Made by a program: the position numbers and the translations under genes
The notes under the pieces: generated by a model
Seen by the model: the letters and a program-made list of their open reading frames with translations, nothing else
Databases searched by the model: none
Told to the model about the DNA's origin: nothing
Source: Nannochloris sp. 'desiccata'
Lineage: Eukaryota; Chlorophyta; Trebouxiophyceae; Chlorellales; Chlorellaceae
DNA: 64,000 nucleotides
Reading direction: 5' to 3'
NCBI GenBank assembly: GCA_019044685.2
Contig: JAGTXX020000012.1
Span: 744,001 to 808,000 of the forward strand
Shown: positions 1 to 64,000 of the stretch, piece after piece
Position numbering within the stretch: the first letter of the stretch is position 1
Layout of the letters: each line of letters opens with the position of its first letter

Positions 1-1
1 C

Positions 2-376
2 GACTCTAAAAGAGCGCTTGACGAGTACACTTCTGAGATTTTTATGGGTGGCCGGAATACAATATCGATGCACAACACATGCGAAGATTCTTTGCTCGCA
101 GCCCCCATTATCTTGGATCTCGTGCTTTTATCTGAGCTGTTGACTCGAATTAATTTGAAGAAAGATGGAGAAGAAAGCGCTGACTTTACTACTTTCCACC
201 CCGTGGCGGTGTTATTAAGTTATTTGACCAAGGCACCATTGGTGCCTAATGGAACCCCTGTGGTAAATGCTTTGTCGAAACAACGTGCTATGTTGGAGAA
301 TGTGTTCAGAGCATGCATTGGATTGGCTCCTGAGAATAATATGAGTACTGCTATGGAGTCTTTATCTACAAAGTAA
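2..376 (+). CDS. INO1: Inositol-3-phosphate synthase, C-terminal end (partial)
   Basis: The last 124 codons of myo-inositol-1-phosphate synthase, which converts glucose 6-phosphate to inositol 3-phosphate with NAD+ in the cytosol. The frame is open from base 2 and the true start lies left of the window. Family-specific blocks are visible: [20 protein letters not shown] near the edge, then [20 protein letters not shown], and the conserved end [14 protein letters not shown]. The C-terminus is at the usual place for the family, so only the 5' side is missing. No intron is seen in the visible part. The identification rests on recognising these blocks and is secure. Confidence 0.93.
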
Positions 377-1122
377 AATTGAAAAAGAAAAAAAGAAATA
401 TGACGGGAGGCAGCGAAATATTTTTCTCTCTCTTTAGTTTAGATTTCTTTGTCTATTATTTTTGATTCTCAGTTGTGCTTTGTTGCATTAATTCTTCTTC
501 TTTATTCTTCGGATACGTCCATCCCCAACACCCTTCTTCTTAAAATCGTTTTCTATATATTTCTATAAAGCTACTTCCCCTTATTTTGGTCGGCAATGCC
601 TCTTTCCCCCCCCCCCCCCCCCCTGCCTTATCTCTTTTTAATTTTTGTTTTCGTTCCTGTTTCGTTCCTTCTTGTTCTTCTTATTTCATCAGATTATGAA
701 ATAGTATCCTAGCCTTACGTATCTATGGATTATTATTATCATATGATAATTCTCAGCTCCACACGACCTACGATTCATTTTTTTTTTTCTTTTTTCACAG
801 CGACTGTTCCACACATCTTTTATTCTTACACTCAATCTATCGTATCTAAGATTTAAAAAAAAACCCAACACCATTCAAAAAAGAATATTGAAAGCTCTCT
901 GTGTTCAGCTATTGGTACTGTACCTCGTCCCCCAATTGATGTAATAGACCAAATAAACATATGAACAGAGAACGGTTTTATTATCAGCATTGAAATACTA
1001 GGTGATAAAGCAGAGATACCAACATTACCATTATATTATTCCCTATGCTAATAAAACTCGATGCATCTATATATTACAAAAGAAAGAGCCAGAGAAAAAA
1101 AAACAAAGAAATAGCACTCTGT
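377..1122. other. Tail-to-tail intergenic region INO1/CDC73
   Basis: 746 bp of pyrimidine-rich, AT-rich sequence between two convergent genes. No credible coding frame was seen; a 61-aa minus-strand frame is low complexity. It contains an 18-C homopolymer and a TGTAA at 940-944, about 565 nt after the INO1 stop, which could serve as its poly(A) signal. Confidence 0.6.
606..623 (+). repeat. Poly-C homopolymer (18 nt)
   Basis: An uninterrupted run of 18 cytosines in the INO1/CDC73 spacer. Such a run slips readily in replication and sequencing, so its exact length may be uncertain. Confidence 0.9.
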
Positions 1123-2577
1123 TTAATAAATCAGCCCTTTTTTATGCGCTTTGATAAATCCATCCAGATGAGTCCAAAACGCTCTTACAGCATCAGCATC
1201 CCCTTCTCTTGAATGCCTTCCAATTTTAATCATCTTCACGTTCCATTGTTTTACCTGCGCATCAATTGGCTCGTCACTATAATGTAAATACACGCCAGAC
1301 ACTCTCTGGAAGGTATCTACGAGGTCGCCATTAGAAGCACCGGTAAAGGGAAATTTTTTAAATTGCCAAGGTTTACCGAGACAAAATACACCCACGACAC
1401 GCTTCCAGTCTTCTTGCGATGTAGGTTCCTTATCCGTAATGTGGTATTTAATGGATTTCGCACGTCCAATTTTACGGAGAATGGTGTGGTAGGATTTTCC
1501 TTCGGGCAATTTAGCTCCGGCAGCGGCAGCAGCCTGAGGGGTTTTGTAATTTCCTTCTGTTAGAAACTCTGGAGCGTTGAGCATGTTGATGAGCGAAGAC
1601 CCACCAGGAGGTACCATAATAATAGGTGTAGGGTTACGTAATAGCTGTGGTTCTTTGGATTTTCTTTTAAGGTCTTTTGCAGTACCAGACAACGGTTTGC
1701 CACTGCTTTTTGGCGTCAGCTGCTTTTCGTGTTCTCTTCTTTTTTGCTGCTGGTGAGCTTGAGGCGGGGGGGGTGGGGGTGCTTGTTGCGGCTGCGCGAC
1801 AGCAGCAGCAGGACCAGCTGCGAAACCTACTTGTTGAAGACCTAGATTCTGAGCACCAAGTTGCTGCAAAGCCCCGTCAGGAGCTGTCTCACGTTGGTAT
1901 CTCCCAGAAGGCTGAGGCGCAACACCTTCTCTCTTTTGTCTTTCCACCTCGGCTTTCTTTCTATTTGCTTCCTTTTGCCGTTCTTCGTAAGTATTTCTAG
2001 CAATTTCTTCTTTAACTACACTGTCGAGCAAATCCAACACCCGTTTGAAAGAGCGGCCAGGCACTGAAAGCATGGTATTACGATCACGAAGTTGTCTTTC
2101 GTTTGCTATAATGGCATGTAAGGCGCTATGTTCCGCTGCAGCGTCAGCAGCCGGGACCATTTCGATGTCTTGACCATCTGCAGCACCAACGCCACCCTCG
2201 ATGCGAGCACGCTTGGCTGGTGCTTCATCTCCAGCAGCAGAGCTTGGGACAGCAGAAAGCTGGATGTAGTCGGATGTTTCACGTTTACCGGTGAGGTAAT
2301 CTACTAAATCCTTGCGATCAAGAAGCTTCACTTGCATAAGGCCTTTGTCTTTGGCCGCCTTGAGGTAGTCACCATAGTTGCGGTCCTGGTTTTTTACGTA
2401 GAACAGGACAGTTTGGAGGTCGTAGAAGTCACCCTTGCCTTGGCCAGATCTATATGCAGTAGGGGCAGTGTTCTCAAAGCTATATCGGCCACCAAAATTG
2501 ATTGAAGAGCCAGACTCCACCACTTGATCGAGCTCATTATTGATCATAAACGTCCTCAAAACGGAAAGAGGATCCAT
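1123..2577 (-). CDS. CDC73: CDC73/parafibromin, PAF1 complex subunit
   Basis: A single-exon 484-aa protein. CDC73 is a core subunit of the nuclear PAF1 complex, which travels with RNA polymerase II and supports elongation and histone modification. The N-terminus MDPLSVLRTFMINNEL and the block GDFYDLQTVLFYVKNQD are typical of the family. A variable, Gln/Pro-rich middle (about residues 120-310) follows. The Ras-like C-terminal domain starts near residue 318 at PIIMVPPGGSSLINMLNAPE and ends with the tract FWTHLDGFIKAHKKGLIY. Length and domain order match plant CDC73. The start is the first Met and matches the family. It is convergent with INO1. Confidence 0.93.
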   Translation of the reverse strand: MDPLSVLRTFMINNELDQVVESGSSINFGGRYSFENTAPTAYRSGQGKGDFYDLQTVLFYVKNQDRNYGDYLKAAKDKGLMQVKLLDRKDLVDYLTGKRETSDYIQLSAVPSSAAGDEAPAKRARIEGGVGAADGQDIEMVPAADAAAEHSALHAIIANERQLRDRNTMLSVPGRSFKRVLDLLDSVVKEEIARNTYEERQKEANRKKAEVERQKREGVAPQPSGRYQRETAPDGALQQLGAQNLGLQQVGFAAGPAAAVAQPQQAPPPPPPQAHQQQKRREHEKQLTPKSSGKPLSGTAKDLKRKSKEPQLLRNPTPIIMVPPGGSSLINMLNAPEFLTEGNYKTPQAAAAAGAKLPEGKSYHTILRKIGRAKSIKYHITDKEPTSQEDWKRVVGVFCLGKPWQFKKFPFTGASNGDLVDTFQRVSGVYLHYSDEPIDAQVKQWNVKMIKIGRHSREGDADAVRAFWTHLDGFIKAHKKGLIY

Positions 2578-2905
2578 GTTTATTAAATGCTTCTATTGTT
2601 AACGCTGAAAACTCATATAAAAGGTAAGCTGGGTTTTAATTTGTTGAATTAAGATCGTAAAGATGGCGTCTTAATTCGCTGCAAAAATGCATTTAAGTAA
2701 TGAGATTAGGTTTATGAGTCGCTATTCAATTTTTGTATCCCCTTGGATTTTGGCGAAATGCTGACATATAGCTGCAATTTTGGCGCTGCAAATACTTGAT
2801 TTGTCAGCGGCACTGCCTGGCAGCAGCAGCAGTTACAGAGTCCAGAAAGTTGAGACTTTACCTGCCGTTCGCAGCACTGATGATTTTGAGACGCGAAGAT
2901 GAACT

Positions 2906-3095
2906 ATGGCTCTATTAGCTGTTCTGGCAGCCTTCTTTGCGCTAATGAAAATTGAACCTTACCGCAGCCATCGCCTACCAAGTCTCCCGCTCTTTATTTG
3001 TGAGTAATATTCAGCGCTAGTAATGTTACATATAGTCTTATTACACAGTATATCCAGTTGAAATTTACTATGTGGGGCAAAAAGGACGGTCATGA
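2906..3095 (+). CDS. Possible 46-aa membrane micro-protein, two exons
   Basis: Exon 1 is 2906-2999 and exon 2 is 3049-3095, joined over a 49-nt intron starting GTGAGT and ending ACACAG; a second acceptor 9 nt downstream keeps the same frame. The predicted protein starts MALLAVLAAFFALMKIEPY, a hydrophobic signal-anchor-like stretch, and ends YYVGQKGRS. I do not recognise the family. Support is the good donor, the restored frame and the membrane-like N-terminus. Against it are the small size and lack of a known homologue. It lies between the divergent CDC73 promoter and the 3' end of the next small gene. Confidence 0.35.
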
Positions 3096-3186
3096 TGTCA
3101 ATTTGTTCGTTTGATTGTCATAGTCAGTATTACCGGCTCCCTCAGGGAAAGCAATGTGGGAAAAGAATACGTCGTGCGTCTGGCTT

Positions 3187-3506
3187 TTAATTGTAGCGCC
3201 AGCGACTGAAGGGATTGACCGTGGCAGGCTCGTCAGATCCTTGACGGGGCTGGAGTAAAATTTTAAAATAGGATGAAGAAAAGTATGAGCAGGTGTCAAA
3301 TTGGTGAAGTGAATTTGGGCAATCTGAGTGGTACTTACGAAAGAGCTATATGATGCTTTGCTAGCCTGTTCCCACTCCGATGTCAAGGTAGAAACCGAAG
3401 GCCAGCTAGACCTGAATAAACTATAAAGACCTCCGGTCATGACAACCGTAGGTAACATAATGGAGAGAACCTTGCTCAAAGGAGCGAATTGAGTGGTTAA
3501 AGGCAT
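3187..3506 (-). CDS. Small single-span membrane protein, 76 aa, two exons
   Basis: Exon 1 is 3339-3506 (56 codons) and exon 2 is 3187-3249, separated by an 89-nt intron with GTAAGT donor and a pyrimidine-rich TTACTCCAG acceptor. The spliced protein has one hydrophobic segment (about residues 12-32, around SIMLPTVVMTGGLYSLF), a Trp- and Ser-rich middle and a short polar tail ending NPFSRWRYN. The size and layout resemble small accessory subunits of mitochondrial inner-membrane complexes, but that is inference; I cannot assign it. An unspliced frame also exists to 3090, but the splice signals are strong and give a more compact protein. Confidence 0.55.
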
Positions 3507-3641
3507 GCTGGAAGGGTTTATGAATGTTTTTCAGCAATATATAGATTTTAAAGAGTGGTCTTTTAGCGCGAAACCCTGGGTTTTAACCTAGGCCGCGTCA
3601 AGTGCGAGAGGGTGACGTAGCCTGCAGCGTCGTCTCATTTT

Positions 3642-4071
3642 ATGGCATTTCAGGCCCAGCACGACCTCGGGCAGTGCCGGTTGAAAGCGACAGTGACAGA
3701 AGAGCCCATTAATTTTCTATCGCAGATTGACGCGAAGGAAGTCAAATTCTTGGAGCACAGCTTCGAGGCAGTGCCGTTTCCCGAGAGATTCAGAAGCTTC
3801 AACTCCCAAAGACAAAGACAGCCCTCCGACAGACGAAGGGAAACTTTATTATGCTAAATTTCTCACCATGATTCCTACCAACTTAACTGCTGCCCTCACC
3901 TCTAATGCTGGCAGTAATATCACACCTCTACGAAAGTATCTTTTAAAATTGCTTAATCCTGAAGTTGAATTTAATGGAATGCAACAAGCCCACCTATCCC
4001 GGCGCCCAAGTCAAGATTACACTATTTTGCCTTTAAAAGCGACCTTCAACAACTTGCTCGCATATATTTGA
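3642..4071 (+). other. Coding-like stretch, gene model unresolved
   Basis: Two overlapping plus-strand frames, 3642-3857 and 3727-4071, each look partly protein-like. The first starts MAFQAQHDLGQCRLKATVTE; the second contains LYYAKFLTMIPTNLTAALTS and LKATFNNLLAYI before its stop. Neither matches a family I know and I found no convincing GT-AG pair that joins them into one frame. The stretch lies just upstream of DCN1 and could instead be 5' leader or a lineage-specific small gene. Confidence 0.25.
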
Positions 4072-4107
4072 TTTTGGAACACTGAAACTCGCTCTTCAGA
4101 TAGGAAA

Positions 4108-4860
4108 ATGGTGGCTAAACGCAAGAAAGCTGCTTCTAAAAACGCTACTCCATCTAAAAAGGTCGTCAAAGTTTTTGTTCCCCTTTGTTCGCACTCTTAT
4201 ATTCTCCTGTAGCAACTACTTACCAAACTATCATATTGTACGCAGGCTGCTAAGGCTCCTCCAAAAGCCCAAGGCCTCGAAGGACTCTTTCTTCACTATG
4301 CTGATCAAAATGAAGAAGTGATCGGCCCCGAGGGAATTGAACTCCTCTGCAATGACCTTGGCATTTCCCCTTCCGATCGCCGTGTTTTAATTTTAGCGTA
4401 TATCATGGGCTGTGACCGGATGGGATATTTTTCAAAGCAGCAATTCTATGCAGGATGCCAACGCCTCCATGCCAAGACGTTAGCCCAGCTTAAAAAAGCT
4501 CTTCCTCAACTAGATGCAATCGTCTCTCCCCCGCCTAAATTCCATAGCTTCTACTCCTTTGCCTTCCGGTTCTGCCTCAACGAGGGTCAGAAGATTTTAG
4601 AAAGAGACACGGCGGTCGAAATGCTGCAACTCGTCCTACCTGAAGGGCGGTTTGTCTCAGAATTTTGTGAATATTTAACTTTTCAATCAGATTATAGGTT
4701 CTTAAACATGGATCAATGGATCAATTTCTTGAAATTCTCTATCGAAGTACGTGAAGATATGTCAAATGCTGGTGATAATCCTGCGTGGCCTCTTTTAATC
4801 GATAATTTTGTAGAGTGGCACACCTCCCGTGTTGCTGCTGCCAAAGGTGGAGAAAGGTAA
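4108..4860 (+). CDS. DCN1: DCN1-like cullin neddylation ligase
   Basis: A 222-aa protein in two exons, 4108-4161 and 4246-4860. The intron donor (GTCGTC) is weak; the acceptor ACGCAG is good and the frame is preserved. DCN1 acts as a co-E3 with UBC12 to attach NEDD8 to cullins. The N-terminus is a Lys/Ala-rich basic leader (MVAKRKKAASK). The rest is the all-helical potentiating domain: IGPEGIELLCNDLGISPSDR, then ILAYIMGCDRMGYFSKQQF, then the end block NMDQWINFLKFSIE and AWPLLIDNFVEWH. No UBA domain is present, unlike yeast Dcn1, but short PONY-domain-only forms are normal in plants and animals. Confidence 0.9.
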
Positions 4861-5311
4861 TTTAAATTCTTAGCTATTTAGCTATTATACTGCCACAACC
4901 ACCATCAGCACTCGAATGATATTAAACTTTAAACCAGATATCTTTAATAAACCCCTGCAGTACCCTGCTCTCTCTCTCTCTCTCTGTAGCAATTTCCCTT
5001 TTTACTTCTTCCCCGCTTTTAGCTTAGAATTTTCTTCTATTTTTCATCTGACTTGAGCTTTGCTCCCAATAGATTTCTTAGCTATTTTAATATCATTTCT
5101 CTTTTATATTAGTCTATATCACACGCTCAACACCAATTCAATTCGTAAAATAATATGAAGATCAATGCAGGTGTTGGTTGAGCATCAACCGTCATTCCGC
5201 AACACACACACACACACAAACACACAAAAAAAAGGGCGATACCAACAATTTATCCCCAAAATAAAACAAATAAATAATAAGCTAAGAACACTAATTGTAA
5301 ACTTTGGAATT
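4861..5311. other. Tail-to-tail intergenic region with microsatellites
   Basis: 451 bp of AT-rich sequence between the convergent DCN1 and CaaX-protein genes. It holds a short (CT)n run near 4970-4986 and a (CA)n run near 5202-5226. No coding frame supported. Confidence 0.6.
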
Positions 5312-7288
5312 TTACATGATACTGCAAGAGCACAAGGGCTTTGCTTGAATCTTCTCTTGCTCCACCTCCACCGCTGATTGCTGTACAAATGCCGGTCGTG
5401 GTTCCACAATACCTACTGGCGCAGGCTCTTCTTCAACGACAGCGACGAGATCATCGAGCTTTTCCTCTGCTGTATCAGTCTCTCCTTCTGCGCCCTCACC
5501 AGCAGCAAGTCCGCTTCCCTTGCCCTCTCCGCCATCCACACCATCCTCCGCTCTACGTTCTTTCTTTACCAGACTATCAACTCCCTCTCCCTTCACAACG
5601 TCTCCCTCTTCCCCTACACCTACCGCACTGGTATCTACACTGGCGATAAATTCAGGACCAGGTAAAGATTCTTCAGCTTCATTTAGCAAGGCTGTACCGA
5701 ATTCTGTATTCTCTGTTCCGTCTGCAGCAGTGGGTGTGTTCATATCTAGTGCGTGTCTAATATCTTTAATTTCACCCATTAAACCAACAAGAGTATCCAA
5801 ATTCAGATCCTCTTCAGGCTGTTCCGCTGTTGCTGCTTTGCCTAGTACTGCCGCTGTTGCGGCCGTCATCCCAACCGCTGCAGCGCCTGCCAATGCTGCC
5901 GTTGCCCCTCCTGGCCTGGTATGGGTGCTACTAGTAGTGCTCGTAGTACGAATAGGGCCCCCAGGAATCTTTGAAGGACTACTTGACCGAGCAACTACAC
6001 GACCACGTCCAGCACCGGAAGAAGCTGCAGAAGAGGTTGACAGCGTTCTCCTAAAGGTTTCTGCTGTTCCTATTCCAGTTGATGTTGTTCCCGCAGCTGG
6101 TGCAGGTGTCGACCGTCGACTTTGAGTAGAATGAAGTGTACCAGGAGGCGTTCTACTTACCCCTGGAGCACCTTCCTGGCTATTCGTGCTACGTGCTGAC
6201 ATCGAGCGGATAGGTACCCCACCAACACCACTGGCAGTTGAGCCCCATGCTGGTCGCGAGTTCGTCGAATTAGAAGGAACTAATCGAGAAGAGGACGATG
6301 CACTTGCAGAAGCAGTAGAACTCCGAGAACTACTGCGAGAAATACCTCCAGAAGCAGCCACAATGCCAGGTACAGAAGGAGAAGATGATGCAGATCCCCT
6401 GGGAACTCTTTGTCTGCTATTCATACTCGCGCCAGTAGGCGTTGAAGAAGCTCCCCCAGACGTTCCGGGAGCTCGACCTCGTCCCGTGGCAGCGCCACTT
6501 GTGCTACCTCCTGCTGTTCTCATAGAAGAGCCACCAGAGCGGAACGGTGGTGGAGTATTCCGCTGCGCAGTTTCTTCCCTCTTTGGTACAGCAGGTTTGT
6601 TCGCAGCGAGCATCGCTACTCTTGGTAACCCTCCAGTACCAGACGGTCGCCTTGACCTTGGAGCTCTTCCTGTTGCTGCCGTATCAATCACGGAAGAAAG
6701 CTGTTGTTCTGTTAGAAAGGATTTTGGCTTTCTTCCTGGAGAGGACATGTTTGATCTGGGGCTGACTTTGGGGAGAGGGGATACTATTGGGCCTGTTTCT
6801 GAAGAGACTATGCTGCTTGTATTTGAAGTTGTCCTGCCTGCGGAAGAGAGGGTGGTGACTTTCATTGCCACTGGCTCCGCTGTTGCTGCTTCTATTGTGT
6901 CAGTCTCGGGGAAGGTGCGTGGAGATGGCGTGGGTAGGGAGTCGTTGACAGGTTCAGGTACCGTAATTGGGGGTGGGGTAGAGATTGGTCCTGACAGTTT
7001 GGAGGCTGCGTTGAAAAGGACAGAGGAAACCAATGAGAAATTAGGACGGTGAATGGCAGTTGAAAGATTTGTGTGGAGAAAAGTCAGCAGAAAAGTGTAG
7101 AATGTTCTGAACATGATACGGAAATGCTCATGGTATTGTCACTTACACGCAAGGCTGTGGATCTGAGCGATAGTGACATCGTCGCCTGTTAAAAAGTCAT
7201 CATCGAATCCTTCTCCGGCAATGTGGTCAAGGGCATTGGCCAAATTGCCACTGCCGCTAGGAATAAGATCATCTCCCGTTCCGTTCAT
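5312..7288 (-). CDS. Unknown Ser/Ala/Thr-rich protein with C-terminal CaaX-like motif
   Basis: A 611-aa protein in two exons: 7147-7288 and 5312-7005, joined over a 141-nt intron (GTAAGT donor, CTTTTCAACGCAG acceptor). Exon 1 encodes an acidic N-terminus (MNGTGDDLIPSGSGNLAN) with GFDDDFLTGDD. The middle (about residues 60-400) is a long low-complexity Ser/Thr/Pro/Arg-rich stretch, likely disordered. A helical-looking block DLNLDTLVGLMGEIKDIRH follows near residue 420, then an acidic tail. The last residues are PLCSCSIM: a Cys four from the end (CSIM) fits the CaaX prenylation pattern with Met favouring farnesylation, and Cys two and... upstream could be acylated. No known domain is recognised; function is unknown. 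Membrane association through lipid is an inference from the motif alone. Confidence 0.7.
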
Positions 7289-7725
7289 TGCCTCACAGCT
7301 TATTCACTGTTAAATTCAGCTTTTGATGAAAATAAGTTGGGTGACAATCAAATCTTGTTTTAGGGAACCTACACGATCTTGCGTCGTAGCAGGCTCACTC
7401 AATAGGATATCAACAAAATAATCAGCTGAACTCTTATTTGTAAATGACCGAACAGTAGTTTGTGTACATTATGTCAACACGCAGCAACTCATGCTTTTGC
7501 TGCGAGCAAGTTGCAACAACTTTTGACTTTTTTGCCTCATCCGCTCTCAACTGCCTCCAGCAACGCTTCCCTAGCCGTTCTTTCAAAATGCCACTACTTA
7601 CAACTACATTCAGAGCAGGATTATCAGTAGGAGAATATCCTCTCCAGCGTTATATATAAAAGAATTAGACGGATAAAAAAGCAAATATACACAAGTTATT
7701 TATTTCGCGGCCGCTCCCCCCCTAA
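7289..7725. other. Spacer between CaaX-protein promoter and AKR 3' end
   Basis: 437 bp. A plus-strand frame (7471-7659, starting at the ATG after GTGTACATT) is Cys/Phe-rich and has no recognisable similarity. I treat the region as promoter of the minus-strand gene plus 3' UTR of the reductase. Confidence 0.5.
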
Positions 7726-9063
7726 CTAGTTAAACGCTGGGTCACGAAAGCGGCGGAAGACGGCATCAACATCCTGTAAACACTCAGCACTCAATTCCAC
7801 ATCAAACGCACCCAAATTCTCCTTCAGTTGCTCCACAGTCGTCGCTCCAATAATCGTTGAAGTCACAAACCACCGACTTTTGCAAAAGGCCAAAGCTAAT
7901 TCGGTGGGGGTCAACCCGTGTTTCTGAGCAACAGCAACGTACTCATCTACAGCTTGACGTGCTAAAGATTGAGTATATCTCCCCATATATCCCTTAAATA
8001 AAGTAAACCTACTATTTTTTATAGCTTCTTCATTACCAGGACGATATTTTCCACTCAGACTACCTCCAGCAAGGGGAGAATATGCAAGTAAACCTACGTT
8101 ATTCTGCCTGGGAGCGGTAACCTCTGCTAAATCAGTTTCAAATGGACCACGTACCAGTAAAGAATAACTATTTTGAATTGAAACAATCTTTGGTAAGCTA
8201 GAAGATTCTGCAGCTTGGCAAAATTTCATTACTCCATAAGAAGTTTCATTGCTCACTCCAATGTACCTTACTTTCCCAGCAGCAATCACTTTGGCAAGAG
8301 CTTCAAGCTGTTCTTCGAAAGGTACATCACCTTCACGCTCGTTGTCTATGTCATAGGTCGCTTGCCCGAATAAAGGGACATATCGATCTGGCCAATGGAC
8401 TTGTAATAAGTCAATGTGATCTGTACCGAGTCGTTTTAAACTAGAATCAACACTTTCAATGATATTTTTCTCGTTTACTCTAGGGACGGAACCATCTTTG
8501 CGTAAGTAGGTTTGTCTGCCATAGCCAGAAACTTTGCTGGCGAGGACAATGTCTTCACGGCGTTGGTTTTTAAGCCAGCTACTGATGAAGCGATCGGTAG
8601 AGCCTTGAGTATCTTCGCTTGGTGGTACTGGGTAGATCTCTATATAGTGATAATATTCATCGGGTTAATGACAATAATGAAAGAAAAGCTTGAGAGAGGG
8701 AGTCTTAAATAAACACTTGAGAGCTAGCTTACCGGCAGTGTCGATGAAATTGAGGCCGCAATCAAGGATAGCATGACTAAGTTGAGCATGAGCTTCAGCT
8801 TCAGTGTTTTGGTTACCCCATGTCATGGTTCCTAAACAGCATTCTGAGACCATCAGGTCAGAGTCTCCGAGGCGAACACGGTTGGCCGCCCCTTTGACGG
8901 TGCGGGGTGTGGCGGATCCTTGAGAAGATGCAGTAGAGGCTGAGGCACGTGGAACAATTGTTCCATGAGCTATAGAGCGCCGATTAGATCCATTTTTGCG
9001 ACGAATTTCTGCCAAAGGCGTGCCGCGGAGGGACATGCTGAAATTTACAAATGAAGTTGCCAT
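7726..9063 (-). CDS. Aldo-keto reductase, Tas type, probably plastid-targeted
   Basis: A 414-aa protein in two exons, 8733-9063 and 7726-8639, with a 93-nt intron (GTAAGC...TATAG) that splits the conserved block FIDTA/EIYPVPP. It is an NADPH-dependent aldo-keto reductase of the subgroup of bacterial Tas. The catalytic tetrad is visible: Asp and Tyr in IDTAEIYPV, Lys in LASKVSGYG, His in LLQVHWPD. The C-terminal half has GKVRYIGVSNETSYGVMKF and STIIGATTVEQL. The first ~60 residues are Ser/Arg/Ala-rich with few acidic residues, as in plastid or mitochondrial transit peptides; targeting is inferred. Substrate unknown. Confidence 0.9.
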
Positions 9064-9422
9064 CTGAGTTTAATTTAAAGAATCTGAGGTTCAGAAGACT
9101 GATTTCTTCTTTCAGATGAAGGAATTGGTTTGGTGACTATTGTCAAATGAAAATCTATTAAAGAAATGCACATTAAAATCGCTCTGTGTGGCTCTTGTCC
9201 ATCAAAGAGAAAAGCCTGACTCAGTGAGTGCAGCTTTATCTTAGGCTATCAGATGTCGTCGATAGAAATTTATTCTGTTTAACATACTGGAGATCCAATA
9301 GATAACCATATATAGCCGTGGACTTTCATTCCCGCATTGTCAGACAAATTTTACTTGATCAATAGGATCATGAAAATTGCTTAATTATTCAATTTGACAA
9401 CCAAACAACGACAAATTTCGGC
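9064..9422. promoter_or_regulatory. Bidirectional spacer AKR/PAN3
   Basis: 359 bp between divergent start codons, AT-rich. It should hold both promoters. No specific element is recognisable by eye. Confidence 0.5.
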
Positions 9423-11567
9423 ATGGATGGGCAATCGGGTGGATATTTAAAACCACCCCCCGGTTTGCACGCCAAGGAATTCATCCCTTCCGCGGCTACA
9501 GCCAAGCCCGGTGTACCAGGTGGAGGCGCCAGTGGAGGAGGACTCGCAGCAGGAGCTCCTACCTTTGCACCCAGCGGAGCAGGAGGAACAACAGCAGCAG
9601 CACCATTAACATGCATTGGTAGTTTTCCAACAGGCTCGGGTTTACCAAGAGCTTCAATCGAAAGTATCAATAGGGCCCCTTTTCAAAATGCTCCGAGTAG
9701 TGGAGTGGCAGCATCGATTTCAGCTGCAGGTGTTATTAATACTAGCAATGCTTTAGGCCTTCCGGAAGATGACGATCTTCTCGGTATCAGCTCATCAACT
9801 ACATCTGCAATGCCATCGAAAGATTTAAATTCTCAAGCAGCAGAGATGTTCCGTGCAATGCGGCCTTTCCAGCAGCAACAACCTCCTGGCAGCCCTGACG
9901 GCGGTGGTGGTGCTGGTTACCGTCCTGGAATCCAAACATCTTCTCAAATTTCAAACCAGCATTATTCTGGGGCAGCTATGGGAGGTGGTAGAGGAGGAGG
10001 AGGAGGTGGCCGTGGTGGTGGCCGTGGTGATATAGGCAACAGCAGCAGTGGAGGTATTGGAAGTGGTGGTCGAGGAGTTCCAATTGGCAGCGGTGGCGGT
10101 GTTCCTCCTTCCACTCGTGGCAGAGGGGGGCGTGGCCGTGGTGGCGCACCCATCGGCCCAGGTCTTACCCGTCCTTCAGTCGCTGCCTACGCTGTCTCTC
10201 ACGGCCGTATGCAGCTTGCAGGGCAGTTTATGTCTGAAACTTTACGACAAGATATGCAACAACGGGGTTACCTTCAATCTGCCACCTTGGACTCTGAGTC
10301 ATTGTCAGCTGCTGGATTACCTCTTGTTGTGCAACAATACCACACCTTATGCCCTCTTGAAGATCCAACTGCTTCTGGAGAGCACCCCTCCGCGGCTCTT
10401 GGCGTCGGTTCTTACATTTTCAAAGGCATTCATTCTGGAGACGGCGCAGCGTACGCTGTGCGGAGAATTGACGGGAGACAAGTCCTACCCACTGCAGAGC
10501 TTCTCGCTGCTGCAGAAGCTGCAGTTAATCGATGGGCTATTGTATCAAATCATTCAAACATAGTAGGATTTCGTGAAATCTTTGTTTCAGATGAAATTGA
10601 ATCGACCCCGGCGATCTTTCTTACATATGACTACCATGCTGGGGCACTTTCTTTAGAGCAAGCGCACATGCTGCCTACACATACAGCTCAGGGAAATTTA
10701 ATGCGGAACCCTGTTACAGAAACACAGCTGTGGTCTTACTTGGTACAGTTATCTTCTGCACTAAGAGCTATACACACTGCAGGGCTGGCGGCATCTCCTG
10801 GAACGTTGGCGCCCTCAAAGGTTTTATTAATGGCCCCCTCAAGGGTACGTCTAGGTGCGGTCGGCGCTGCAGAAGTACTTTCAGAAGGTCCTCCCAACGA
10901 TATATCTAGAGCTCAAAGGGAAGATCTAAGCGCGCTTGGGTCGTTGCTGTTAACCCTAGCATGTGCTGCAAAAAACACTACACCAACATTGGATGCACTT
11001 TCTTCCAATTTTTCAAGAGAATTTTGCCATGTAGTGGCTGGTTTGTTAGCTTCAAGTGAAGGGAGTGGCTTTGCAAGCTGGAGATCTCTTGTTTCTGCCC
11101 TTGGAGATCGTATTTTTACTGAATTGGAGTCTTCCCAAGCGCAGGTAGACACTCTAAGCAATGATTTGATGAAAGAGTGTGAAAATGGCCGTCTGGCCAG
11201 ATTGATGTTTAAATTAAATATGGTATTGGAACGGCCAGAATTAATGGGTGATTCTCGCTGGTCTGAAACTGCAGATAGGTATTTATTAACCTTGTTTAGA
11301 GACTTTGTATTCCATCAAGTAACCGATAATGGTGCTCCAGCTGTGGACTGGGGCCCAATTATCGAGGCATTGAATAAAGCCGACGCCGGGGTAGAAGAGA
11401 AAATTGTTTTATTGAGTAGGGATGAAGCGTCGATGCTGGTGGTATCGTATGCAGATGTGAAGAGGTGTTTGATGACTGCATATGGAGAACTAAAAGCAGC
11501 AGCAAAAAATGCAGCGGTGAATATGGCGGGAGACGGCAGCGGTCGTGGCGGTGGAGGGTATAGTTAA
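9423..11567 (+). CDS. PAN3: PAN3, poly(A)-nuclease deadenylation subunit
   Basis: A single-exon 714-aa protein. PAN3 bridges poly(A)-binding protein to the PAN2 deadenylase in cytoplasmic mRNA decay. Near the N-terminus, GLHAKEFIPSAA resembles the PAM2 motif that binds the PABP MLLE domain. A Gly/Ser/Arg-rich disordered region follows (about 150-270). The degenerate pseudokinase begins near residue 330 (YIFKGIHSGDGAAYAVRRID) and includes HSNIVGFREIFV. A coiled-coil linker and the C-terminal knob come next: FKLNMVLERPELMGDSRW, then FRDFVFHQVTD and LLSRDEASMLVVSYADVKRC, all diagnostic. I see no N-terminal CCCH zinc finger. The tail is a short Gly-rich extension. Confidence 0.92.
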   Translation: MDGQSGGYLKPPPGLHAKEFIPSAATAKPGVPGGGASGGGLAAGAPTFAPSGAGGTTAAAPLTCIGSFPTGSGLPRASIESINRAPFQNAPSSGVAASISAAGVINTSNALGLPEDDDLLGISSSTTSAMPSKDLNSQAAEMFRAMRPFQQQQPPGSPDGGGGAGYRPGIQTSSQISNQHYSGAAMGGGRGGGGGGRGGGRGDIGNSSSGGIGSGGRGVPIGSGGGVPPSTRGRGGRGRGGAPIGPGLTRPSVAAYAVSHGRMQLAGQFMSETLRQDMQQRGYLQSATLDSESLSAAGLPLVVQQYHTLCPLEDPTASGEHPSAALGVGSYIFKGIHSGDGAAYAVRRIDGRQVLPTAELLAAAEAAVNRWAIVSNHSNIVGFREIFVSDEIESTPAIFLTYDYHAGALSLEQAHMLPTHTAQGNLMRNPVTETQLWSYLVQLSSALRAIHTAGLAASPGTLAPSKVLLMAPSRVRLGAVGAAEVLSEGPPNDISRAQREDLSALGSLLLTLACAAKNTTPTLDALSSNFSREFCHVVAGLLASSEGSGFASWRSLVSALGDRIFTELESSQAQVDTLSNDLMKECENGRLARLMFKLNMVLERPELMGDSRWSETADRYLLTLFRDFVFHQVTDNGAPAVDWGPIIEALNKADAGVEEKIVLLSRDEASMLVVSYADVKRCLMTAYGELKAAAKNAAVNMAGDGSGRGGGGYS

Positions 11568-12000
11568 ACTAGGGATATTATGAGTCTTGTGCTCGTTATT
11601 ATAGCGGCAATTTTGTGGTTGTCAGGATCGACTGTAACTCGAGATTAAAAAGACTAAAATAGAAGGAAAATATTAGACGATGTGAAACCCCATAAATCAT
11701 GCAAATAAAGTTTGCAATAGTGTCTATTTCGCTTCTTTTTAAACAAAATTAGCTGCAACCTCGCTATCGAATCCGTTAAATATGCGACTCTAATGGATAT
11801 CGTTGTCTCCCAACGACGACGGCAGCTACTTTTGATAGAATTATTAGGCACGATCGCTCTTCGATTTATTTTGGTGGCCACAGCTTCTGTTATATTGATC
11901 AAATTAGTATCGATCATACTCGCAAGATCAACAGAATTGCATGTATTAGAGCTCCTCAGCGCAGCAAACTCTTACGTAGCAAATAGTGATCTTCATCACA
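11568..12000. other. Spacer PAN3/MED18
   Basis: 433 bp between co-directional genes. A hydrophobic plus-strand frame (11793-12029) overlaps the MED18 start in another frame; it has no splice or family support and I do not call it a gene. MED18's promoter must lie here. Confidence 0.45.
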
Positions 12001-12741
12001 ATGGAAGTTCGGGCGGTGGGGAGCGTTGAAGAACCTCGCCTACAAAATCTATTGGAACTACTCACTGCACTTGCAGGCCATGAACCTGCTCCTATAAATA
12101 TCCATGAAATAACAATGCGCTGTGAAGGTGGAAAAATTCGGCAAGAAATTCAACTTCGACATTTAATCATCCCTGCCAGTTCTGATTGCACCACCACTAC
12201 CTTCGGGGCTGACAGATGGGCTGTCTATCAATACAACAGACCACCGTGGGGTGACCTCAACATGGCAAAACTTGCTGCGACAGTACGTACCGTCACTCAA
12301 GCTTACTGCTCAGGTCCCAATGTCCCAAATTTTTATAAAGGTCTTGGGTTTGTTCAGCAATACCAACATTTTAAGAAAGGATTTGCATATGATGTACAAC
12401 GTGGTACGTGGGTGGTACACATCCTCGTCAGCAGATTGCATAGAGTAGTTCAGGAAACTACTGCGAACACTAAAAGTAATGGAGGAGCGCTAGCAGGAGG
12501 GGGGAGTAGTCTAAGTAGAAGAAAGGAGGAAAGACGACCGGGTGTGGCGGGAGAGGAGGTTGCTCCAGGACATGTATTAATAGAGGTTTGGACAGAGGTA
12601 GACGATGGGAAAACACATACAGAAGCAATAGCTGCAATAGTAGAAGTTGGTAAACAGCTTGCTGTAGAAGGTGTTGAGCTACAACCGCTGCCTGATGGAA
12701 AAAATAGACCACGAATAGGGGCATTGCCACTGCAACGCTAA
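12001..12741 (+). CDS. MED18: Mediator complex subunit 18
   Basis: A single-exon 246-aa protein. MED18 is a head-module subunit of the Mediator coactivator of RNA polymerase II. The start at 12001 (MEVRAVGSVEEPRLQNLLEL) is chosen over an in-frame Met five codons upstream because plant and animal homologues begin with this strand-helix unit. The central block NFYKGLGFVQQYQHFKKGFA matches the family's 'lGy...hefvkkGfaF' signature, followed by a strand (WVVHILVSRLHRV). An insert rich in Gly/Arg (about 160-190) interrupts the beta barrel. A C-terminal strand and helix (HVLIEVWTEV, then HTEAIAAIVEVGKQL) complete the fold. TGTAA occurs at 12782-12786, about 40 nt after the stop. Confidence 0.8.
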   Translation: MEVRAVGSVEEPRLQNLLELLTALAGHEPAPINIHEITMRCEGGKIRQEIQLRHLIIPASSDCTTTTFGADRWAVYQYNRPPWGDLNMAKLAATVRTVTQAYCSGPNVPNFYKGLGFVQQYQHFKKGFAYDVQRGTWVVHILVSRLHRVVQETTANTKSNGGALAGGGSSLSRRKEERRPGVAGEEVAPGHVLIEVWTEVDDGKTHTEAIAAIVEVGKQLAVEGVELQPLPDGKNRPRIGALPLQR

Positions 12742-12885
12742 CTAACCGAGGCACGTTTTTTTTTTAGGTTTTTTTTTCGACTGTAATATAATCAGCGATT
12801 AAAATCAGCGTCTTTCATTTATTATTAGCACAAAAAACAATAAAATAAACAATAACTACACATGTAGAAAATAATCCGTATAACT

Positions 12886-15762
12886 TCAAAGATAGTATTG
12901 TTGCTTATTCATTTTATTTTTTATTCTGTGGCATCGAGCTTGTGCAGCCAGCATTCTTCCTGTCCAAACTTTCGATAGCTTAATTCTCTGTGCCTGCTCC
13001 GGTTCTAAAGCTTCTAACGCTTCATAAAGGGTAGATAAATGCCAAGAATCGATACGATAGGAAGTAGCTAGCTTGGAAAGGCGCTTCCTAGCAGCAAGGA
13101 GAACTTTCTCAGGGCAGCATTTCGCTCTTGCCATCGCTGCCAAGACGAGGATTGCCCCTTTTGGAGTTGTTTTGGTAGCAGATTCCACTGCAATATCACT
13201 GTTTAGCAACACTTTAGCAGTGCTACTTTCACCAATGCAGGTTAGGTAGAAAACTAAAGAGGGAAATTCCCAAGGACGCAGCGTGCGCAGCAGCGCCAGA
13301 GCTCGTTCACCACTTGCCTCGAAAATCCCGCCCCAGATACTTTGATTGCTCTTTTTATTTTGTATATCAAAGCAAGATAACCCCTCTAAAACAGATATCA
13401 AAGATGCTGCGTTCAAAGAAGGTATAGCTGAGCTCAAAGCTCGATGCAAAGCTTTGACTGTGGCCTCTGGAAGCTTGAGCTCAGACCTAAGACCATACCT
13501 ATTTGAAGCTTCCCCTTTTCCAGTTATTTCAGCTGCTTCACATAGTCGTCCAAGTCCCCACACAGCCATAGCAAGCTGTGTAGATTCCATTTCATCGACT
13601 TTTCCAGGTAATTCTCTATCAGCTGCTGCTAAAATCCAGGAAGCCGCTAGAGCTGGCTGGAGGGCAAAATCATTATCACTAGTATTGCTAATCATTGCCT
13701 CAGCCTGAGCCCAGGATGCAGTCGCACCCTGATGAGGACGAAGCAATCTTGCAAGAGCCCAGATCATCCCACTCAGCTCTAAACCCCCAAACTCTCCAGG
13801 GCGATCTCGCAGCTCTGCTGCAGCAGCAGCACCGAGGCTGGCTGAAGGATAGCGCAGGGTAGCGCACGCCCAGCATACGCAAAACAACTCTGGAGCAGAA
13901 AATTCGTTTAATCGATCAATCACAGATAATACATATTGTTGCATGAAATTTGACCCGGGTTCTGCGCCAGATTTTGCTATACCCCATCCAAGATTCGCTA
14001 AATTCTGTGGAGAGAAGCTATTTAGTTGGCTTGAGCCTAGAGCAGCACACTCTGTAGTGAAAATTTCATGTTTATAAGCTAAAACGCCAAAAGCCCAGGC
14101 AGTGAGGGATAATGTCTGGGGGTCTAAAGTATGCAGTTCACGTGCTACAGCGAACCCTAGAGCTTCACACAGCAACTGCTGCTGTGGTGGTGGTGGTTGT
14201 GCTCGAAAGAAGCGACCTCCTCTACTGCTTGTCTGCTGGCTAAACGTGGCAAATGCCCATAGAACCAACGCAGCAGAGATTCCACTATATTTTCTCGCTA
14301 CAGGTAACAGCCCTGCTGCTATTAAAGATAAATTATCAGCAGCAGGATTGTAGCCCAACCTCGCAAGTGCCCAAAGCAAATTTGCCACTTCCCGATCAGA
14401 AAATGCAGTTGGTGCTGCAGCTACAGCACGCTCAGCATGACTCAGCACCTCCAACCCAGGATCAAAGCTTAGCCTTGCAAATGCCCATACAGCCATTGCA
14501 ATCTCAGATCGTTGCATTTCCTCTAGTTTATTTCTCACACACGTTGCTGCTGTTTGCAATAGGCGAGGTGACCTGTTGCCCAATTTCGCAAACGAGGCTA
14601 AAGCTAGTGCAAGAGCTTGTGAACTCAAAGCAGCTAATCTTCGATCTGCCCATTGTTCAACTACTTCGAGCAAAGCTTCTGGTTGCATGCCTACTTGGTC
14701 AAACGCGCCAATAACTCGAGAGATGTCCTCAGGGGCAGCACCATCAACACAGCATGCTGCGCGTGCTGCGATGGCTTCAAAGAGCCCATTTTGCGTCCCA
14801 GCAGTAGGGACTTTAGAGTAGGCACGGGATACATCGGCAAGTTGTTTCATACCGCACCGGGGCAGCGCAGCACGCACAGCAGGGGCAAATGCGGCCAGAG
14901 CGTTTTCTTCCGCACCACCTCGTCGAGCAAGTACCCAGGCCATTTCAGCGACTTCTGATGCGTCCATAAGACGGTGATATTTAGAAAATACTGTGGCTAA
15001 AGCTAACACAGCATCAGAACCCAATGGCCAGTCGAGAGCTGACAAGCTTTGTATTAAGCACTGGAGTTTAGAGGCGGGGAGAAAATCTAGAGCTCCTGGA
15101 AGAGATATGCTTGCAGCCAAAGCTGATAATAACTCTGGAGGACGGTATTGCAATGCAGATAACCCCTTAAAAAGCTTCACAGTGGTTAAAGGGTCCAAAA
15201 CAACTTTCTGTGCTCGTTCGGTTACCTCAGCAACTAGAGGTATTAGAATCTCGGTATCTTTAACAGAAATCTTCCCCAAAGCTTCTAATGTGGCAGCTAA
15301 AGATCCTATAGGCCATAAATATGCGTCTCGTAATGCAGATTTTGTAGCGGTAAGCACTGCTTGTTGAATGTCTTCTCGAGGCGACGGGTCGGGAGTCCAT
15401 TCTGCAAGAGCCCAGAGCGATGATAATACCGTCCCTGGGTCAATATCTGACCTTTCCAAAGATTGACGAGTATTCAATTTAAAGGTCTTTAGCGCAGAAG
15501 AGGTAGATTCTTGGGAGAATTGACGTCCAGGTGATATTTCAGAGGCGGCCACCGCTGGGCACATCACATCTGCAGCCTCTGCTGACGCTGAGATTCGTAA
15601 TGGCAGGGCACGGCAGTTGTTCAATTTGAAAGATTGAAGAAGATGCTTTCTAGGAATGCTTGATCCCGAAAAGTGCTGTTGGGCTGCTCGGCATTGAGAT
15701 TGCTCTTCAGACATGGAGAGCAGAAGGCAGCTCGGCATGGTGCCGGAAACCATTGAGTTCAT
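12886..15762 (-). CDS. OPR-like helical-repeat organelle protein
   Basis: A single-exon 958-aa protein built of degenerate ~38-residue helical repeats carrying the 'LxWALARLG' signature: for example IAMAVWAFARLSFDPGLEVL, then VANLLWALARLGYNPA, LVLWAFATFSQ, LTAWAFGVLAYKHE, LANLGWGIAKSGAEP and GMIWALARLLRPH. This is the pattern of octotricopeptide (OPR) and related Tbc2/RAP proteins that bind plastid or mitochondrial RNAs to control their stability, splicing or translation. The first ~60 residues are Ser/Arg/Leu-rich and may be a transit peptide. I see no clear C-terminal RAP domain. The target RNA cannot be told from sequence. Confidence 0.8.
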   Translation of the reverse strand: MNSMVSGTMPSCLLLSMSEEQSQCRAAQQHFSGSSIPRKHLLQSFKLNNCRALPLRISASAEAADVMCPAVAASEISPGRQFSQESTSSALKTFKLNTRQSLERSDIDPGTVLSSLWALAEWTPDPSPREDIQQAVLTATKSALRDAYLWPIGSLAATLEALGKISVKDTEILIPLVAEVTERAQKVVLDPLTTVKLFKGLSALQYRPPELLSALAASISLPGALDFLPASKLQCLIQSLSALDWPLGSDAVLALATVFSKYHRLMDASEVAEMAWVLARRGGAEENALAAFAPAVRAALPRCGMKQLADVSRAYSKVPTAGTQNGLFEAIAARAACCVDGAAPEDISRVIGAFDQVGMQPEALLEVVEQWADRRLAALSSQALALALASFAKLGNRSPRLLQTAATCVRNKLEEMQRSEIAMAVWAFARLSFDPGLEVLSHAERAVAAAPTAFSDREVANLLWALARLGYNPAADNLSLIAAGLLPVARKYSGISAALVLWAFATFSQQTSSRGGRFFRAQPPPPQQQLLCEALGFAVARELHTLDPQTLSLTAWAFGVLAYKHEIFTTECAALGSSQLNSFSPQNLANLGWGIAKSGAEPGSNFMQQYVLSVIDRLNEFSAPELFCVCWACATLRYPSASLGAAAAAELRDRPGEFGGLELSGMIWALARLLRPHQGATASWAQAEAMISNTSDNDFALQPALAASWILAAADRELPGKVDEMESTQLAMAVWGLGRLCEAAEITGKGEASNRYGLRSELKLPEATVKALHRALSSAIPSLNAASLISVLEGLSCFDIQNKKSNQSIWGGIFEASGERALALLRTLRPWEFPSLVFYLTCIGESSTAKVLLNSDIAVESATKTTPKGAILVLAAMARAKCCPEKVLLAARKRLSKLATSYRIDSWHLSTLYEALEALEPEQAQRIKLSKVWTGRMLAAQARCHRIKNKMNKQQYYL

Positions 15763-16430
15763 ACTCAGTACTTTCGTAAATTATTTAGGGGGCAAATTTA
15801 TAAACAATTCGTAAAAAACAATACACCCCAAGTTCACATTTTCATGGCTTTCAATGCTTGCAGCAAAGCATCTACACTACTAGTGCCACCTGCGCCAGCA
15901 TGAACACATATCATATAATTCTGTGAACCAAACGTGTGCTATCCTGCGTTTTTTATTAAAACTTTTGCCATGCTACGGAGGCTCACAGCAGCAGCTGTGA
16001 GCCAGGGCGCCAACGTTTTCCCGATGTCGGGGCTGTTTGTCGCTCCTAAGCCTCATTCCAAGCATTAATCCCCCTCTTATTTACCTTTAGTATAGGTAAA
16101 AAGACTTGTGAGCGCCCTGTTAGGTAGTAATAGACACAAAATCGTTATTGGGTGGTCGCTTGTCCAACCACCATCAAGGATCTATAGATTAAAATACGAC
16201 CAGGTAAGCCATAATTGGCGCTTTAGAGATAGATAGCGGATGTTTTAGAAACCCAATAGCAGTATAAACCCAAATAAAGCCCCCCGACCTACCATTTAAG
16301 TGCTCGTTAAGGTCGGATCTGATAATCGAGCTAATTTCCATTCGCTCACCGGACCTAACGAACTTTTCCTCTTTTCTCCATTTGCAGGCAGCCCTTTCGC
16401 CTAAACATAGCTAAAGTTAGAAATATTATC
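15763..16430. promoter_or_regulatory. Divergent region OPR-like gene/CDC14 with putative 5'UTR intron
   Basis: 668 bp between divergent start codons. A probable intron in the CDC14 leader runs 16204-16387 (CAG/GTAAGC donor, CTCCATTTGCAG acceptor), ending 43 nt before the ATG. A small ORF at 15970-16068 is listed separately. Confidence 0.45.
15970..16068 (+). CDS. Possible 32-aa micro-ORF
   Basis: A 32-codon plus-strand frame with a basic, Ala-rich start (MLRRLTAAAVSQGANVFPMS) and a basic His/Lys end, upstream of the CDC14 leader intron. The composition is like a short mitochondrial protein or presequence, but it could equally be a chance frame. No known family. Confidence 0.2.
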   Translation: MLRRLTAAAVSQGANVFPMSGLFVAPKPHSKH

Positions 16431-18350
16431 ATGAGCGGTGTTACAGATTACCCCGTGGAAATTATTCCTGGTAGATTGTACTTTGTATGTACTCAGCAGC
16501 AAACATCACGAGCCCCTCCTGTTGTCCCTGCCAACGCCCTGTGCTACTGGCTTGACAAGGATCTCGTCTACGAACCATTCTGTGCAGACTTTGGTCCTTG
16601 CAATCTTGGTCATGCTTGGAGATTCTGCCAGCGTGTAAACCATTTATTACAGCAGTGCGGTCCCAGCGGCCAGCCCGTCTATTTATTAGTCGGGCTTCAC
16701 CCCCATAAGCGTGCAAATGCAGCAGCTCTTGTAGGAATTCACTCGGTTTTATACCTTGGAAAAGGTGCTGAAGAGGCTTATGCACCTCTCCGTCAGCTTG
16801 AACCCTTTGCTGGATTTCGTGACGCCTCGTGCGGTGTTCCTACTTTCACGCTGGGCGTATCTGATATCATCCGTGGCATGTATCGCGCTAAAGAAGTCGG
16901 CTTTATCAACTGGCACAATGGTGAGAAGTTTAATTTAGATGAATATGAACACTACGAGCAGGTAGAAAACGGAGACTTGAATTGGATTGTTCCCGGCAAG
17001 CTGATGGCCTTTTCCGGCCCCTCTGCTCAGCCAAAACACTTTGGAGGCTGGCGTACATTCACACCTGAAGATTACATTGAATATTTCCGTGAAAAGGGCA
17101 TTACTTCAGTCATTAGATTGAATAAGAAGATGTATGAAGGTGCTCGCTTTACTGCTCATAGCATTGACCACCATGAATTGTACTTCCCTGATGGAACCTG
17201 CCCTTCTGAGCCTATTATGTACCGCTTTTTGGATATCGTCGAAAAAGAACCTGGTGCGATTGCTATTCACTGTAAAGCTGGGCTGGGACGCACTGGCGTC
17301 CTTATTTGCTGCTATATGATAAAAAATTATGGTTTTACCGCTGAGGAAGCCATGGCGTATATTCGTGTCTGCCGTCCTGGCTCTGTTATTGGACCTCAGC
17401 AGCATTATTTAATGCAATATGCACCTAGATTATTGCATGAAGGACGTGCTGCACGTCGTGCTGCTAGCTTCCCGGCAGATCCTATGGCTGACATGGCATT
17501 CCACCTTGCTGATTCGACCCAGGTGAATCAAGGAACCTTATCCATTAACGCTTCACCTAATCGTAATACTACTGGAGAACGTAAAGTAATTAATTTGGTG
17601 GCTACATCTCGAACTGCTGACATATTGGCTGTGCAGCAGGGGCAGGCAAAGCCTCCTCTTTCTGGAGTCCGCCGCTCTCCTCGTCTTGCAACTACTTCTT
17701 CTGGAAAGTCTCCAGCTAGTGCAGGTGCTTCTTCTACAGCAAGACCTTCTGAGACTCTTTTAGCATTGACTGATGCTGCTGTTGCTGGTAGAAAGGAGCC
17801 TTCCCATATTGTCTCTGTGCCTGGCGCCAAGCCTGCCAATTCACGTGGGGGGTTCAGTGCTCCTGTCCATGTCCACGTAGAAGGTGAAACTAACGACATG
17901 GTACTTGGCTCTGCTACTCCGCCTCGCCAGGCTACGTTTGCCCCGATGCCTTCTCTTGGCAACTCTCCTGCGACTGCTCAAGGCAGCGGTGAGATTTCTG
18001 GTGCATCGACCCCTCTCTCTATGAAGCCCTCGCTAATCCCTCCTTCCTCTACAAAAAGAGTTTTAGCGCCCAACGGCCAGCCTCGTAAGATCCCTATGGC
18101 TGTAGACTTCGATTCTGTCGCTCGTTCTGCTCTTGAAGATAGAGAAATGACTGAAGAGGAGCTCACTACTGAAAGCTGGACTGTGAGCTCGCAGCCTGTA
18201 CCCGATCACAGGAATTACAACTCTGCGAGCCGCGTTGGTGCCTTTGCAGCCGCTGCTGGACGTGGTGCCTCTGCTTTTGTTGAAGCTTTCCGGTCTGCTG
18301 TTGGTGCTCACAAGGCTAGCTATAATGGTGGTAGCAGGAGAAGGAGTTAA
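16431..18350 (+). CDS. CDC14: CDC14-type dual-specificity phosphatase
   Basis: A single-exon 639-aa protein. CDC14 phosphatases remove phosphate from proline-directed (CDK) sites and act in mitotic exit, cytokinesis and cilia. The N-terminal inactive DSP-like domain is present (GRLYFVCTQQQ, YWLDKDLVYEPFCADFGPCN). The catalytic P-loop is HCKAGLGRTG at residues 280-289, with the general-acid region and conserved block PGSVIGPQQHYLMQYA after it. The remaining ~290 residues are a Ser/Thr/Pro-rich tail with several SP/TP sites (for example RRSPRLATTSSGKSP), typical of a disordered, CDK-regulated tail. The protein ends in a basic GGSRRRS. A leader intron probably precedes the start codon. Confidence 0.95.
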   Translation: MSGVTDYPVEIIPGRLYFVCTQQQTSRAPPVVPANALCYWLDKDLVYEPFCADFGPCNLGHAWRFCQRVNHLLQQCGPSGQPVYLLVGLHPHKRANAAALVGIHSVLYLGKGAEEAYAPLRQLEPFAGFRDASCGVPTFTLGVSDIIRGMYRAKEVGFINWHNGEKFNLDEYEHYEQVENGDLNWIVPGKLMAFSGPSAQPKHFGGWRTFTPEDYIEYFREKGITSVIRLNKKMYEGARFTAHSIDHHELYFPDGTCPSEPIMYRFLDIVEKEPGAIAIHCKAGLGRTGVLICCYMIKNYGFTAEEAMAYIRVCRPGSVIGPQQHYLMQYAPRLLHEGRAARRAASFPADPMADMAFHLADSTQVNQGTLSINASPNRNTTGERKVINLVATSRTADILAVQQGQAKPPLSGVRRSPRLATTSSGKSPASAGASSTARPSETLLALTDAAVAGRKEPSHIVSVPGAKPANSRGGFSAPVHVHVEGETNDMVLGSATPPRQATFAPMPSLGNSPATAQGSGEISGASTPLSMKPSLIPPSSTKRVLAPNGQPRKIPMAVDFDSVARSALEDREMTEEELTTESWTVSSQPVPDHRNYNSASRVGAFAAAAGRGASAFVEAFRSAVGAHKASYNGGSRRRS

Positions 18351-18939
18351 TACGGACTTTGACCATAGGTCAACAACTATTCGAAAAACAAATCAAATCA
18401 AGCCATTCCTTCTTAAAGAGATGAATTTACTATGGATTGACTGACTTTTGCCCTTGATTAACAACAACCTGATGATTGCTGTACAACTTGCTAATCTAAT
18501 TTATTTCAGCGCGATTCGTATTTGGATCCCTTCTCCCTCGTTCCTTCTCTGGTTTCTACTCCCTTCTTTCTTCTTAGTAGGTCTTTCTCCGCTGCAAAAG
18601 CCCAGGCTCCCTGCCAGCAGCTCCTCTATTTCGCTACATGGTTGCTGGATACTCTCAACCTGACGTTATTTCGATACTGAAACTAACTTATTGTAGCATA
18701 CATCCCCCTTCTTCCCATCTTTTCTCCCCCGAACAATTTTTTCTCTCCATTTCTTTGGAATCTCGATCCGTTTCCCTTTTGACTCCGTCTCTATATATCG
18801 TCTTTTCCGCTTTTTTCTTAAAACAATGCAACTCACTATTTATCTACATGAAAAATCACGTCCTTGTAATAGGTCAATTAATAAAATACCCATTATAGAA
18901 ACAGAACAGATTAATGCATAGAAAAGGAAACCCTAAATC
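18351..18939. other. Tail-to-tail spacer CDC14/amidase
   Basis: 589 bp, pyrimidine-rich. TGTAA at 18865-18869 may be the CDC14 poly(A) signal. Short frames here are hydrophobic by composition only; none is supported. Confidence 0.55.
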
Positions 18940-20913
18940 TCAACCAGCTGCCGTTTGTAGCGCTGCGAAACCTTCGACTTGTGGAGGGGGGTCTTTGCAT
19001 TCAGGAAATAAAGGCGGTGGCTTCCTCTTCTTGGTGAATTGTTCATAAGCATATGCTATTTCTAATAATTTAGCTTCCTGGAACGGTCTGGCAAGGAATT
19101 GAAGCCCTCCTGGCAGCCCAGCCTCTGCACGGAAAATAAGAGGAGTTTACTTTTTTATTTTTTCAAATTTCCAGCACTAAAAGGCTATAGTAATATATCG
19201 AGATTTCATCCCTCTTAAAATGTTACCTGTATATCCCATAGGCACTGTGATTGCAGGCGCTCCTACATGTGGAGCTATCATCGGACTATTATTCCCCTCA
19301 TACCACCCATCGGCTTTCTTCCCTATCATCAATGGAGGTCTGCTCCACGTGGGGTACACAATGGCATCGATGTGATCCCGGTTCATACTTTTTATTAAAT
19401 TATTACGAAATTCAACTCTACACATATCCTCCTCAAGCGTCCCACACTGGCAGGGAGATTGATCTTGAGTGGAGGGGGCAACTGGGTCGTGTACTGCAAG
19501 CTGCAAAGCTTGGTGACCTGCTGGGTGATAGAGCCCTTGTTCAAACAAATCCCTTAGATTTCTAGGAAAGGTAATAGTAGAATTTTGTATATATTCTAAG
19601 AACCCGGCTCGTATCGTCCAAGAACATTTCCAAATATCTTGCCACTTTCCAGCTGCAAACCATTGACCTAGCGCTGGCCCTTCTCCATTTCTATTCACAT
19701 CCCAATCCCTCGTACCCAGAGAATTTCCCTTAATTTTAAAGTCCGGGATTATAGTAGCCCCTGCAGCTGCAAGATCGGCAAGAGCCTCGGTAAATTGTGA
19801 TAAAATCTCGCCGTCAGACTCTGGCAAATTTTCAACTCCAGCTAAAACCCCTATTCTCGCCCCTTTCAGTCCATTTTTGGTTAGATTTCGTACGTAATTG
19901 ACATTTGAGTCGTTATGTGGGGATAAAACGTGGGTTAGATTGTCTCCCGGGTCAAATCCTTGCATTACCGTAAGGAGACGAGCTGTATCCTCAACAGTTC
20001 TAGTAAGAGGGCCAGCAGTATCTCTATCAAATCGAAGTGGAATCATTCCAGATCTACTTACTAATCCAATAGAGGGCCGGAGGCCGACCAAGGCAGTATG
20101 GCTCGCTGGACCGCGGACACTATTGCCTGTATCAGAGCCAATGGCGGCAAGTGCGAGGTTTGCTGCTGTGCCTGCTGCGCTACCTCCACTAGACCCTGCT
20201 GGGGTATACCCCAGGTGATAGGGGTTACGAACTATCCCAGGCCCTAATGAACTGACTGAAAAAATCGGAAATAATGCCAGTTCACCCATTGAGCTTTTTG
20301 CTAAAATAATTGCGCCAGCAGATTTTAATCGCTCCACCACGGTTGCATCTTTCTGGGGGTAATTCTGTGCCAAAGCGACGCTTCCAGCTGTCGTGGGCAT
20401 ACCTACTACATCAAAATTATCTTTTACGAGGATCGGAACGCAGAATAAGGGATGCTGTTGAAACAATCGCTCCTGAGGTGTGATCTTTCCATTTGTGCTA
20501 TTTGGAGGCGAAGAGGAAAAAGAGGCTTTAAGCATTCTATCCAGCCTGTCAGCTTCATTAAGAACATCTGGATTAAGACTTATTATTGCATTGAGTCCCG
20601 TGCGTGTGTCAAATGAATCTATACGTTGTAGATATGCATTTACCAGGCTACTACAGTTGAGAATGCCGTTTGCAAAGGCAGCGTGCACCTCGGAGATGGT
20701 CAGCTCAGCCACAGGTAACGCTGGAGCTCCGTTATTACACAGCCCAGTGCGTAGTTCTGCGACTGAGACTGCCATGGTACCGATTGCATCTTCGGGATAG
20801 GGTAAGCCTGGCAACGTGGTGTTTATTGCTGCACCTTGACTGCTCGCGAGGCTAGGGTGGGTCTGAATTAAAAGTAGAATTGCTGATAGCCAAGAAACAA
20901 AGATATTACACAT
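18940..20913 (-). CDS. Secreted amidase-signature hydrolase
   Basis: A 623-aa protein in two exons, 19227-20913 and 18940-19124, with a 102-nt intron (GTAACA donor, TTTTCCGTGCAG acceptor). It begins with a signal peptide (MCNIFVSWLSAILLLIQTHP, cleaved near SLASS). The amidase-signature Ser-cisSer-Lys triad is visible: Lys in ILVKDNFDVVG, and the two Ser in the blocks SSGGSAAGTAANLALAAIGS and DTGNSVRGPAS. The second exon supplies the conserved end EAGLPGGLQFLARPF, without which the enzyme would be truncated. Such enzymes hydrolyse amides such as indole-acetamide or N-acyl amides; the substrate here is unknown. Secretion or lumenal location is inferred from the leader. Confidence 0.9.
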
Positions 20914-21259
20914 AGGTTAGCTTTGAATATGTACTACGGGTTCATTCAGCGCTTACGAGGAATAATTTACCTAAAATTTGCAGCGTTACAATATAAAAAT
21001 TGGGGTTGGAGAGTTGAAAGCGAACCAAGGCAGACGGCCTTGGCTGCTTTCGGAAGCAATTTAGGAGCATCTAAGCCATCTATTTTACATGAAGAGTAAT
21101 CTTGTACAAGATATAAAACAAATAAAACTAGGAATGAATGTTGAATTTTTGTGGTGATAAGATAAAAACGCGCTAATTTCTTCAAAAGCCACCTGTCCGT
21201 CTCGGACTTGTCAATTTAGCGAAACCCTTTCAGCTCGCTCTAATTCTATTCTCCTCGTT
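20914..21259. other. Spacer upstream of the amidase gene
   Basis: 346 bp between two minus-strand genes. A 72-codon minus frame at 20967-21185 lacks an ATG start and is not called. It should contain the amidase promoter and the 3' UTR of the cystatin-like gene. Confidence 0.45.
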
Positions 21260-21942
21260 CTAGCTCATTTGCAACAAGTTTCGGGTGGAAGCAGCAGCAA
21301 CAGAAGGCGGCCCATCAGCTGCCTCTACGGCAGGCTCCTGTGCAGGTACACTTTCAGAGGCGGCGGCATTCAAAATGCCAACGGGCACCTGCTTTGCCTC
21401 CATTACGCCATCTACATTGCCAGAAAGGGTCACAGGAGTATTTTCAGTACTCTCTTGACCATCTACGTCTACTAAAATATCGATAATTCTGCATTGGACT
21501 GCATAGGAGAAACTCACTGCGTACTGATACTTGCCATTTGTGGCGGTGGGCTGCACACCGAAAAAAAAAAAAAAAAAACTGATTGTTAGCTCATAGCCTT
21601 GCTTAAATGGTGCATATAGGCTGTACAAGATACCCATATATCAATCTTAACACGTCTACTTTCAAGGAATTAATGTTTAATGTCAAATTATCTTACCTCA
21701 AAGCAAGCTGATTTAATTTCGAGGCCGTCCCCGTTCCAATTTTTAGAGGAACACTTGATGTCAGAAGAAGCTTGCTCTAGCCCACTTAGGTAATCTTTTA
21801 GTGATTCAATAGCAAGCTGTTTAGGCTGAGGGTCTACAGAGAGGTCTGCTTGCTTCCATGAAGGCCAAAAGGGGAGGTCACATTGAGCTTGAACAACAGC
21901 GGCCATGGCCAGCAGGAGCATTTTTGGAACTAGAGATCTCAT
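21260..21942 (-). CDS. Secreted cystatin-like protein lacking the QxVxG loop
   Basis: A 178-aa protein in two exons, 21697-21942 and 21260-21550, with a 146-nt intron (GTAAGA donor, long T-tract and GTGCAG acceptor). A signal peptide is clear (MRSLVPKMLLLAMAAVVQAQ). The mature part has one helix (KQLAIESLKDYLSGLEQ), then SACFEPTATNGKYQYAVSFS and a Cys (VQCR). This aligns by eye with the neighbouring gene's ACRQVVAGTNYIIAFHVEF and PCR, so the two look like diverged paralogues. The inhibitory Gln-x-Val-x-Gly loop is replaced here by EPTATNG, so protease inhibition is doubtful. The C-terminal ~60 residues are Ala/Val/Pro-rich. Cystatin assignment is tentative. Confidence 0.6.
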
Positions 21943-22184
21943 CTCTCTTTTCTTTTACCTACCTCGCAGCCTTGCTTACGGTAAGTAAAGTTAAAAAATA
22001 GCTATGTAGTTGATTTCTAGAAGTTTAAAGAGGGAAACGCTTTGGATCCCAGGTGACTTGGCAACTCCGAGAGAACTTGAATTCGCCTCGAGGCGAGGCG
22101 AAAAAAAATTTAACGCGTTTGTATCCAATTCGTCACACCATTCATTGTCTCAGGTTCTATTTCTCCGTAGTAAATTTATTTAAA
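21943..22184. promoter_or_regulatory. Bidirectional spacer of the cystatin-like pair
   Basis: 242 bp between divergent start codons of two related genes. It contains an imperfect palindrome CGCCTCGAGGCGAGGCG around 22083-22099. A shared promoter is an inference from the spacing. Confidence 0.45.
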
Positions 22185-22813
22185 ATGCAGGTCACAGTAT
22201 CTCTTGTTGGCGTCTTCATATGCCTCGTGTCCCTGACAACAGCAGCAGCTGAAACAACGAGCTCTTCAACAGCTCAAGCTAGTTCCGCCTCTTCTTCCAC
22301 GACCCAAGCAGCGGTTATGCAGCGTGTGTATAATGAAACAAGGTCTGTTAAAAAGGACGAAACACCTGCAGAGAAACGAAAATAAGACAACACGCTTTAC
22401 TTTACTTTGGCACCTCCACCACTGAAATTTAACTTTCGCTCTTTTCACCTCCCCCCCAATTCAGCTGTGGAAGTGGGCTTGCAGGTGGCTACTGGCCAGT
22501 AGAAGACCTGAACAGTTCAGAATTAAAAGCATATGCTGCTCTTGCTTTAGCGCAATACACCAACGGAAATTCTCCAGAGGAGCTCTTAGCCTGCATGCCG
22601 GATATTGCCAGTGCAAAAAATTCAATCAGGGTCGATGCTGCATGTCGACAAGTGGTTGCTGGAACAAATTACATAATTGCATTCCATGTTGAGTTTCCTT
22701 GCCGAGTTCCAGGGGCTGAAACAATCGAAAGACAGCTCTTAGCGAATATGTTTGTCCCTTTGCCAATGAGCGAGAATGCCGCACCAGAAGTTATCTCTGT
22801 TGTTGCTATCTGA
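22185..22813 (+). CDS. Secreted cystatin (cysteine protease inhibitor)
   Basis: A 168-aa protein in two exons, 22185-22342 and 22465-22813, with a 122-nt intron (GTCTGT donor, CCCCAATTCAG acceptor). A signal peptide (MQVTVSLVGVFICLVSLTTA) is followed by a Ser/Thr-rich linker. Exon 2 begins CGSGLAGGYWPVEDL, giving the N-terminal Gly-Gly of cystatins. A helix follows, then RQVVAGTNYIIAFHVEF, which carries the hallmark Gln-Val-Val-Ala-Gly papain-binding loop. Two Cys pairs are possible. An in-frame Met 44 codons upstream is unlikely as start because it would bury the signal peptide. The likely role is inhibition of papain-type proteases in the secretory path or outside the cell. Confidence 0.8.
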
Positions 22814-23057
22814 AGCCCCAAGCAAGGGGTTTCTTGTTCTCATTTATTCTTATTATACAAATAGATCACATTTGTTATTTGGCTCTTTATGAGTTGTTGT
22901 TGTATATTGTATATGTATTGCTATAAATAAAATGGAGATTACACATCACGCAAGAAGAAATTAAGAGAACCAGAAATGCTTTATGCCCCAAGTACTGTAA
23001 CTAGCACGTGTCAAGATCTATATTTCTACCATTATGTTAATAAAAACCTCCTAGACT

Positions 23058-24351
23058 TTATTCCGCCGCTGGCGCATCAGCTTTCGCTCTCTTTGCCGGC
23101 TTCTCATCATCACCATGACCACCGCCGTCACTATTTTTTATCTGTCCCCGCTTTTCAGTCTTCTCCCCCTCGCCAGCAGCACGTGTTCCAGCTTGCATGG
23201 GATCCATCGATGGATACAGCGCCGATGCTTGATTTGATCCTGGTAATGTGGCAAACCCAGCCCCTGCTGCTGCACCTTCACCACCACCTTTCCCATCTGC
23301 ACCTCCTCCGCCTCCACCACCTCGGGGTGCTTGGGGTTTGCCCCACATAACTTTCAACTTTTCTCCTTTTATAATCAATTGATGGGCTAACGCCGCCGCC
23401 GCCTTTTCCGCCGCATCTCTCGTCGTATACGTCACAAATGCACATTTTCTAGTTTCTATTTTACGCACTGCTTTTACCTCGCCATATGGATAAAAAGAGT
23501 CTTTAAGATCTTCTTCAGAAATTTCCGGGACCACGCCGCCGATAAACAACGTCATGATCGTTCTATCTTCCGGTGGGGTGAGTTTTTGCATCGTGGCTGC
23601 TTTGGCTAGCATCTTTGCTGCTACGGGATCGTTGGTTCCGTAGTATCTATCCTTAATATTTTGTTGGGAGAGAGGACCGTCTGTCGGCATCTCATGTCGG
23701 TAGGGACACTCTGCACCACGTTTGCATTCACCTCGGACAAAGAAACTACAAATTTTAGCTTGATTTCGTTTGTAATATGGTTGATTACCGCGTGCAAGTT
23801 TATTAAGGAGTTCATTTGGGCCAGATTGGGAGAATTTTGATCGATCATCGAGTTCGCCATCTGCTGCCATTCTCGCCAATGCATATTCTTTGCCCACTAC
23901 ACTATCTGGTAGGCCTTCTCCTTCTGTTCCTAGAGCTTTGTCGCGTACTTGGACTGGGAGATTGTAGTCTAGATCTAGTAAGCAGACTTGGCATACGTTT
24001 TTAGCCTTGGCTACTTCTTGGCAAATAATAGTTTTTTTGTAGCGGGCGTCGTTGCCAGGTCGCCAGCGGAAAACTGTGTAAGGTCTGCCAGAGATATGAC
24101 ATGTGCCACCATACTCAACCTGTAGTCATTGTGGGATATATTTCGTTTGTTTAGTTCAAGCAGCAGTGTAAAAGAGGTGTGAAATAAAGAGATCTGTGTA
24201 AAAGAAAAACGAAATAAAGATTTAATGGATTGCAACTTACCCGCTGCATTCTAACGTAAGGATTTGGTCCTAGACATGTTTCACATACTATAGGGAAATC
24301 AGTATTTTCCCACCCGTCTGTTTCCGGGTCCTGCAGCAACCTCTGTGCCAT
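23058..24351 (-). CDS. RBM22: RBM22/Cwc2-type spliceosomal RNA-binding protein
   Basis: A 390-aa protein in two exons, 24241-24351 and 23058-24119, with a 121-nt intron (GTAAGT...CTACAG). RBM22 (ECM2/SLT11 plus CWC2) contacts U6 snRNA and the intron at the spliceosome's catalytic core. Exon 1 gives the family start [20 protein letters not shown] with the first zinc-binding Cys pair (CETC). Then come [19 protein letters not shown], the CCCH finger [19 protein letters not shown], and one RRM ([20 protein letters not shown], later [16 protein letters not shown]). The C-terminus is Gly/Ala-rich with KPAKRAK. Length and domain order match plant homologues. Confidence 0.93.
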
Positions 24352-24596
24352 GCTACTCGATGCTTCCTGGTAAAGTTTTGTAACGAAGAAACTCCTTGCT
24401 CTTTTTTTAAATTTAAAATAATCAACCAATTCGTTTTATAGAAATTTTATCACATTCCCTTGCTCTTAGAATTGCAATAAATATTACATTTTTTTTTTCT
24501 AGCGCCCTGCGCCGGCGGGCATCATCCTTCTTCTCCAAAAGATGGGTTTACATGAAATGCAACACAAATGAAATCAAAAAATTACTATATCGAACA

Positions 24597-26478
24597 TTAT
24601 ATATCTACATAGCCTCCCAACGCGGCTCTACGTTGCTGCACTTCTTTAACAGCCTCTTCATTCTTCTTTTGCAGCTCCACCGCTGCCTTGTCACTCAACC
24701 CAACCACACTTTCAAAAGCCTCACCCATCGCAGCAACCATCCGATCCACATCTGCACGTGAGAAACACATGGGAGGCTTAATTTTTATTACACTTGCATA
24801 CGGACCTTCTGCAGAAAGCAGTACTTTATGCGTAGTCTTGCAGCGGGACTTCACCCAGGCGGTTGTTGCCGGAGCAGGTTCTTTTGTTGCTCTACTCGTA
24901 ATTATCTCAACGCCAATCATTAGACCCAAGCCACGGACATCTCCAATGATATCTGGGTACTGGTTTTGCAAATGTTTTAACGATGTCATGCAATAGTGTC
25001 CCACTTCTGTAGCATTATTCAATAAATTTTCATCCCTCAAGACATCAAGAACCGTCAACGCCGCTGCAGCTGCAGCTGTGCAGCCACCATACGTCGCAAA
25101 AAACTCCATTCCGTTGTTAAATGCAGCAGCAAGAGTGGGCGTGGTAGCCACAGCTGCACAGGGGAAGCCATTTCCCATGGGTTTACCCATTGTTACTATG
25201 TCAGGGGCACAGCCATTGTTAATTTTGTCACCTTGTTGATTCTGTTGTTTATGTGTTTGGAAAGCCCAAAAGTCATTTCCAACACGTCCAAATCCACACT
25301 GAACCTCATCCGCGACACATACCGCCCCAGCACGTCTCATTTCTGTATATACATCTCCAAGCCACCCATCAGGTAGAAAGATTTGACCACCACACGATAT
25401 TATACTTTCACAAAAGAATGCAGCGATATGCCCCCCTACAGCAGCCGCAGCAGCCAGTGCATTCCTCGCTGCTGCTTTGCCATCGAGATGTTTTTCGCGG
25501 TAGACGTCAGGGCAGGGAAGAACGTGGACGTGGGCAGCTTTTTTTCTTCCTCCAGGGCCCCAAAATTTGTATGGAGAAAAGTCAAGGACGGTAGAGGTGT
25601 GGCCATGGTAACCTGAATCTACAACACAGACATGAAGCGGCTTTCCTTGATTAAGACCGTGTTTCTCTACATAAGAACACGCAATTCGCCATGCCAGATC
25701 GTTTGCTTCTGATCCACTAACTACTGGGTAGACTATTTGGAGCGGTGAAGGCAAAGTTTCAGAGAGACGCTCTGCTAGAGTGACGAGGCCTTCGTGGAGG
25801 TAGCGGGAGTGTGTGTTGAGAGTGAAGAGTTGCTGGGAGACTGCTGCTGCAACGCGTGGATGGGAATGGCCTACATGAGACACGTTATTAATACCTGCAA
25901 CAATAGAAGATCGAGAAGGAAAAAATTGGGAATAAGCTTGGTGAAGCTGAGGTGTTTGAAAGTAAGGGGAAGATAAAAACGTACAATCGAGGTAGCTGTG
26001 TCCTTCGGAATCAATTAGCTCACACCCACTCCCTTTTATGATATGGAGAGGCTCGTCAGCAAAAAATAGAGCCATATTGGGGCCTAGCAGGTTTTGTCGT
26101 TTTTCAATAATTTCCTCAGTCACCATATGTTTGACGCCAGCAGTGTATACAGGCTCTGCAGTGGATGATGAAAGAGATCTTTCCACGATTGTCTTACAGA
26201 TCTCATGGGAGTTCGAGGATAATCCATCGCATAGGGTGCTCTGCTCAGAGTTATCTGCTCCGAGCGGGAGGGCATCAATAAGAGACCCGGGGGCAAAAGG
26301 GACTGAGCATTTGGGAGGGAGCCCAGAATCCTGGGCAAGGGGTTCTGTAAGGAGCACACTATTTTCAGTATTTATTTTGAGCAACGAAAACGCCTGTAAT
26401 GGGCAAAACTTTAATATTCCAAAATTCACCTGTAGCTTGGACAAACATTTGTCTCGCTTGAGGGAGGGTTTGGCACAT
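24597..26478 (-). CDS. ETNPPL: Class III aminotransferase fold, ethanolamine-phosphate phospho-lyase-like
   Basis: A 568-aa protein in three exons: 26430-26478, 25985-26344, 24597-25894. Intron 1 (85 nt) gives MCQTLPQARQMFVQATEPLA. Intron 2 (90 nt, in frame, no stop) restores the conserved YLDCINNVSHVGHSHP. PLP-enzyme motifs are present: SGSEANDLAWRIA, ADEVQCGFGRVG (Asp to the pyridine N) and VTMGKPMGNGFPCAAV with the Schiff-base Lys; later VLLSAEGPYASVIKIKPPMC. These match animal ETNPPL and PHYKPL (AGXT2L1/2), which cleave phosphoethanolamine or phosphohydroxylysine. The first ~110 residues before the fold are variable, possibly a targeting extension. Lyase rather than transaminase activity is inferred from similarity. 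Confidence 0.88.
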
Positions 26479-26801
26479 AGCGCTGCTATATGTTGGCGTG
26501 ACTAGTGCCACGGCTTGTATACTATTCTCCTATACGAATGGATTCAAATAATTAACGACTTGTAACTACCGAGGGAATATGCCAATTCAGATCGAATCAA
26601 GCACTGCTCCCTCACCTTTAAGCGTGCTCGCTGAACAAGGCTTCTTAACCATATAGCAAATATACTTACAAATCAATGCTCCCAAAATGGGCGTTTCTGG
26701 CTTCAAGAATAGAAATTAGAATCAAAAAGTTTGTTGAGAATCAATCAAACATGTTTCAGCGCTCTGAAACAAACGCATCGGAGCTTTTGCGCCCTACAAC
26801 T

Positions 26802-28717
26802 CTACATGTAAATTCTCTTCGGCAATGTCGTCAATTTCCACCCACCTCTCTTCTTCCCAGCTGCAGGCGTCCACTCCGTCCTCACAGTCACCAATTTAGG
26901 GTAATTGTAACCCAGCTGCTCTTGTCGAGGACCACTTGACGGTCTATACAGTCCATCCGCGTCCTCTTTTAAAGGACCCACCCACACCCCACCCACTTTC
27001 CCGCCCTTTTTATCCAACCTATGGACCAAGTCAAACCGTAATTCTTTGGTTTCAGGGTCTTTTGTGACCAGCGCCATGGGATTTGTATCGGCAACTGGGC
27101 CCCAATTGACGTGAGCGGCACCAGCAGGAAGTTCAATTGCCTTTCTTAGTTTGGGCAGTTCAGGGACACGAGGACTACGAGGAACAATTGTTGATGGTGT
27201 TCTTATAGATTTTCTTGATGGTGTTTCTGAAGTTTTAGATCTCTTATTGCTGCTGCTGTTGCTGCTGCTACGCGTGCTTTGAGGGGTACTCTGCAGAGTA
27301 TTCTTTGGAGTGCTAGTATCCCGACAGCGTTTTCTGTTTAGTTCTCCTTCTTTCTTAATTTTCTTAATTGCCGAAGATACGCTACTCCTTTGCCGAAGCC
27401 CTCCCCTTCCAGGAGTACGCACCACTATTTCCTCTTCTTCCTCTTCATCTGAGCTACTTTCTTCCTCAGAGTCACCTCTTTCCTCCTCTTCACTATCACT
27501 ATCGCTTTCGGTTTCGGTTTCGCTATCGTAAAGCCCCGGGAAGAATACACTCATATCTAACTGCACCCCATCAGGCAAAGCTCCACATTCACACTGTACA
27601 CAATCTCTACCTATTTCCATCCACTGAGGCAATGCAAAATTTACAGCTTCAGCGCAATTAAAACCTAGATTAAAGCCAGTGTGATAGGCCGCAGCATTTA
27701 AGACGATAAATTCTCCAGGCTTCTGTTTCGCTTGCACAAATGGTACGCCGTACTGCTTCAATATTCTAGGAGAAATGACAATATCTTTATGTCTCATAAA
27801 CGCAGGACATGCCTTGGCGGCGTCAGGGAATAGCTGTTCCGCCATTCGGTCAAACTTCGCAGCATGTTTGGGCGAGACCGAGTACCAAATTTTCGGAGCA
27901 CCAAAATGAAGGTAGTTGACAGACATGAGATCACAATCTTCTTTATGCCACCCGAAGAAAGATCTCCAGGTACCGAAATATGTCATGGGAGATGTAACTC
28001 CCGTGATTTTCGGGACTTTATAATCTTTCAACAAGCAATCAATGTGTCGGAGATTCCAACCAAAGGGGACGGTTTTGTCAAACATAGAAATGGGTGTGTC
28101 TGCGCCATACAAAGGTGGATTGAAAGTCAAAGAGCTCCAAAAGGCACGTTCAAGCATATCGTCACCAGAATGGCCACGTTTGGGTGGGCGAGCTGAAGTG
28201 GATGTTGCCAAAGTTTTAAACTGAGTTGCCGACATGGGTTTCTGTTCTTCTAATAGACACATAAAAGCACCGCTCTTGCCGAATGCCTGCAGATATAATG
28301 AGATGCAGATGATTGCGAGTCGAGTTTCGAAACATTTGAGTTTTAAAGCAATAAAATATAGAACTTACGTGTTGTTTGATGGGAGTTGCAATGGTGACCC
28401 CAGATAAATTGTAGTCCCCTTGCCGTGCTTGATACCCTTTAGGAGGAATCACCTGCAGAGTTTTTGACAACCCAATTGAGCGAAAAGTCTATTTATGTGT
28501 GCCCATGGCCGCTTGGAGTAAATTTTGAAGTAAGACAAAGCCTGTAGAGATCAAGCAATCATTAGAAACTGCAGTTGCAAATACTCACCTTGAACATGGC
28601 CAGGTCTGGGTTTTTCTTGAAGAAATCCCCAACATATTCAGTGAATGATTTATCTGTAAAATGCTCTATTGAAGGTCGTAAGGTCGGACAGAGGTCGCGG
28701 GTGTTGTTCGCAACCAT
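26802..28717 (-). CDS. JmjN/JmjC histone lysine demethylase (KDM4/JHDM3-like)
   Basis: A 565-aa protein in three exons: 28589-28717, 28369-28452, 26802-28286, with introns of 136 and 82 nt. Exons 1-2 form the JmjN domain (FTDKSFTEYVGDFFKKN, then FKVIPPKGYQARQ). The JmjC domain starts about residue 130 with TYFGTWRSFFGWHKEDCDLM: His and Glu bind Fe(II), and the third ligand His is in AAYHTGFNLGFNCAEAVNFA. A Cys cluster (CVQCECG) follows. The domain is an Fe/2-oxoglutarate oxygenase that demethylates histone Lys (H3K9/K36 in KDM4). Next is an acidic Ser/Glu tract, then a basic region (KKIKKEGELNRKR). No PHD, Tudor or zinc-finger reader is seen, so it resembles plant/fungal short JHDM3 forms. 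Confidence 0.92.
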
Positions 28718-29121
28718 GATCGGATGAGACCCACAAGGTAAAGCCAGAGGTGGCAGTCTGCGGCCACGATTGCCAGGCTGTTTGAATTTAGACTATTTCT
28801 TCGAGTAGGTGTCTTCACTGCCGATCTGAGGTTTTATGGAGGCGGAGCGGGGGCCGAAGGCACGTCTCTTTTTGCGCGTGTTTTGTAGCTAGAAAATGCT
28901 ATTTTCATCTGAACTGATCTCGGAATGCGACATTTTTAATTCTAAACCCGCATATGCACTAAATTAATCTAGAAGAAATAGCGCTGCGGTTCCCGACTAT
29001 TGCTCCATCTTTTTGAGGTTGCATGCCAGTGCTAATCATCATAAACAGCAGTTAGTTCGCTAGGAAAAAGAAAGACCCATTTCTTTTACTGGATCATTAC
29101 TTTAGTTTATTATCCATCGCA
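28718..29121. promoter_or_regulatory. Bidirectional spacer JmjC gene/PHR2
   Basis: 404 bp between divergent start codons of a demethylase and a photolyase-family gene. No defined element is recognisable by eye. Confidence 0.45.
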
Positions 29122-30591
29122 ATGTATCCAGTTAGTGTAGCTCACGCCCCTTCTGCTCCCAAGGTCTCTGTGGTTCACCGGGCAGCGGCCCTGGCACGGG
29201 GTGCTGGGAACAGCCTCGCTCGCCTTACCAGCTGGAGAAAACTCAAGGTATGTTCAGACACGAGTAATTCAATAACAATAAAAGACCATTTATTCAACAA
29301 GTGCCTCCCCAGTTTATTAGTGTTTTTCTTCTCTCGTTCTTTTCAGTTTTCTTTGCTGATCGGCGCCGACGCAGCCCGTTCTCGCAGTGCAACCAGCCGT
29401 TCCGGTTCCAACGTATCACTCTACCCTTTAGGTGCATCTCCATCTCACAGCGAACGCCCTGGTGCTCCTGCTGGGCGCAAACCAGGGATCGTGTGGTTCC
29501 GCTCAGATCTCCGCCTTGACGATAATGAAGCCTTGAATAAAGCAAATGCTGAATGTTCTAGCGTGTTGCCTGTGTACTGCTTTGACCCACGTGATTACAG
29601 TCGCAGTCCACAGGGTTATGACCGCACAGGGCCTTACAGAGCTGCTTTTTTACTTCAAGCAGTGTCCGACCTCCGCACCCGCCTCCAGGCATCAGGCAGT
29701 GATTTAATCATTCGAATGGGTCATCCAGAGGAGATTGTAGCTGAATTAGCCCGCTGTGTAGGTGCATCTTCTGTATATTGCCACTCTGAAGTGACCTACG
29801 AAGAGAAGCAAGTGGAGAAGAGGGTCACTGAGTCGATCAAGTCAGCGGGAGCTCAATTGAAATCCTTTTGGACGAATACTTTGCATGGGATGGATGATCT
29901 CCCTTTTAAACTAGCCGAAATGCCACAAAATTTTGATAAATTTAGAGTACGTATGGCTGGGACAAAGCCAAAGGTAGCTTTAAGTGCTCCAGAACAGCTC
30001 AAGGGCTTACCTGTAGGTGCTGGACAGCAACTTTTGGATAATGGCAAAATACCGACATTGAAGGACTTGGGCTTAAAACCTTTAAATAAAAATATGACAA
30101 CCAGTACCTCTTCATCACTCTCGTCATTAATAAATAATCCTACTGGTTCTTTTGCATCTGATAACGCGTGCCTGGGTGGAGAAACTGAAGCCTTGAAGCA
30201 ATTAAAACGTTTTCTTTCTATCGCTTCCTCTGCAAGCAGCGGCAGGGGCGGTGTTGGTAAATCGAGCAGCGGTGCTGTTGCAGTAGCCCATGGTGCTGCA
30301 AATGCAAGTAGTTTCTCATCCAGTGTTGCACCATGGCTTGCTACTGGCTGTTTATCACCCCGTCGCATGCTCGAAGAGGCACATAAAATGCTGGATGGCA
30401 AGACTGCTGGAGATGGCGAGGGAGTTCAAACCACAGCAGCTGGGAGCAGTTTACAGTGGGTCCAATTTGAGTTATTATGGCGAGATTTCTTTAGATTATT
30501 GACGAAAAGGCATTCTGAAGTGGTTTTGCCCCGTGCAATTGATGCTGTGGCTGCTGCACAAGCTGCTACCCCCGCATTTGCTATGGCATAA
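29122..30591 (+). CDS. PHR2: PHR2-type photolyase/blue-light receptor homologue
   Basis: A 456-aa protein in two exons, 29122-29247 and 29347-30591, with a 99-nt intron (GTATGT...CTTTTCAG) that has no in-frame stop. After an Arg/Ser-rich probable organelle transit peptide comes the photolyase alpha/beta domain: GIVWFRSDLRLDDNEALNKA, then VLPVYCFDPRDYSRS and GPYRAAFLLQAVSDLR. Later come GGETEALKQLKRFLS and APWLATGCLSPRRMLEEA. The protein ends soon after LQWVQFELLWRDFFRLL. Full photolyases continue with the FAD-binding helical domain, but the plant PHR2 family stops at this same point, so this is a family feature and not a truncation. Whether PHR2 binds FAD or repairs DNA is unsettled. Confidence 0.9.
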   Translation: MYPVSVAHAPSAPKVSVVHRAAALARGAGNSLARLTSWRKLKVCSDTSNSITIKDHLFNKCLPSLLVFFFSRSFQFSLLIGADAARSRSATSRSGSNVSLYPLGASPSHSERPGAPAGRKPGIVWFRSDLRLDDNEALNKANAECSSVLPVYCFDPRDYSRSPQGYDRTGPYRAAFLLQAVSDLRTRLQASGSDLIIRMGHPEEIVAELARCVGASSVYCHSEVTYEEKQVEKRVTESIKSAGAQLKSFWTNTLHGMDDLPFKLAEMPQNFDKFRVRMAGTKPKVALSAPEQLKGLPVGAGQQLLDNGKIPTLKDLGLKPLNKNMTTSTSSSLSSLINNPTGSFASDNACLGGETEALKQLKRFLSIASSASSGRGGVGKSSSGAVAVAHGAANASSFSSSVAPWLATGCLSPRRMLEEAHKMLDGKTAGDGEGVQTTAAGSSLQWVQFELLWRDFFRLLTKRHSEVVLPRAIDAVAAAQAATPAFAMA

Positions 30592-30920
30592 AATTTGTAG
30601 AAAAGTCTCCTGCTTTTTTGTTCTTTGTTCTCTTCCCATTTCTGTTTTGCATTTCTTCTTTGACTGCGAAGGCCTGTATCAATTTTCTTTGACTTATATA
30701 GCGGTTTACATAATATAATACAGTGTACTACTAATGACAAACATATCGATACATTAAAGACCACAACTATTTCGCTTCACAGAGTAGTTTAGACTTATAG
30801 GCGAAACAAATACACTTTTAAACGCCCACTGGTCGTGGTGCCTTTTAAAAATACGAATACAACAGACCACACTTACAAAAACAAAACTCTCTCAGCGCAT
30901 TGCGTGTTCTCTCATTCTTC
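30592..30920. other. Tail-to-tail spacer PHR2/BCDIN3
   Basis: 329 bp, AT-rich, between convergent genes. No coding frame or structured element recognised. Confidence 0.5.
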
Positions 30921-32480
30921 CTAAATTTTCCTAAATAGGAACATAGGCCTATCAAACCCTTCAGCTGTCACTTCAGGAGGCTGTAATCTCCTCAACAATT
31001 TAAACCCAAACTCATTTTCGAGCACCTCAGGAAATTGATCTGGCCTTAATTCCAGCTCGCTTACCCTTCGGAAGAAAGATTCTGAAGATAAACACAGCTC
31101 AGCACCACCTTGTCGTCTTATTTTATCCGCTGCAGCGCGGTAGGATTTCCAAGGTTGGGGTTCGAGTATAAAAACACCTCCAGGCGCGAGAAGAGAATGA
31201 ACTCGAGCAAAAAATGCTCTCAGACCTTGATCGCCTCTGTGTAAATGAACCCATTTTGTGACGCTCAGCGCAGTCAAACAATCAATATTTCCCACCTCAG
31301 CACGTGCTTCTAAAAAATCTCCATGAACAAACCACGTTTGAGCTAACGCAGAGACAGCGGTGCGAGCAGCACGGCGAGCGGCAGCAGAAACGCCTCCCTG
31401 TCGGGCTTCTGCAGCACGGACAACAGCACGAGATCGCTCTTCACGTAAATGAATGCATGCTCTTTTTATCAGATGTTCGTCAATATCGACTCCTATCATA
31501 CTTCTAGACCCAAATTTCATTGCTATTCCGAGTGTTACGAGCCCTTCATTACACCCTACATCCATGCATCGCTTGCTGGAAAACCACGGCCGCTCTAATA
31601 AAGCTAATCTTGGATCTTCCGAGAACTCTTGGCCTAGTCTATAGCCATAATACCTATGATAATTACCATGAAGATAGACACGCGTGCCATTGGGTCCGGT
31701 AGGGGCGACTAAATCTAAAGAGGGTGCTGGAACAGGGGCTGTTTGAAAAATAGATAGACTGCCGCCAATCGCGGTAACAACGGTGGCACTGCCATTGACA
31801 TTACTATCATGGTTCTTATTTTGCAAGTGCTGTGGAGTATCTTCTGCTGAAGCTGCGCTTTCTGTAGGTAGATTGTTATGTCTAAAATGAATACTGCTAC
31901 CACCGCCGATGTGGATCGATCCAGCAGGGGAGCTGTCTTCTATTAATGGAAGAGTTTGAGCAGGCAAGAGATTGCCCGTCGTTGCATTGGGAGCTGCTGC
32001 TGCTGCACCGTCATTGCCAGGGCAGTATTTACTTGGGCCTAGAAATCTAGCCGCATGGGTCATATCTGTACGATAAATAGGCTCTGGCATTGTCTCTATT
32101 ATACCTTCTTTATCATCTATCTGGCCAGTTTGCTGTTGCTGAAAAACACGAGCAAGGCTGTGTTGGGGACCAGCGGAAGAGGTGAGACTAAATTGAGGCC
32201 TTTGTTGATGAGGCTCAGCAGATCTTACTGCTTCTGGAACGGTAGTGGTATTAGGGTTGCTTTTAACACGTTTTTCTTGTTGGTGCTCCGGTTGTTGTTG
32301 TTGCTTGGTGGGGTAATTAACTGAGGATGGGGCGGCGGTGGCTGCCGTCGTTTTAAAAAGTCTTGAGCGCTTCTGTCGCAACTTTTTCTTTTGATTTTTA
32401 TTCAGCTGATCTGCAGCACCTTGGAGCGCATGCAAATGGCTTGTGGGGTCCTCTTCTTTTAATTTCTTTGGAGAATGCAT
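30921..32480 (-). CDS. BCDIN3/MEPCE-type RNA 5'-phosphate methyltransferase
   Basis: A single-exon 519-aa protein. The Bin3 family methylates the gamma- or mono-phosphate at the 5' end of small RNAs (7SK and U6 in animals and plants). Residues 1-260 are low complexity with basic (KKLRQKRSRLFK) and Gln/His-rich runs. The domain begins near residue 270 with YLHGNYHRYYGYRLGQEF. SAM motif I is CMDVGCNEGLVTLGIA, then IGVDIDEHLIKRA. The signature LSVTKWVHLHRGDQGLRAFF and the PPQ-like EPQPWKSYRAA follow. The end EGFDRPMFLFRK is the family's conserved C-terminus. An Arg/Ala-rich insert sits after IHLREERSRA. Confidence 0.9.
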   Translation of the reverse strand: MHSPKKLKEEDPTSHLHALQGAADQLNKNQKKKLRQKRSRLFKTTAATAAPSSVNYPTKQQQQPEHQQEKRVKSNPNTTTVPEAVRSAEPHQQRPQFSLTSSAGPQHSLARVFQQQQTGQIDDKEGIIETMPEPIYRTDMTHAARFLGPSKYCPGNDGAAAAAPNATTGNLLPAQTLPLIEDSSPAGSIHIGGGSSIHFRHNNLPTESAASAEDTPQHLQNKNHDSNVNGSATVVTAIGGSLSIFQTAPVPAPSLDLVAPTGPNGTRVYLHGNYHRYYGYRLGQEFSEDPRLALLERPWFSSKRCMDVGCNEGLVTLGIAMKFGSRSMIGVDIDEHLIKRACIHLREERSRAVVRAAEARQGGVSAAARRAARTAVSALAQTWFVHGDFLEARAEVGNIDCLTALSVTKWVHLHRGDQGLRAFFARVHSLLAPGGVFILEPQPWKSYRAAADKIRRQGGAELCLSSESFFRRVSELELRPDQFPEVLENEFGFKLLRRLQPPEVTAEGFDRPMFLFRKI

Positions 32481-32734
32481 CTTTATTATTGATTACCATG
32501 CAAAGTCCTATAGCAGTGATACGCATTCATAGGGAGGTGCAGAAATTACAGACGTCCTTTTGGAATATTTATTTATTTATTTATTTATTAAAAAGTTTCG
32601 TTCCCCTCAACAGAGAGGCCTTCTTGCCTCTCTGCCTAGGTGAGGGGATAAGTATATTCAATGATTTTTCCCTCCGCTATCCTCACAGGCGACCGCATTT
32701 CAATTCACCTGGTTGACAATGCGTGCCTGCCAAT
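32481..32734. promoter_or_regulatory. Bidirectional spacer with nested hairpin
   Basis: 254 bp between divergent genes. A (TTTA)n run near 32566-32590 precedes a strong nested inverted repeat at 32603-32647. A short upstream ATG at 32719 opens a nine-codon frame that overlaps the next gene's start out of frame. Confidence 0.5.
32603..32647 (+). repeat. Nested inverted repeat (hairpin)
   Basis: The outer arms CCCCTCA (32603-32609) and TGAGGGG (32641-32647) pair perfectly. The inner arms AGAGAGGC (32612-32619) and GCCTCTCT (32626-32633) also pair perfectly, with loop CTTCTT. Short unpaired segments separate the two stems. It could form an RNA or cruciform hairpin; function unknown. Confidence 0.7.
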
Positions 32735-33927
32735 ATGAGTTATGAGGTGCCTTCCCTTTTGCTGCAACTAAAAAACCCTGCAGCAGAGGACGAGTGGAAT
32801 AAAGAATTCAAATTGCAACTCAAAAAACATGATCTCCTGGCGACGTACATGATAGGATGCACGGCTGTATCGGTTGCGATACGGAGCGCACATCTAAAAC
32901 CGCGGATTTATCATTATATAGTGATTGAAGCAATACAAAATATTCTGCTCTATAGCGTCCAAGTTGTCGATGGCGGCAGTTTTTTTACAAAGCATAGAAC
33001 AGCAATTATAGGTATAGATTAAGCTCCCTACGTAATGCATATAAGATATTCCTGAAGTAGGCCTTTGTTTCTTAGCCAGCCCACCGTTTCTTTGCTTTAT
33101 TTTATAGGAACCGTGAGGACATTGCGGCTAATACTTAACTCGTATTTGCTGTTTCTAGCGGGTCAAGAAGAGTTGGCCTTCCCGTTGCTGACCACAAAAC
33201 ACTTTTCTTGGAATCAGTATCCAGTCGTCTCAAGATTACTCATAAAATCAGCTTTGCCGGTTTTGCAATCCTTTGGCTTTAGGGCGCCGTTGTATCATCA
33301 TTTTTGGCTCACCTTATCAACCCTCGTAACAATGTCCTTTTTCGCGATTCCTCGTTGCAATTTTGAGTGCACAGGTAAGTGAAATAATAATTTAGCATTG
33401 ATACAATCAATTACTGCACGCCTTTTTTATAATCTGAAAAAACTTGTCAACGCTGGAACACTGGCGAGGGCGTCTCACATTTACTGCCGGCCCGAGTGCA
33501 TACCTGAAGAAAATGTACGCAAACATAAAACGCTATTTTTCTTTGCTTCCTTTCTTCCTTCCCAGGTAACCCTAGTTTATACCCCGAGTTGTACTATTCG
33601 TGCTTAAGATATCTGTCTATGCTGCAACGGCTTGTACCAGGGCCTGTCAAGGTCAATTTACCCGATTCCCTTGGTTGCAATGAGATGTGTTTTGTGACTA
33701 ATATGTTTATTTTATCGTTTGTTGGTTTTCTCGTACCCACCTTGATTTTAGCTGCCGTGGAGGAACCATCTCGTGCTTTTGTTTTAATGCGTTTTGGTGG
33801 AACTCCTTTCTTCCATTCGACCAAAACATTATTACTATTTACATTGAGTGTATTACCCTTAGTTGCTGCATTAGATTTCGAATTAATTTCTACAGCGACG
33901 CTGCTTTACAAGTATTTTTTCCCCTAG
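32735..33927 (+). CDS. Unknown multi-pass membrane protein
   Basis: A 301-aa protein in three exons: 32735-33011, 33108-33374, 33566-33927. Introns of 96 and 191 nt have GTATAG/TTATAG and GTAAGT/CTTCCCAG borders, and both keep the frame. Several hydrophobic spans are visible: around DLLATYMIGCTAVSVAI, the FWLTLSTLVTMSFFAIPRC region, FVTNMFILSFVGFLVPTLIL, and KTLLLFTLSVLPLVAAL. No signal peptide, catalytic motif or known family is recognised. The coherent exon joins support a real gene. A short upstream ATG at 32719 could modulate translation. Confidence 0.65.
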
Positions 33928-34597
33928 GAAAAATACTTCCCTTTATATTTTACTACTATCATAGTACATTTTCTAAAATCTGCTTTGTAATGACAAATGA
34001 TTTAAGGCCCGTGCAGGCTTCAAAAGTAGAGCTTGGGATGGAAGGCGACCTGTTTGGCCACACTTTATGCACAACGTTTCAGTGGCACTTTATGCGCAAA
34101 CGAGCCGAGGTGAAACTAACTGTTATGATGAAAATAACTGTTATCAAAATACCGGAAGATCTTGCCAAGAACGGCTGAGCCGTCAGCTCTCTCTTTCCAT
34201 TTCGCCATTAGAGCAGTACAAGTTGATATACCAGGTTCACAATAAACCAGCAGTTGTGGTATAAATTAAGTTACTGGGTAATGCAAAGATGCCAAGACAT
34301 AGATCACTATACAAGAGCGGCGGCGACACGCCCTTATTTTATAGCCCTTTTCAGCTTCTTGTATATTCTTTTCTACTATACCATCTCCTTGATGCTATCA
34401 CTTTTGAAAACGTTGTTTTCTTTGTACAATAGCGTTTGTTTTACTAATTCTAACGAGACACAGCCAAAGAGTTTGAATTAAACATGCTGCGCTGCCAGTG
34501 GGCTTGCCGCCGTCGTCGGTGAAAAATAGAAATCTCTGGTTAATTAGTAGCATCCAATAGGCTTAGAACTAATACAAATTTATATTTAGATAGATTA
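33928..34597 (+). other. Unresolved region with coding-like segments
   Basis: 670 bp before FHIT. Plus-strand frames at 33990-34178, 34067-34264 and 34254-34481 overlap. The last is membrane-like (FIALFSFLYILFYYTISLML) and could be an exon starting after the AG at 34253, but I cannot build one frame through all of them. It may be a small lineage-specific membrane gene, an extension of the upstream gene, or noise. Confidence 0.25.
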
Positions 34598-35393
34598 ATG
34601 AAGCATTCATTTATACTGAGGCGTCTGGCTGTGCTTCATCGCTCTTTACTCTATCAATCAGCTCAGCATCATCTCCGATTGCCCAACTCCCTCGCTGCCA
34701 CAGGGAAGGTGGCAATGAGCACATCTGTTACGTCTAACTTTAAAGTGCGTATGAAACGTATTACTGGTCGCTCTTCTTCATCACAGCTAGAAATGTCATT
34801 GTTTTTCACTTTCATTCTAACAAAATGCCGTTGCAATTGACGCTGCCAAGTTGCTTGCACCACTCTTTTCACTCTTTTCTATATCCCCTCCCCTGCAGAA
34901 CTACTCCTTTGGCCCTTGGCCAATCAACTCCAGTGAAATATTCGCCACATCTCCCTTATCCTTTGCCTTTGTCAATCTAAAGCCAGTCGTCCCGGGCCAC
35001 GTTTTAATTTCTCCAAAACGAGTTGTCCATCGCTTTGCTGATTTATCTTCAGAAGAAATATCCGACCTCTGGACCCTTTCCCAACGGGTTGGTACCGCTA
35101 TAGAAAAGCATTACACTGCGAGTTCATTAACATTGACTATTCAAGACGGCCCTGAAGCTGGTCAAACTGTACCTCACGTTCATGTGCATGTGCTGCCAAG
35201 AAAAGTTGGAGATTTTGAGAAGAACGACGAAATCTACGACGTTATCGACGAATCTGAGAAAGAACTAGCATCAGAACTTGAGTTATTGGGCAAAAAAGAA
35301 GCAGAAAAGCTGGACTTAGATATAGAAAGAAAGCCAAGGACACCAGAAGAGATGGCTGAAGAGGCCACCACACTAAGAGCACTCTTTATTTAA
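34598..35393 (+). CDS. FHIT: FHIT-type diadenosine polyphosphate hydrolase, with N-terminal extension
   Basis: A 213-aa protein in two exons, 34598-34744 and 34899-35393, with a 154-nt intron (GTGCGT...CCCTGCAG). FHIT hydrolyses Ap3A and Ap4A. The HIT triad is HVHVH in QTVPHVHVHVLPRKVGDF. Other blocks match human FHIT closely: LKPVVPGHVLISPKR, then SLTLTIQDGPEAGQ and EEMAEEATTLRALF at the end. The first ~39 residues are basic and Leu/His/Ser-rich without acids, as in a mitochondrial presequence; an internal Met at residue 40 (34715) would give the cytosolic form. An insert rich in Glu/Lys occupies about residues 155-190. Confidence 0.93.
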
Positions 35394-35462
35394 ACCAACT
35401 TAGATATAGAAAGAAAGAATATTAGAAGTATTAGAATAGCATAGTACAAAATAGTAAGAAAG

Positions 35463-36680
35463 ATGGTGTGTGTTCTGGTCCAAAATATGGTGGTGCTGAC
35501 ACCTCTACCGACCACAGCACCGCTTCAAGCAAGGCACCTCTGCTGCCCATCCCAGCCCCGGTGGATGAAAGTGCAGCACAACTTGCAAATTAAGACGAAT
35601 ACTCACTATGTACTGCTTCGAAATCCTTATCCTAGCCTTGCCCCATGCCGCGCATACGTCGGTGAGCAATCTGAAACTGCAGGAGAGTATCATTCTCAAG
35701 ATTTTCATTGGGAAATATGTATTGAAGAAGGGCAAGCAGCGGTGGAGCGACAGCGACAAGAGTGGCGCACTAGAGCCCATGAGCAATCAGTTGGAATAGA
35801 ATCCAAGAATTTTAAGGAAAATGAGAAAATAAATAGCGATTATGCCAAATTAAATACTACCACGAAGACTGACAAATCAAAAGGCAGCGGCTGGGAGGCG
35901 TTTCACCAACAGCATGCTGCTGCTCGATTTTTCAAAAAGAAACGCTACATCCCCTTGGCATTCCCTGCTTTGATGAAATCAGATCTTCACATAGCTGAAA
36001 TAGGCTGTGGGTGTGGCTCAGCATTGCTTCCTGTGTTGAAAGCCAACCCTACGGCAAGAGCAACAGCGTGCGATGTCAGCTCCACTGCAATTGAGCTGTT
36101 AAAATTAGCTGCTGAAAGGGAAGGGATTGATTTAAATAGAATACACTCGTTCCCGTATGATGCATCGACAGGGGCAACGACACAAACTGCACCAGGAACC
36201 AATAGTGTTATGACTCAAGAACAAGGAGCTACTGCTTCTGCTAATACACTGGAAGCTGAAGCAAATGCGAGCGGCCCCCTTGCAGGACTCCATGCTGACT
36301 GTGTATTGATGATTTTTACCTTATCCGCGCTCTGGCCTAAAGATATGCCATGCATGCTTCGCCATGCATACCATGCTTTACGTCCTGATGGTCTTTTGTT
36401 GTTTAGAGATTATGGTCTGTACGATATGGCCCAATTAAGATTTCCTGGATCTCAATTACTCGACCCAGGCGAATCTTTGGTCTATCAAAGATCAGATGGG
36501 ACACTTTCTTCTTTTTTCTCCATTGAAAGGATGGAAAATTTAGCACATGAAGCTGGCTTTCAGGTGGTTGAGTGTGAGTATGTGACTACCTTTGTTAAGA
36601 ATAGAAAGAAAGGAACAGAGATGAAACGTGTATTTGTGCATGGAGTTTTTAAGAAGAGAAATAATATAAAAGTTAATTAA
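35463..36680 (+). CDS. METTL2/6/8-type methyltransferase (probable tRNA m3C)
   Basis: A single-exon 405-aa protein, 69 bp after FHIT. The fold is a class I SAM methyltransferase: motif I is AEIGCGCGSALLPVLKANP, and CDVSSTAIELLKLAA follows. The family's later blocks are clear: DCVLMIFTLSALWPKDMPCM, LRPDGLLLFRDYGLYDMAQL and LDPGESLVYQRSDGTLSSFF. These match METTL6/METTL8/Trm140, which make 3-methylcytidine at tRNA position 32 or in mRNA. The entry segment GWEAFHQQHAAARFFKKKRY matches 'W..fy..n...FFKdrh'. The first ~80 residues are not conserved; the true start could be further in, or a leader may be present. An Ala/Thr-rich insert lies around residues 235-270. Confidence 0.88.
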   Translation: MVCVLVQNMVVLTPLPTTAPLQARHLCCPSQPRWMKVQHNLQIKTNTHYVLLRNPYPSLAPCRAYVGEQSETAGEYHSQDFHWEICIEEGQAAVERQRQEWRTRAHEQSVGIESKNFKENEKINSDYAKLNTTTKTDKSKGSGWEAFHQQHAAARFFKKKRYIPLAFPALMKSDLHIAEIGCGCGSALLPVLKANPTARATACDVSSTAIELLKLAAEREGIDLNRIHSFPYDASTGATTQTAPGTNSVMTQEQGATASANTLEAEANASGPLAGLHADCVLMIFTLSALWPKDMPCMLRHAYHALRPDGLLLFRDYGLYDMAQLRFPGSQLLDPGESLVYQRSDGTLSSFFSIERMENLAHEAGFQVVECEYVTTFVKNRKKGTEMKRVFVHGVFKKRNNIKVN

Positions 36681-36781
36681 ATTATGTATTATACACTTTT
36701 TAACACTTTTAAAGAGAAATAAAACAATATGATTGGTACATTTATATATATACAGCACAATAGTAGTTGTTTAGGGAGGCT

Positions 36782-38393
36782 CTAATCTTCTCCAGTCGCC
36801 GGAGGAGGCGGTGGTTGAGCAATGGTGTTATTAAATGAAGAAGGAGAAGGCCATTGCGCAGATGGATCTTGTATAGGCCGTGGGCCACGTCCATGAGGTA
36901 TTGGAATGTCATTCTCTACCTCTACCTCTACTTCTTCCTCAGAATCTTCTCCTTCTTGTTGCCTAGCTCCGGCGTTCTCACGGCCGACACCCTCTCCACC
37001 ATTCTCACCACCCTCCCCTTGACCGCCCTCACCGCCCTGGTGCCCTTGATCCACTTGATCGTCTTCTTCTTCTCTCTCGCCGCTTACTTGCAACAAATAC
37101 ATCAATTGATCGAAACTCAACTCAGGATTTGCCGCTCTCAGCATATGTAAAGACGTTAATCTCGGTCTACACAACTCCATTTTGTGCTCAGGTGTATGTC
37201 GTTGATTAAATCTCCCTAAAACTGCTCTAGAATTTGGATCTGAAGAGACGCCTCTATCGTAACAATCGCCACATAAATCGAATCCGACTGTTTCAGGACA
37301 ATCAGTACAACGATACCGACGCCCAGTGATTGGGAATTGTCCACAACAGTCACATCCAATACCGAAATGGGTGTAGTCTTTGCCTTGGAGCCATTTGTAG
37401 ATTTCAGCGTGGGGGCCAGTGAGGGCTGACTGGCCAGAAGAAGAAAAAGGAAGAGGGGGAGGGGGCGGGTGATCTGTCGGTGCTGTTGCTGCTGCTAGGT
37501 TTGCTGTTGGTTGGTTGTTGGCTTGCGTTTCTAAATCTGATACCTCCAGTGCTTCTGCCGCTGCTCCTGGTGTTCCTTCAGAAGATGCAGGAGGCTCTCC
37601 TTCTGTAGCAGCAGCAGTTCTTTCACTCTTTTCTTGCTGTCGTTCTAACGCCTCTCGAGCGCTATATTCTTCTCTAAAGACGCTTTGAATCAAGTCTTCT
37701 AATTGTCTACATGGCCTAGGTCTTTGAGCGAGAGGCTGTCCGCACACTCCACAAGCACACTCGTACCGTAGTACAGCGCTGGTTGTAGTATCCGGGGAAG
37801 TTTTGCCTGATTTATTTTTCCCGCCAGGGATTTTACCTTTTTCTAAGCAGCTCACACCGCAGATAACATGTCCACACGTTAGCACTGTAGGTTTGTAGAG
37901 TAAATAATCGCAAATATCGCAGAGAAAATCTTCTTTGGCAATGGTACCGGATGTGCTTTTGGCAGGAAGGGCGTCTGAGAGATCAGGGGAAGCAATTTCC
38001 TCTTTTTCTTCTTCTTCTGCGTTTTCTACTTCACGTTGGGCGTATTCTTCGGGGAAGACGGCTTTGAGGAAGCTATGTAGCTTGCTTATGACCTGAAATC
38101 AACGTAAAAAAGATGCGAAGGGAAGGGAAGCAGTCAGAGGCACAACCCCTGGAAAGGCCAGCGGGAAAGGAAAGTTAATTTTAATCATACATGTTGTAAC
38201 TCGTATCACTTACGTGGGGTAAATGGCCGTATTTAGTTCTACATAGAGGGCATCTGCTCTCTGTAAATGGACTCATGGCACGGTGCAAACACCAGAAACA
38301 GAAGAGGTGTCCACAGATGTTGGCTACAGGTTTGTGCAGGAGCTCGCAGCAGATGGCACACTTCCACGCATCTGGCGTGGTCAGCTCATTCAT
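36782..38393 (-). CDS. PRT1: PRT1-like E3 ubiquitin ligase (two RING fingers and ZZ)
   Basis: A 496-aa protein in two exons, 38214-38393 and 36782-38092, with a 121-nt intron (GTAAGT...GATTTCAG). RING 1 is in exon 1: CAICCELLHKPVANICGHLF, then CPLCR. RING 2 is CDICDYLLYKPTVLTCGHVI followed by an insert and CACGVCGQPL. The ZZ zinc finger is CDCCGQFPITGRRYRCTDCP, then CGDCYDRG. This architecture is that of PRT1, a plant N-degron E3 recognising aromatic N-terminal residues through its ZZ domain. The N-degron role is inferred. After the ZZ comes LSFDQLMYLLQVSGEREEED and an acidic/Gly tail ending in Pro runs. The start MNELTTPDAWKC fits. Confidence 0.87.
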
Positions 38394-38856
38394 TTTCTGT
38401 GGATTTAACCCGTGATTACTCGGTGCGCTTAATCAAGGGATCCAAAGACTGGCTGTCAAACAGAGACTTGGATCGAAATCGACAGGAAAAGTGATCAGCT
38501 TGAGCAGACTGCCATGTCTCGACACTCTGCGGCTCTGGAGTAGAGAATACTATTCTACAGTGTCGAGGAATTTAAAAATACATGCAATGCGTTAGCCTTC
38601 TTGCAGATATTAGGCCTCAAAGTAGCTAATCTTGCAGTTCTATGAATTTGGACGAATAACATCCAAGCGCTGATTAATTATTTCTAATAAATAAGAACCA
38701 CATTTAGACAAAGCATTTGAGCTGTTTGGTGTATATTCAAGCCTTTTGTGTCTGGTATTCGGAACTTTTTTTATTTAAGCATCTGATTCGGGAAGTCCCA
38801 ATTCCTACAAAATTGTGCCATCAGTCCCTGGTGACCACGCTATCTATACTTGAAAT
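38394..38856. other. Divergent spacer upstream of PRT1-like gene
   Basis: 463 bp, AT-rich, between the PRT1-like start and the small membrane ORF. No coding frame supported; promoters likely. Confidence 0.5.
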
Positions 38857-38997
38857 ATGGAAGAGAGCTCAGGGCACCTTGAAGTAGCTCCATTACAAGG
38901 TTCTGATTTCATTTTAATAATTCTCGTCGTCCTGGCAGTAGCCTACGCACTTCCCAATTACATCCGCCGCTGGATATCTTCTGGCTCTAGAGCTTAA
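38857..38997 (+). CDS. 46-aa single-span membrane micro-protein
   Basis: A 46-codon frame with an acidic start (MEESSGHLEVAPLQGSD), one strongly hydrophobic span (FILIILVVLAVAYAL) and a short basic tail (NYIRRWISSGSRA). The layout is that of a small single-pass or tail-anchored protein. It ends 17 bp before the start of the next, much larger gene on the same strand. It could be an independent micro-protein gene or an upstream ORF in the leader of that gene. No family recognised. Confidence 0.45.
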   Translation: MEESSGHLEVAPLQGSDFILIILVVLAVAYALPNYIRRWISSGSRA

Positions 38998-39014
38998 ATC
39001 AAATCATTTTTAGA

Positions 39015-42000
39015 ATGGCAATTGTTGGAAGGGAAGCATGGCTGCGGCAGCAGGAGCGCACCCATGCGATGGACAGTGCCCGAATAATTCCTTCTTCAAT
39101 CACCGCGTCGAGATTATTATCAATGGCCTCGCAGATGACTGCAATTCTACATCAGTTGGAGCTAGCTAATGCATCAGTAGAAGATGATGCCCGCATGTTA
39201 ATGAACCTGGTAGCAGCTTCCGATCCAGGTGAAACTTCTCTTTCTTCTTCTTCTTCCTCTTCAATTGATGTGACGGTAGCCGTGGCAATTGCATTGTTGC
39301 TGCGAGTGTGGTCTGCAGGGACCCTTTTTGAAAATAATGTACAATCTAATGAGGAATTAGGTATTTGGAATGCATGGAAGGTAAACTGTCCAAGTAGAGG
39401 CCTTGCTGCAATAGAGAAACTAGGCTGGGAAAATTGGATCCCTTTGCTACTTCCTTGGCTCCCTCGCTGGCACACAGTAGTCGCTGCATTACTGCCGTGC
39501 TCCACTTCACCACACCTCATCCGCTTTCTAATTACCTCTTTAGCTCGTCATGCTGAGCATGCTTTGCTGAGCATGCATCCACAAGATGCCATCCCTGCAA
39601 TGAAAGGTCTAGATACGTATTTACTGGGGTCTTCAGGTTCATGTAGTTGCTCAGACGCTCGGGCTGCGTGTGTTGGTCTCGAAGAGGTTTTAGATAGCTG
39701 GCTAGGTCGGTATTGGAAATACGCGGTAGATGGTGACAGTGAAGAGGTGTTTCAGACAGCGTGTCAGCTTAGAACGCGGCTGGCACTTTGTTTCTCTGCG
39801 TCCAGTTTTAATGCTACGGAGCCGGAGGATGCCGAGAGGAAAAGCATAGGTCGTGAGAAAGGCAGTACGAACAAGTCAGACTCGCCATCAGGTAGCAAAA
39901 TTGAAGTGACGAAGGCAATTTGGCAACAAATTCTCTATTTGAACTCTCCAGTATATTGCAAAATGAAGTCTGGTGGCTTCACCGGCGGAACTGGTCCTTC
40001 TCCTGATAACCGATTCGCTATCGGTCTTGCTGCTCACATAGCCGTCTCTGCTCTCTTTCTACAAGATACTACAGTAAATAGACTGCCCCTCGCCCATGAT
40101 ACTCTGAAAAAGAGCAGTATTTTTTCAGATGCAGATCCGACGAGCCCCGCCAGAGTGACACTTGCCGCATTAACTCTGCTTGAAAAGGCTGCAATTGCAA
40201 TTCAGAATGAACTCGGAGTTACTAATAGTGTTGTAGCAGAAGAGGAGGACAAAAGAAGATCTAGCGACCCCCTGTTGTATACTCAAAGCTTAGATATTCT
40301 GCCATCGTTGATTTGGACGATCTCTAGCCTCGTACCAACCTTGCACCAAAAGCAAGAATTACTAGAAGTGTTCCCCGGTAAAGGTGCATCATCAACTGCT
40401 GCTGTTACTATGTTTCCAGCAGCTCGTTCTCTACTGGAATCTGATACCAGGTCTACTGCCTTGATGTCTTTCCGCCAATGGGCTCTAAAAGAAACTATTG
40501 CCTTGAGTAATTTGGTTCGTACTGATGAAGTATTTTCGAAAATTAAAGTGCTCGGAGAAGAAGGACCTGGAATGGACGCTGCTGTGCATGCTGTGTTTCC
40601 AGCTGCATTACTTTGCCCTAGTATACTGCTGAAGGTGTTGGTTGATGACGCAACAGGGCAAAGAGGAAAGGCGATGTTGTTTGCCGGCATTTTGCAACAG
40701 CTGCCAACTTTGAGATCGGTGGTAAATTGTAGCACTGATCCTCGCTGTATGATGAATAATTCTCAGCCAATTTTATTACAGCTGTTAAGAAGCCGATTTG
40801 AAGCTTCAGCAACTGCCTCTTTGAGTGAAGATCAATGGAGCGCACTGCAACATTGCATCGTTACTTTGTGTAGCCCTTCTACAATGAACCCCTTTCCTTC
40901 AGCTCCCACTATGCCCTCTGGTACAAGTGCACCTGCAGTATCTCCTCACCTAATGCTTGAGTATGGGGTGATCCCGGCACTGAACTGTGCTGCAACGACC
41001 CCTGTGAAAAGTGCAGAACATCTAGCGATGCTCTTGAAGCTATCTCGGTTGCTTTTAGAGCTAGCTTCGACATCGTCTTCTGCCATTCTCTCTTTCAGGA
41101 CGGTGTGCAGCCAGCTGTCGTCAGTATCATCCAAATTTTTAGACTTTTCTTCCCGGCGGATTGACCTCAACAGTCTTTGTCTCTTGTTGCCTCGAGAAGT
41201 AATTGAAGAAGCTTATGCGGTAGCGCAGCTGTGTGGCACATATACCTCTTCTTCGCTTTCTAACTTATCTAAACTGTCGCAATCAGGTGGCCGAGGCGAC
41301 ACCGGCATAAGCAGTGGAGGTATTATTTGGGAGAGAAATGACGCGTTATGCAATTCCTTGGCTCTCTGTATAGCTTCAAATGATAGAGAAATAGGTCGCA
41401 TTGCATTATCTAAAGTTTTAGACGGAATTGAACCCAGTCAGATTAAAGACGCTTTGGTCGTTGCATGTGCTGTGATGCTCGCATGTTGCGCTGCAGAAGA
41501 AGCCTCCAAACTCTATACTAGCTTAAAAGACGCTGTTTATTATACCCTGCTAAGAACAGGAGATAGCACCATCTCCGAGAGTATTTTCTTTAAAAAACAA
41601 TCTAAAGGAGAAGAAGTAGATGGTAATACTCTGGTTTCGGGTTCTACTCTACAAGGTGCTGTGATTGAGCTGCTGTGCCGTGCTGTGCATGCTGTCGCAT
41701 TTATCCCTGGTCTTATCCCAATAGCAGGGGAAGAGATACCAATAGGTAGCACACCTTCCCAGTTACGATGCCGGGCTGTAGCACGGTTGTTGCTGCACCT
41801 TAGTTTAGCCAGCCAAGCAGCAATTGACACGGCGGCCTCTTCTCCCGCCTCATTGAAAGGTGCCCTAATTGCGAGAATATTTATAGAAATTAGCAGATGC
41901 GCTGCTTCTATAAGTGAATATTACGACGTGAGCACATTGCATGTATGTTTAATGCAGTTAGTTCACGGTATGAAGCAGGAACTGGCCAACACGTTAGAAT

Positions 42001-42104
42001 TGTCGTTGCAGGTGAAGAATGACATAGCCACGGCAGCAAAAATTGTGAACGATCCAGCCTTAAGTGCTACCGTAGCAGCTGTACTAGACTATACTATTCT
42101 GTAG
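39015..42104 (+). CDS. Large unknown helical protein, 1029 aa
   Basis: A single-exon frame of 1029 codons. The sequence is rich in Leu, Ala and Ser with repeated amphipathic helical stretches (for example VTLAALTLLEKAAIAIQNEL, FPAALLCPSILLKVLVDD, HLMLEYGVIPALNCAA, AVARLLLHLSLASQAAID), suggesting an alpha-solenoid. There is no signal peptide, catalytic motif, zinc finger or transmembrane span I can name. A low-complexity Ser run occurs near residue 80 and a Lys/Ser-rich linker near 275-295. The frame's length and lack of stops make the gene certain; the function is unknown. It starts 17 bp after the 46-aa ORF. Confidence 0.75.
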   Translation: MAIVGREAWLRQQERTHAMDSARIIPSSITASRLLSMASQMTAILHQLELANASVEDDARMLMNLVAASDPGETSLSSSSSSSIDVTVAVAIALLLRVWSAGTLFENNVQSNEELGIWNAWKVNCPSRGLAAIEKLGWENWIPLLLPWLPRWHTVVAALLPCSTSPHLIRFLITSLARHAEHALLSMHPQDAIPAMKGLDTYLLGSSGSCSCSDARAACVGLEEVLDSWLGRYWKYAVDGDSEEVFQTACQLRTRLALCFSASSFNATEPEDAERKSIGREKGSTNKSDSPSGSKIEVTKAIWQQILYLNSPVYCKMKSGGFTGGTGPSPDNRFAIGLAAHIAVSALFLQDTTVNRLPLAHDTLKKSSIFSDADPTSPARVTLAALTLLEKAAIAIQNELGVTNSVVAEEEDKRRSSDPLLYTQSLDILPSLIWTISSLVPTLHQKQELLEVFPGKGASSTAAVTMFPAARSLLESDTRSTALMSFRQWALKETIALSNLVRTDEVFSKIKVLGEEGPGMDAAVHAVFPAALLCPSILLKVLVDDATGQRGKAMLFAGILQQLPTLRSVVNCSTDPRCMMNNSQPILLQLLRSRFEASATASLSEDQWSALQHCIVTLCSPSTMNPFPSAPTMPSGTSAPAVSPHLMLEYGVIPALNCAATTPVKSAEHLAMLLKLSRLLLELASTSSSAILSFRTVCSQLSSVSSKFLDFSSRRIDLNSLCLLLPREVIEEAYAVAQLCGTYTSSSLSNLSKLSQSGGRGDTGISSGGIIWERNDALCNSLALCIASNDREIGRIALSKVLDGIEPSQIKDALVVACAVMLACCAAEEASKLYTSLKDAVYYTLLRTGDSTISESIFFKKQSKGEEVDGNTLVSGSTLQGAVIELLCRAVHAVAFIPGLIPIAGEEIPIGSTPSQLRCRAVARLLLHLSLASQAAIDTAASSPASLKGALIARIFIEISRCAASISEYYDVSTLHVCLMQLVHGMKQELANTLELSLQVKNDIATAAKIVNDPALSATVAAVLDYTIL

Positions 42105-42411
42105 AATTGTATAAGCTGCATTTGTTTAATGAACCCTTGTTACCTGTATGGCCACTGCTTTCTATTTTGTGAGCATTCAATTTATTCATTAATAAATCCA
42201 TTTTTATATCATCAAGACAAGAAGAGTGCAACATGCAACAACCCCTGAAAAAGCAAGCAGTGCGTTATCTTCAAGGGAAAATCTAACAGTTAACAAAAGA
42301 TAGGAAGGGCCAAAGAGGGAAGAACAAGACGAACGATGGGGCAAAACAACAGCAGGACCTTTTTTTATTTTAGATAATTGTTAATTCCTCTGCTCTTTCT
42401 TTTCTCTCCAA
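42105..42411. other. Tail-to-tail spacer
   Basis: 307 bp of AT-rich and purine-rich sequence between the 1029-aa gene and the peroxiredoxin gene. Nothing further recognised. Confidence 0.5.
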
Positions 42412-43296
42412 TTACAAAGCACTAAGGATGTCGTCCGCAGAACTGACAGTGAATGCACCGCCTTCTTCTAAGTTAAGCACCTTAACGGCACCATCATCCA
42501 CAAGCATAGCATATCTCCTGGATCTCACACCAAGACCCTTGTCGTTGAGATCAAGCTCAGCTCCAATGGCCTTGGCAAAGACGGCACTGCCATCAGCAAG
42601 CATGAGAATCTTACCGTCAGCACCAACAGACTTGCCCCAAGCATCCATAACAAAGGCATCATTCACGCTAATGCATGCAATGGTATCGACGCCCTTGCTT
42701 TTAAGCTCATCAGCCTTTTCGATGAATCCAGGAAGGTGCTTTAAAGAACAGGTAGGTGTGAAAGCGCCTGGCACAGCAAAAAGAACAACCTTTTTGCCCT
42801 TGGTGAGATTACCAACAGTGATCTCCTGCATGTTGCCTTCTGCGTCGAAGAAGTTGAACTTGAGATCGGCGGGGAGCTGCAGAAGGGGGAAGGGGGGTGA
42901 AGAAGGGGAGTGAGAAAAAGAGGATCCAATGGCGGCACCAAGAGAGATTTATTTTTTTGGTTTTTAGGATAGTTGTGCCGGGAACCCAGAACAATAGAAT
43001 TGCCATCGCCCATCTTTAGATTAAATTTCTAATATACTATAGCCAACATACCTTGTCTCCTACGGCAAGAGCCTCGATCTTCATAAACCTGCTGCCAGAA
43101 CGACGGACAATCTGCAAGGTGGAGGAGCGTATCGGTTAATTAACCATCAGATTAGATTATTAAACGCTTGCTCTATACCAGATCTAGTCTAAATTCTACT
43201 CACCATGCGCTGAGACACAATCTGGCCAGTCATTGTTTTATTGCCAAGAGCAGGCATGGCCCTCATAGGGGCACGAGCGAGAATCTGCTGCTGCAT
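42412..43296 (-). CDS. Type II (Prx5-like) peroxiredoxin, probably organellar
   Basis: A 205-aa protein in three exons: 43204-43296, 43052-43111, 42412-42876, with introns of 92 and 175 nt (GTGAGT...TTGCAG; GTATGT...CTGCAG). It reduces hydrogen peroxide and alkyl hydroperoxides with glutaredoxin or thioredoxin. The peroxidatic Cys is in [19 protein letters not shown] and a second Cys in [16 protein letters not shown] is placed as the resolving Cys of type II enzymes. The domain ends with [20 protein letters not shown]. The first ~45 residues are Arg/Gln/Met-rich and basic, consistent with a plastid (PrxII E) or mitochondrial (PrxII F) transit peptide; which one cannot be told. Confidence 0.92.
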
Positions 43297-43487
43297 TTTT
43301 TCTCTGTATCTGTGAGTTAAGTTATCAATTGCCTGGATGTGCCATGAACTCAACACTTTATTGACCCATCTAATTTAGTGAGATTGCTGCCAGCGTGCTC
43401 TCCCTGGGCAGCGCAGCACCCCTTTTTTTAGGTTTACTTTTACAAATCTTTATCTTTTATTCCATGCTACACTATCCTACATTCACT

Positions 43488-44326
43488 CTAAGCAGCTCGT
43501 AGAGCTTCTATTTTCTTTGCTAGATCACTCTCTTTCTCATTTTTGTCTAAGTTTTCCTGCCGCCGTGCCGGCACCGCCGACTGCGGAGTATCAACCATCT
43601 TCGACGCCAATTCTGCTCCTACCTCTTCTAAAACTTGCTGGAATATCATATTAGACTCTTCTCCTATATCATCCGTGTCTAATGCTGCATCGAGAGCCTC
43701 ATCCAACATGCTTTGCTGCATGCTTTGGATTTCCGACTGCTTCCCAAATTGTTTCATATTTTGTTGAAGCTTTCCTGGGTCTACAGCAGTGCCTACTGCA
43801 CTCATAGCTTTGCCTGCTTGTTGTAGAGAGCTTGCCATGACTGCATTACTTGCTGCCGTCTGCAATTAAAAGCGAGGGAGGCAAAGATGGATTCAAAGAA
43901 TTAGTGGCGGTGTTCTGCGGAGGTTTGAAGGAGGTATTATAATTAACTCACCGAGAGCGTAGCACTGACACCACCGATACCTGCTCGTGTTATCTGTATC
44001 CGTTTTGTGTGTTCCTTTAACCGTACCATTTGTTGGGCTAGCATGCGAACAGAGGCGTCATTGCCTGCTCTTGCCGCTGCTCTGATCTCTTCTGTCAGTT
44101 TTGCTTCCTCTCTTTTCATATCCTACGAGAATATGTTTGCAAGTATGCTGTTCAGTATCACTGCAATTCTTAGAATTAAGCAAAGGGGAAGGTTGCTTAC
44201 CGTTAGCTCACGATCAAGCTCTCGAATGCTGTCCTTCACATTTTGCTTGCTGGACTTTAACACATCTTTCGGCCCCCTGGTGGCAAACAATCGCATATTT
44301 GGTTTGCTAATATTGGTTTGTTGCAT
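43488..44326 (-). CDS. CHMP2: CHMP2/VPS2 ESCRT-III subunit
   Basis: A 222-aa protein in three exons: 44201-44326, 43952-44122, 43488-43859, with introns of 78 and 92 nt. ESCRT-III subunits polymerise on membranes for endosomal budding, cytokinesis and nuclear-envelope repair. The helical core is basic at the N-terminus (VLKSSKQNVKDSIRELDREL, then MVRLKEHTKRIQITRAGI). The acidic C-terminal half includes QSMLDEALDAALDTDDIGEE and QVLEEVGAELASKMVD, which matches CHMP2B most closely. The final helix SDLAKKIEALRAA is a MIT-interacting motif that recruits Vps4. Confidence 0.9.
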
Positions 44327-44467
44327 AAGTTCTTGCCGTCTTTGGACGAGTAGATGGCTTTAAGTTTCAAAACTGGGCGCTGTTGCCAAATGCCAGAGGC
44401 CTCTCACTCGGCTGATCAAAAATACGACAATTTCACAACGCTCTGCATTATCTTTTCTTTTAGCATC
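44327..44467. promoter_or_regulatory. Short bidirectional promoter CHMP2/MoaC
   Basis: Only 141 bp separate the divergent start codons, so both promoters must overlap. An in-frame upstream ATG for MoaC at 44354 lies within it. Confidence 0.5.
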
Positions 44468-45439
44468 ATGCAGAGGCTCAGACTACATCAGCTGAGCAGT
44501 GCATGGCAACTTTGTCGCACCCAGCGATCTGAATTGGTGAGGATTTAGTATTTGCATTTCCTTTGAGGATTATTTTCCTCCAAAATATAAGAATACCCAA
44601 TGATTTAAACTATAACTTAAAATCTGTCAAGTTTACAGTTCCGAGAAGTCTGCGGTTGCCGCTTTTACTCAGATGTTGTTCTTCCCCCGCCAGCCGTCCC
44701 GCCCATCGATCCTGCAAGGCTCGCCACTGAGGCTGAAGTTATGAACCAGGAACTGAATAAATTCTTCGGAACTACTGACAATGGTGAAGACCCATTTTCC
44801 TCTCACGGGGGTAGTAGTAGTATCTCTGGCAGTAATGAGACCTTAGAAACACCTCCCCTTAACACAGGAGACAGCCAACTACCTCATAAAAGTAGAAGAG
44901 TACCCGCTACTGCAGGGCTGCTATCCAATCAATATGTATCAAGTAGTGGAATTAATTCTCCTAGACTTACGCACGCAGATGAGACTGGAAAGGCAGCGAT
45001 GGTTGATGTCGGTGGTAAAAAAGAAACCACCCGCTCAGCCACTGCCACTGTTCGTGTATTCCTTGGCTATACCGCATTTTCTCTAGTAGCAGCAAATCAA
45101 GTAGCAAAAGGGGATGTCCTTACTGTAGCACAGCTCGCTGGAATCATGGGTGCAAAGCATACCGCCACCCTCATTCCTCTGTGCCACCCGCTGCTGCTCT
45201 CTCATGTGGAGGTGCTGCTAGAGTTAAACAGCAGCCATCAGTCGATAGATATACTAGCTACAGCAGCTACAACAGGTCCGACTGGAGTTGAAATGGAAGC
45301 GATGACAGCTGCTGCTGTATCAGCCCTTACGGTGTACGATATGTGTAAAGCAGCCAGCAAGAAGATTGAGATTACAGACTTGAAGCTGGTGAAAAAGAGT
45401 GGAGGCAAGAGTGGTGATTGGGTTAGGAATCGGCATTAG
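44468..45439 (+). CDS. MOAC: Cyclic pyranopterin monophosphate synthase (MoaC/CNX3)
   Basis: A 289-aa protein in two exons, 44468-44536 and 44639-45439, with a 102-nt intron (GTGAGG...GTTTACAG). With the MoaA homologue it makes cyclic pyranopterin monophosphate, the first step of molybdenum cofactor synthesis, in mitochondria of plants. The N-terminus (MQRLRLHQLSSAWQLCRTQR) looks like a mitochondrial presequence. The MoaC domain fills the last ~155 residues: MVDVGGKKETTRSATATVRV with catalytic Asp and Lys, HTATLIPLCHPLLLSHV, and TGVEMEAMTAAAVSALTVYD followed by MCKAASK. Residues 60-130 form a linker. An upstream in-frame Met at 44354 is possible but gives a less presequence-like start. Confidence 0.93.
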
Positions 45440-45722
45440 ATTAGGTGGAATTTAGGTGGGGCAGCCGGCGATGCTATTTTGGGCGCAATGATGGCGAATC
45501 CTCGATTGACTCAGCATTTCGCGAAGTTACTAAGAATCTCGCAAAGCATCTGAGGCCAGGCGATGTCTGCCGCATAATAAATATCGCATCTTAGCACATT
45601 GTTTTAATATAATATTATAGGTTACAGAACGCCCGTCGACGTTAACCGAGGGATAGTAGAGTTAACATTCCCTCCAACCAAGCTATTGCATTGTAAAACC
45701 TTAGTCTTAGCATAGGCTAGTT

Positions 45723-47098
45723 ATGTGCCGCGTGACGATGGGCGAGAAGCTTGTAGCAACCCCTTCGTATGGATCATTGCTTCATTTTGATTTAGAGGTA
45801 CGTCTGCAGCGGGTGGTGTCAACAATTTTGGCAAGAATTCCAGGAGGCATTAGTTGAGCGTGCGCCCGACACCTGCCTCACTAGCGGCTTCCCTCGGTCG
45901 TCTTATATTGCTCTACTATTTGTATGCAGGATGATGCTAGCGATGAAAGGCAGAACGAATGGCAGAGAGCGAACCTTTTAGCTCAACTATCGATCCTCAA
46001 GGTTCAGGTTTCTTCTTGCTTGGTCTCCGAGAGCCTCTATCACACAAAAGTAAGTTAGTAGTGGCTTTATTCTTGGTTACGAGGCAGCCATATAGACCAT
46101 GCATGCAGCTTAAAATTCACCAACATGGCATGGCGATGACCGCAACCGAACTTCTCTGTATGATGCTCACCCTTCTTTCCTAAATTTTCTCATTGCAGTT
46201 GCGCCATGACGTTAGGAGAATGACGCGGGGTTTGGTATTAGAAGACGGTGTCATTGATCCAGTCGTCTTAGCTACCAAGCTTAGTGGAGTGGGCTACAGG
46301 GTCAACATCCGCTCTGCTCTGGGCGGTCAAGCAGGCTCAGCCGAGTGCTTTTACAATTTGCGTAATGAATTTTTAATAACCTCAGGTGACGAAGAAGAAG
46401 ACGGCCATTATATCATTGAAGCGAATTTTCGGGGCCATTTCTCTATTCCCCAGCCTACTGATCGGTATGCTGGGCTCTTGGAGATGGTGCCCGAGGAAGT
46501 TGTCCTCTCCCCCACGATGCTAAGCCGATTAGTCAACCTTCTCTGCTCTGAAATGTCTCTGGCTTTCCAAGAACGTGGGTTATCTTTGCCACCTTGGCGC
46601 CAAGGGAAAAGCTTACTTAGTAAATGGCTTCCTTCCAAGTCTAAAGACTTTGATATGAGTTCCCCTTCAGGATCACCTCGTGCTGCAGGCGTCTATGCTG
46701 CTGGCTCATCTCCTCAGTATTCCGGTGAGCTGAACATCAGTGGTCTTTCTTCCGGTATCTTGACCCCTTCTATGCTTTTGGGGGATGATTCTCCTCGTGC
46801 TGTGCTTCGTGGGGCAGCCGCCTGTTTAGCAAGCGGTGGTGGTAGTGCAGCAACTCCCCTTGCTGTCCGCCCAAATACAAAACAACGCTCGTTGTTGACC
46901 TCAGACTTGATAGCTTCAGGAAGTGTGACCCCGAAAGCATCCACAGCGGAGAAACAAGAGGCGGTATCAGCACGTACTGGCCGCGAAGGGGCCTCTACAA
47001 AGCCACCTGCCCTCAGAGGGAACCTGGGTTGGGCCACCCCACCTATCCGCAGAGTAAAGATGGCTGGCGTCCCTGCTTCTGCTGTCAGAACTAAGTAA
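45723..47098 (+). CDS. DUF506 (PDDEXK-like) protein
   Basis: A 364-aa protein in three exons: 45723-45797, 45930-46049, 46199-47098, with introns of 132 and 149 nt. The exon 2 donor used is AAA/GTAAGT, which keeps the frame; a GTTCAG nearer the start is a weaker alternative. The central domain matches plant DUF506 (PF04720): SGVGYRVNIRSALGGQ, HYIIEANFRGHFSIPQPTDR, and LSLPPWRQGKSLLSKWLPSK with its 'PPWR...KW' signature. The family is annotated as PDDEXK nuclease-like but its activity is unproven; some plant members respond to stress or act in root-hair growth. The C-terminal 130 residues are Ser/Thr/Pro-rich and probably disordered. Confidence 0.85.
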
Positions 47099-48091
47099 TT
47101 ATACGACGTATCTATTATAATATCTATTAAATTAGATAGATAATAGCTCCTAGATGAACAAATACTACGACACGTACTACAGAATAAAAGAAAGAATCAA
47201 CCCGCTACTAGTCAGATAGAATATCAACCTTCAAATTAAATAAACCAGGCGAATACTACTACGACGCCCTGCATCTCCTTCCCAAATCGTCCCTCTGCAT
47301 GGTGATGACCATGATGATGTTGATACATCCCCCTTTTATACACGCCCATCAATGGATGCGGTACATTTTTGGTGAATCCTACCTGCTGCAAGCCACTTTT
47401 TAAGAAATGGAAAAGTTTCTTGTTTTTGATATTGCCGTGCTGCGCTCTGCTTTGCATACTCTTTCTTTGATGTTTCACCTTCATTTTTTTACCCTTATTT
47501 TGCTTTACACGCTTTATCAACTCTCTTGATTCTGCCTATGCTTTGCTGTTTTCTTCACGGTTGGGCGTAAAAAAGGAAATACCAAGAAAAACAATTTCAT
47601 ATAAAATTTAGACACCGTTCCCCTCCCCTCTTTCTACTAAAAATAATGTTTTCATCTGCACTACGTTTTGCATGCATTGCAATTCTTGTATCAAAGAATT
47701 TTGCATCGGAGCTGAGAACTTAATGATATATTTACTGTTTTTTTGCCAACCCTGCATGTCGCTCAGCGAAAGAGGGGCACGTTTATGTTTCTCTTTCCTG
47801 GCGCCTGTAGGCCTCCTTTTTCCCCTATCTGCGACTATTTAGTATTTTTCATCACCTTTTTTTTTGCTTTAATACTGATTTATGTTGTATATTGGTGCAA
47901 TATACTGCTGCTGAGATGAATAATCATCAAGTTTAAAAATAGAAAACAAAATGAAAACCGCCGCCAAACAAGAATGTTCTGTTTGGTGGAATGATACAAA
48001 AGACAATAACCACAAAAAATTTAATGATACAAGTTACCAATAATAATAACAACACGCAAACAAAGGCGTACTATTGGTACTAAGAATACAA
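47099..48091. other. Longest spacer: tail-to-tail DUF506/L2HGDH
   Basis: 993 bp between two convergent genes, strongly AT-rich. A 94-codon minus frame at 47236-47520 is Lys/His-rich (HHHGHHHAEGRFGKEM) but has only internal ATGs and no family match; I do not call it. No tRNA or structured RNA was recognised. Confidence 0.45.
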
Positions 48092-49390
48092 TCAACTTAA
48101 TTGTCGTTCAACCAGCTTTGCCAGGGCCAGGCTACTCGTCAAACCTGGACTTTCAATTCCAAATAAATTTACAACCCCACCCACGCCATGTACCGATGGA
48201 CCTGCCACTATAAAGTCAGCAGCTGGATGTCCTGGACCTGACACTTTCGGCCGTACCCCCAAATATCCGGGGACCAACGATCCCTGTGGTAAATCCGGGA
48301 AAAAGGATCGAGCAGCTGCTTCAAAGAAAGGTCCTCGTTCGGGGTCAACAGCATAATCTATCTTTTCGGGATGTGTTTTCTGTGGAAGATATTCTACATC
48401 TGGACCGAATCTGATTCCGCCAGAGAGGTCTAGTGTGAGATGAACGCCTAAACCGGCTGTACCTGGCTCAGGAATGGGGTATATTAAGTGATTAAACTTG
48501 GGAATTTCGGGGGTAAGAGGAGGAGATTTCATCATCGATGTGGTCTTCATTTGAGGTGGAGGTGGTGAGAAGACAAAGTAGTTGCCTTTTGCTAGAAATA
48601 ACTCTGGAATCGACTCTTTGGGCAATCCTTCTAGTGTAGAAGCTACATTTTGAGCGTGGAGACCTGCTGCGTTAACTACAAATCGACTTGTTATCGAAAT
48701 TAATTCACCACCCCCGACATCCCTCACTACAGTGGTGCATCTTCCATTTTTATTTTTTTCTCCTACAATTCCACGTTCAACTTTGCTATTAAACGCTACT
48801 GTACCCCCTGCAGATTCAAAATCGTCTAATAAGGAAGCCATCAAACTATGAGAGTCTATGATGCCAGTGGAAGGTGAGAGAACGGCTGAAACACAAGAGA
48901 TATTTGGTTCTAAGGCTTCAACTTGCTCAGACGTGAGCCATTTCAAGTCATCGACTCCATTTAAAGCTGCATTTGTTTGCAACTTCTGCAAAGCAGGGAT
49001 CTGGGCTTCAGTGGTAGCCACTAGAAGCTTACCGAGACGGCGGTGAGGGATCTCACGTTGGGAGCAGTATTCGTACATTAAATGCCTTCCTTTAACGCAC
49101 ATTTGTGCTTTTAGAGAATTTTTGGGATAGTATATACCAGCATGGATGACTTCGCTGGAACGAGAGCTAATTTCTGAACCGAAGCTTTGTGCAGCGTCGA
49201 TGAGAAGTACATCCCGGCCAGCAGAAGCCAACTGCCGAGCGATTGCGAGACCAATTACACCTGCACCGATGACGAGAACTTCTGTGTCTGTCTCAGCACC
49301 AGCACCAGCGCTAAAGGTTCTGTTTAAGAGACTGGTAGTGGGAGTTTGCTTGAAGAGGCGTGCCGGAAATGATGAACAAACAGCCCTCAT
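48092..49390 (-). CDS. L2HGDH: L-2-hydroxyglutarate dehydrogenase
   Basis: A single-exon 432-aa FAD enzyme of the DAO superfamily that oxidises L-2-hydroxyglutarate to 2-oxoglutarate in mitochondria. The N-terminal ~33 residues (MRAVCSSFPARLFKQTPTTS) resemble a mitochondrial presequence. The dinucleotide fold follows: VLVIGAGVIGLAIARQLA. Family blocks are SEISSRSSEVIHAGIYYP, LKAQMCVKGRHLMYEYC, SPSTGIIDSHSLMASLL, and near the end GLGVHLTLDLSGGIRFGPDV and GVGGVVNLFGIESPGLTSSL. Length and motif order match plant and animal L2HGDH. Confidence 0.93.
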   Translation of the reverse strand: MRAVCSSFPARLFKQTPTTSLLNRTFSAGAGAETDTEVLVIGAGVIGLAIARQLASAGRDVLLIDAAQSFGSEISSRSSEVIHAGIYYPKNSLKAQMCVKGRHLMYEYCSQREIPHRRLGKLLVATTEAQIPALQKLQTNAALNGVDDLKWLTSEQVEALEPNISCVSAVLSPSTGIIDSHSLMASLLDDFESAGGTVAFNSKVERGIVGEKNKNGRCTTVVRDVGGGELISITSRFVVNAAGLHAQNVASTLEGLPKESIPELFLAKGNYFVFSPPPPQMKTTSMMKSPPLTPEIPKFNHLIYPIPEPGTAGLGVHLTLDLSGGIRFGPDVEYLPQKTHPEKIDYAVDPERGPFFEAAARSFFPDLPQGSLVPGYLGVRPKVSGPGHPAADFIVAGPSVHGVGGVVNLFGIESPGLTSSLALAKLVERQLS

Positions 49391-49693
49391 TGCAACTGTT
49401 GCTTCGTTATAGCACCATCGCAGCTACTAGTGTGATAATTAAAAGCTCCCTTAATATTCTGAAACGCACAACCTAGCGTGAAATGCACTATTTTACAGCC
49501 TTTTTCGAAAAGAAGAATTGAAAAGAATGCTATGGAAGTTTGAAGGTCGATATTTCGTTCGGGAACCCTCTCTTTTCTGCCATTGAATTATGGCATTGAA
49601 CTGTAAATACCTCTCCGAAACCACCGGAAAAGCAGACTCATCCCTTGCTATTCATTTAAATCCTGTCATTTCTGAAAAATATTAAAATCGAAC
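49391..49693. promoter_or_regulatory. Bidirectional spacer L2HGDH/rhomboid
   Basis: 303 bp between divergent start codons. No specific element recognised. Confidence 0.45.
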
Positions 49694-50680
49694 ATGGCTC
49701 CTGATCCCTTCAACAGCAGTAGAGCGCTTTCATTGCGGACGCCTCCGCTTCCTGTAAGATGCAATACTCTTCCAAATAGGTTCCAGAGAGCGGTACGCAA
49801 CGGCCTTCGCGCTGCTGGAGCTGCAGCATTTACAGGAGGGGCGGTGACCCTCGCCGGAGCCGGGAGTAGACCACTGGGCCTCAAGTACGTCATTTCCTTT
49901 CTATTTACTTCTCAATTTGACCATGAACTGGCATATTTTTAAGCAAATTCCTGACTAAAATATGAAAATTTGTATCCTTCTCTTTCCAGGACTAATGCAG
50001 CAGCACGTGGTCGCAGCCAAAACCCGTCGAGCAACCACGGCCTCCTTCCTCCGATTACTCTTACCAACGGCCTTATCTTAATGAACGCTCTTTTATTCGG
50101 GGCTCAAGTTTTAACTAAAGATGCACTCACCGTTCAAGGCGCCAAAGTAAATTCTCTCATCTTAGCTGGACAGTACTGGAGATTTCTAACCCCCGCCTTT
50201 CTTCATGGAAATTTAATGCATTTAGTAATCAATTGCTATTCTTTAAACAACTTAGCACCCATGGTAGAGACTCTCAGCGGATCTAAGCGATTATTGGCAG
50301 TGTATCTTGTCGCTGCTGTTGGTGGAAATGTAGCTAGTTTCTTCGGGAGTGCAGCTCCGTCATTGGGAGCATCTGGTGCCGTTTTTGGCGTCGGTGGTGC
50401 CTTGGGTATGTATTTTTATCAAAATAAAGAGCTTTGGGGTAAAAAGGCGGACTATATGCTGAAATCTTTATGGCAGACGCTGTTAATTAACCTGGTTTAC
50501 GGGCTAGCTAGTCCCAGGATCGATAATTGGGGCCATCTTGGTGGCTTAGCTGGCGGGGCAGTGGCGGCGTGGTTGTTGGGACCTCGACTTCGATTTAGGA
50601 AGGTAGGACGAGATACGTTTTTGGTGGACCAACCTCCGATTCGTTTGCTAGCGTCACCGACAAGGCAGGTGAAGCTGTAG
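49694..50680 (+). CDS. Rhomboid-family intramembrane protease, plastid type
   Basis: A 293-aa protein in two exons, 49694-49884 and 49990-50680, with a 105-nt intron (AA/GTACGT...CTTTCCAG). The N-terminal ~75 residues are Arg/Ala/Ser-rich, as in a plastid transit peptide. Catalytic Ser is in LGASGAVFGVGGALG and catalytic His in DNWGHLGGLAGG. The first-helix block YWRFLTPAFLHGNLMHLVIN with the conserved Asn supports an active rhomboid. The family cleaves membrane proteins within the bilayer; plant plastid members (RBL10/11) are the closest type. The substrate is unknown. The transposon copy 1 starts 104 bp after its stop codon. Confidence 0.92.
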
Positions 50681-50776
50681 AAGAAGTTTCATATGTGTCG
50701 TTGTAGTTGACCCACTCCAGCTGGTCCTTGTTTTCCTCCTCGGGAAAAGTATTTTTTACTTTTTTTAAATGAACTA

Positions 50777-50784
50777 ATTCAGGA
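50777..50784 (+). repeat. Left target-site duplication of element copy 1
   Basis: ATTCAGGA lies immediately left of the element and recurs at 51540-51547 immediately right of it. An 8-bp duplication is the hallmark of hAT transposition. Confidence 0.9.
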
Positions 50785-51539
50785 CAGTGCTTCGTTTAGC
50801 CGGCATATATGCCGAAAATGCCGGAAAATGCCAATTTTCCGGCATTTTCAGGCGCAGGAACAGGAAAAAATGCCGTGCAAAAAGTGCCGGAGCGGAGCTC
50901 CGGCGGGCCAGAAATGCCGGGGGAAAATGCCGTTTTTTTCGAAAATTTTGAAAAAATGCCGGAGATTTAGGCCAGTTTTAGAGTACTAAATTAACAAAAG
51001 TTCATTTGTAAGAGGTTATTCTCTCATTATCACTATGGATACCACTCGGCAGACCAATGATCAGGACTTAGTCCGAACTTTGGTTGCCCAGATCTTTGAT
51101 CGAGTCATGGCTGTCCAGCACTTGCAACAACCCATTGATTTGACTTCTTCTCCGTTCAAAGAACCTGCTTTGAAGGTATGTGATGTCATCTGTATGCTTA
51201 ACTTCTTAAAATAAGCCACCCAAATTCAAATCTGAATTTTCTTCCTTGTTGCAGAAGAGGAAAAAAGGTATGGAAGGCGAAGAAAAAGCGTCGTGGAGCG
51301 CATTTGTAGTTCCTTGTTTTTGCTTTTTTAAAGATGTAATCTAAAGAAATTCCAGCCATGTTTCAATAAGGCGCATCTGCGCTGCTCAGAAATAGTGCCT
51401 GATGCTGTCAAGAAAAAAAATGGAAAAAATGCCGGGGCAGAATCCAGAAAAAATGCCGGGGCAGAATGCCGAAAAACAGGCCAGGGACGAAAAAATGCCG
51501 GGAAAAAATGCCAGGCCAAAATCCTTAAACGAAGCACTG
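50785..51539 (+). mobile_element. Non-autonomous hAT-type transposon, copy 1 (755 bp)
   Basis: The ends are perfect 14-bp inverted repeats, CAGTGCTTCGTTTA. An 8-bp target duplication ATTCAGGA flanks it (50777-50784 and 51540-51547). Terminal CAGTG plus 8-bp duplication fits the hAT superfamily. Subterminal regions are packed with AATGCC/GCCGG repeats and hairpins: a 14-bp palindrome CGGCATATATGCCG (50801-50814), a 12-bp stem ATGCCGGAAAAT with 4-nt loop (50818-50845) and GCCGGAG/CTCCGGC (50886-50904). Near the right end a ~20-nt unit around AAAAAATGCCGGGGCAGAAT is repeated twice. There is no full transposase. It lies 182 bp upstream of the glucose-6-phosphate isomerase start codon. Confidence 0.9.
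51035..51344 (+). CDS. Small two-exon ORF inside transposon copy 1
   Basis: Exon 1 is 51035-51175 (47 codons) and exon 2 is 51255-51344, over a 79-nt intron (GTATGT...TTGTTGCAG); 76 aa in all. It begins MDTTRQTNDQDLVRTLVAQI. After the splice comes a basic run KKRKKG and then KASWSAFVV. The 'S-x-W-x-x-F'-like spacing resembles the first residues of a BED zinc finger, which opens many hAT transposases; the frame then ends within 11 codons. I infer it may be the leftover 5' end of a transposase gene after internal deletion. Translation is unproven. Confidence 0.45.
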
Positions 51540-51547
51540 ATTCAGGA
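51540..51547 (+). repeat. Right target-site duplication of element copy 1
   Basis: ATTCAGGA, an exact copy of 50777-50784. Confidence 0.9.
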
Positions 51548-51721
51548 GCACTGAAGCTTATTCGTTAATTTCTGATAATCTATCGCAGTTCTGTACATAA
51601 ACGAAACAGTTTTAGACGAGCTTAAGATTTCTTGTTGGCCATCAAAACCAGATCCTCTCTCTAAGCAAAACTTTTAATACACAACCTTATCTCTTTAACC
51701 CAAAATCTTAAATAAACACAG

Positions 51722-53550
51722 ATGGCTAGTATTGCTCAGAGTTCCGAATGGAAAGCTTTGGAGGCTCATGTTGCGCAAGTCCAGGCTACCCATCTCAAAG
51801 AGTTGCTCCAAGATGAAGCCAGAACTGAGGCGATGATTCGCGAACATAATGGCATTTACGTAGATTTCTCCCGTCAGAACGCTACTCAAAATACCATCAA
51901 GGTAAGATCGCGGTATTTAATCCAATAAAAGTTCCATAAATAACTCAACAACTTTCCCTCCGCTTACCCGCTGGCGGCTTACCGTTTTTATGTTTCCCTT
52001 TCCTTCTACAGATGCTTGTGGACCTGGCCAATAAAGCAGGCGTCAAGGATAAAATTCAATCCATGTTTTCTGGCGAACACATCAACACAACCGAAGACCG
52101 TGCTGTTCTTCACGTCGCCTTACGTGCTCCCCGTGACGCCGTCATTGAAGATCGGGGGCAAAATGTAGTGCCGGAAGTTTGGGCTGTTCTCGATAAAATC
52201 AAAGCCTTTACCGGGAAAATCCGCTCTGGAGAATGGATTGGAGTGACAGGAAAGCCTTTAACTGATGTCGTTGCTATTGGAATTGGAGGCTCTGCCCTGG
52301 GCCCTGCCTTTATTCACAGCGCCTTGAGCACAGATCCTGTTGCAGCCGCAGCAGCAGCTGGCCGTTCTCTTACTTTCCTGGCCAATGTTGACCCTGTCGA
52401 TGCAGTGGATGCATTACAAGCTCTTAATCCTGAGACGACCTTGGCTATTATCGTCAGTAAGACCTTTACTACAGCAGAGACAATGAGAAATGCGAGGACG
52501 GTAAGAGCGTGGTTGACGGGACGCTTGGGTGCTAGTTCCGTCGCTCAGCACATGGTTGCTGTTTCCACCAACTTGCCTGCTGTCGCTGAGTTTGGTATCG
52601 ACCCCAACAACGCCTTTGGATTTTGGGATTGGGTCGGTGGTCGTTTCTCAGCTTCTTCTGCTGTGGGAATTGTACCGCTCAGTTTGCAGTACAGTTTTGA
52701 TATTATGGAGCAATTCTTATGTGGCATGCGGGATGTAGACGAGCATTTCTTGTCTGCTCCCTTGGAAAACAATATTCCCGCACTGATGGGTCTCCTCAAC
52801 GTCTGGAATGCGACGTTTATGGGTAGAGCCACCTGCGCCATCTTGCCGTATTGCCAAGCGCTGTCGAAATTTGCGCCTCACATACAGCAGTTGTCTATGG
52901 AAAGTAACGGTAAAGGTGTTGATATTAACGGGACCCTTTTACCATATGAAGCTGGTGAAATTGATTTTGGCGAGCCAGGGACAAATGGACAGCATTCTTT
53001 CTACCAGTTGTTACATCAAGGACGGGTGGTACCAGCAGAATTTGTGGGGGTCATATCTTCCCAGCAAGATGTCTACATGGTTGGAGAGCCCGTCTCCAGT
53101 CATGAAGAACTCATGTGTAATTATTTTGCCCAGCCAGATGCACTGGCGTTTGGTAAATCTGCAGAAGAATTAAAGGCTGAAGGCGTCGCCGAGGCGTTGA
53201 TAAACCACAAAACTTTCAACGGAAATCGTCCTTCTTTGAGTATTCTTCTCCCTGCATTGAACGCATTTACTCTTGGTCAGTTGTTGTCTGTGTACGAGCA
53301 CCGGATCGCGACCAGTGGATTTGTTTGGGGCATTAATTCGTTCGATCAGTGGGGCGTTGAGCTTGGAAAAGTTCTGGCGAACAAAGTTCGTGGAGCTGTG
53401 CAGTCTGCAAGGAAGGAAGGACGCGAGTTGCAGACGGGAGATGGGTTTAATACCAGTACTGTAAAGTTGATAAATCGATTCTTGGCGGCGAATAAGATCA
53501 CTGCACCTACAGGTGAAAAACACTCTTTTCCTCCAGGTCTTAAAATTTAG
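51722..53550 (+). CDS. GPI: Glucose-6-phosphate isomerase
   Basis: A 572-aa protein in two exons, 51722-51901 and 52012-53550, with a 110-nt intron (AAG/GTAAGA...TTCTACAG). It interconverts glucose 6-phosphate and fructose 6-phosphate. Family motifs are complete: [46 protein letters not shown] (catalytic Glu), [15 protein letters not shown] (His), and [17 protein letters not shown] (Lys). The N-terminus has no clear transit peptide ([20 protein letters not shown]), so a cytosolic form is likely. The length is slightly above the usual ~550. A transposon lies within its promoter region. Confidence 0.96.
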
Positions 53551-53859
53551 CTGCAGATATTATCCGAGATAAAGTCAAATTTTATTTAGAAATAGCAAGA
53601 TATGAACGATTGGTTTAATTTGTTATTTTTGATTGACATTGTCATATAAGTCTTCGTCTTTTGTAAAAGGTCACATTTCTTTTCTAATTCACTAGAAAAT
53701 TAGATTTGTTTTGCTTTGTTGGTCCAGTGGCAGCCTTAGGCTGAGTCAGAGCATGCCGCAGCGTGCCAGCAGAGGTAGTTGAGCTGCCAATGTTCCTATA
53801 CAACGTTAATTAGCAATTAAAGTAGTATCAGTTAAATAGTAAAAAATAGTATTCCTATA
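53551..53859. other. Spacer GPI/sulfotransferase-like gene
   Basis: 309 bp, AT-rich. TTTTGTAAAAGG (TGTAA at about 53660) may be the GPI poly(A) signal. No coding frame. Confidence 0.45.
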
Positions 53860-55870
53860 ATGGGTTCATATTCTCCACTGGGCAGCCGTCCTGGCACCCC
53901 TAGAACACCAATTACTCCTCGAACCAAACATGCACGATGGGCATACTTTCTCGCCCTCGCCTCTTTTTCACTTTCAACATTTGCAATCTTGAGTGTAAGC
54001 GTTCTGCCTTTTGGGAGAAGCAATAGCCTTCAACCATCGCATCGGGTTGTCTTGAAATCTTTTCTGCTGAGTCCAAATGACAAGTTGTTGTATCAGAACA
54101 AGTAAGTAGTAGTCGTGTTCAGAGCGGCAATAAATCTAGAAAATTTTGATCTAGATAGTACCTGATACATAAGCTGCTTAAATTTAGTCTGTATGCTTTG
54201 CGTCATTCATTTGTCTGACATGCTCACCGCGGTGGTTGGGATTTTGCAGGCCGCTCCTTGTACCAGAAGAGGACTTATCAATCACTGAACTAGCACTGCT
54301 ACGTATGGATCAAAATGACAGAGAGGTTGACGCGCTGCAAGGCATGTCCGAAAGAGCGAAACAGCGGGCAGCGATTGTCCAGCAATTAGTTGCTGAATTC
54401 GATGGTGACACTCTGTCCGATGAAGTTTTACAAAAGATTCAGCGCCGATGGTCCCGGTTTAGCATCACTGAAGAAGATGAGGTTAACGATATACAAGCAA
54501 GCGAATCTAGTACCAACCACCATGGTGGATTCATCGACGATGGAGGTTACCCCGACGAAGAAGAGGAACACTTGGCAGCGACAATGGCTCTCGAATCCAA
54601 ACTTGATGAGTATCAAGAAGAGGACGACTATGATGATCAGGTCTTAGATCTGTCCCAGGATATCGGCTCTGCTCTAGGCGAGGATATCAATGCCGACAGC
54701 ACCAAGGGCGAGGTGGAGCTCTTAAAACCCATCGAGGAAGAAGACGAAGACGCCTACCCAGATGAGTTAGATGCCATATTGCATGGTACAACCAACGGCG
54801 TAGACCCCGATTTCTCCTTTAGGGACCTTCTTTCTGCATGTCTAACTATAAGTTGCCTTAAAGAGGCTCATATCCGCCATAAGGAACCAACTCAATTTAA
54901 TTTCCCTCATGCTATTTTAATGGGATGGCAGGACAGCGCAGTTGGAAGGTTGGCTGAACACCTTAGTAGCCATCCCCAGGTTATCAATAGTGACGAAAGG
55001 GTAAGTAGCTTGAATTTGGTTGCCTCCTGTTTTCTACCGCTCCGCTTTCTTTCTTTCTTTTTACTATTTGTTATTTGTTATTTGCCCACCACTTTACTGA
55101 ACCAAACAACTATTTTCGATTCTTCTGCACCACAGGCCTCTGAATTCTTCACTACAAAATGCCACGACAGCCCTTCCACTGGCTGCTCTCGTGCAGACGA
55201 AGCACACTACATCCAACGCACCCTTCAACGCAATGCCGTCGCTGCAGCCGAAGGTCGTATCATGTCTTTCGAATCCAGTATTCAGTATGCTGCAGCAGGA
55301 GACCTCTTGGCCAGCCAACTTTCTGAAACTTTGCCTTGGCTTAAAATCGTCACAACTTTTCGTGAGCCCATTTCGAGAGCATTCTCTTTCCTCGCTCATC
55401 GTGCATATAGAGAAAATACTGGCTGTTTAGCAATGAAGACGGTCGATGTATACCCTTGTTTAATTCATGAGCTATTGGAATCGACAGAAGGTGGCAGCTA
55501 TTCACAGTCAATGGCTCACTGGATGCGTGCTTTTCCCAAAGAACAGCTATATGTGGTTCAATACGAAGGCTTATCTGGAGTCGATGGACAAGCTGGTTTA
55601 CAAGGTGTGAAGGCCTTTTTGGGAGTAGATCCTGCCCTTCCCTTTGAGAATTTACCTGTCGATACGATCAACACTGATGGATGGCCTATTCGTAAAGAGC
55701 AGTATCAAGATTTAGTTGCCACTGTGCGTGCAGACGCTGAGAGTCTGGCGCAGTTGATTGAGAGTAATGGTCTTGGTAGTAGCAAAGAATGGATGGCTCG
55801 GTGGGAAGCTACTTGGCAAAACACTCTTGATTCGTGTGATGCTGATGGGCAATGCAATATCCAGCTATGA
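53860..55870 (+). CDS. Type II membrane sulfotransferase-like protein
   Basis: A 575-aa protein in three exons: 53860-54101, 54250-55000, 55136-55870. Introns are 148 nt and 135 nt; the second is a multiple of three without a stop. A short basic N-terminus precedes a signal anchor (WAYFLALASFSLSTFAILSV), so the catalytic part would face the Golgi lumen. Residues ~80-260 are a very acidic stem (for example EEEDEDAYPDELDAIL). The domain starts FPHAILMGWQDSAVGRLAEH with HPQV, where sulfotransferases have their 5'-PAPS loop; the 3'-phosphate motif is FREPISRAFSFLAHRAY, and YVVQYEGL follows. The usual Lys of the 5' loop is replaced (GWQDSAVG), so activity is uncertain. Target is probably a glycan or protein. 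Confidence 0.75.
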
Positions 55871-56288
55871 GTGCTTTCTTCTTTGAAATAAATTGCAAAG
55901 AAAAACGCCAAACAATGCAGAAGCAAAAAAAAAAAGTCAATTCTTATGGTTCAGATTCAGTTTTCCCCCCTTTCTTTTCCTCCTCAACCTAATGTCTTTT
56001 GCTCCTACAAGCGGCGATGATGAATAATAATAATATCAGTATTATGTGTGCTATACAACACAAGCGTCTGCACCTCCTAAATGTTTTATACAATATCAGT
56101 TTCTTTCTTTTTTCCTTGCTTTTCTCCACGGGCCTTTCTTCGCTCTCTCTCTCTCTCTCTTTCTTATCTCTTGTCTTTCTTAATATTCCAACATCGAAAG
56201 AGATTACAAACACTGTAAAAGTGCAACTTTAATATGCAATTAAAACAACTGAAATCTACTATCTACTTGTGGCTCTTCACTTCCCCCC
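55871..56288. other. Tail-to-tail spacer with microsatellites
   Basis: 418 bp between convergent genes. It holds an A-run near 55926, (AAT)n near 56021-56035 and a (CT)n tract near 56140-56160. No coding frame supported. Confidence 0.55.
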
Positions 56289-57975
56289 TTATCCCTCAAT
56301 TTCTGCACCAAATGCCTCTAATCTGGCCAGCTGTTCCTCCTCCGTCTCAGCTACAGGCACTTTCACATTAAAGTTGGTCACTCCATCATACTTTCCAGCC
56401 TGAATCTGTCGGCTTCCAAACCACCTTCCGTGCATCATGACCACACATGCATCAGCTTCCTCTTTCTTTTTATACCTCACCGTCACAATGCCCTCGGGAT
56501 TTTTACTAAAAATACGGATTTTTTCAACTTTTCCAGCTTTATTCGCTTCAGATAATACATCTGCTTCTAAATCATCTTTTGATGTAGGACTACCTTCTAG
56601 TTCCTCTGGTATAAACATGCCTTTAAGCACTACCGTCACATCAGTTGATTTGACCACGTCGTCAAAGCCCTTCCACCCTAGAGCCCGTTTTTCTTGAGCT
56701 TCTAAGGCTTTTTTCTTCTTTCTTTTTTGCGCTGCAGTTGCTTTCTCTACGTACTTGTCCCCCTTCTGTTCAAATTTAGCTATACTAACCGTCATGGGCT
56801 TTAATCCATATCGAAACGGCGCCTTATCTAGCAGATTGATTGCCAGATCGACACTTGGTTCTTTTAAATATGTGACCAGAGCATCTCCCTTGAGCATCCC
56901 TGTTGCGTTGTCTTTATAAATCTTGATTCTAGGGAGCCGTGTTTCAGGATCTTCTTTAATAATTCCACATTTTGTGAAAGTTTCAGCGATTTCGGCGACA
57001 GTAACGTCCCCAGGAAGGCCGGTGACGTAGACCGATGTGTTTTTCTTTAGATCGAACCAGCCTTGTTGAGACTCTCGGTGCGCTTTGGCTTTTTTAGCAC
57101 GTTCTTTTGCAGCTTCAAGTGCCGCATCGCGGGCAGTTCTTTTGCCACTAGACTTCTCGGTAGCAACAGCATTACCTTCCTCGACATCTCCTGCCTCTGC
57201 CGCTTTTTCTTCTTCATTTTCAATTTGTTCCTCCTCTTCTAGATCACTGCCCTCTGCTTCTCCTTTCTCTGGTCGTATTTCAAATGCCGGTATCTTTTCT
57301 TGATCTGGATCGTATACCATATCCGCATCAGTGTATGTCGCTTGTAAAGCAGCAGCAGCAGCAACGGCTGCAGCAGCAGCTGCGGCAGCCGTGTTATTTT
57401 CGTCATCGCCATCGCCAGGTACAAACTTCCTTTGTTCCGGACTCCACTCGTAAGCAGTACCATCATCATCTATAAACCGTTTCTCATCATCAGGAGGGGA
57501 TTCTGGGACGTCTAAATCCTCTTCTAAGGATTTAATTTCGCTGAGAAACCCTGCAAGAGGATCTGAAGGGCCAGCAGTAGCAGTGGCGGTGGCAGCGGCA
57601 ACAACCCTGGCGGCACTTTTTTGTGCTGGTTTTGTTGGTGCTGTGGCTGGCTTTAATGCTTCGGCGAGTTGAGGTAGTGCTGCAAGTTTCCGCCATTCAC
57701 CTTGGCCTTCTCTCCAGAATAAAGTATCGTCGTTAAAGTAGCTCGCCTTGCCGAGCTCTGCAGAGCAAAGAGGTAGCTCGAAGAGACCGTGGGAAATTTA
57801 TTTAGAGAACTTCAACAAGAAATTGCCTCATGATGGGGCAGTAGACCAATCAATCACATCCAAAAAATCTACACATCTTACCTTGCAAGTAGGAGAGGGG
57901 GAAGGGACCTTGAGACGTTCTTTGGGCGTCCAAGTAATGCCAGGCAATTTGATCGAGGCAATCTTGATCACCCAT
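56289..57975 (-). CDS. HTATSF1: Tat-SF1/CUS2-like U2 snRNP assembly factor
   Basis: A 520-aa protein in two exons, 57882-57975 and 56289-57757, with a 124-nt intron (GTAAGA...GCTCTGCAG). The intron splits an N-terminal GYF_2-like domain: AWHYLDAQRTSQGPFPLSYL in exon 1, then ELGKASYFNDDTLFWREGQG. An Ala-rich and acidic stretch follows. RRM1 is SVYVTGLPGDVTVAEIAETF to about residue 360. The second RRM is a U2AF-homology motif: VTVVLKGMFIPEELEGSP, and MMHGRWFGSRQIQA with the Arg-Trp-Phe loop that grips SF3B1. The protein helps load U2 snRNP. A Met further in (57320) is not the start, because the upstream exons are conserved. Transposon copy 2 ends 96 bp upstream of the start. Confidence 0.92.
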
Positions 57976-58063
57976 ATTGGGGCACACCTCTGCACTTCTA
58001 AAAATTTTAGTAACCAATGGGTACTCAAATAGTATTGAATTAATAAAGAATAACGTTGAGGTG

Positions 58064-58071
58064 ATGCGACT
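58064..58071 (+). repeat. Target-site duplication of element copy 2 (left)
   Basis: ATGCGACT, repeated exactly at 58827-58834 on the other side of the element. Confidence 0.9.
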
Positions 58072-58826
58072 CAGTGCTTCGTTTAAGGATTTTGGCCTGG
58101 CATTTTTTCCCGGCATTTTTTCGTCCCTGGCCTGTTTTTCGGCATTCTGCCCCGGCATTTTTTCTGGATTCTGCCCCGGCATTTTTTCCATTTTTTTTCT
58201 TGACAGCATCAGGCACTATTTCTGAGCAGCGCAGATGCGCCTTATTGAAACATGGCTGGAATTTCTTTAGATTACATCTTTAAAAAAGCAAAAACAAGGA
58301 ACTACAAATGCGCTCCACGACGCTTTTTCTTCGCCTTCCATACCTTTTTTCCTCTTCTGCAACAAGGAAGAAAATTCAGATTTGAATTTGGGTGGCTTAT
58401 TTTAAGAAGTTAAGCATACAGATGACATCACATACCTTCAAAGCAGGTTCTTTGAACGGAGAAGAAGTCAAATCAATGGGTTGTTGCAAGTGCTGGACAG
58501 CCATGACTCGATCAAAGATCTGGGCAACCAAAGTTCGGACTAAGTCCTGATCATTGGTCTGCCGAGTGGTATCCATAGTGATAATGAGAGAATAACCTCT
58601 TACAAATGAACTTTTGTTAATTTAGTACTCTAAAACTGGCCTAAATCTCCGGCATTTTTTCAAAATTTTCGAAAAAAACGGCATTTTCCCCCGGCATTTC
58701 TGGCCCGCCGGAGCTCCGCTCCGGCACTTTTTGCACGGCATTTTTTCCTGTTCCTGCGCCTGAAAATGCCGGAAAATTGGCATTTTCCGGCATTTTCGGC
58801 ATATATGCCGGCTAAACGAAGCACTG
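58072..58826 (-). mobile_element. Non-autonomous hAT-type transposon, copy 2 (755 bp)
   Basis: An inverted copy of the element at 50785-51539: the same 755-bp length, the same 14-bp terminal repeats CAGTGCTTCGTTTA, and no difference in the segments compared (the whole first ~180 bp, the internal ORF and the right end). It has its own 8-bp target duplication ATGCGACT (58064-58071 and 58827-58834), so it arose by independent insertion, not by duplication of a larger block. It lies between the divergent Tat-SF1 and PDIL5-4 genes, 96 bp from the first and 204 bp from the second start codon. Its right end faces Tat-SF1, the same arrangement as copy 1 to GPI. Confidence 0.9.
58267..58576 (-). CDS. 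Small two-exon ORF inside transposon copy 2
   Basis: The same 76-codon two-exon frame as in copy 1: exon 1 58436-58576, intron 58357-58435, exon 2 58267-58356. Reading frame and splice sites are intact in both copies, which fits recent movement. See the copy 1 entry for the possible transposase origin. Confidence 0.45.
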
Positions 58827-58834
58827 ATGCGACT
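58827..58834 (+). repeat. Target-site duplication of element copy 2 (right)
   Basis: ATGCGACT, an exact copy of 58064-58071. Confidence 0.9.
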
Positions 58835-59030
58835 GCTCGAATTTTTCTATCGCTCAGCGGCTTGCTTGGAAAATTGTAAAGCTGCTCAGCGGTTCGATTT
58901 TAGCCAAAACCTTTAAGACAAACGATGCTTTGCCCTGCATCGCTTATTATTTGTTATCAAATAGGTGTATTGTGCCTGAAGGGACAGTCGGTGCCCCTTC
59001 CAAGCCCACCAAGTCTGCATTAATTTCAAC

Positions 59031-60850
59031 ATGCCTCGATTATTACAAAAGCTAAAGAGCGTTGACTTTTATAGGAAAATCCCAAAGTATGTTGTTGACA
59101 AAAATATGTGCAGTAGTGTTCAAATTTCCACTGCTTTGACAGTCTCCTTTCCACACCTGTAATCTCATCTCCTGATCTTGTCTCAAATGCAGTGACCTTA
59201 CCGAGGCTACTCTGGCAGGCGCATCTATCTCTATAGCAGCCGCAGTATTTATTCTAATGCTACTCTCATCGGTACGAGAATCTCAACAGATCAGTGGCTT
59301 TCATTTTTTAACGGCTCTTTGGGCACGTTATTGTCCCTTCGTCGTGATAGCTAACCAAGCTCTTTCGTTTGCCACTTACGTCTTTTCTGCAGGAGATGAC
59401 TTCATATTTGCGGGTTGAAACGAAATCTGATCTCATAGTTGATCGCTCTCTTCATGGAGAGCTCCTTCGTATCAATTTCAATATTTCATTCCCAGCATTA
59501 TCTTGTGAATTTGCTACGTTGGATATTAGCGATGCTTTAGGGCTTAAAAGATTAAATCTTACAAAGACTGTACGTAAGGTACCTATCGATGGGGATTCTC
59601 TGCGTCGTTCTGGAGCTATTATGGAGGATAAGAAACATCAGGAGCCTGAATACGATGCTGAAGGTAAGAAAAAAAGCAGATTATTTTTTGAAATTGCTTC
59701 CCGACCACTAAAAATTTAGATTTTCTACGCTCTCTTTTCAAGCCTTTTCCCTCAATTTTCACCCACCTATATATCTAACCTTTCCGTCTCTTTTACCACA
59801 TTATTTTGAAATCCATCAATAGAGGACCACCCTGGTGAGCATTATGAAGACGCAGACTTCGCCACACCTCTTACAACACTCACGTGGGCCGACCACATGA
59901 ATCGATACGACATTGTAGTTGTTAATTTCTACGCTCCCTGGTGCCCTTGGTGCCAACGTCTTGGCCCTACCTGGGAATCAGTGACCGAACAAGTCCATGC
60001 CCGCTATTCCGATGATGATGCACGTGTTCGACTCGCTAAAGTAGATTGTACAGTTGAGGTTGATTTGTGCCGTAAGAATCAAATCACTGCGTTTCCATCG
60101 ATTCGAATCTTTAACCATGGCTCTGACGATGTGGTAAACATGGGCATGCATGAGCATTTAGCTTATTATGGGGACCGTACCACTGAAGCGTTACTTGCTA
60201 TGGCTGATAACTTGGCCGCATCTGCTGGGCAACCTCACCACGTTGCAAAAGTTGAAGGTGTCGGCAAAGTTGCTCGCTCCCCTGGATGCAATTTTTCTGG
60301 CTTTGTTTTGGTTAAGAAGGTTCCTGGTACGTTGCATTTTGTAGCACGTGCTCCTGGACATTCTGTAGATTTCCTTAATATGAATATGTCGCATTTTATT
60401 CACTCTTTCTTCTTTGGAAATCTCCCATCACCTCGCCGTCGCCGTGCTCTTGCTCAATACCACCCTCTTGGATTGACTGATAATTGGTCAGATAAGCTTA
60501 AAGATCGCTCTTTTATGGCCCCATCCATTGGTTCTACATATGAACATTACATGCAGACGGTTCTCACGTCTATTGAGCCTCAAAGTGCCCCGCAGCATTC
60601 ATTTGACGCCTATGAATATACTGTGCAGAGTCATGCCTACGACGCCACCGACCACGCTGCAGCCAAGTTTACCTACAGAATGTCTCCTATTCAGATTGTA
60701 GTCTCTGAAAAGGAGAAGCAGTTCTTCCATTTCTTGACTGCTGTGTGTGCTGTGGTTGGAGGTGTGTTTACTGTTGCTGGGATCGTCGACGGCATGGTGC
60801 ACACCGTGAATAAAATGGCGAAAAAAGTTGAATTAGGCAAACATTCTTAA
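59031..60850 (+). CDS. PDIL5-4: PDIL5-4-type disulfide isomerase fused to ERV46/ERGIC-like domains
   Basis: A 477-aa protein in four exons: 59031-59086, 59193-59271, 59393-59663, 59823-60850. It is an ER/ERGIC membrane protein with an ERGIC N-domain, a thioredoxin domain and an ERV46-like COPII domain. The N-terminus LQKLKSVDFYRKIPND and a signal anchor (ASISIAAAVFILMLLSS) match plant PDI-C. LRINFNISFPALSCEFATLD and LNLTKTVRKVPID follow. The active site is APWCPWCQRLGPTWE, then VDCTVEVDLCRKNQITAFPS. The C-terminal part has NMNMSHFIHSFFFGN and a second membrane span VCAVVGGVFTVAGIVDGM, ending KKVELGKHS. TGTAA occurs at 60941-60945. Copy 2 of the transposon is 204 bp upstream of its start. Confidence 0.95.
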
Positions 60851-61303
60851 AAGGAGATTGATTTGTTCACTATTCCTCTTCGTGTTGATTAAGAGTACGT
60901 TCTATTTCTTAAGCTATTAAAAATTTCTACTTTCCTTCCTTGTAATAATAAAATATTGCGCTCACTGCCGCGGTGGCAGAATGCGTTATCTCGTTTCGGA
61001 GCTCCCGCCGTCCGAGCTGGTGGTACTTTCTTAACATTTGACCACCCAATGCGAAAAGAGCTTAATTGTCTGAAATTCATCTATTTGTTTAGGGAAAAAG
61101 TCTGCTGACAGCATTGCTACTAGCACTACTAGTAGTATGCTGTCGTCCCCGCTCTGCGCGAGGATTTTAGAGCTTGATTAAGATAAAAGTATTGCTCAAG
61201 TCAAAATTAAAAATTTCAAAGGTTCAAAAAAACCCAGCTGTATCTATATTTATTCCGCCAATGGACATCGCCATAACTTTCAAACTATAAAAACGAAATC
61301 AAA
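60851..61303. other. Spacer PDIL5-4/U2B'' with hairpin
   Basis: 453 bp. It carries the PDIL5-4 poly(A) region and an imperfect hairpin at 61107-61144. No coding frame supported. Confidence 0.5.
61107..61144 (+). repeat. Imperfect inverted repeat
   Basis: GACAGCATTGCTACTAG (61107-61123) pairs with CTAGTAGTATGCTGTC (61129-61144) apart from a small internal mismatch/bulge, with a 5-nt loop. It lies 160 bp upstream of the U1A/U2B'' start codon. Confidence 0.65.
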
Positions 61304-62077
61304 ATGGAAGTAGATGGTGCTGCCGAAGATCGGCATACGCTATACGTAAACAATCTACACGAGAAAATATCACAAGATGGTATGTGGGAAGCCATGCTGT
61401 TGCTTCATCATACGCTTCCTTCTAATTGTTACGGATTTATTTTTCTGATCATAATCTTTTCTCTCTTCCTTCTTGCAGACCTTAGAGAATCAATGCGATG
61501 TATATTCGGACAATTCGGGAAGATTATTGACATCGTATCTAGGAGAACGTATAAATTGCGAGGGCAAGCTTGGGTAGTCTTTGAAAAAGAAGATGATGCT
61601 GCAGACGCCTTGAAGTTTATGCAAGGCTTCCCATTTTTCAATAAGCCAATTAGAATTGCCTACGCCAAAACCAAATCTGACGCCGTAGCCAAATTAGACG
61701 GTAGTTACAATGAAGAGGAAGTAGAATCTAGAAAGCAAGCTCGAAGACAAGCTCACGAAGCAGCAAAGGTAGCAGAGGCAGCACCAGGAACAGCAGCTCC
61801 AGGCGGAGCAGCAGCAGCAGCAGCGACAGGGCCGGCAGCAGATGCTACAAGGACACTATTTATTGAAAATCTACCAAATGAAGCCAATGAAGGCATGCTA
61901 TTATTAGTTTTCCAGCGTTTCCCTGGTCTTAAAGAGGTTAGAATGGTTCCTCATAAGCCAGGCATAGCGTTTGTAGAATATGATAATGATGAAGGGGCAG
62001 CAGCAGCATTAACAGGGCTTCAAGGGTTTAAACTGGCGACAGATAAACCTATGATTCTCAGCTATGCGAAACAATAG
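61304..62077 (+). CDS. SNRPB2: U1A/U2B''-type snRNP protein
   Basis: A 224-aa protein in two exons, 61304-61379 and 61479-62077, with a 99-nt intron (GTATGT...TTGCAG) free of in-frame stops. It binds the U1 or U2 snRNA loop. RRM1 starts HTLYVNNLHEKISQDDLRES (spliced) with RNP1 LRGQAWVVFEKEDDAADALK. An Ala-rich linker follows (about residues 130-150). RRM2 is TLFIENLPNEANEGMLLLVF, then GIAFVEYDNDEGAAAALTGL, ending MILSYAKQ as in the family. Sequence alone does not separate U1A from U2B''; green plants have both. TGTAA at 62201-62205 lies 124 nt after the stop. Confidence 0.92.
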   Translation: MEVDGAAEDRHTLYVNNLHEKISQDGMWEAMLLLHHTLPSNCYGFIFLIIIFSLFLLADLRESMRCIFGQFGKIIDIVSRRTYKLRGQAWVVFEKEDDAADALKFMQGFPFFNKPIRIAYAKTKSDAVAKLDGSYNEEEVESRKQARRQAHEAAKVAEAAPGTAAPGGAAAAAATGPAADATRTLFIENLPNEANEGMLLLVFQRFPGLKEVRMVPHKPGIAFVEYDNDEGAAAALTGLQGFKLATDKPMILSYAKQ

Positions 62078-62242
62078 ATTGCTCAGAAAGCTGAGAGTGG
62101 GTTTGCTGAGATGGCCGTCTTGCCGGAAATAGAAATCAAAAAAATGGTCCTTTTACAGGCCATGCTGTAGCCTTGTCGTATTTACAAATAAGAACTTGAC
62201 TGTAATAAATACTCTTATGATTGATTTAAGCTAGATAAAGGG

Positions 62243-63034
62243 ATGAAGCTAGTAGGCCTCACTGGTGGCATTGCTTGTGGGAAGACGCAGACATCTTTGT
62301 TCCTGAGACAACTCGGTATTCCCGTCATAGATTGTGATGAAATAGCCCACGACGTGGTCCGCAAGGTAAGGGCTAAGAAGGCTCCAGCACTAGATAGATG
62401 ACTAAATGTTGCTGATTAATTAATCCTATTTGATAGCACATTGATCTGGCATTTCTCTATTTTACTGTTATAGGGTACATGGGGCTACAGACGAGTCTTG
62501 AAAGCATTTTCATCGCATATCCAAGCGATTCTTCAGCCAAATGACGAATTGGATAGAGAAGCTCTAGCAACCATTGTCTTTAACGATGCAACCGCCCGCC
62601 GTCGCCTCAACAAGGCCACGCATTTCCCTGTTCTTTTCGGCATCGTCAAGCAAATAGTAGGCTATTGGATAACGTTCAAGCCTGTCGTGGTTATAGATAT
62701 GCCACTCCTATTCGAAACTGGGTTTTTCAAACTGACACGGCCAAATATTCTGGTCACCTGTACTTCTGATCTGCAGCTACAACGCTTGAAAGATAGAAAT
62801 AACATAGCTCAAGAAGATGCAGAAGCACGAGTAGCATCGCAAATGCCTGAACAGAAGAAAGTTAAGCTTGCTGATGTAATTATAAACAATGATGGGACAT
62901 TGGGAGAGCTAAAAGGCAAGGTGGCGGCGATAGACCAAATGCATTTGCAGCGGTGGCGGTGGGTACATAGAACGCTGCTGTCTCCTGCAGGGATAGCCAC
63001 AATGGGTGCTCTGTTATGGCGTTTGTTAAACTGA
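62243..63034 (+). CDS. COAE: Dephospho-CoA kinase with C-terminal hydrophobic segment
   Basis: A 227-aa protein in two exons, 62243-62365 and 62474-63034, with a 108-nt intron (GTAAGG...GTTATAG). It phosphorylates the ribose 3' hydroxyl of dephospho-CoA, the last step of CoA synthesis. The P-loop is [14 protein letters not shown], then [54 protein letters not shown] and [15 protein letters not shown], all in family order. The last ~20 residues ([18 protein letters not shown]) are hydrophobic and suggest a membrane anchor, unlike bacterial CoaE. No transit peptide is seen. Confidence 0.93.
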
Positions 63035-63464
63035 ATTTATAGAGTCGCTGTTTCGAAAGCTTGATTAGTTACAATTTTACGATTAAAAAGGCGGTTTTGG
63101 GCAAATAAACAATGAACAAAAAATGACGAAACGAATATAAGGAGCTGGGGACAACGCAGATAGGCAGGGAATACGTAGTCCATTGGGTAAGCGTCACGGT
63201 AATGCTGCAAATTATTCATCATAGAATGGAAGAAACGCTGATAGAGAAAGAAAAATAAACTGTTTTTTGTGTTGTTTTCTGAAATCACAAAGTGGAAAAA
63301 AACCGCCAAAGTGGAAAAAAAAATGAACACATTAATTACTATGATAATTGTTATTTTGTTATTAATACTTATTATTCATAGGTGATGGTCGAGAGAGAGA
63401 AAGACAGAGAGAGAAAAAGAGAGAGAGTCTGATGTTATTTTTTTACTACCCAAGAGTCAGTTCC
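63035..63464. other. Tail-to-tail spacer DPCK/GH9 with purine-rich repeat
   Basis: 430 bp. A GA-rich microsatellite-like tract runs about 63390-63428. No coding frame supported. Confidence 0.5.
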
Positions 63465-64000
63465 TCAACCCTTAAAAGGCAATACATCAGTCATTTTGCC
63501 CTTATAAGGCCCTTGTCCGTACCAGCCAGACATTGACGCCAAGGCGCCAACAAGGCCAGCAGGGTACTCCAATGTAGGTTCAGTGTAAGTATAATCCTTT
63601 CTAGACGCTACCAAATTATCATTAAACAAAGGAGACATTAATAACCCGTACGCGACACGGCGTTGAGGGCGACGAGAGCCTTCAAAATCCAATTTTCCTT
63701 TCTCAACGAAGGGCGCATTGACGCCCTTCATTCCAGAGGACCAAGGTCCAACGGCAGGCATAGCCAAAATCTTCTTTGCCATTTCGGGGTTCCAATCCAA
63801 ATAAGAATTGTAACTAGATTTATGCCATTGGAAAATAGGGTTGGGTTGTTTACCAAAGCCTACAATCCAAGAACGGCCGGAGTCACCCAAGAGGTAATTG
63901 ACTTGGAAGTGAGCAAAATTGCGTAGGCGGTTGCGGAAGGCGACAGGAACTTTATCGTTTTTAGCGTAGACAAGAGCGAGCCAAGCAGCATTCGCACCGT
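63465..64000 (-). CDS. Glycoside hydrolase family 9 endoglucanase, C-terminal end (partial)
   Basis: The last 178 codons of a protein that continues past the right edge; no intron in the visible part. GH9 enzymes cut beta-1,4-glucan chains. The conserved block FAHFQVNYLLGDSGRSWIVG and FG corresponds to 'q.nYiLGd.grsyvvGfG'. Next, QPNPIFQWHKSSY stands at the usual 'P.rpHHR.as' site with Trp in place of the first His and Lys for Arg. Near the end YTYTEPTLEYPAGLVGAL matches the catalytic-acid region 'D...nE.a.dYNAgf.gaLA', giving Glu in TEP as the likely proton donor. The tail ends TDVLPFKG. Assignment is by these blocks. Confidence 0.75.
   Translation of the reverse strand, partial: GANAAWLALVYAKNDKVPVAFRNRLRNFAHFQVNYLLGDSGRSWIVGFGKQPNPIFQWHKSSYNSYLDWNPEMAKKILAMPAVGPWSSGMKGVNAPFVEKGKLDFEGSRRPQRRVAYGLLMSPLFNDNLVASRKDYTYTEPTLEYPAGLVGALASMSGWYGQGPYKGKMTDVLPFKG

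Follow-up and report, generated by a model that had tools for sequence, protein, structure and literature searches.

A recently amplified family of short hAT deletion derivatives and a full-length copy with an open transposase gene in Nannochloris sp. 'desiccata'

What is a 755-bp stretch of DNA that carries the perfect ends and target duplication of a transposon without a complete transposase, and what moved it to where it now lies? The stretch is found 104 bp past a rhomboid-family reading frame (49970-50680) and, after its duplication, 174 bp ahead of the apparent start of a glucose-6-phosphate isomerase gene, in the window analysed here (the whole 64,000-bp stretch, C12:744001-808000, 44.9% GC) of Nannochloris sp. 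'desiccata', the former Chlorella desiccata, whose genus belongs to the Trebouxiophyceae. The initial annotation had described 14-bp perfect inverted ends and an 8-bp perfect duplication, both of which are present without a mismatch (Table 1), and a 755-bp length with no complete transposase; this last description holds, yet the element is not empty, as it keeps the first exon and first intron of its parent's gene. With up to two mismatches allowed, the 14-mer matches four places in the window against 0.62 expected (four or more in 0 of 100 shuffles), and these four are the ends of the element and of a second, identical copy, on which the initial annotation is silent.

Table 1. Features of the window element, its second copy and its relatives (window positions unless a contig is named)
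Feature	Position	Strand	Basis or remark
Non-autonomous hAT element, MITE-like internal deletion derivative, 755 bp	50785..51539	+	genome-wide copies
5' terminal inverted repeat, CAGTGCTTCGTTTA	50785..50798	+	pattern match, 0 mismatches
3' terminal inverted repeat, perfect	51526..51539	-	pattern match, 0 mismatches
Target site duplication ATTCAGGA, left copy	50777..50784	.	direct sequence
Target site duplication ATTCAGGA, right copy	51540..51547	.	direct sequence
5' subterminal region, 8 ATGCCG motifs (both strands counted)	50785..50974	+	probable transposase binding region, inferred
Palindrome with 16-bp arms, inside 5' subterminal region	50814-50849		
3' subterminal region, 4 ATGCCG motifs	51410..51539	+	
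Transposase exon 1 retained, 47 codons	51035..51175	+	
Transposase intron 1 retained, GT..AG, 79 bp	51176..51254	+	
Exon-2 start (basic stretch KRKK), out-of-frame fusion to transposase 3' end	51255..51344	+	
GGTAT microhomology, internal deletion junction	51267..51271	+	
Stop TAA closing the 76-codon frame (exon 1 plus fused exon-2 start)	51342-51344	+	
Second copy, identical to the 50785..51539 element	58072..58826	-	
Target site duplication ATGCGACT of second copy, left	58064..58071	.	
Target site duplication ATGCGACT of second copy, right	58827..58834	.	
Full-length parent, 3245 bp	C10:466044-469288		same ends as short copies; duplication CTCAGGAA
Older relative L033, 382 bp			
Older relative L035, 906 bp	C15:943528-944433		
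Older relative L036, 922 bp	C15:313818-314739		
Older relative L039, 771 bp			

Searching the whole genome (21,550,525 bases in 18 contigs) recovered at least 27 short units of 746-761 bp sharing 98.8-100% identity, the many copies that the initial annotation had anticipated; 40 of 42 first-look candidates were scored, and these counts are lower bounds. Eight of the units have exactly the sequence of the window element. The exact 14-mer occurs 59 times in the genome, against no occurrence of a reversed control pattern, and a hand tally places 58 of these at the ends of the 27 short units, the 3245-bp parent and the 382-bp L033, and at one end of the older L039. The 14-mer at C10:101533 was considered as a solo or degraded end and rejected, its likeness to the family extending over at most 15 bp with no duplication. 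The target duplications vary between copies, as had been expected of a mobile element: the 28 found (26 in the short family, one at the parent and one at L033) are all perfect 8-mers, each different from the rest, and none of another length turned up.

The short units fall into two main subtypes by hand tally of alignment columns, the first comprising 13 units (755-756 bp, plus two truncated ones of 746-747 bp) and the second another 13 (760-761 bp), set apart by one substitution and a one-base deletion, whilst a single unit, L019, has the parent's state at the subtype-marker sites. Subtype markers and homopolymer indels aside, the 20,447 bases of the short units contain no private substitutions (95% upper bound 1.5e-4 per site), a uniformity that could come in part from gene conversion or assembly smoothing. 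A T7/T8 homopolymer at alignment column 149, with the longer run in 8 of 27 units of both main subtypes, is concordant within each of three adjacent or nested pairs of units; we dropped it as evidence of linkage, three concordant pairs being expected by chance with a probability of about 0.2 (calculated by hand). Two of the insertions are composites. At C7:459639-461161 (L020) one unit sits head-to-tail inside the inverted end of another, with the 8-bp duplication GGCTAAAC inside the outer unit and the duplication CTCTGAAT around both. At C9:479267-480774 (L021) the arrangement is alike without the outer stub, the inner unit has no duplication of its own, and the whole is flanked by one 8-bp duplication, CCCCAATG. 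The L021 composite most simply moved as one unit, by means of the far end of the outer unit and the near end of the inner unit; the homopolymer, in which the two composites differ, also leaves room for two separate insertions at an identical spot.

The full-length relative that the initial annotation had placed elsewhere in the genome lies on C10; its transposase bears hATC, and the gene is open. Against the 755-bp copy it matches at 487 of 490 positions in the 5' part and 273 of 279 in the 3' part, where the difference is one 6-bp gap. The sequence missing from the short copies lies between GGTAT at positions 483-487 and GGTAT at 2967-2971 of the parent, and thus corresponds to one deletion with 5-bp microhomology. 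The junction is identical in 27 of 27 units found and therefore points to one founder. Two intron positions separate the parent from every one of the 27 short copies, and the parent is therefore a sibling of the founder's source and not the literal ancestor. Its transposase is 100% identical to the annotated protein Ndes2526B_g05133 of the alga, and carries an hATC dimerisation domain (PF05699, 23.2 bits against a cut-off of 21.4) and shows a candidate BED-like N-terminal zinc finger, whose score is below its cut-off (PF25431, 21.9 bits against 29.5). In an alignment of three hAT proteins of this genome, D276, D347, W439 and E772 (P0001 numbering) are invariant; by the hAT motif, D276, D347 and E772 would be the catalytic D, D and E, and W439 the W of the RW motif. 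A phmmer search against solved structures, Hermes included, gave no match up to E 10, so the link to Hermes comes from fold comparison, in which an AlphaFold2 model of moderate quality (pLDDT 68.9, pTM 0.56) has a predicted Hermes-type fold with an RNase H-like catalytic core. A first protein search returned the annotated copy only, and a query built by aligning it with two further hAT proteins from this genome returned eight proteins. Carriage by viruses was sought in viral_contigs, where near records are possibly absent: the extended 29-bp end had no exact match there, and 0 of 103 stretches matching the peptide pattern encode a relative of the transposase.

We are highly confident that the 755-bp element derives by deletion from a hAT transposon and was moved in trans. 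On this account a 3.2-kb hAT element lost its interior in one step, with the break closed at GGTAT, and the remnant of about 760 bp retained the two inverted ends, the two subterminal repeat arrays and the 5' portion of the transposase gene. Enzyme supplied by the full-length copy, or by a close and now lost sibling, would then have bound the remnant's ends in trans, excised it and reinserted it across fresh 8-bp staggered cuts, for the most part away from long reading frames; this burst would be recent enough to leave the copies without private substitutions. The arrangement of ATGCCG motifs agrees with such binding: the parent has eight in its first 190 bp, four in its last 130 bp and none in the intervening 2925 bp (window background 0.355 per kb), and these arrays probably bind the transposase. 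The same motif lies near the ends of the older relatives L033, L035, L036 and L039, which keep the outer 29 bases with one or two variable positions and have diverged interiors. Of these, L039 is a deletion derivative of independent and older origin, which retains part of the hATC coding region and has a duplication matching at 7 of 8 positions. As a separate observation, L035 and L036 lie in a segmental duplication that spans at least 2.9 kb at 98.4% identity, and they share their target duplication.

It is unlikely that the short copies were moved by another hAT transposase of the genome, with the 3245-bp copy a bystander. Candidates exist at C14:524505-526925 (L057, 39% identity, 824 codons open) and C14:543360-545030 (L058, 44% identity, 559 codons open), both with a hAT transposase frame, and the internal 2476 bp of the parent has, besides itself, two partial genome matches only (251 bp at 78% and about 335 bp at 65%), which leaves one candidate donor copy. 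Against this, the C10 copy is alone among the places found in having the same ends and arrays, 98-99% sequence identity to the short copies and an open gene; its transposase is the probable mover. L057 and L058 lie about 16 kb apart. Elsewhere, three equal-score matches to the transposase C-terminus with 45% identity (C12:66029-66187, C11:520845-521003 and C12:500435-500593; L066, L065 and L064) perhaps represent a further repeated hAT-derived family.

To characterise the insertion sites, we removed the element in silico at 25 short-family sites, at the parent and at L033 (27 sites in total) and compared them with 400 random positions, all from this one window. Only 1 of 27 sites lay in a reading frame of at least 150 aa, against 61% of random window positions, and the median frame at the site was 81 aa against 182 aa (Mann-Whitney p 7e-8). 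The duplications have a weak T/A bias at T2/A7 (26 of 56, p 0.0025) and T3/A6 (26 of 56, p 0.0025), with 18 of 56 at T4/A5 (p 0.46). The Ac target preference is nTnnnnAn. The Buster preference is nnnTAnnn, as given in the accessible part of PMC3517528, and the target preference here leans away from that pattern. As a marker of clade it was rejected, the bias being weak and not decisive.

The one insertion in a long frame (L025, also L078; C6:2758405-2759164, on the same strand as the gene) interrupts a 575-codon open frame. The joined host frame matches 13 database proteins, six of which were aligned; five of them (P0010-P0014, 71-86% identical to P0009) run continuously across the site, so that for this insertion, at the protein level, the comparison with relatives called for by the initial annotation gives an empty site in 5 of 5. 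The sixth, P0009 (Ndes2526A_g03564), is the alga's own annotated protein and has three residues where its relatives keep 22. Its gene model excises L025 within an 825-nt intron, of which 70 bases are host sequence and 755 come from the 760-bp element, all but its last five. With donors sought up to 300 bp upstream and acceptors between the start of the element and a point 30 bp beyond its far end, a single GT/AG pair reproduces P0009: the host donor GTATGC with TTAAACGAAG, an acceptor lying in the 3' inverted repeat of the element. The ends of the element also hold a GT at positions 3-4 and an AG right before the last five bases, and computed splicing of L025 at this pair leaves 7 + 8 = 15 in-frame bases, adding five residues and no stop.

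These features raise an introner-like reading, in which the short element is spliced out on landing in a gene and so creates introns. Aureococcus introners, in the portion of PMC9860276 available, have both splice sites, an 8-bp duplication and 12 added bp, of which the 15 bases at L025 are reminiscent; they are likewise MITE-like, with inverted ends and splice signals at those ends. However, the P0009 model replaces 22 residues kept by relatives and leaves the element's own donor unused, and introners insert in coding exons as a rule and are spliced, whereas here 26 of 27 insertions lie outside long frames and splicing appears in one public gene model only. That the insertions avoid reading frames weighs against a general role as introners, and we regard the reading as quite improbable. 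It would take a similarly long shot to see in the ends, doubling as splice signals, a hAT family starting to become an introner family, its copies in coding exons removable via a host donor or with 15 in-frame bases left behind. The introner-like reading and movement by another transposase both partly overlap with the preferred one, a deletion derivative moved in trans. Segmental or assembly duplication as the origin of the copies, which their near identity might suggest and which in its segmental form holds for the older pair L035/L036, has a negligible chance of being right: no two of the 26 target duplications in the short family share an 8-mer or their neighbouring bases, and the idea is therefore refuted for the 755-761-bp family.

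The family adds a clear-cut new case to a well-known class of element, being a recently amplified set of hAT deletion derivatives whose parent is still open, in keeping with the non-autonomous hAT-type reading of the initial annotation. CAG-type ends are usual for hAT elements, and the ends here are 14 bp, perfect and of the CAGTG type. According to the available part of PMC3942097, hAT inverted ends measure 10-25 bp and autonomous elements 2.5-5 kb, ranges that include these ends and the 3245-bp parent. The short copies are MITE-like or deletion derivatives in being short, without complete transposase, numerous and near-identical, with ends common to the parent. With the hAT superfamily (Ac, Hermes, hobo, Tip100) the family shares 8-bp duplications, short CAGTG-type ends, hATC, a Hermes-like predicted fold and putative DDE-type residues, although its transposase differs in matching no solved structure by phmmer. 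Mar of Drosophila willistoni, as far as the accessible text of PMC3517528 describes it, similarly combines short internal deletion derivatives, hAT ends, 8-bp duplications and recent amplification; its full-length copies are relics and duplications in the Mar family fit nnnTAnnn, whereas here the parent's gene is open and T and A lean to positions 2/7 and 3/6. In Auxenochlorella, another trebouxiophyte, the available portion of PMC12633428 reports cut-and-paste families including hAT, many of whose insertions are polymorphic between haplotypes; we liken them by description only. The family is possibly undescribed, no description being among the literature titles found, a search that did not extend to the genome paper (Sanders et al. 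2022) or repeat databases.

An open transposase gene together with 27 virtually identical substrates at mapped sites forms a two-part system in which transposition is directly testable in the host, a streamlined 21.6-Mb oleaginous green alga, and a possible tool for insertional mutagenesis; the family may still be active. The gene interrupted by L025, whose transcript is predicted to be spliced within the inverted repeat, offers a concrete test of a cut-and-paste element turning intron-like. As to its coding content, the short element retains the upstream sequence of the parent's gene, the start codon, exon 1, intron 1 with its splice sites, the KRKK stretch and the gene's 3' end; the resulting frame has 76 codons in the 755-bp type and 74 in the second subtype. 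Once spliced, this 74-76-codon frame with its basic stretch (window 51035-51344, and likewise in the other short copies) would encode a peptide that could act as a transposase-related one.
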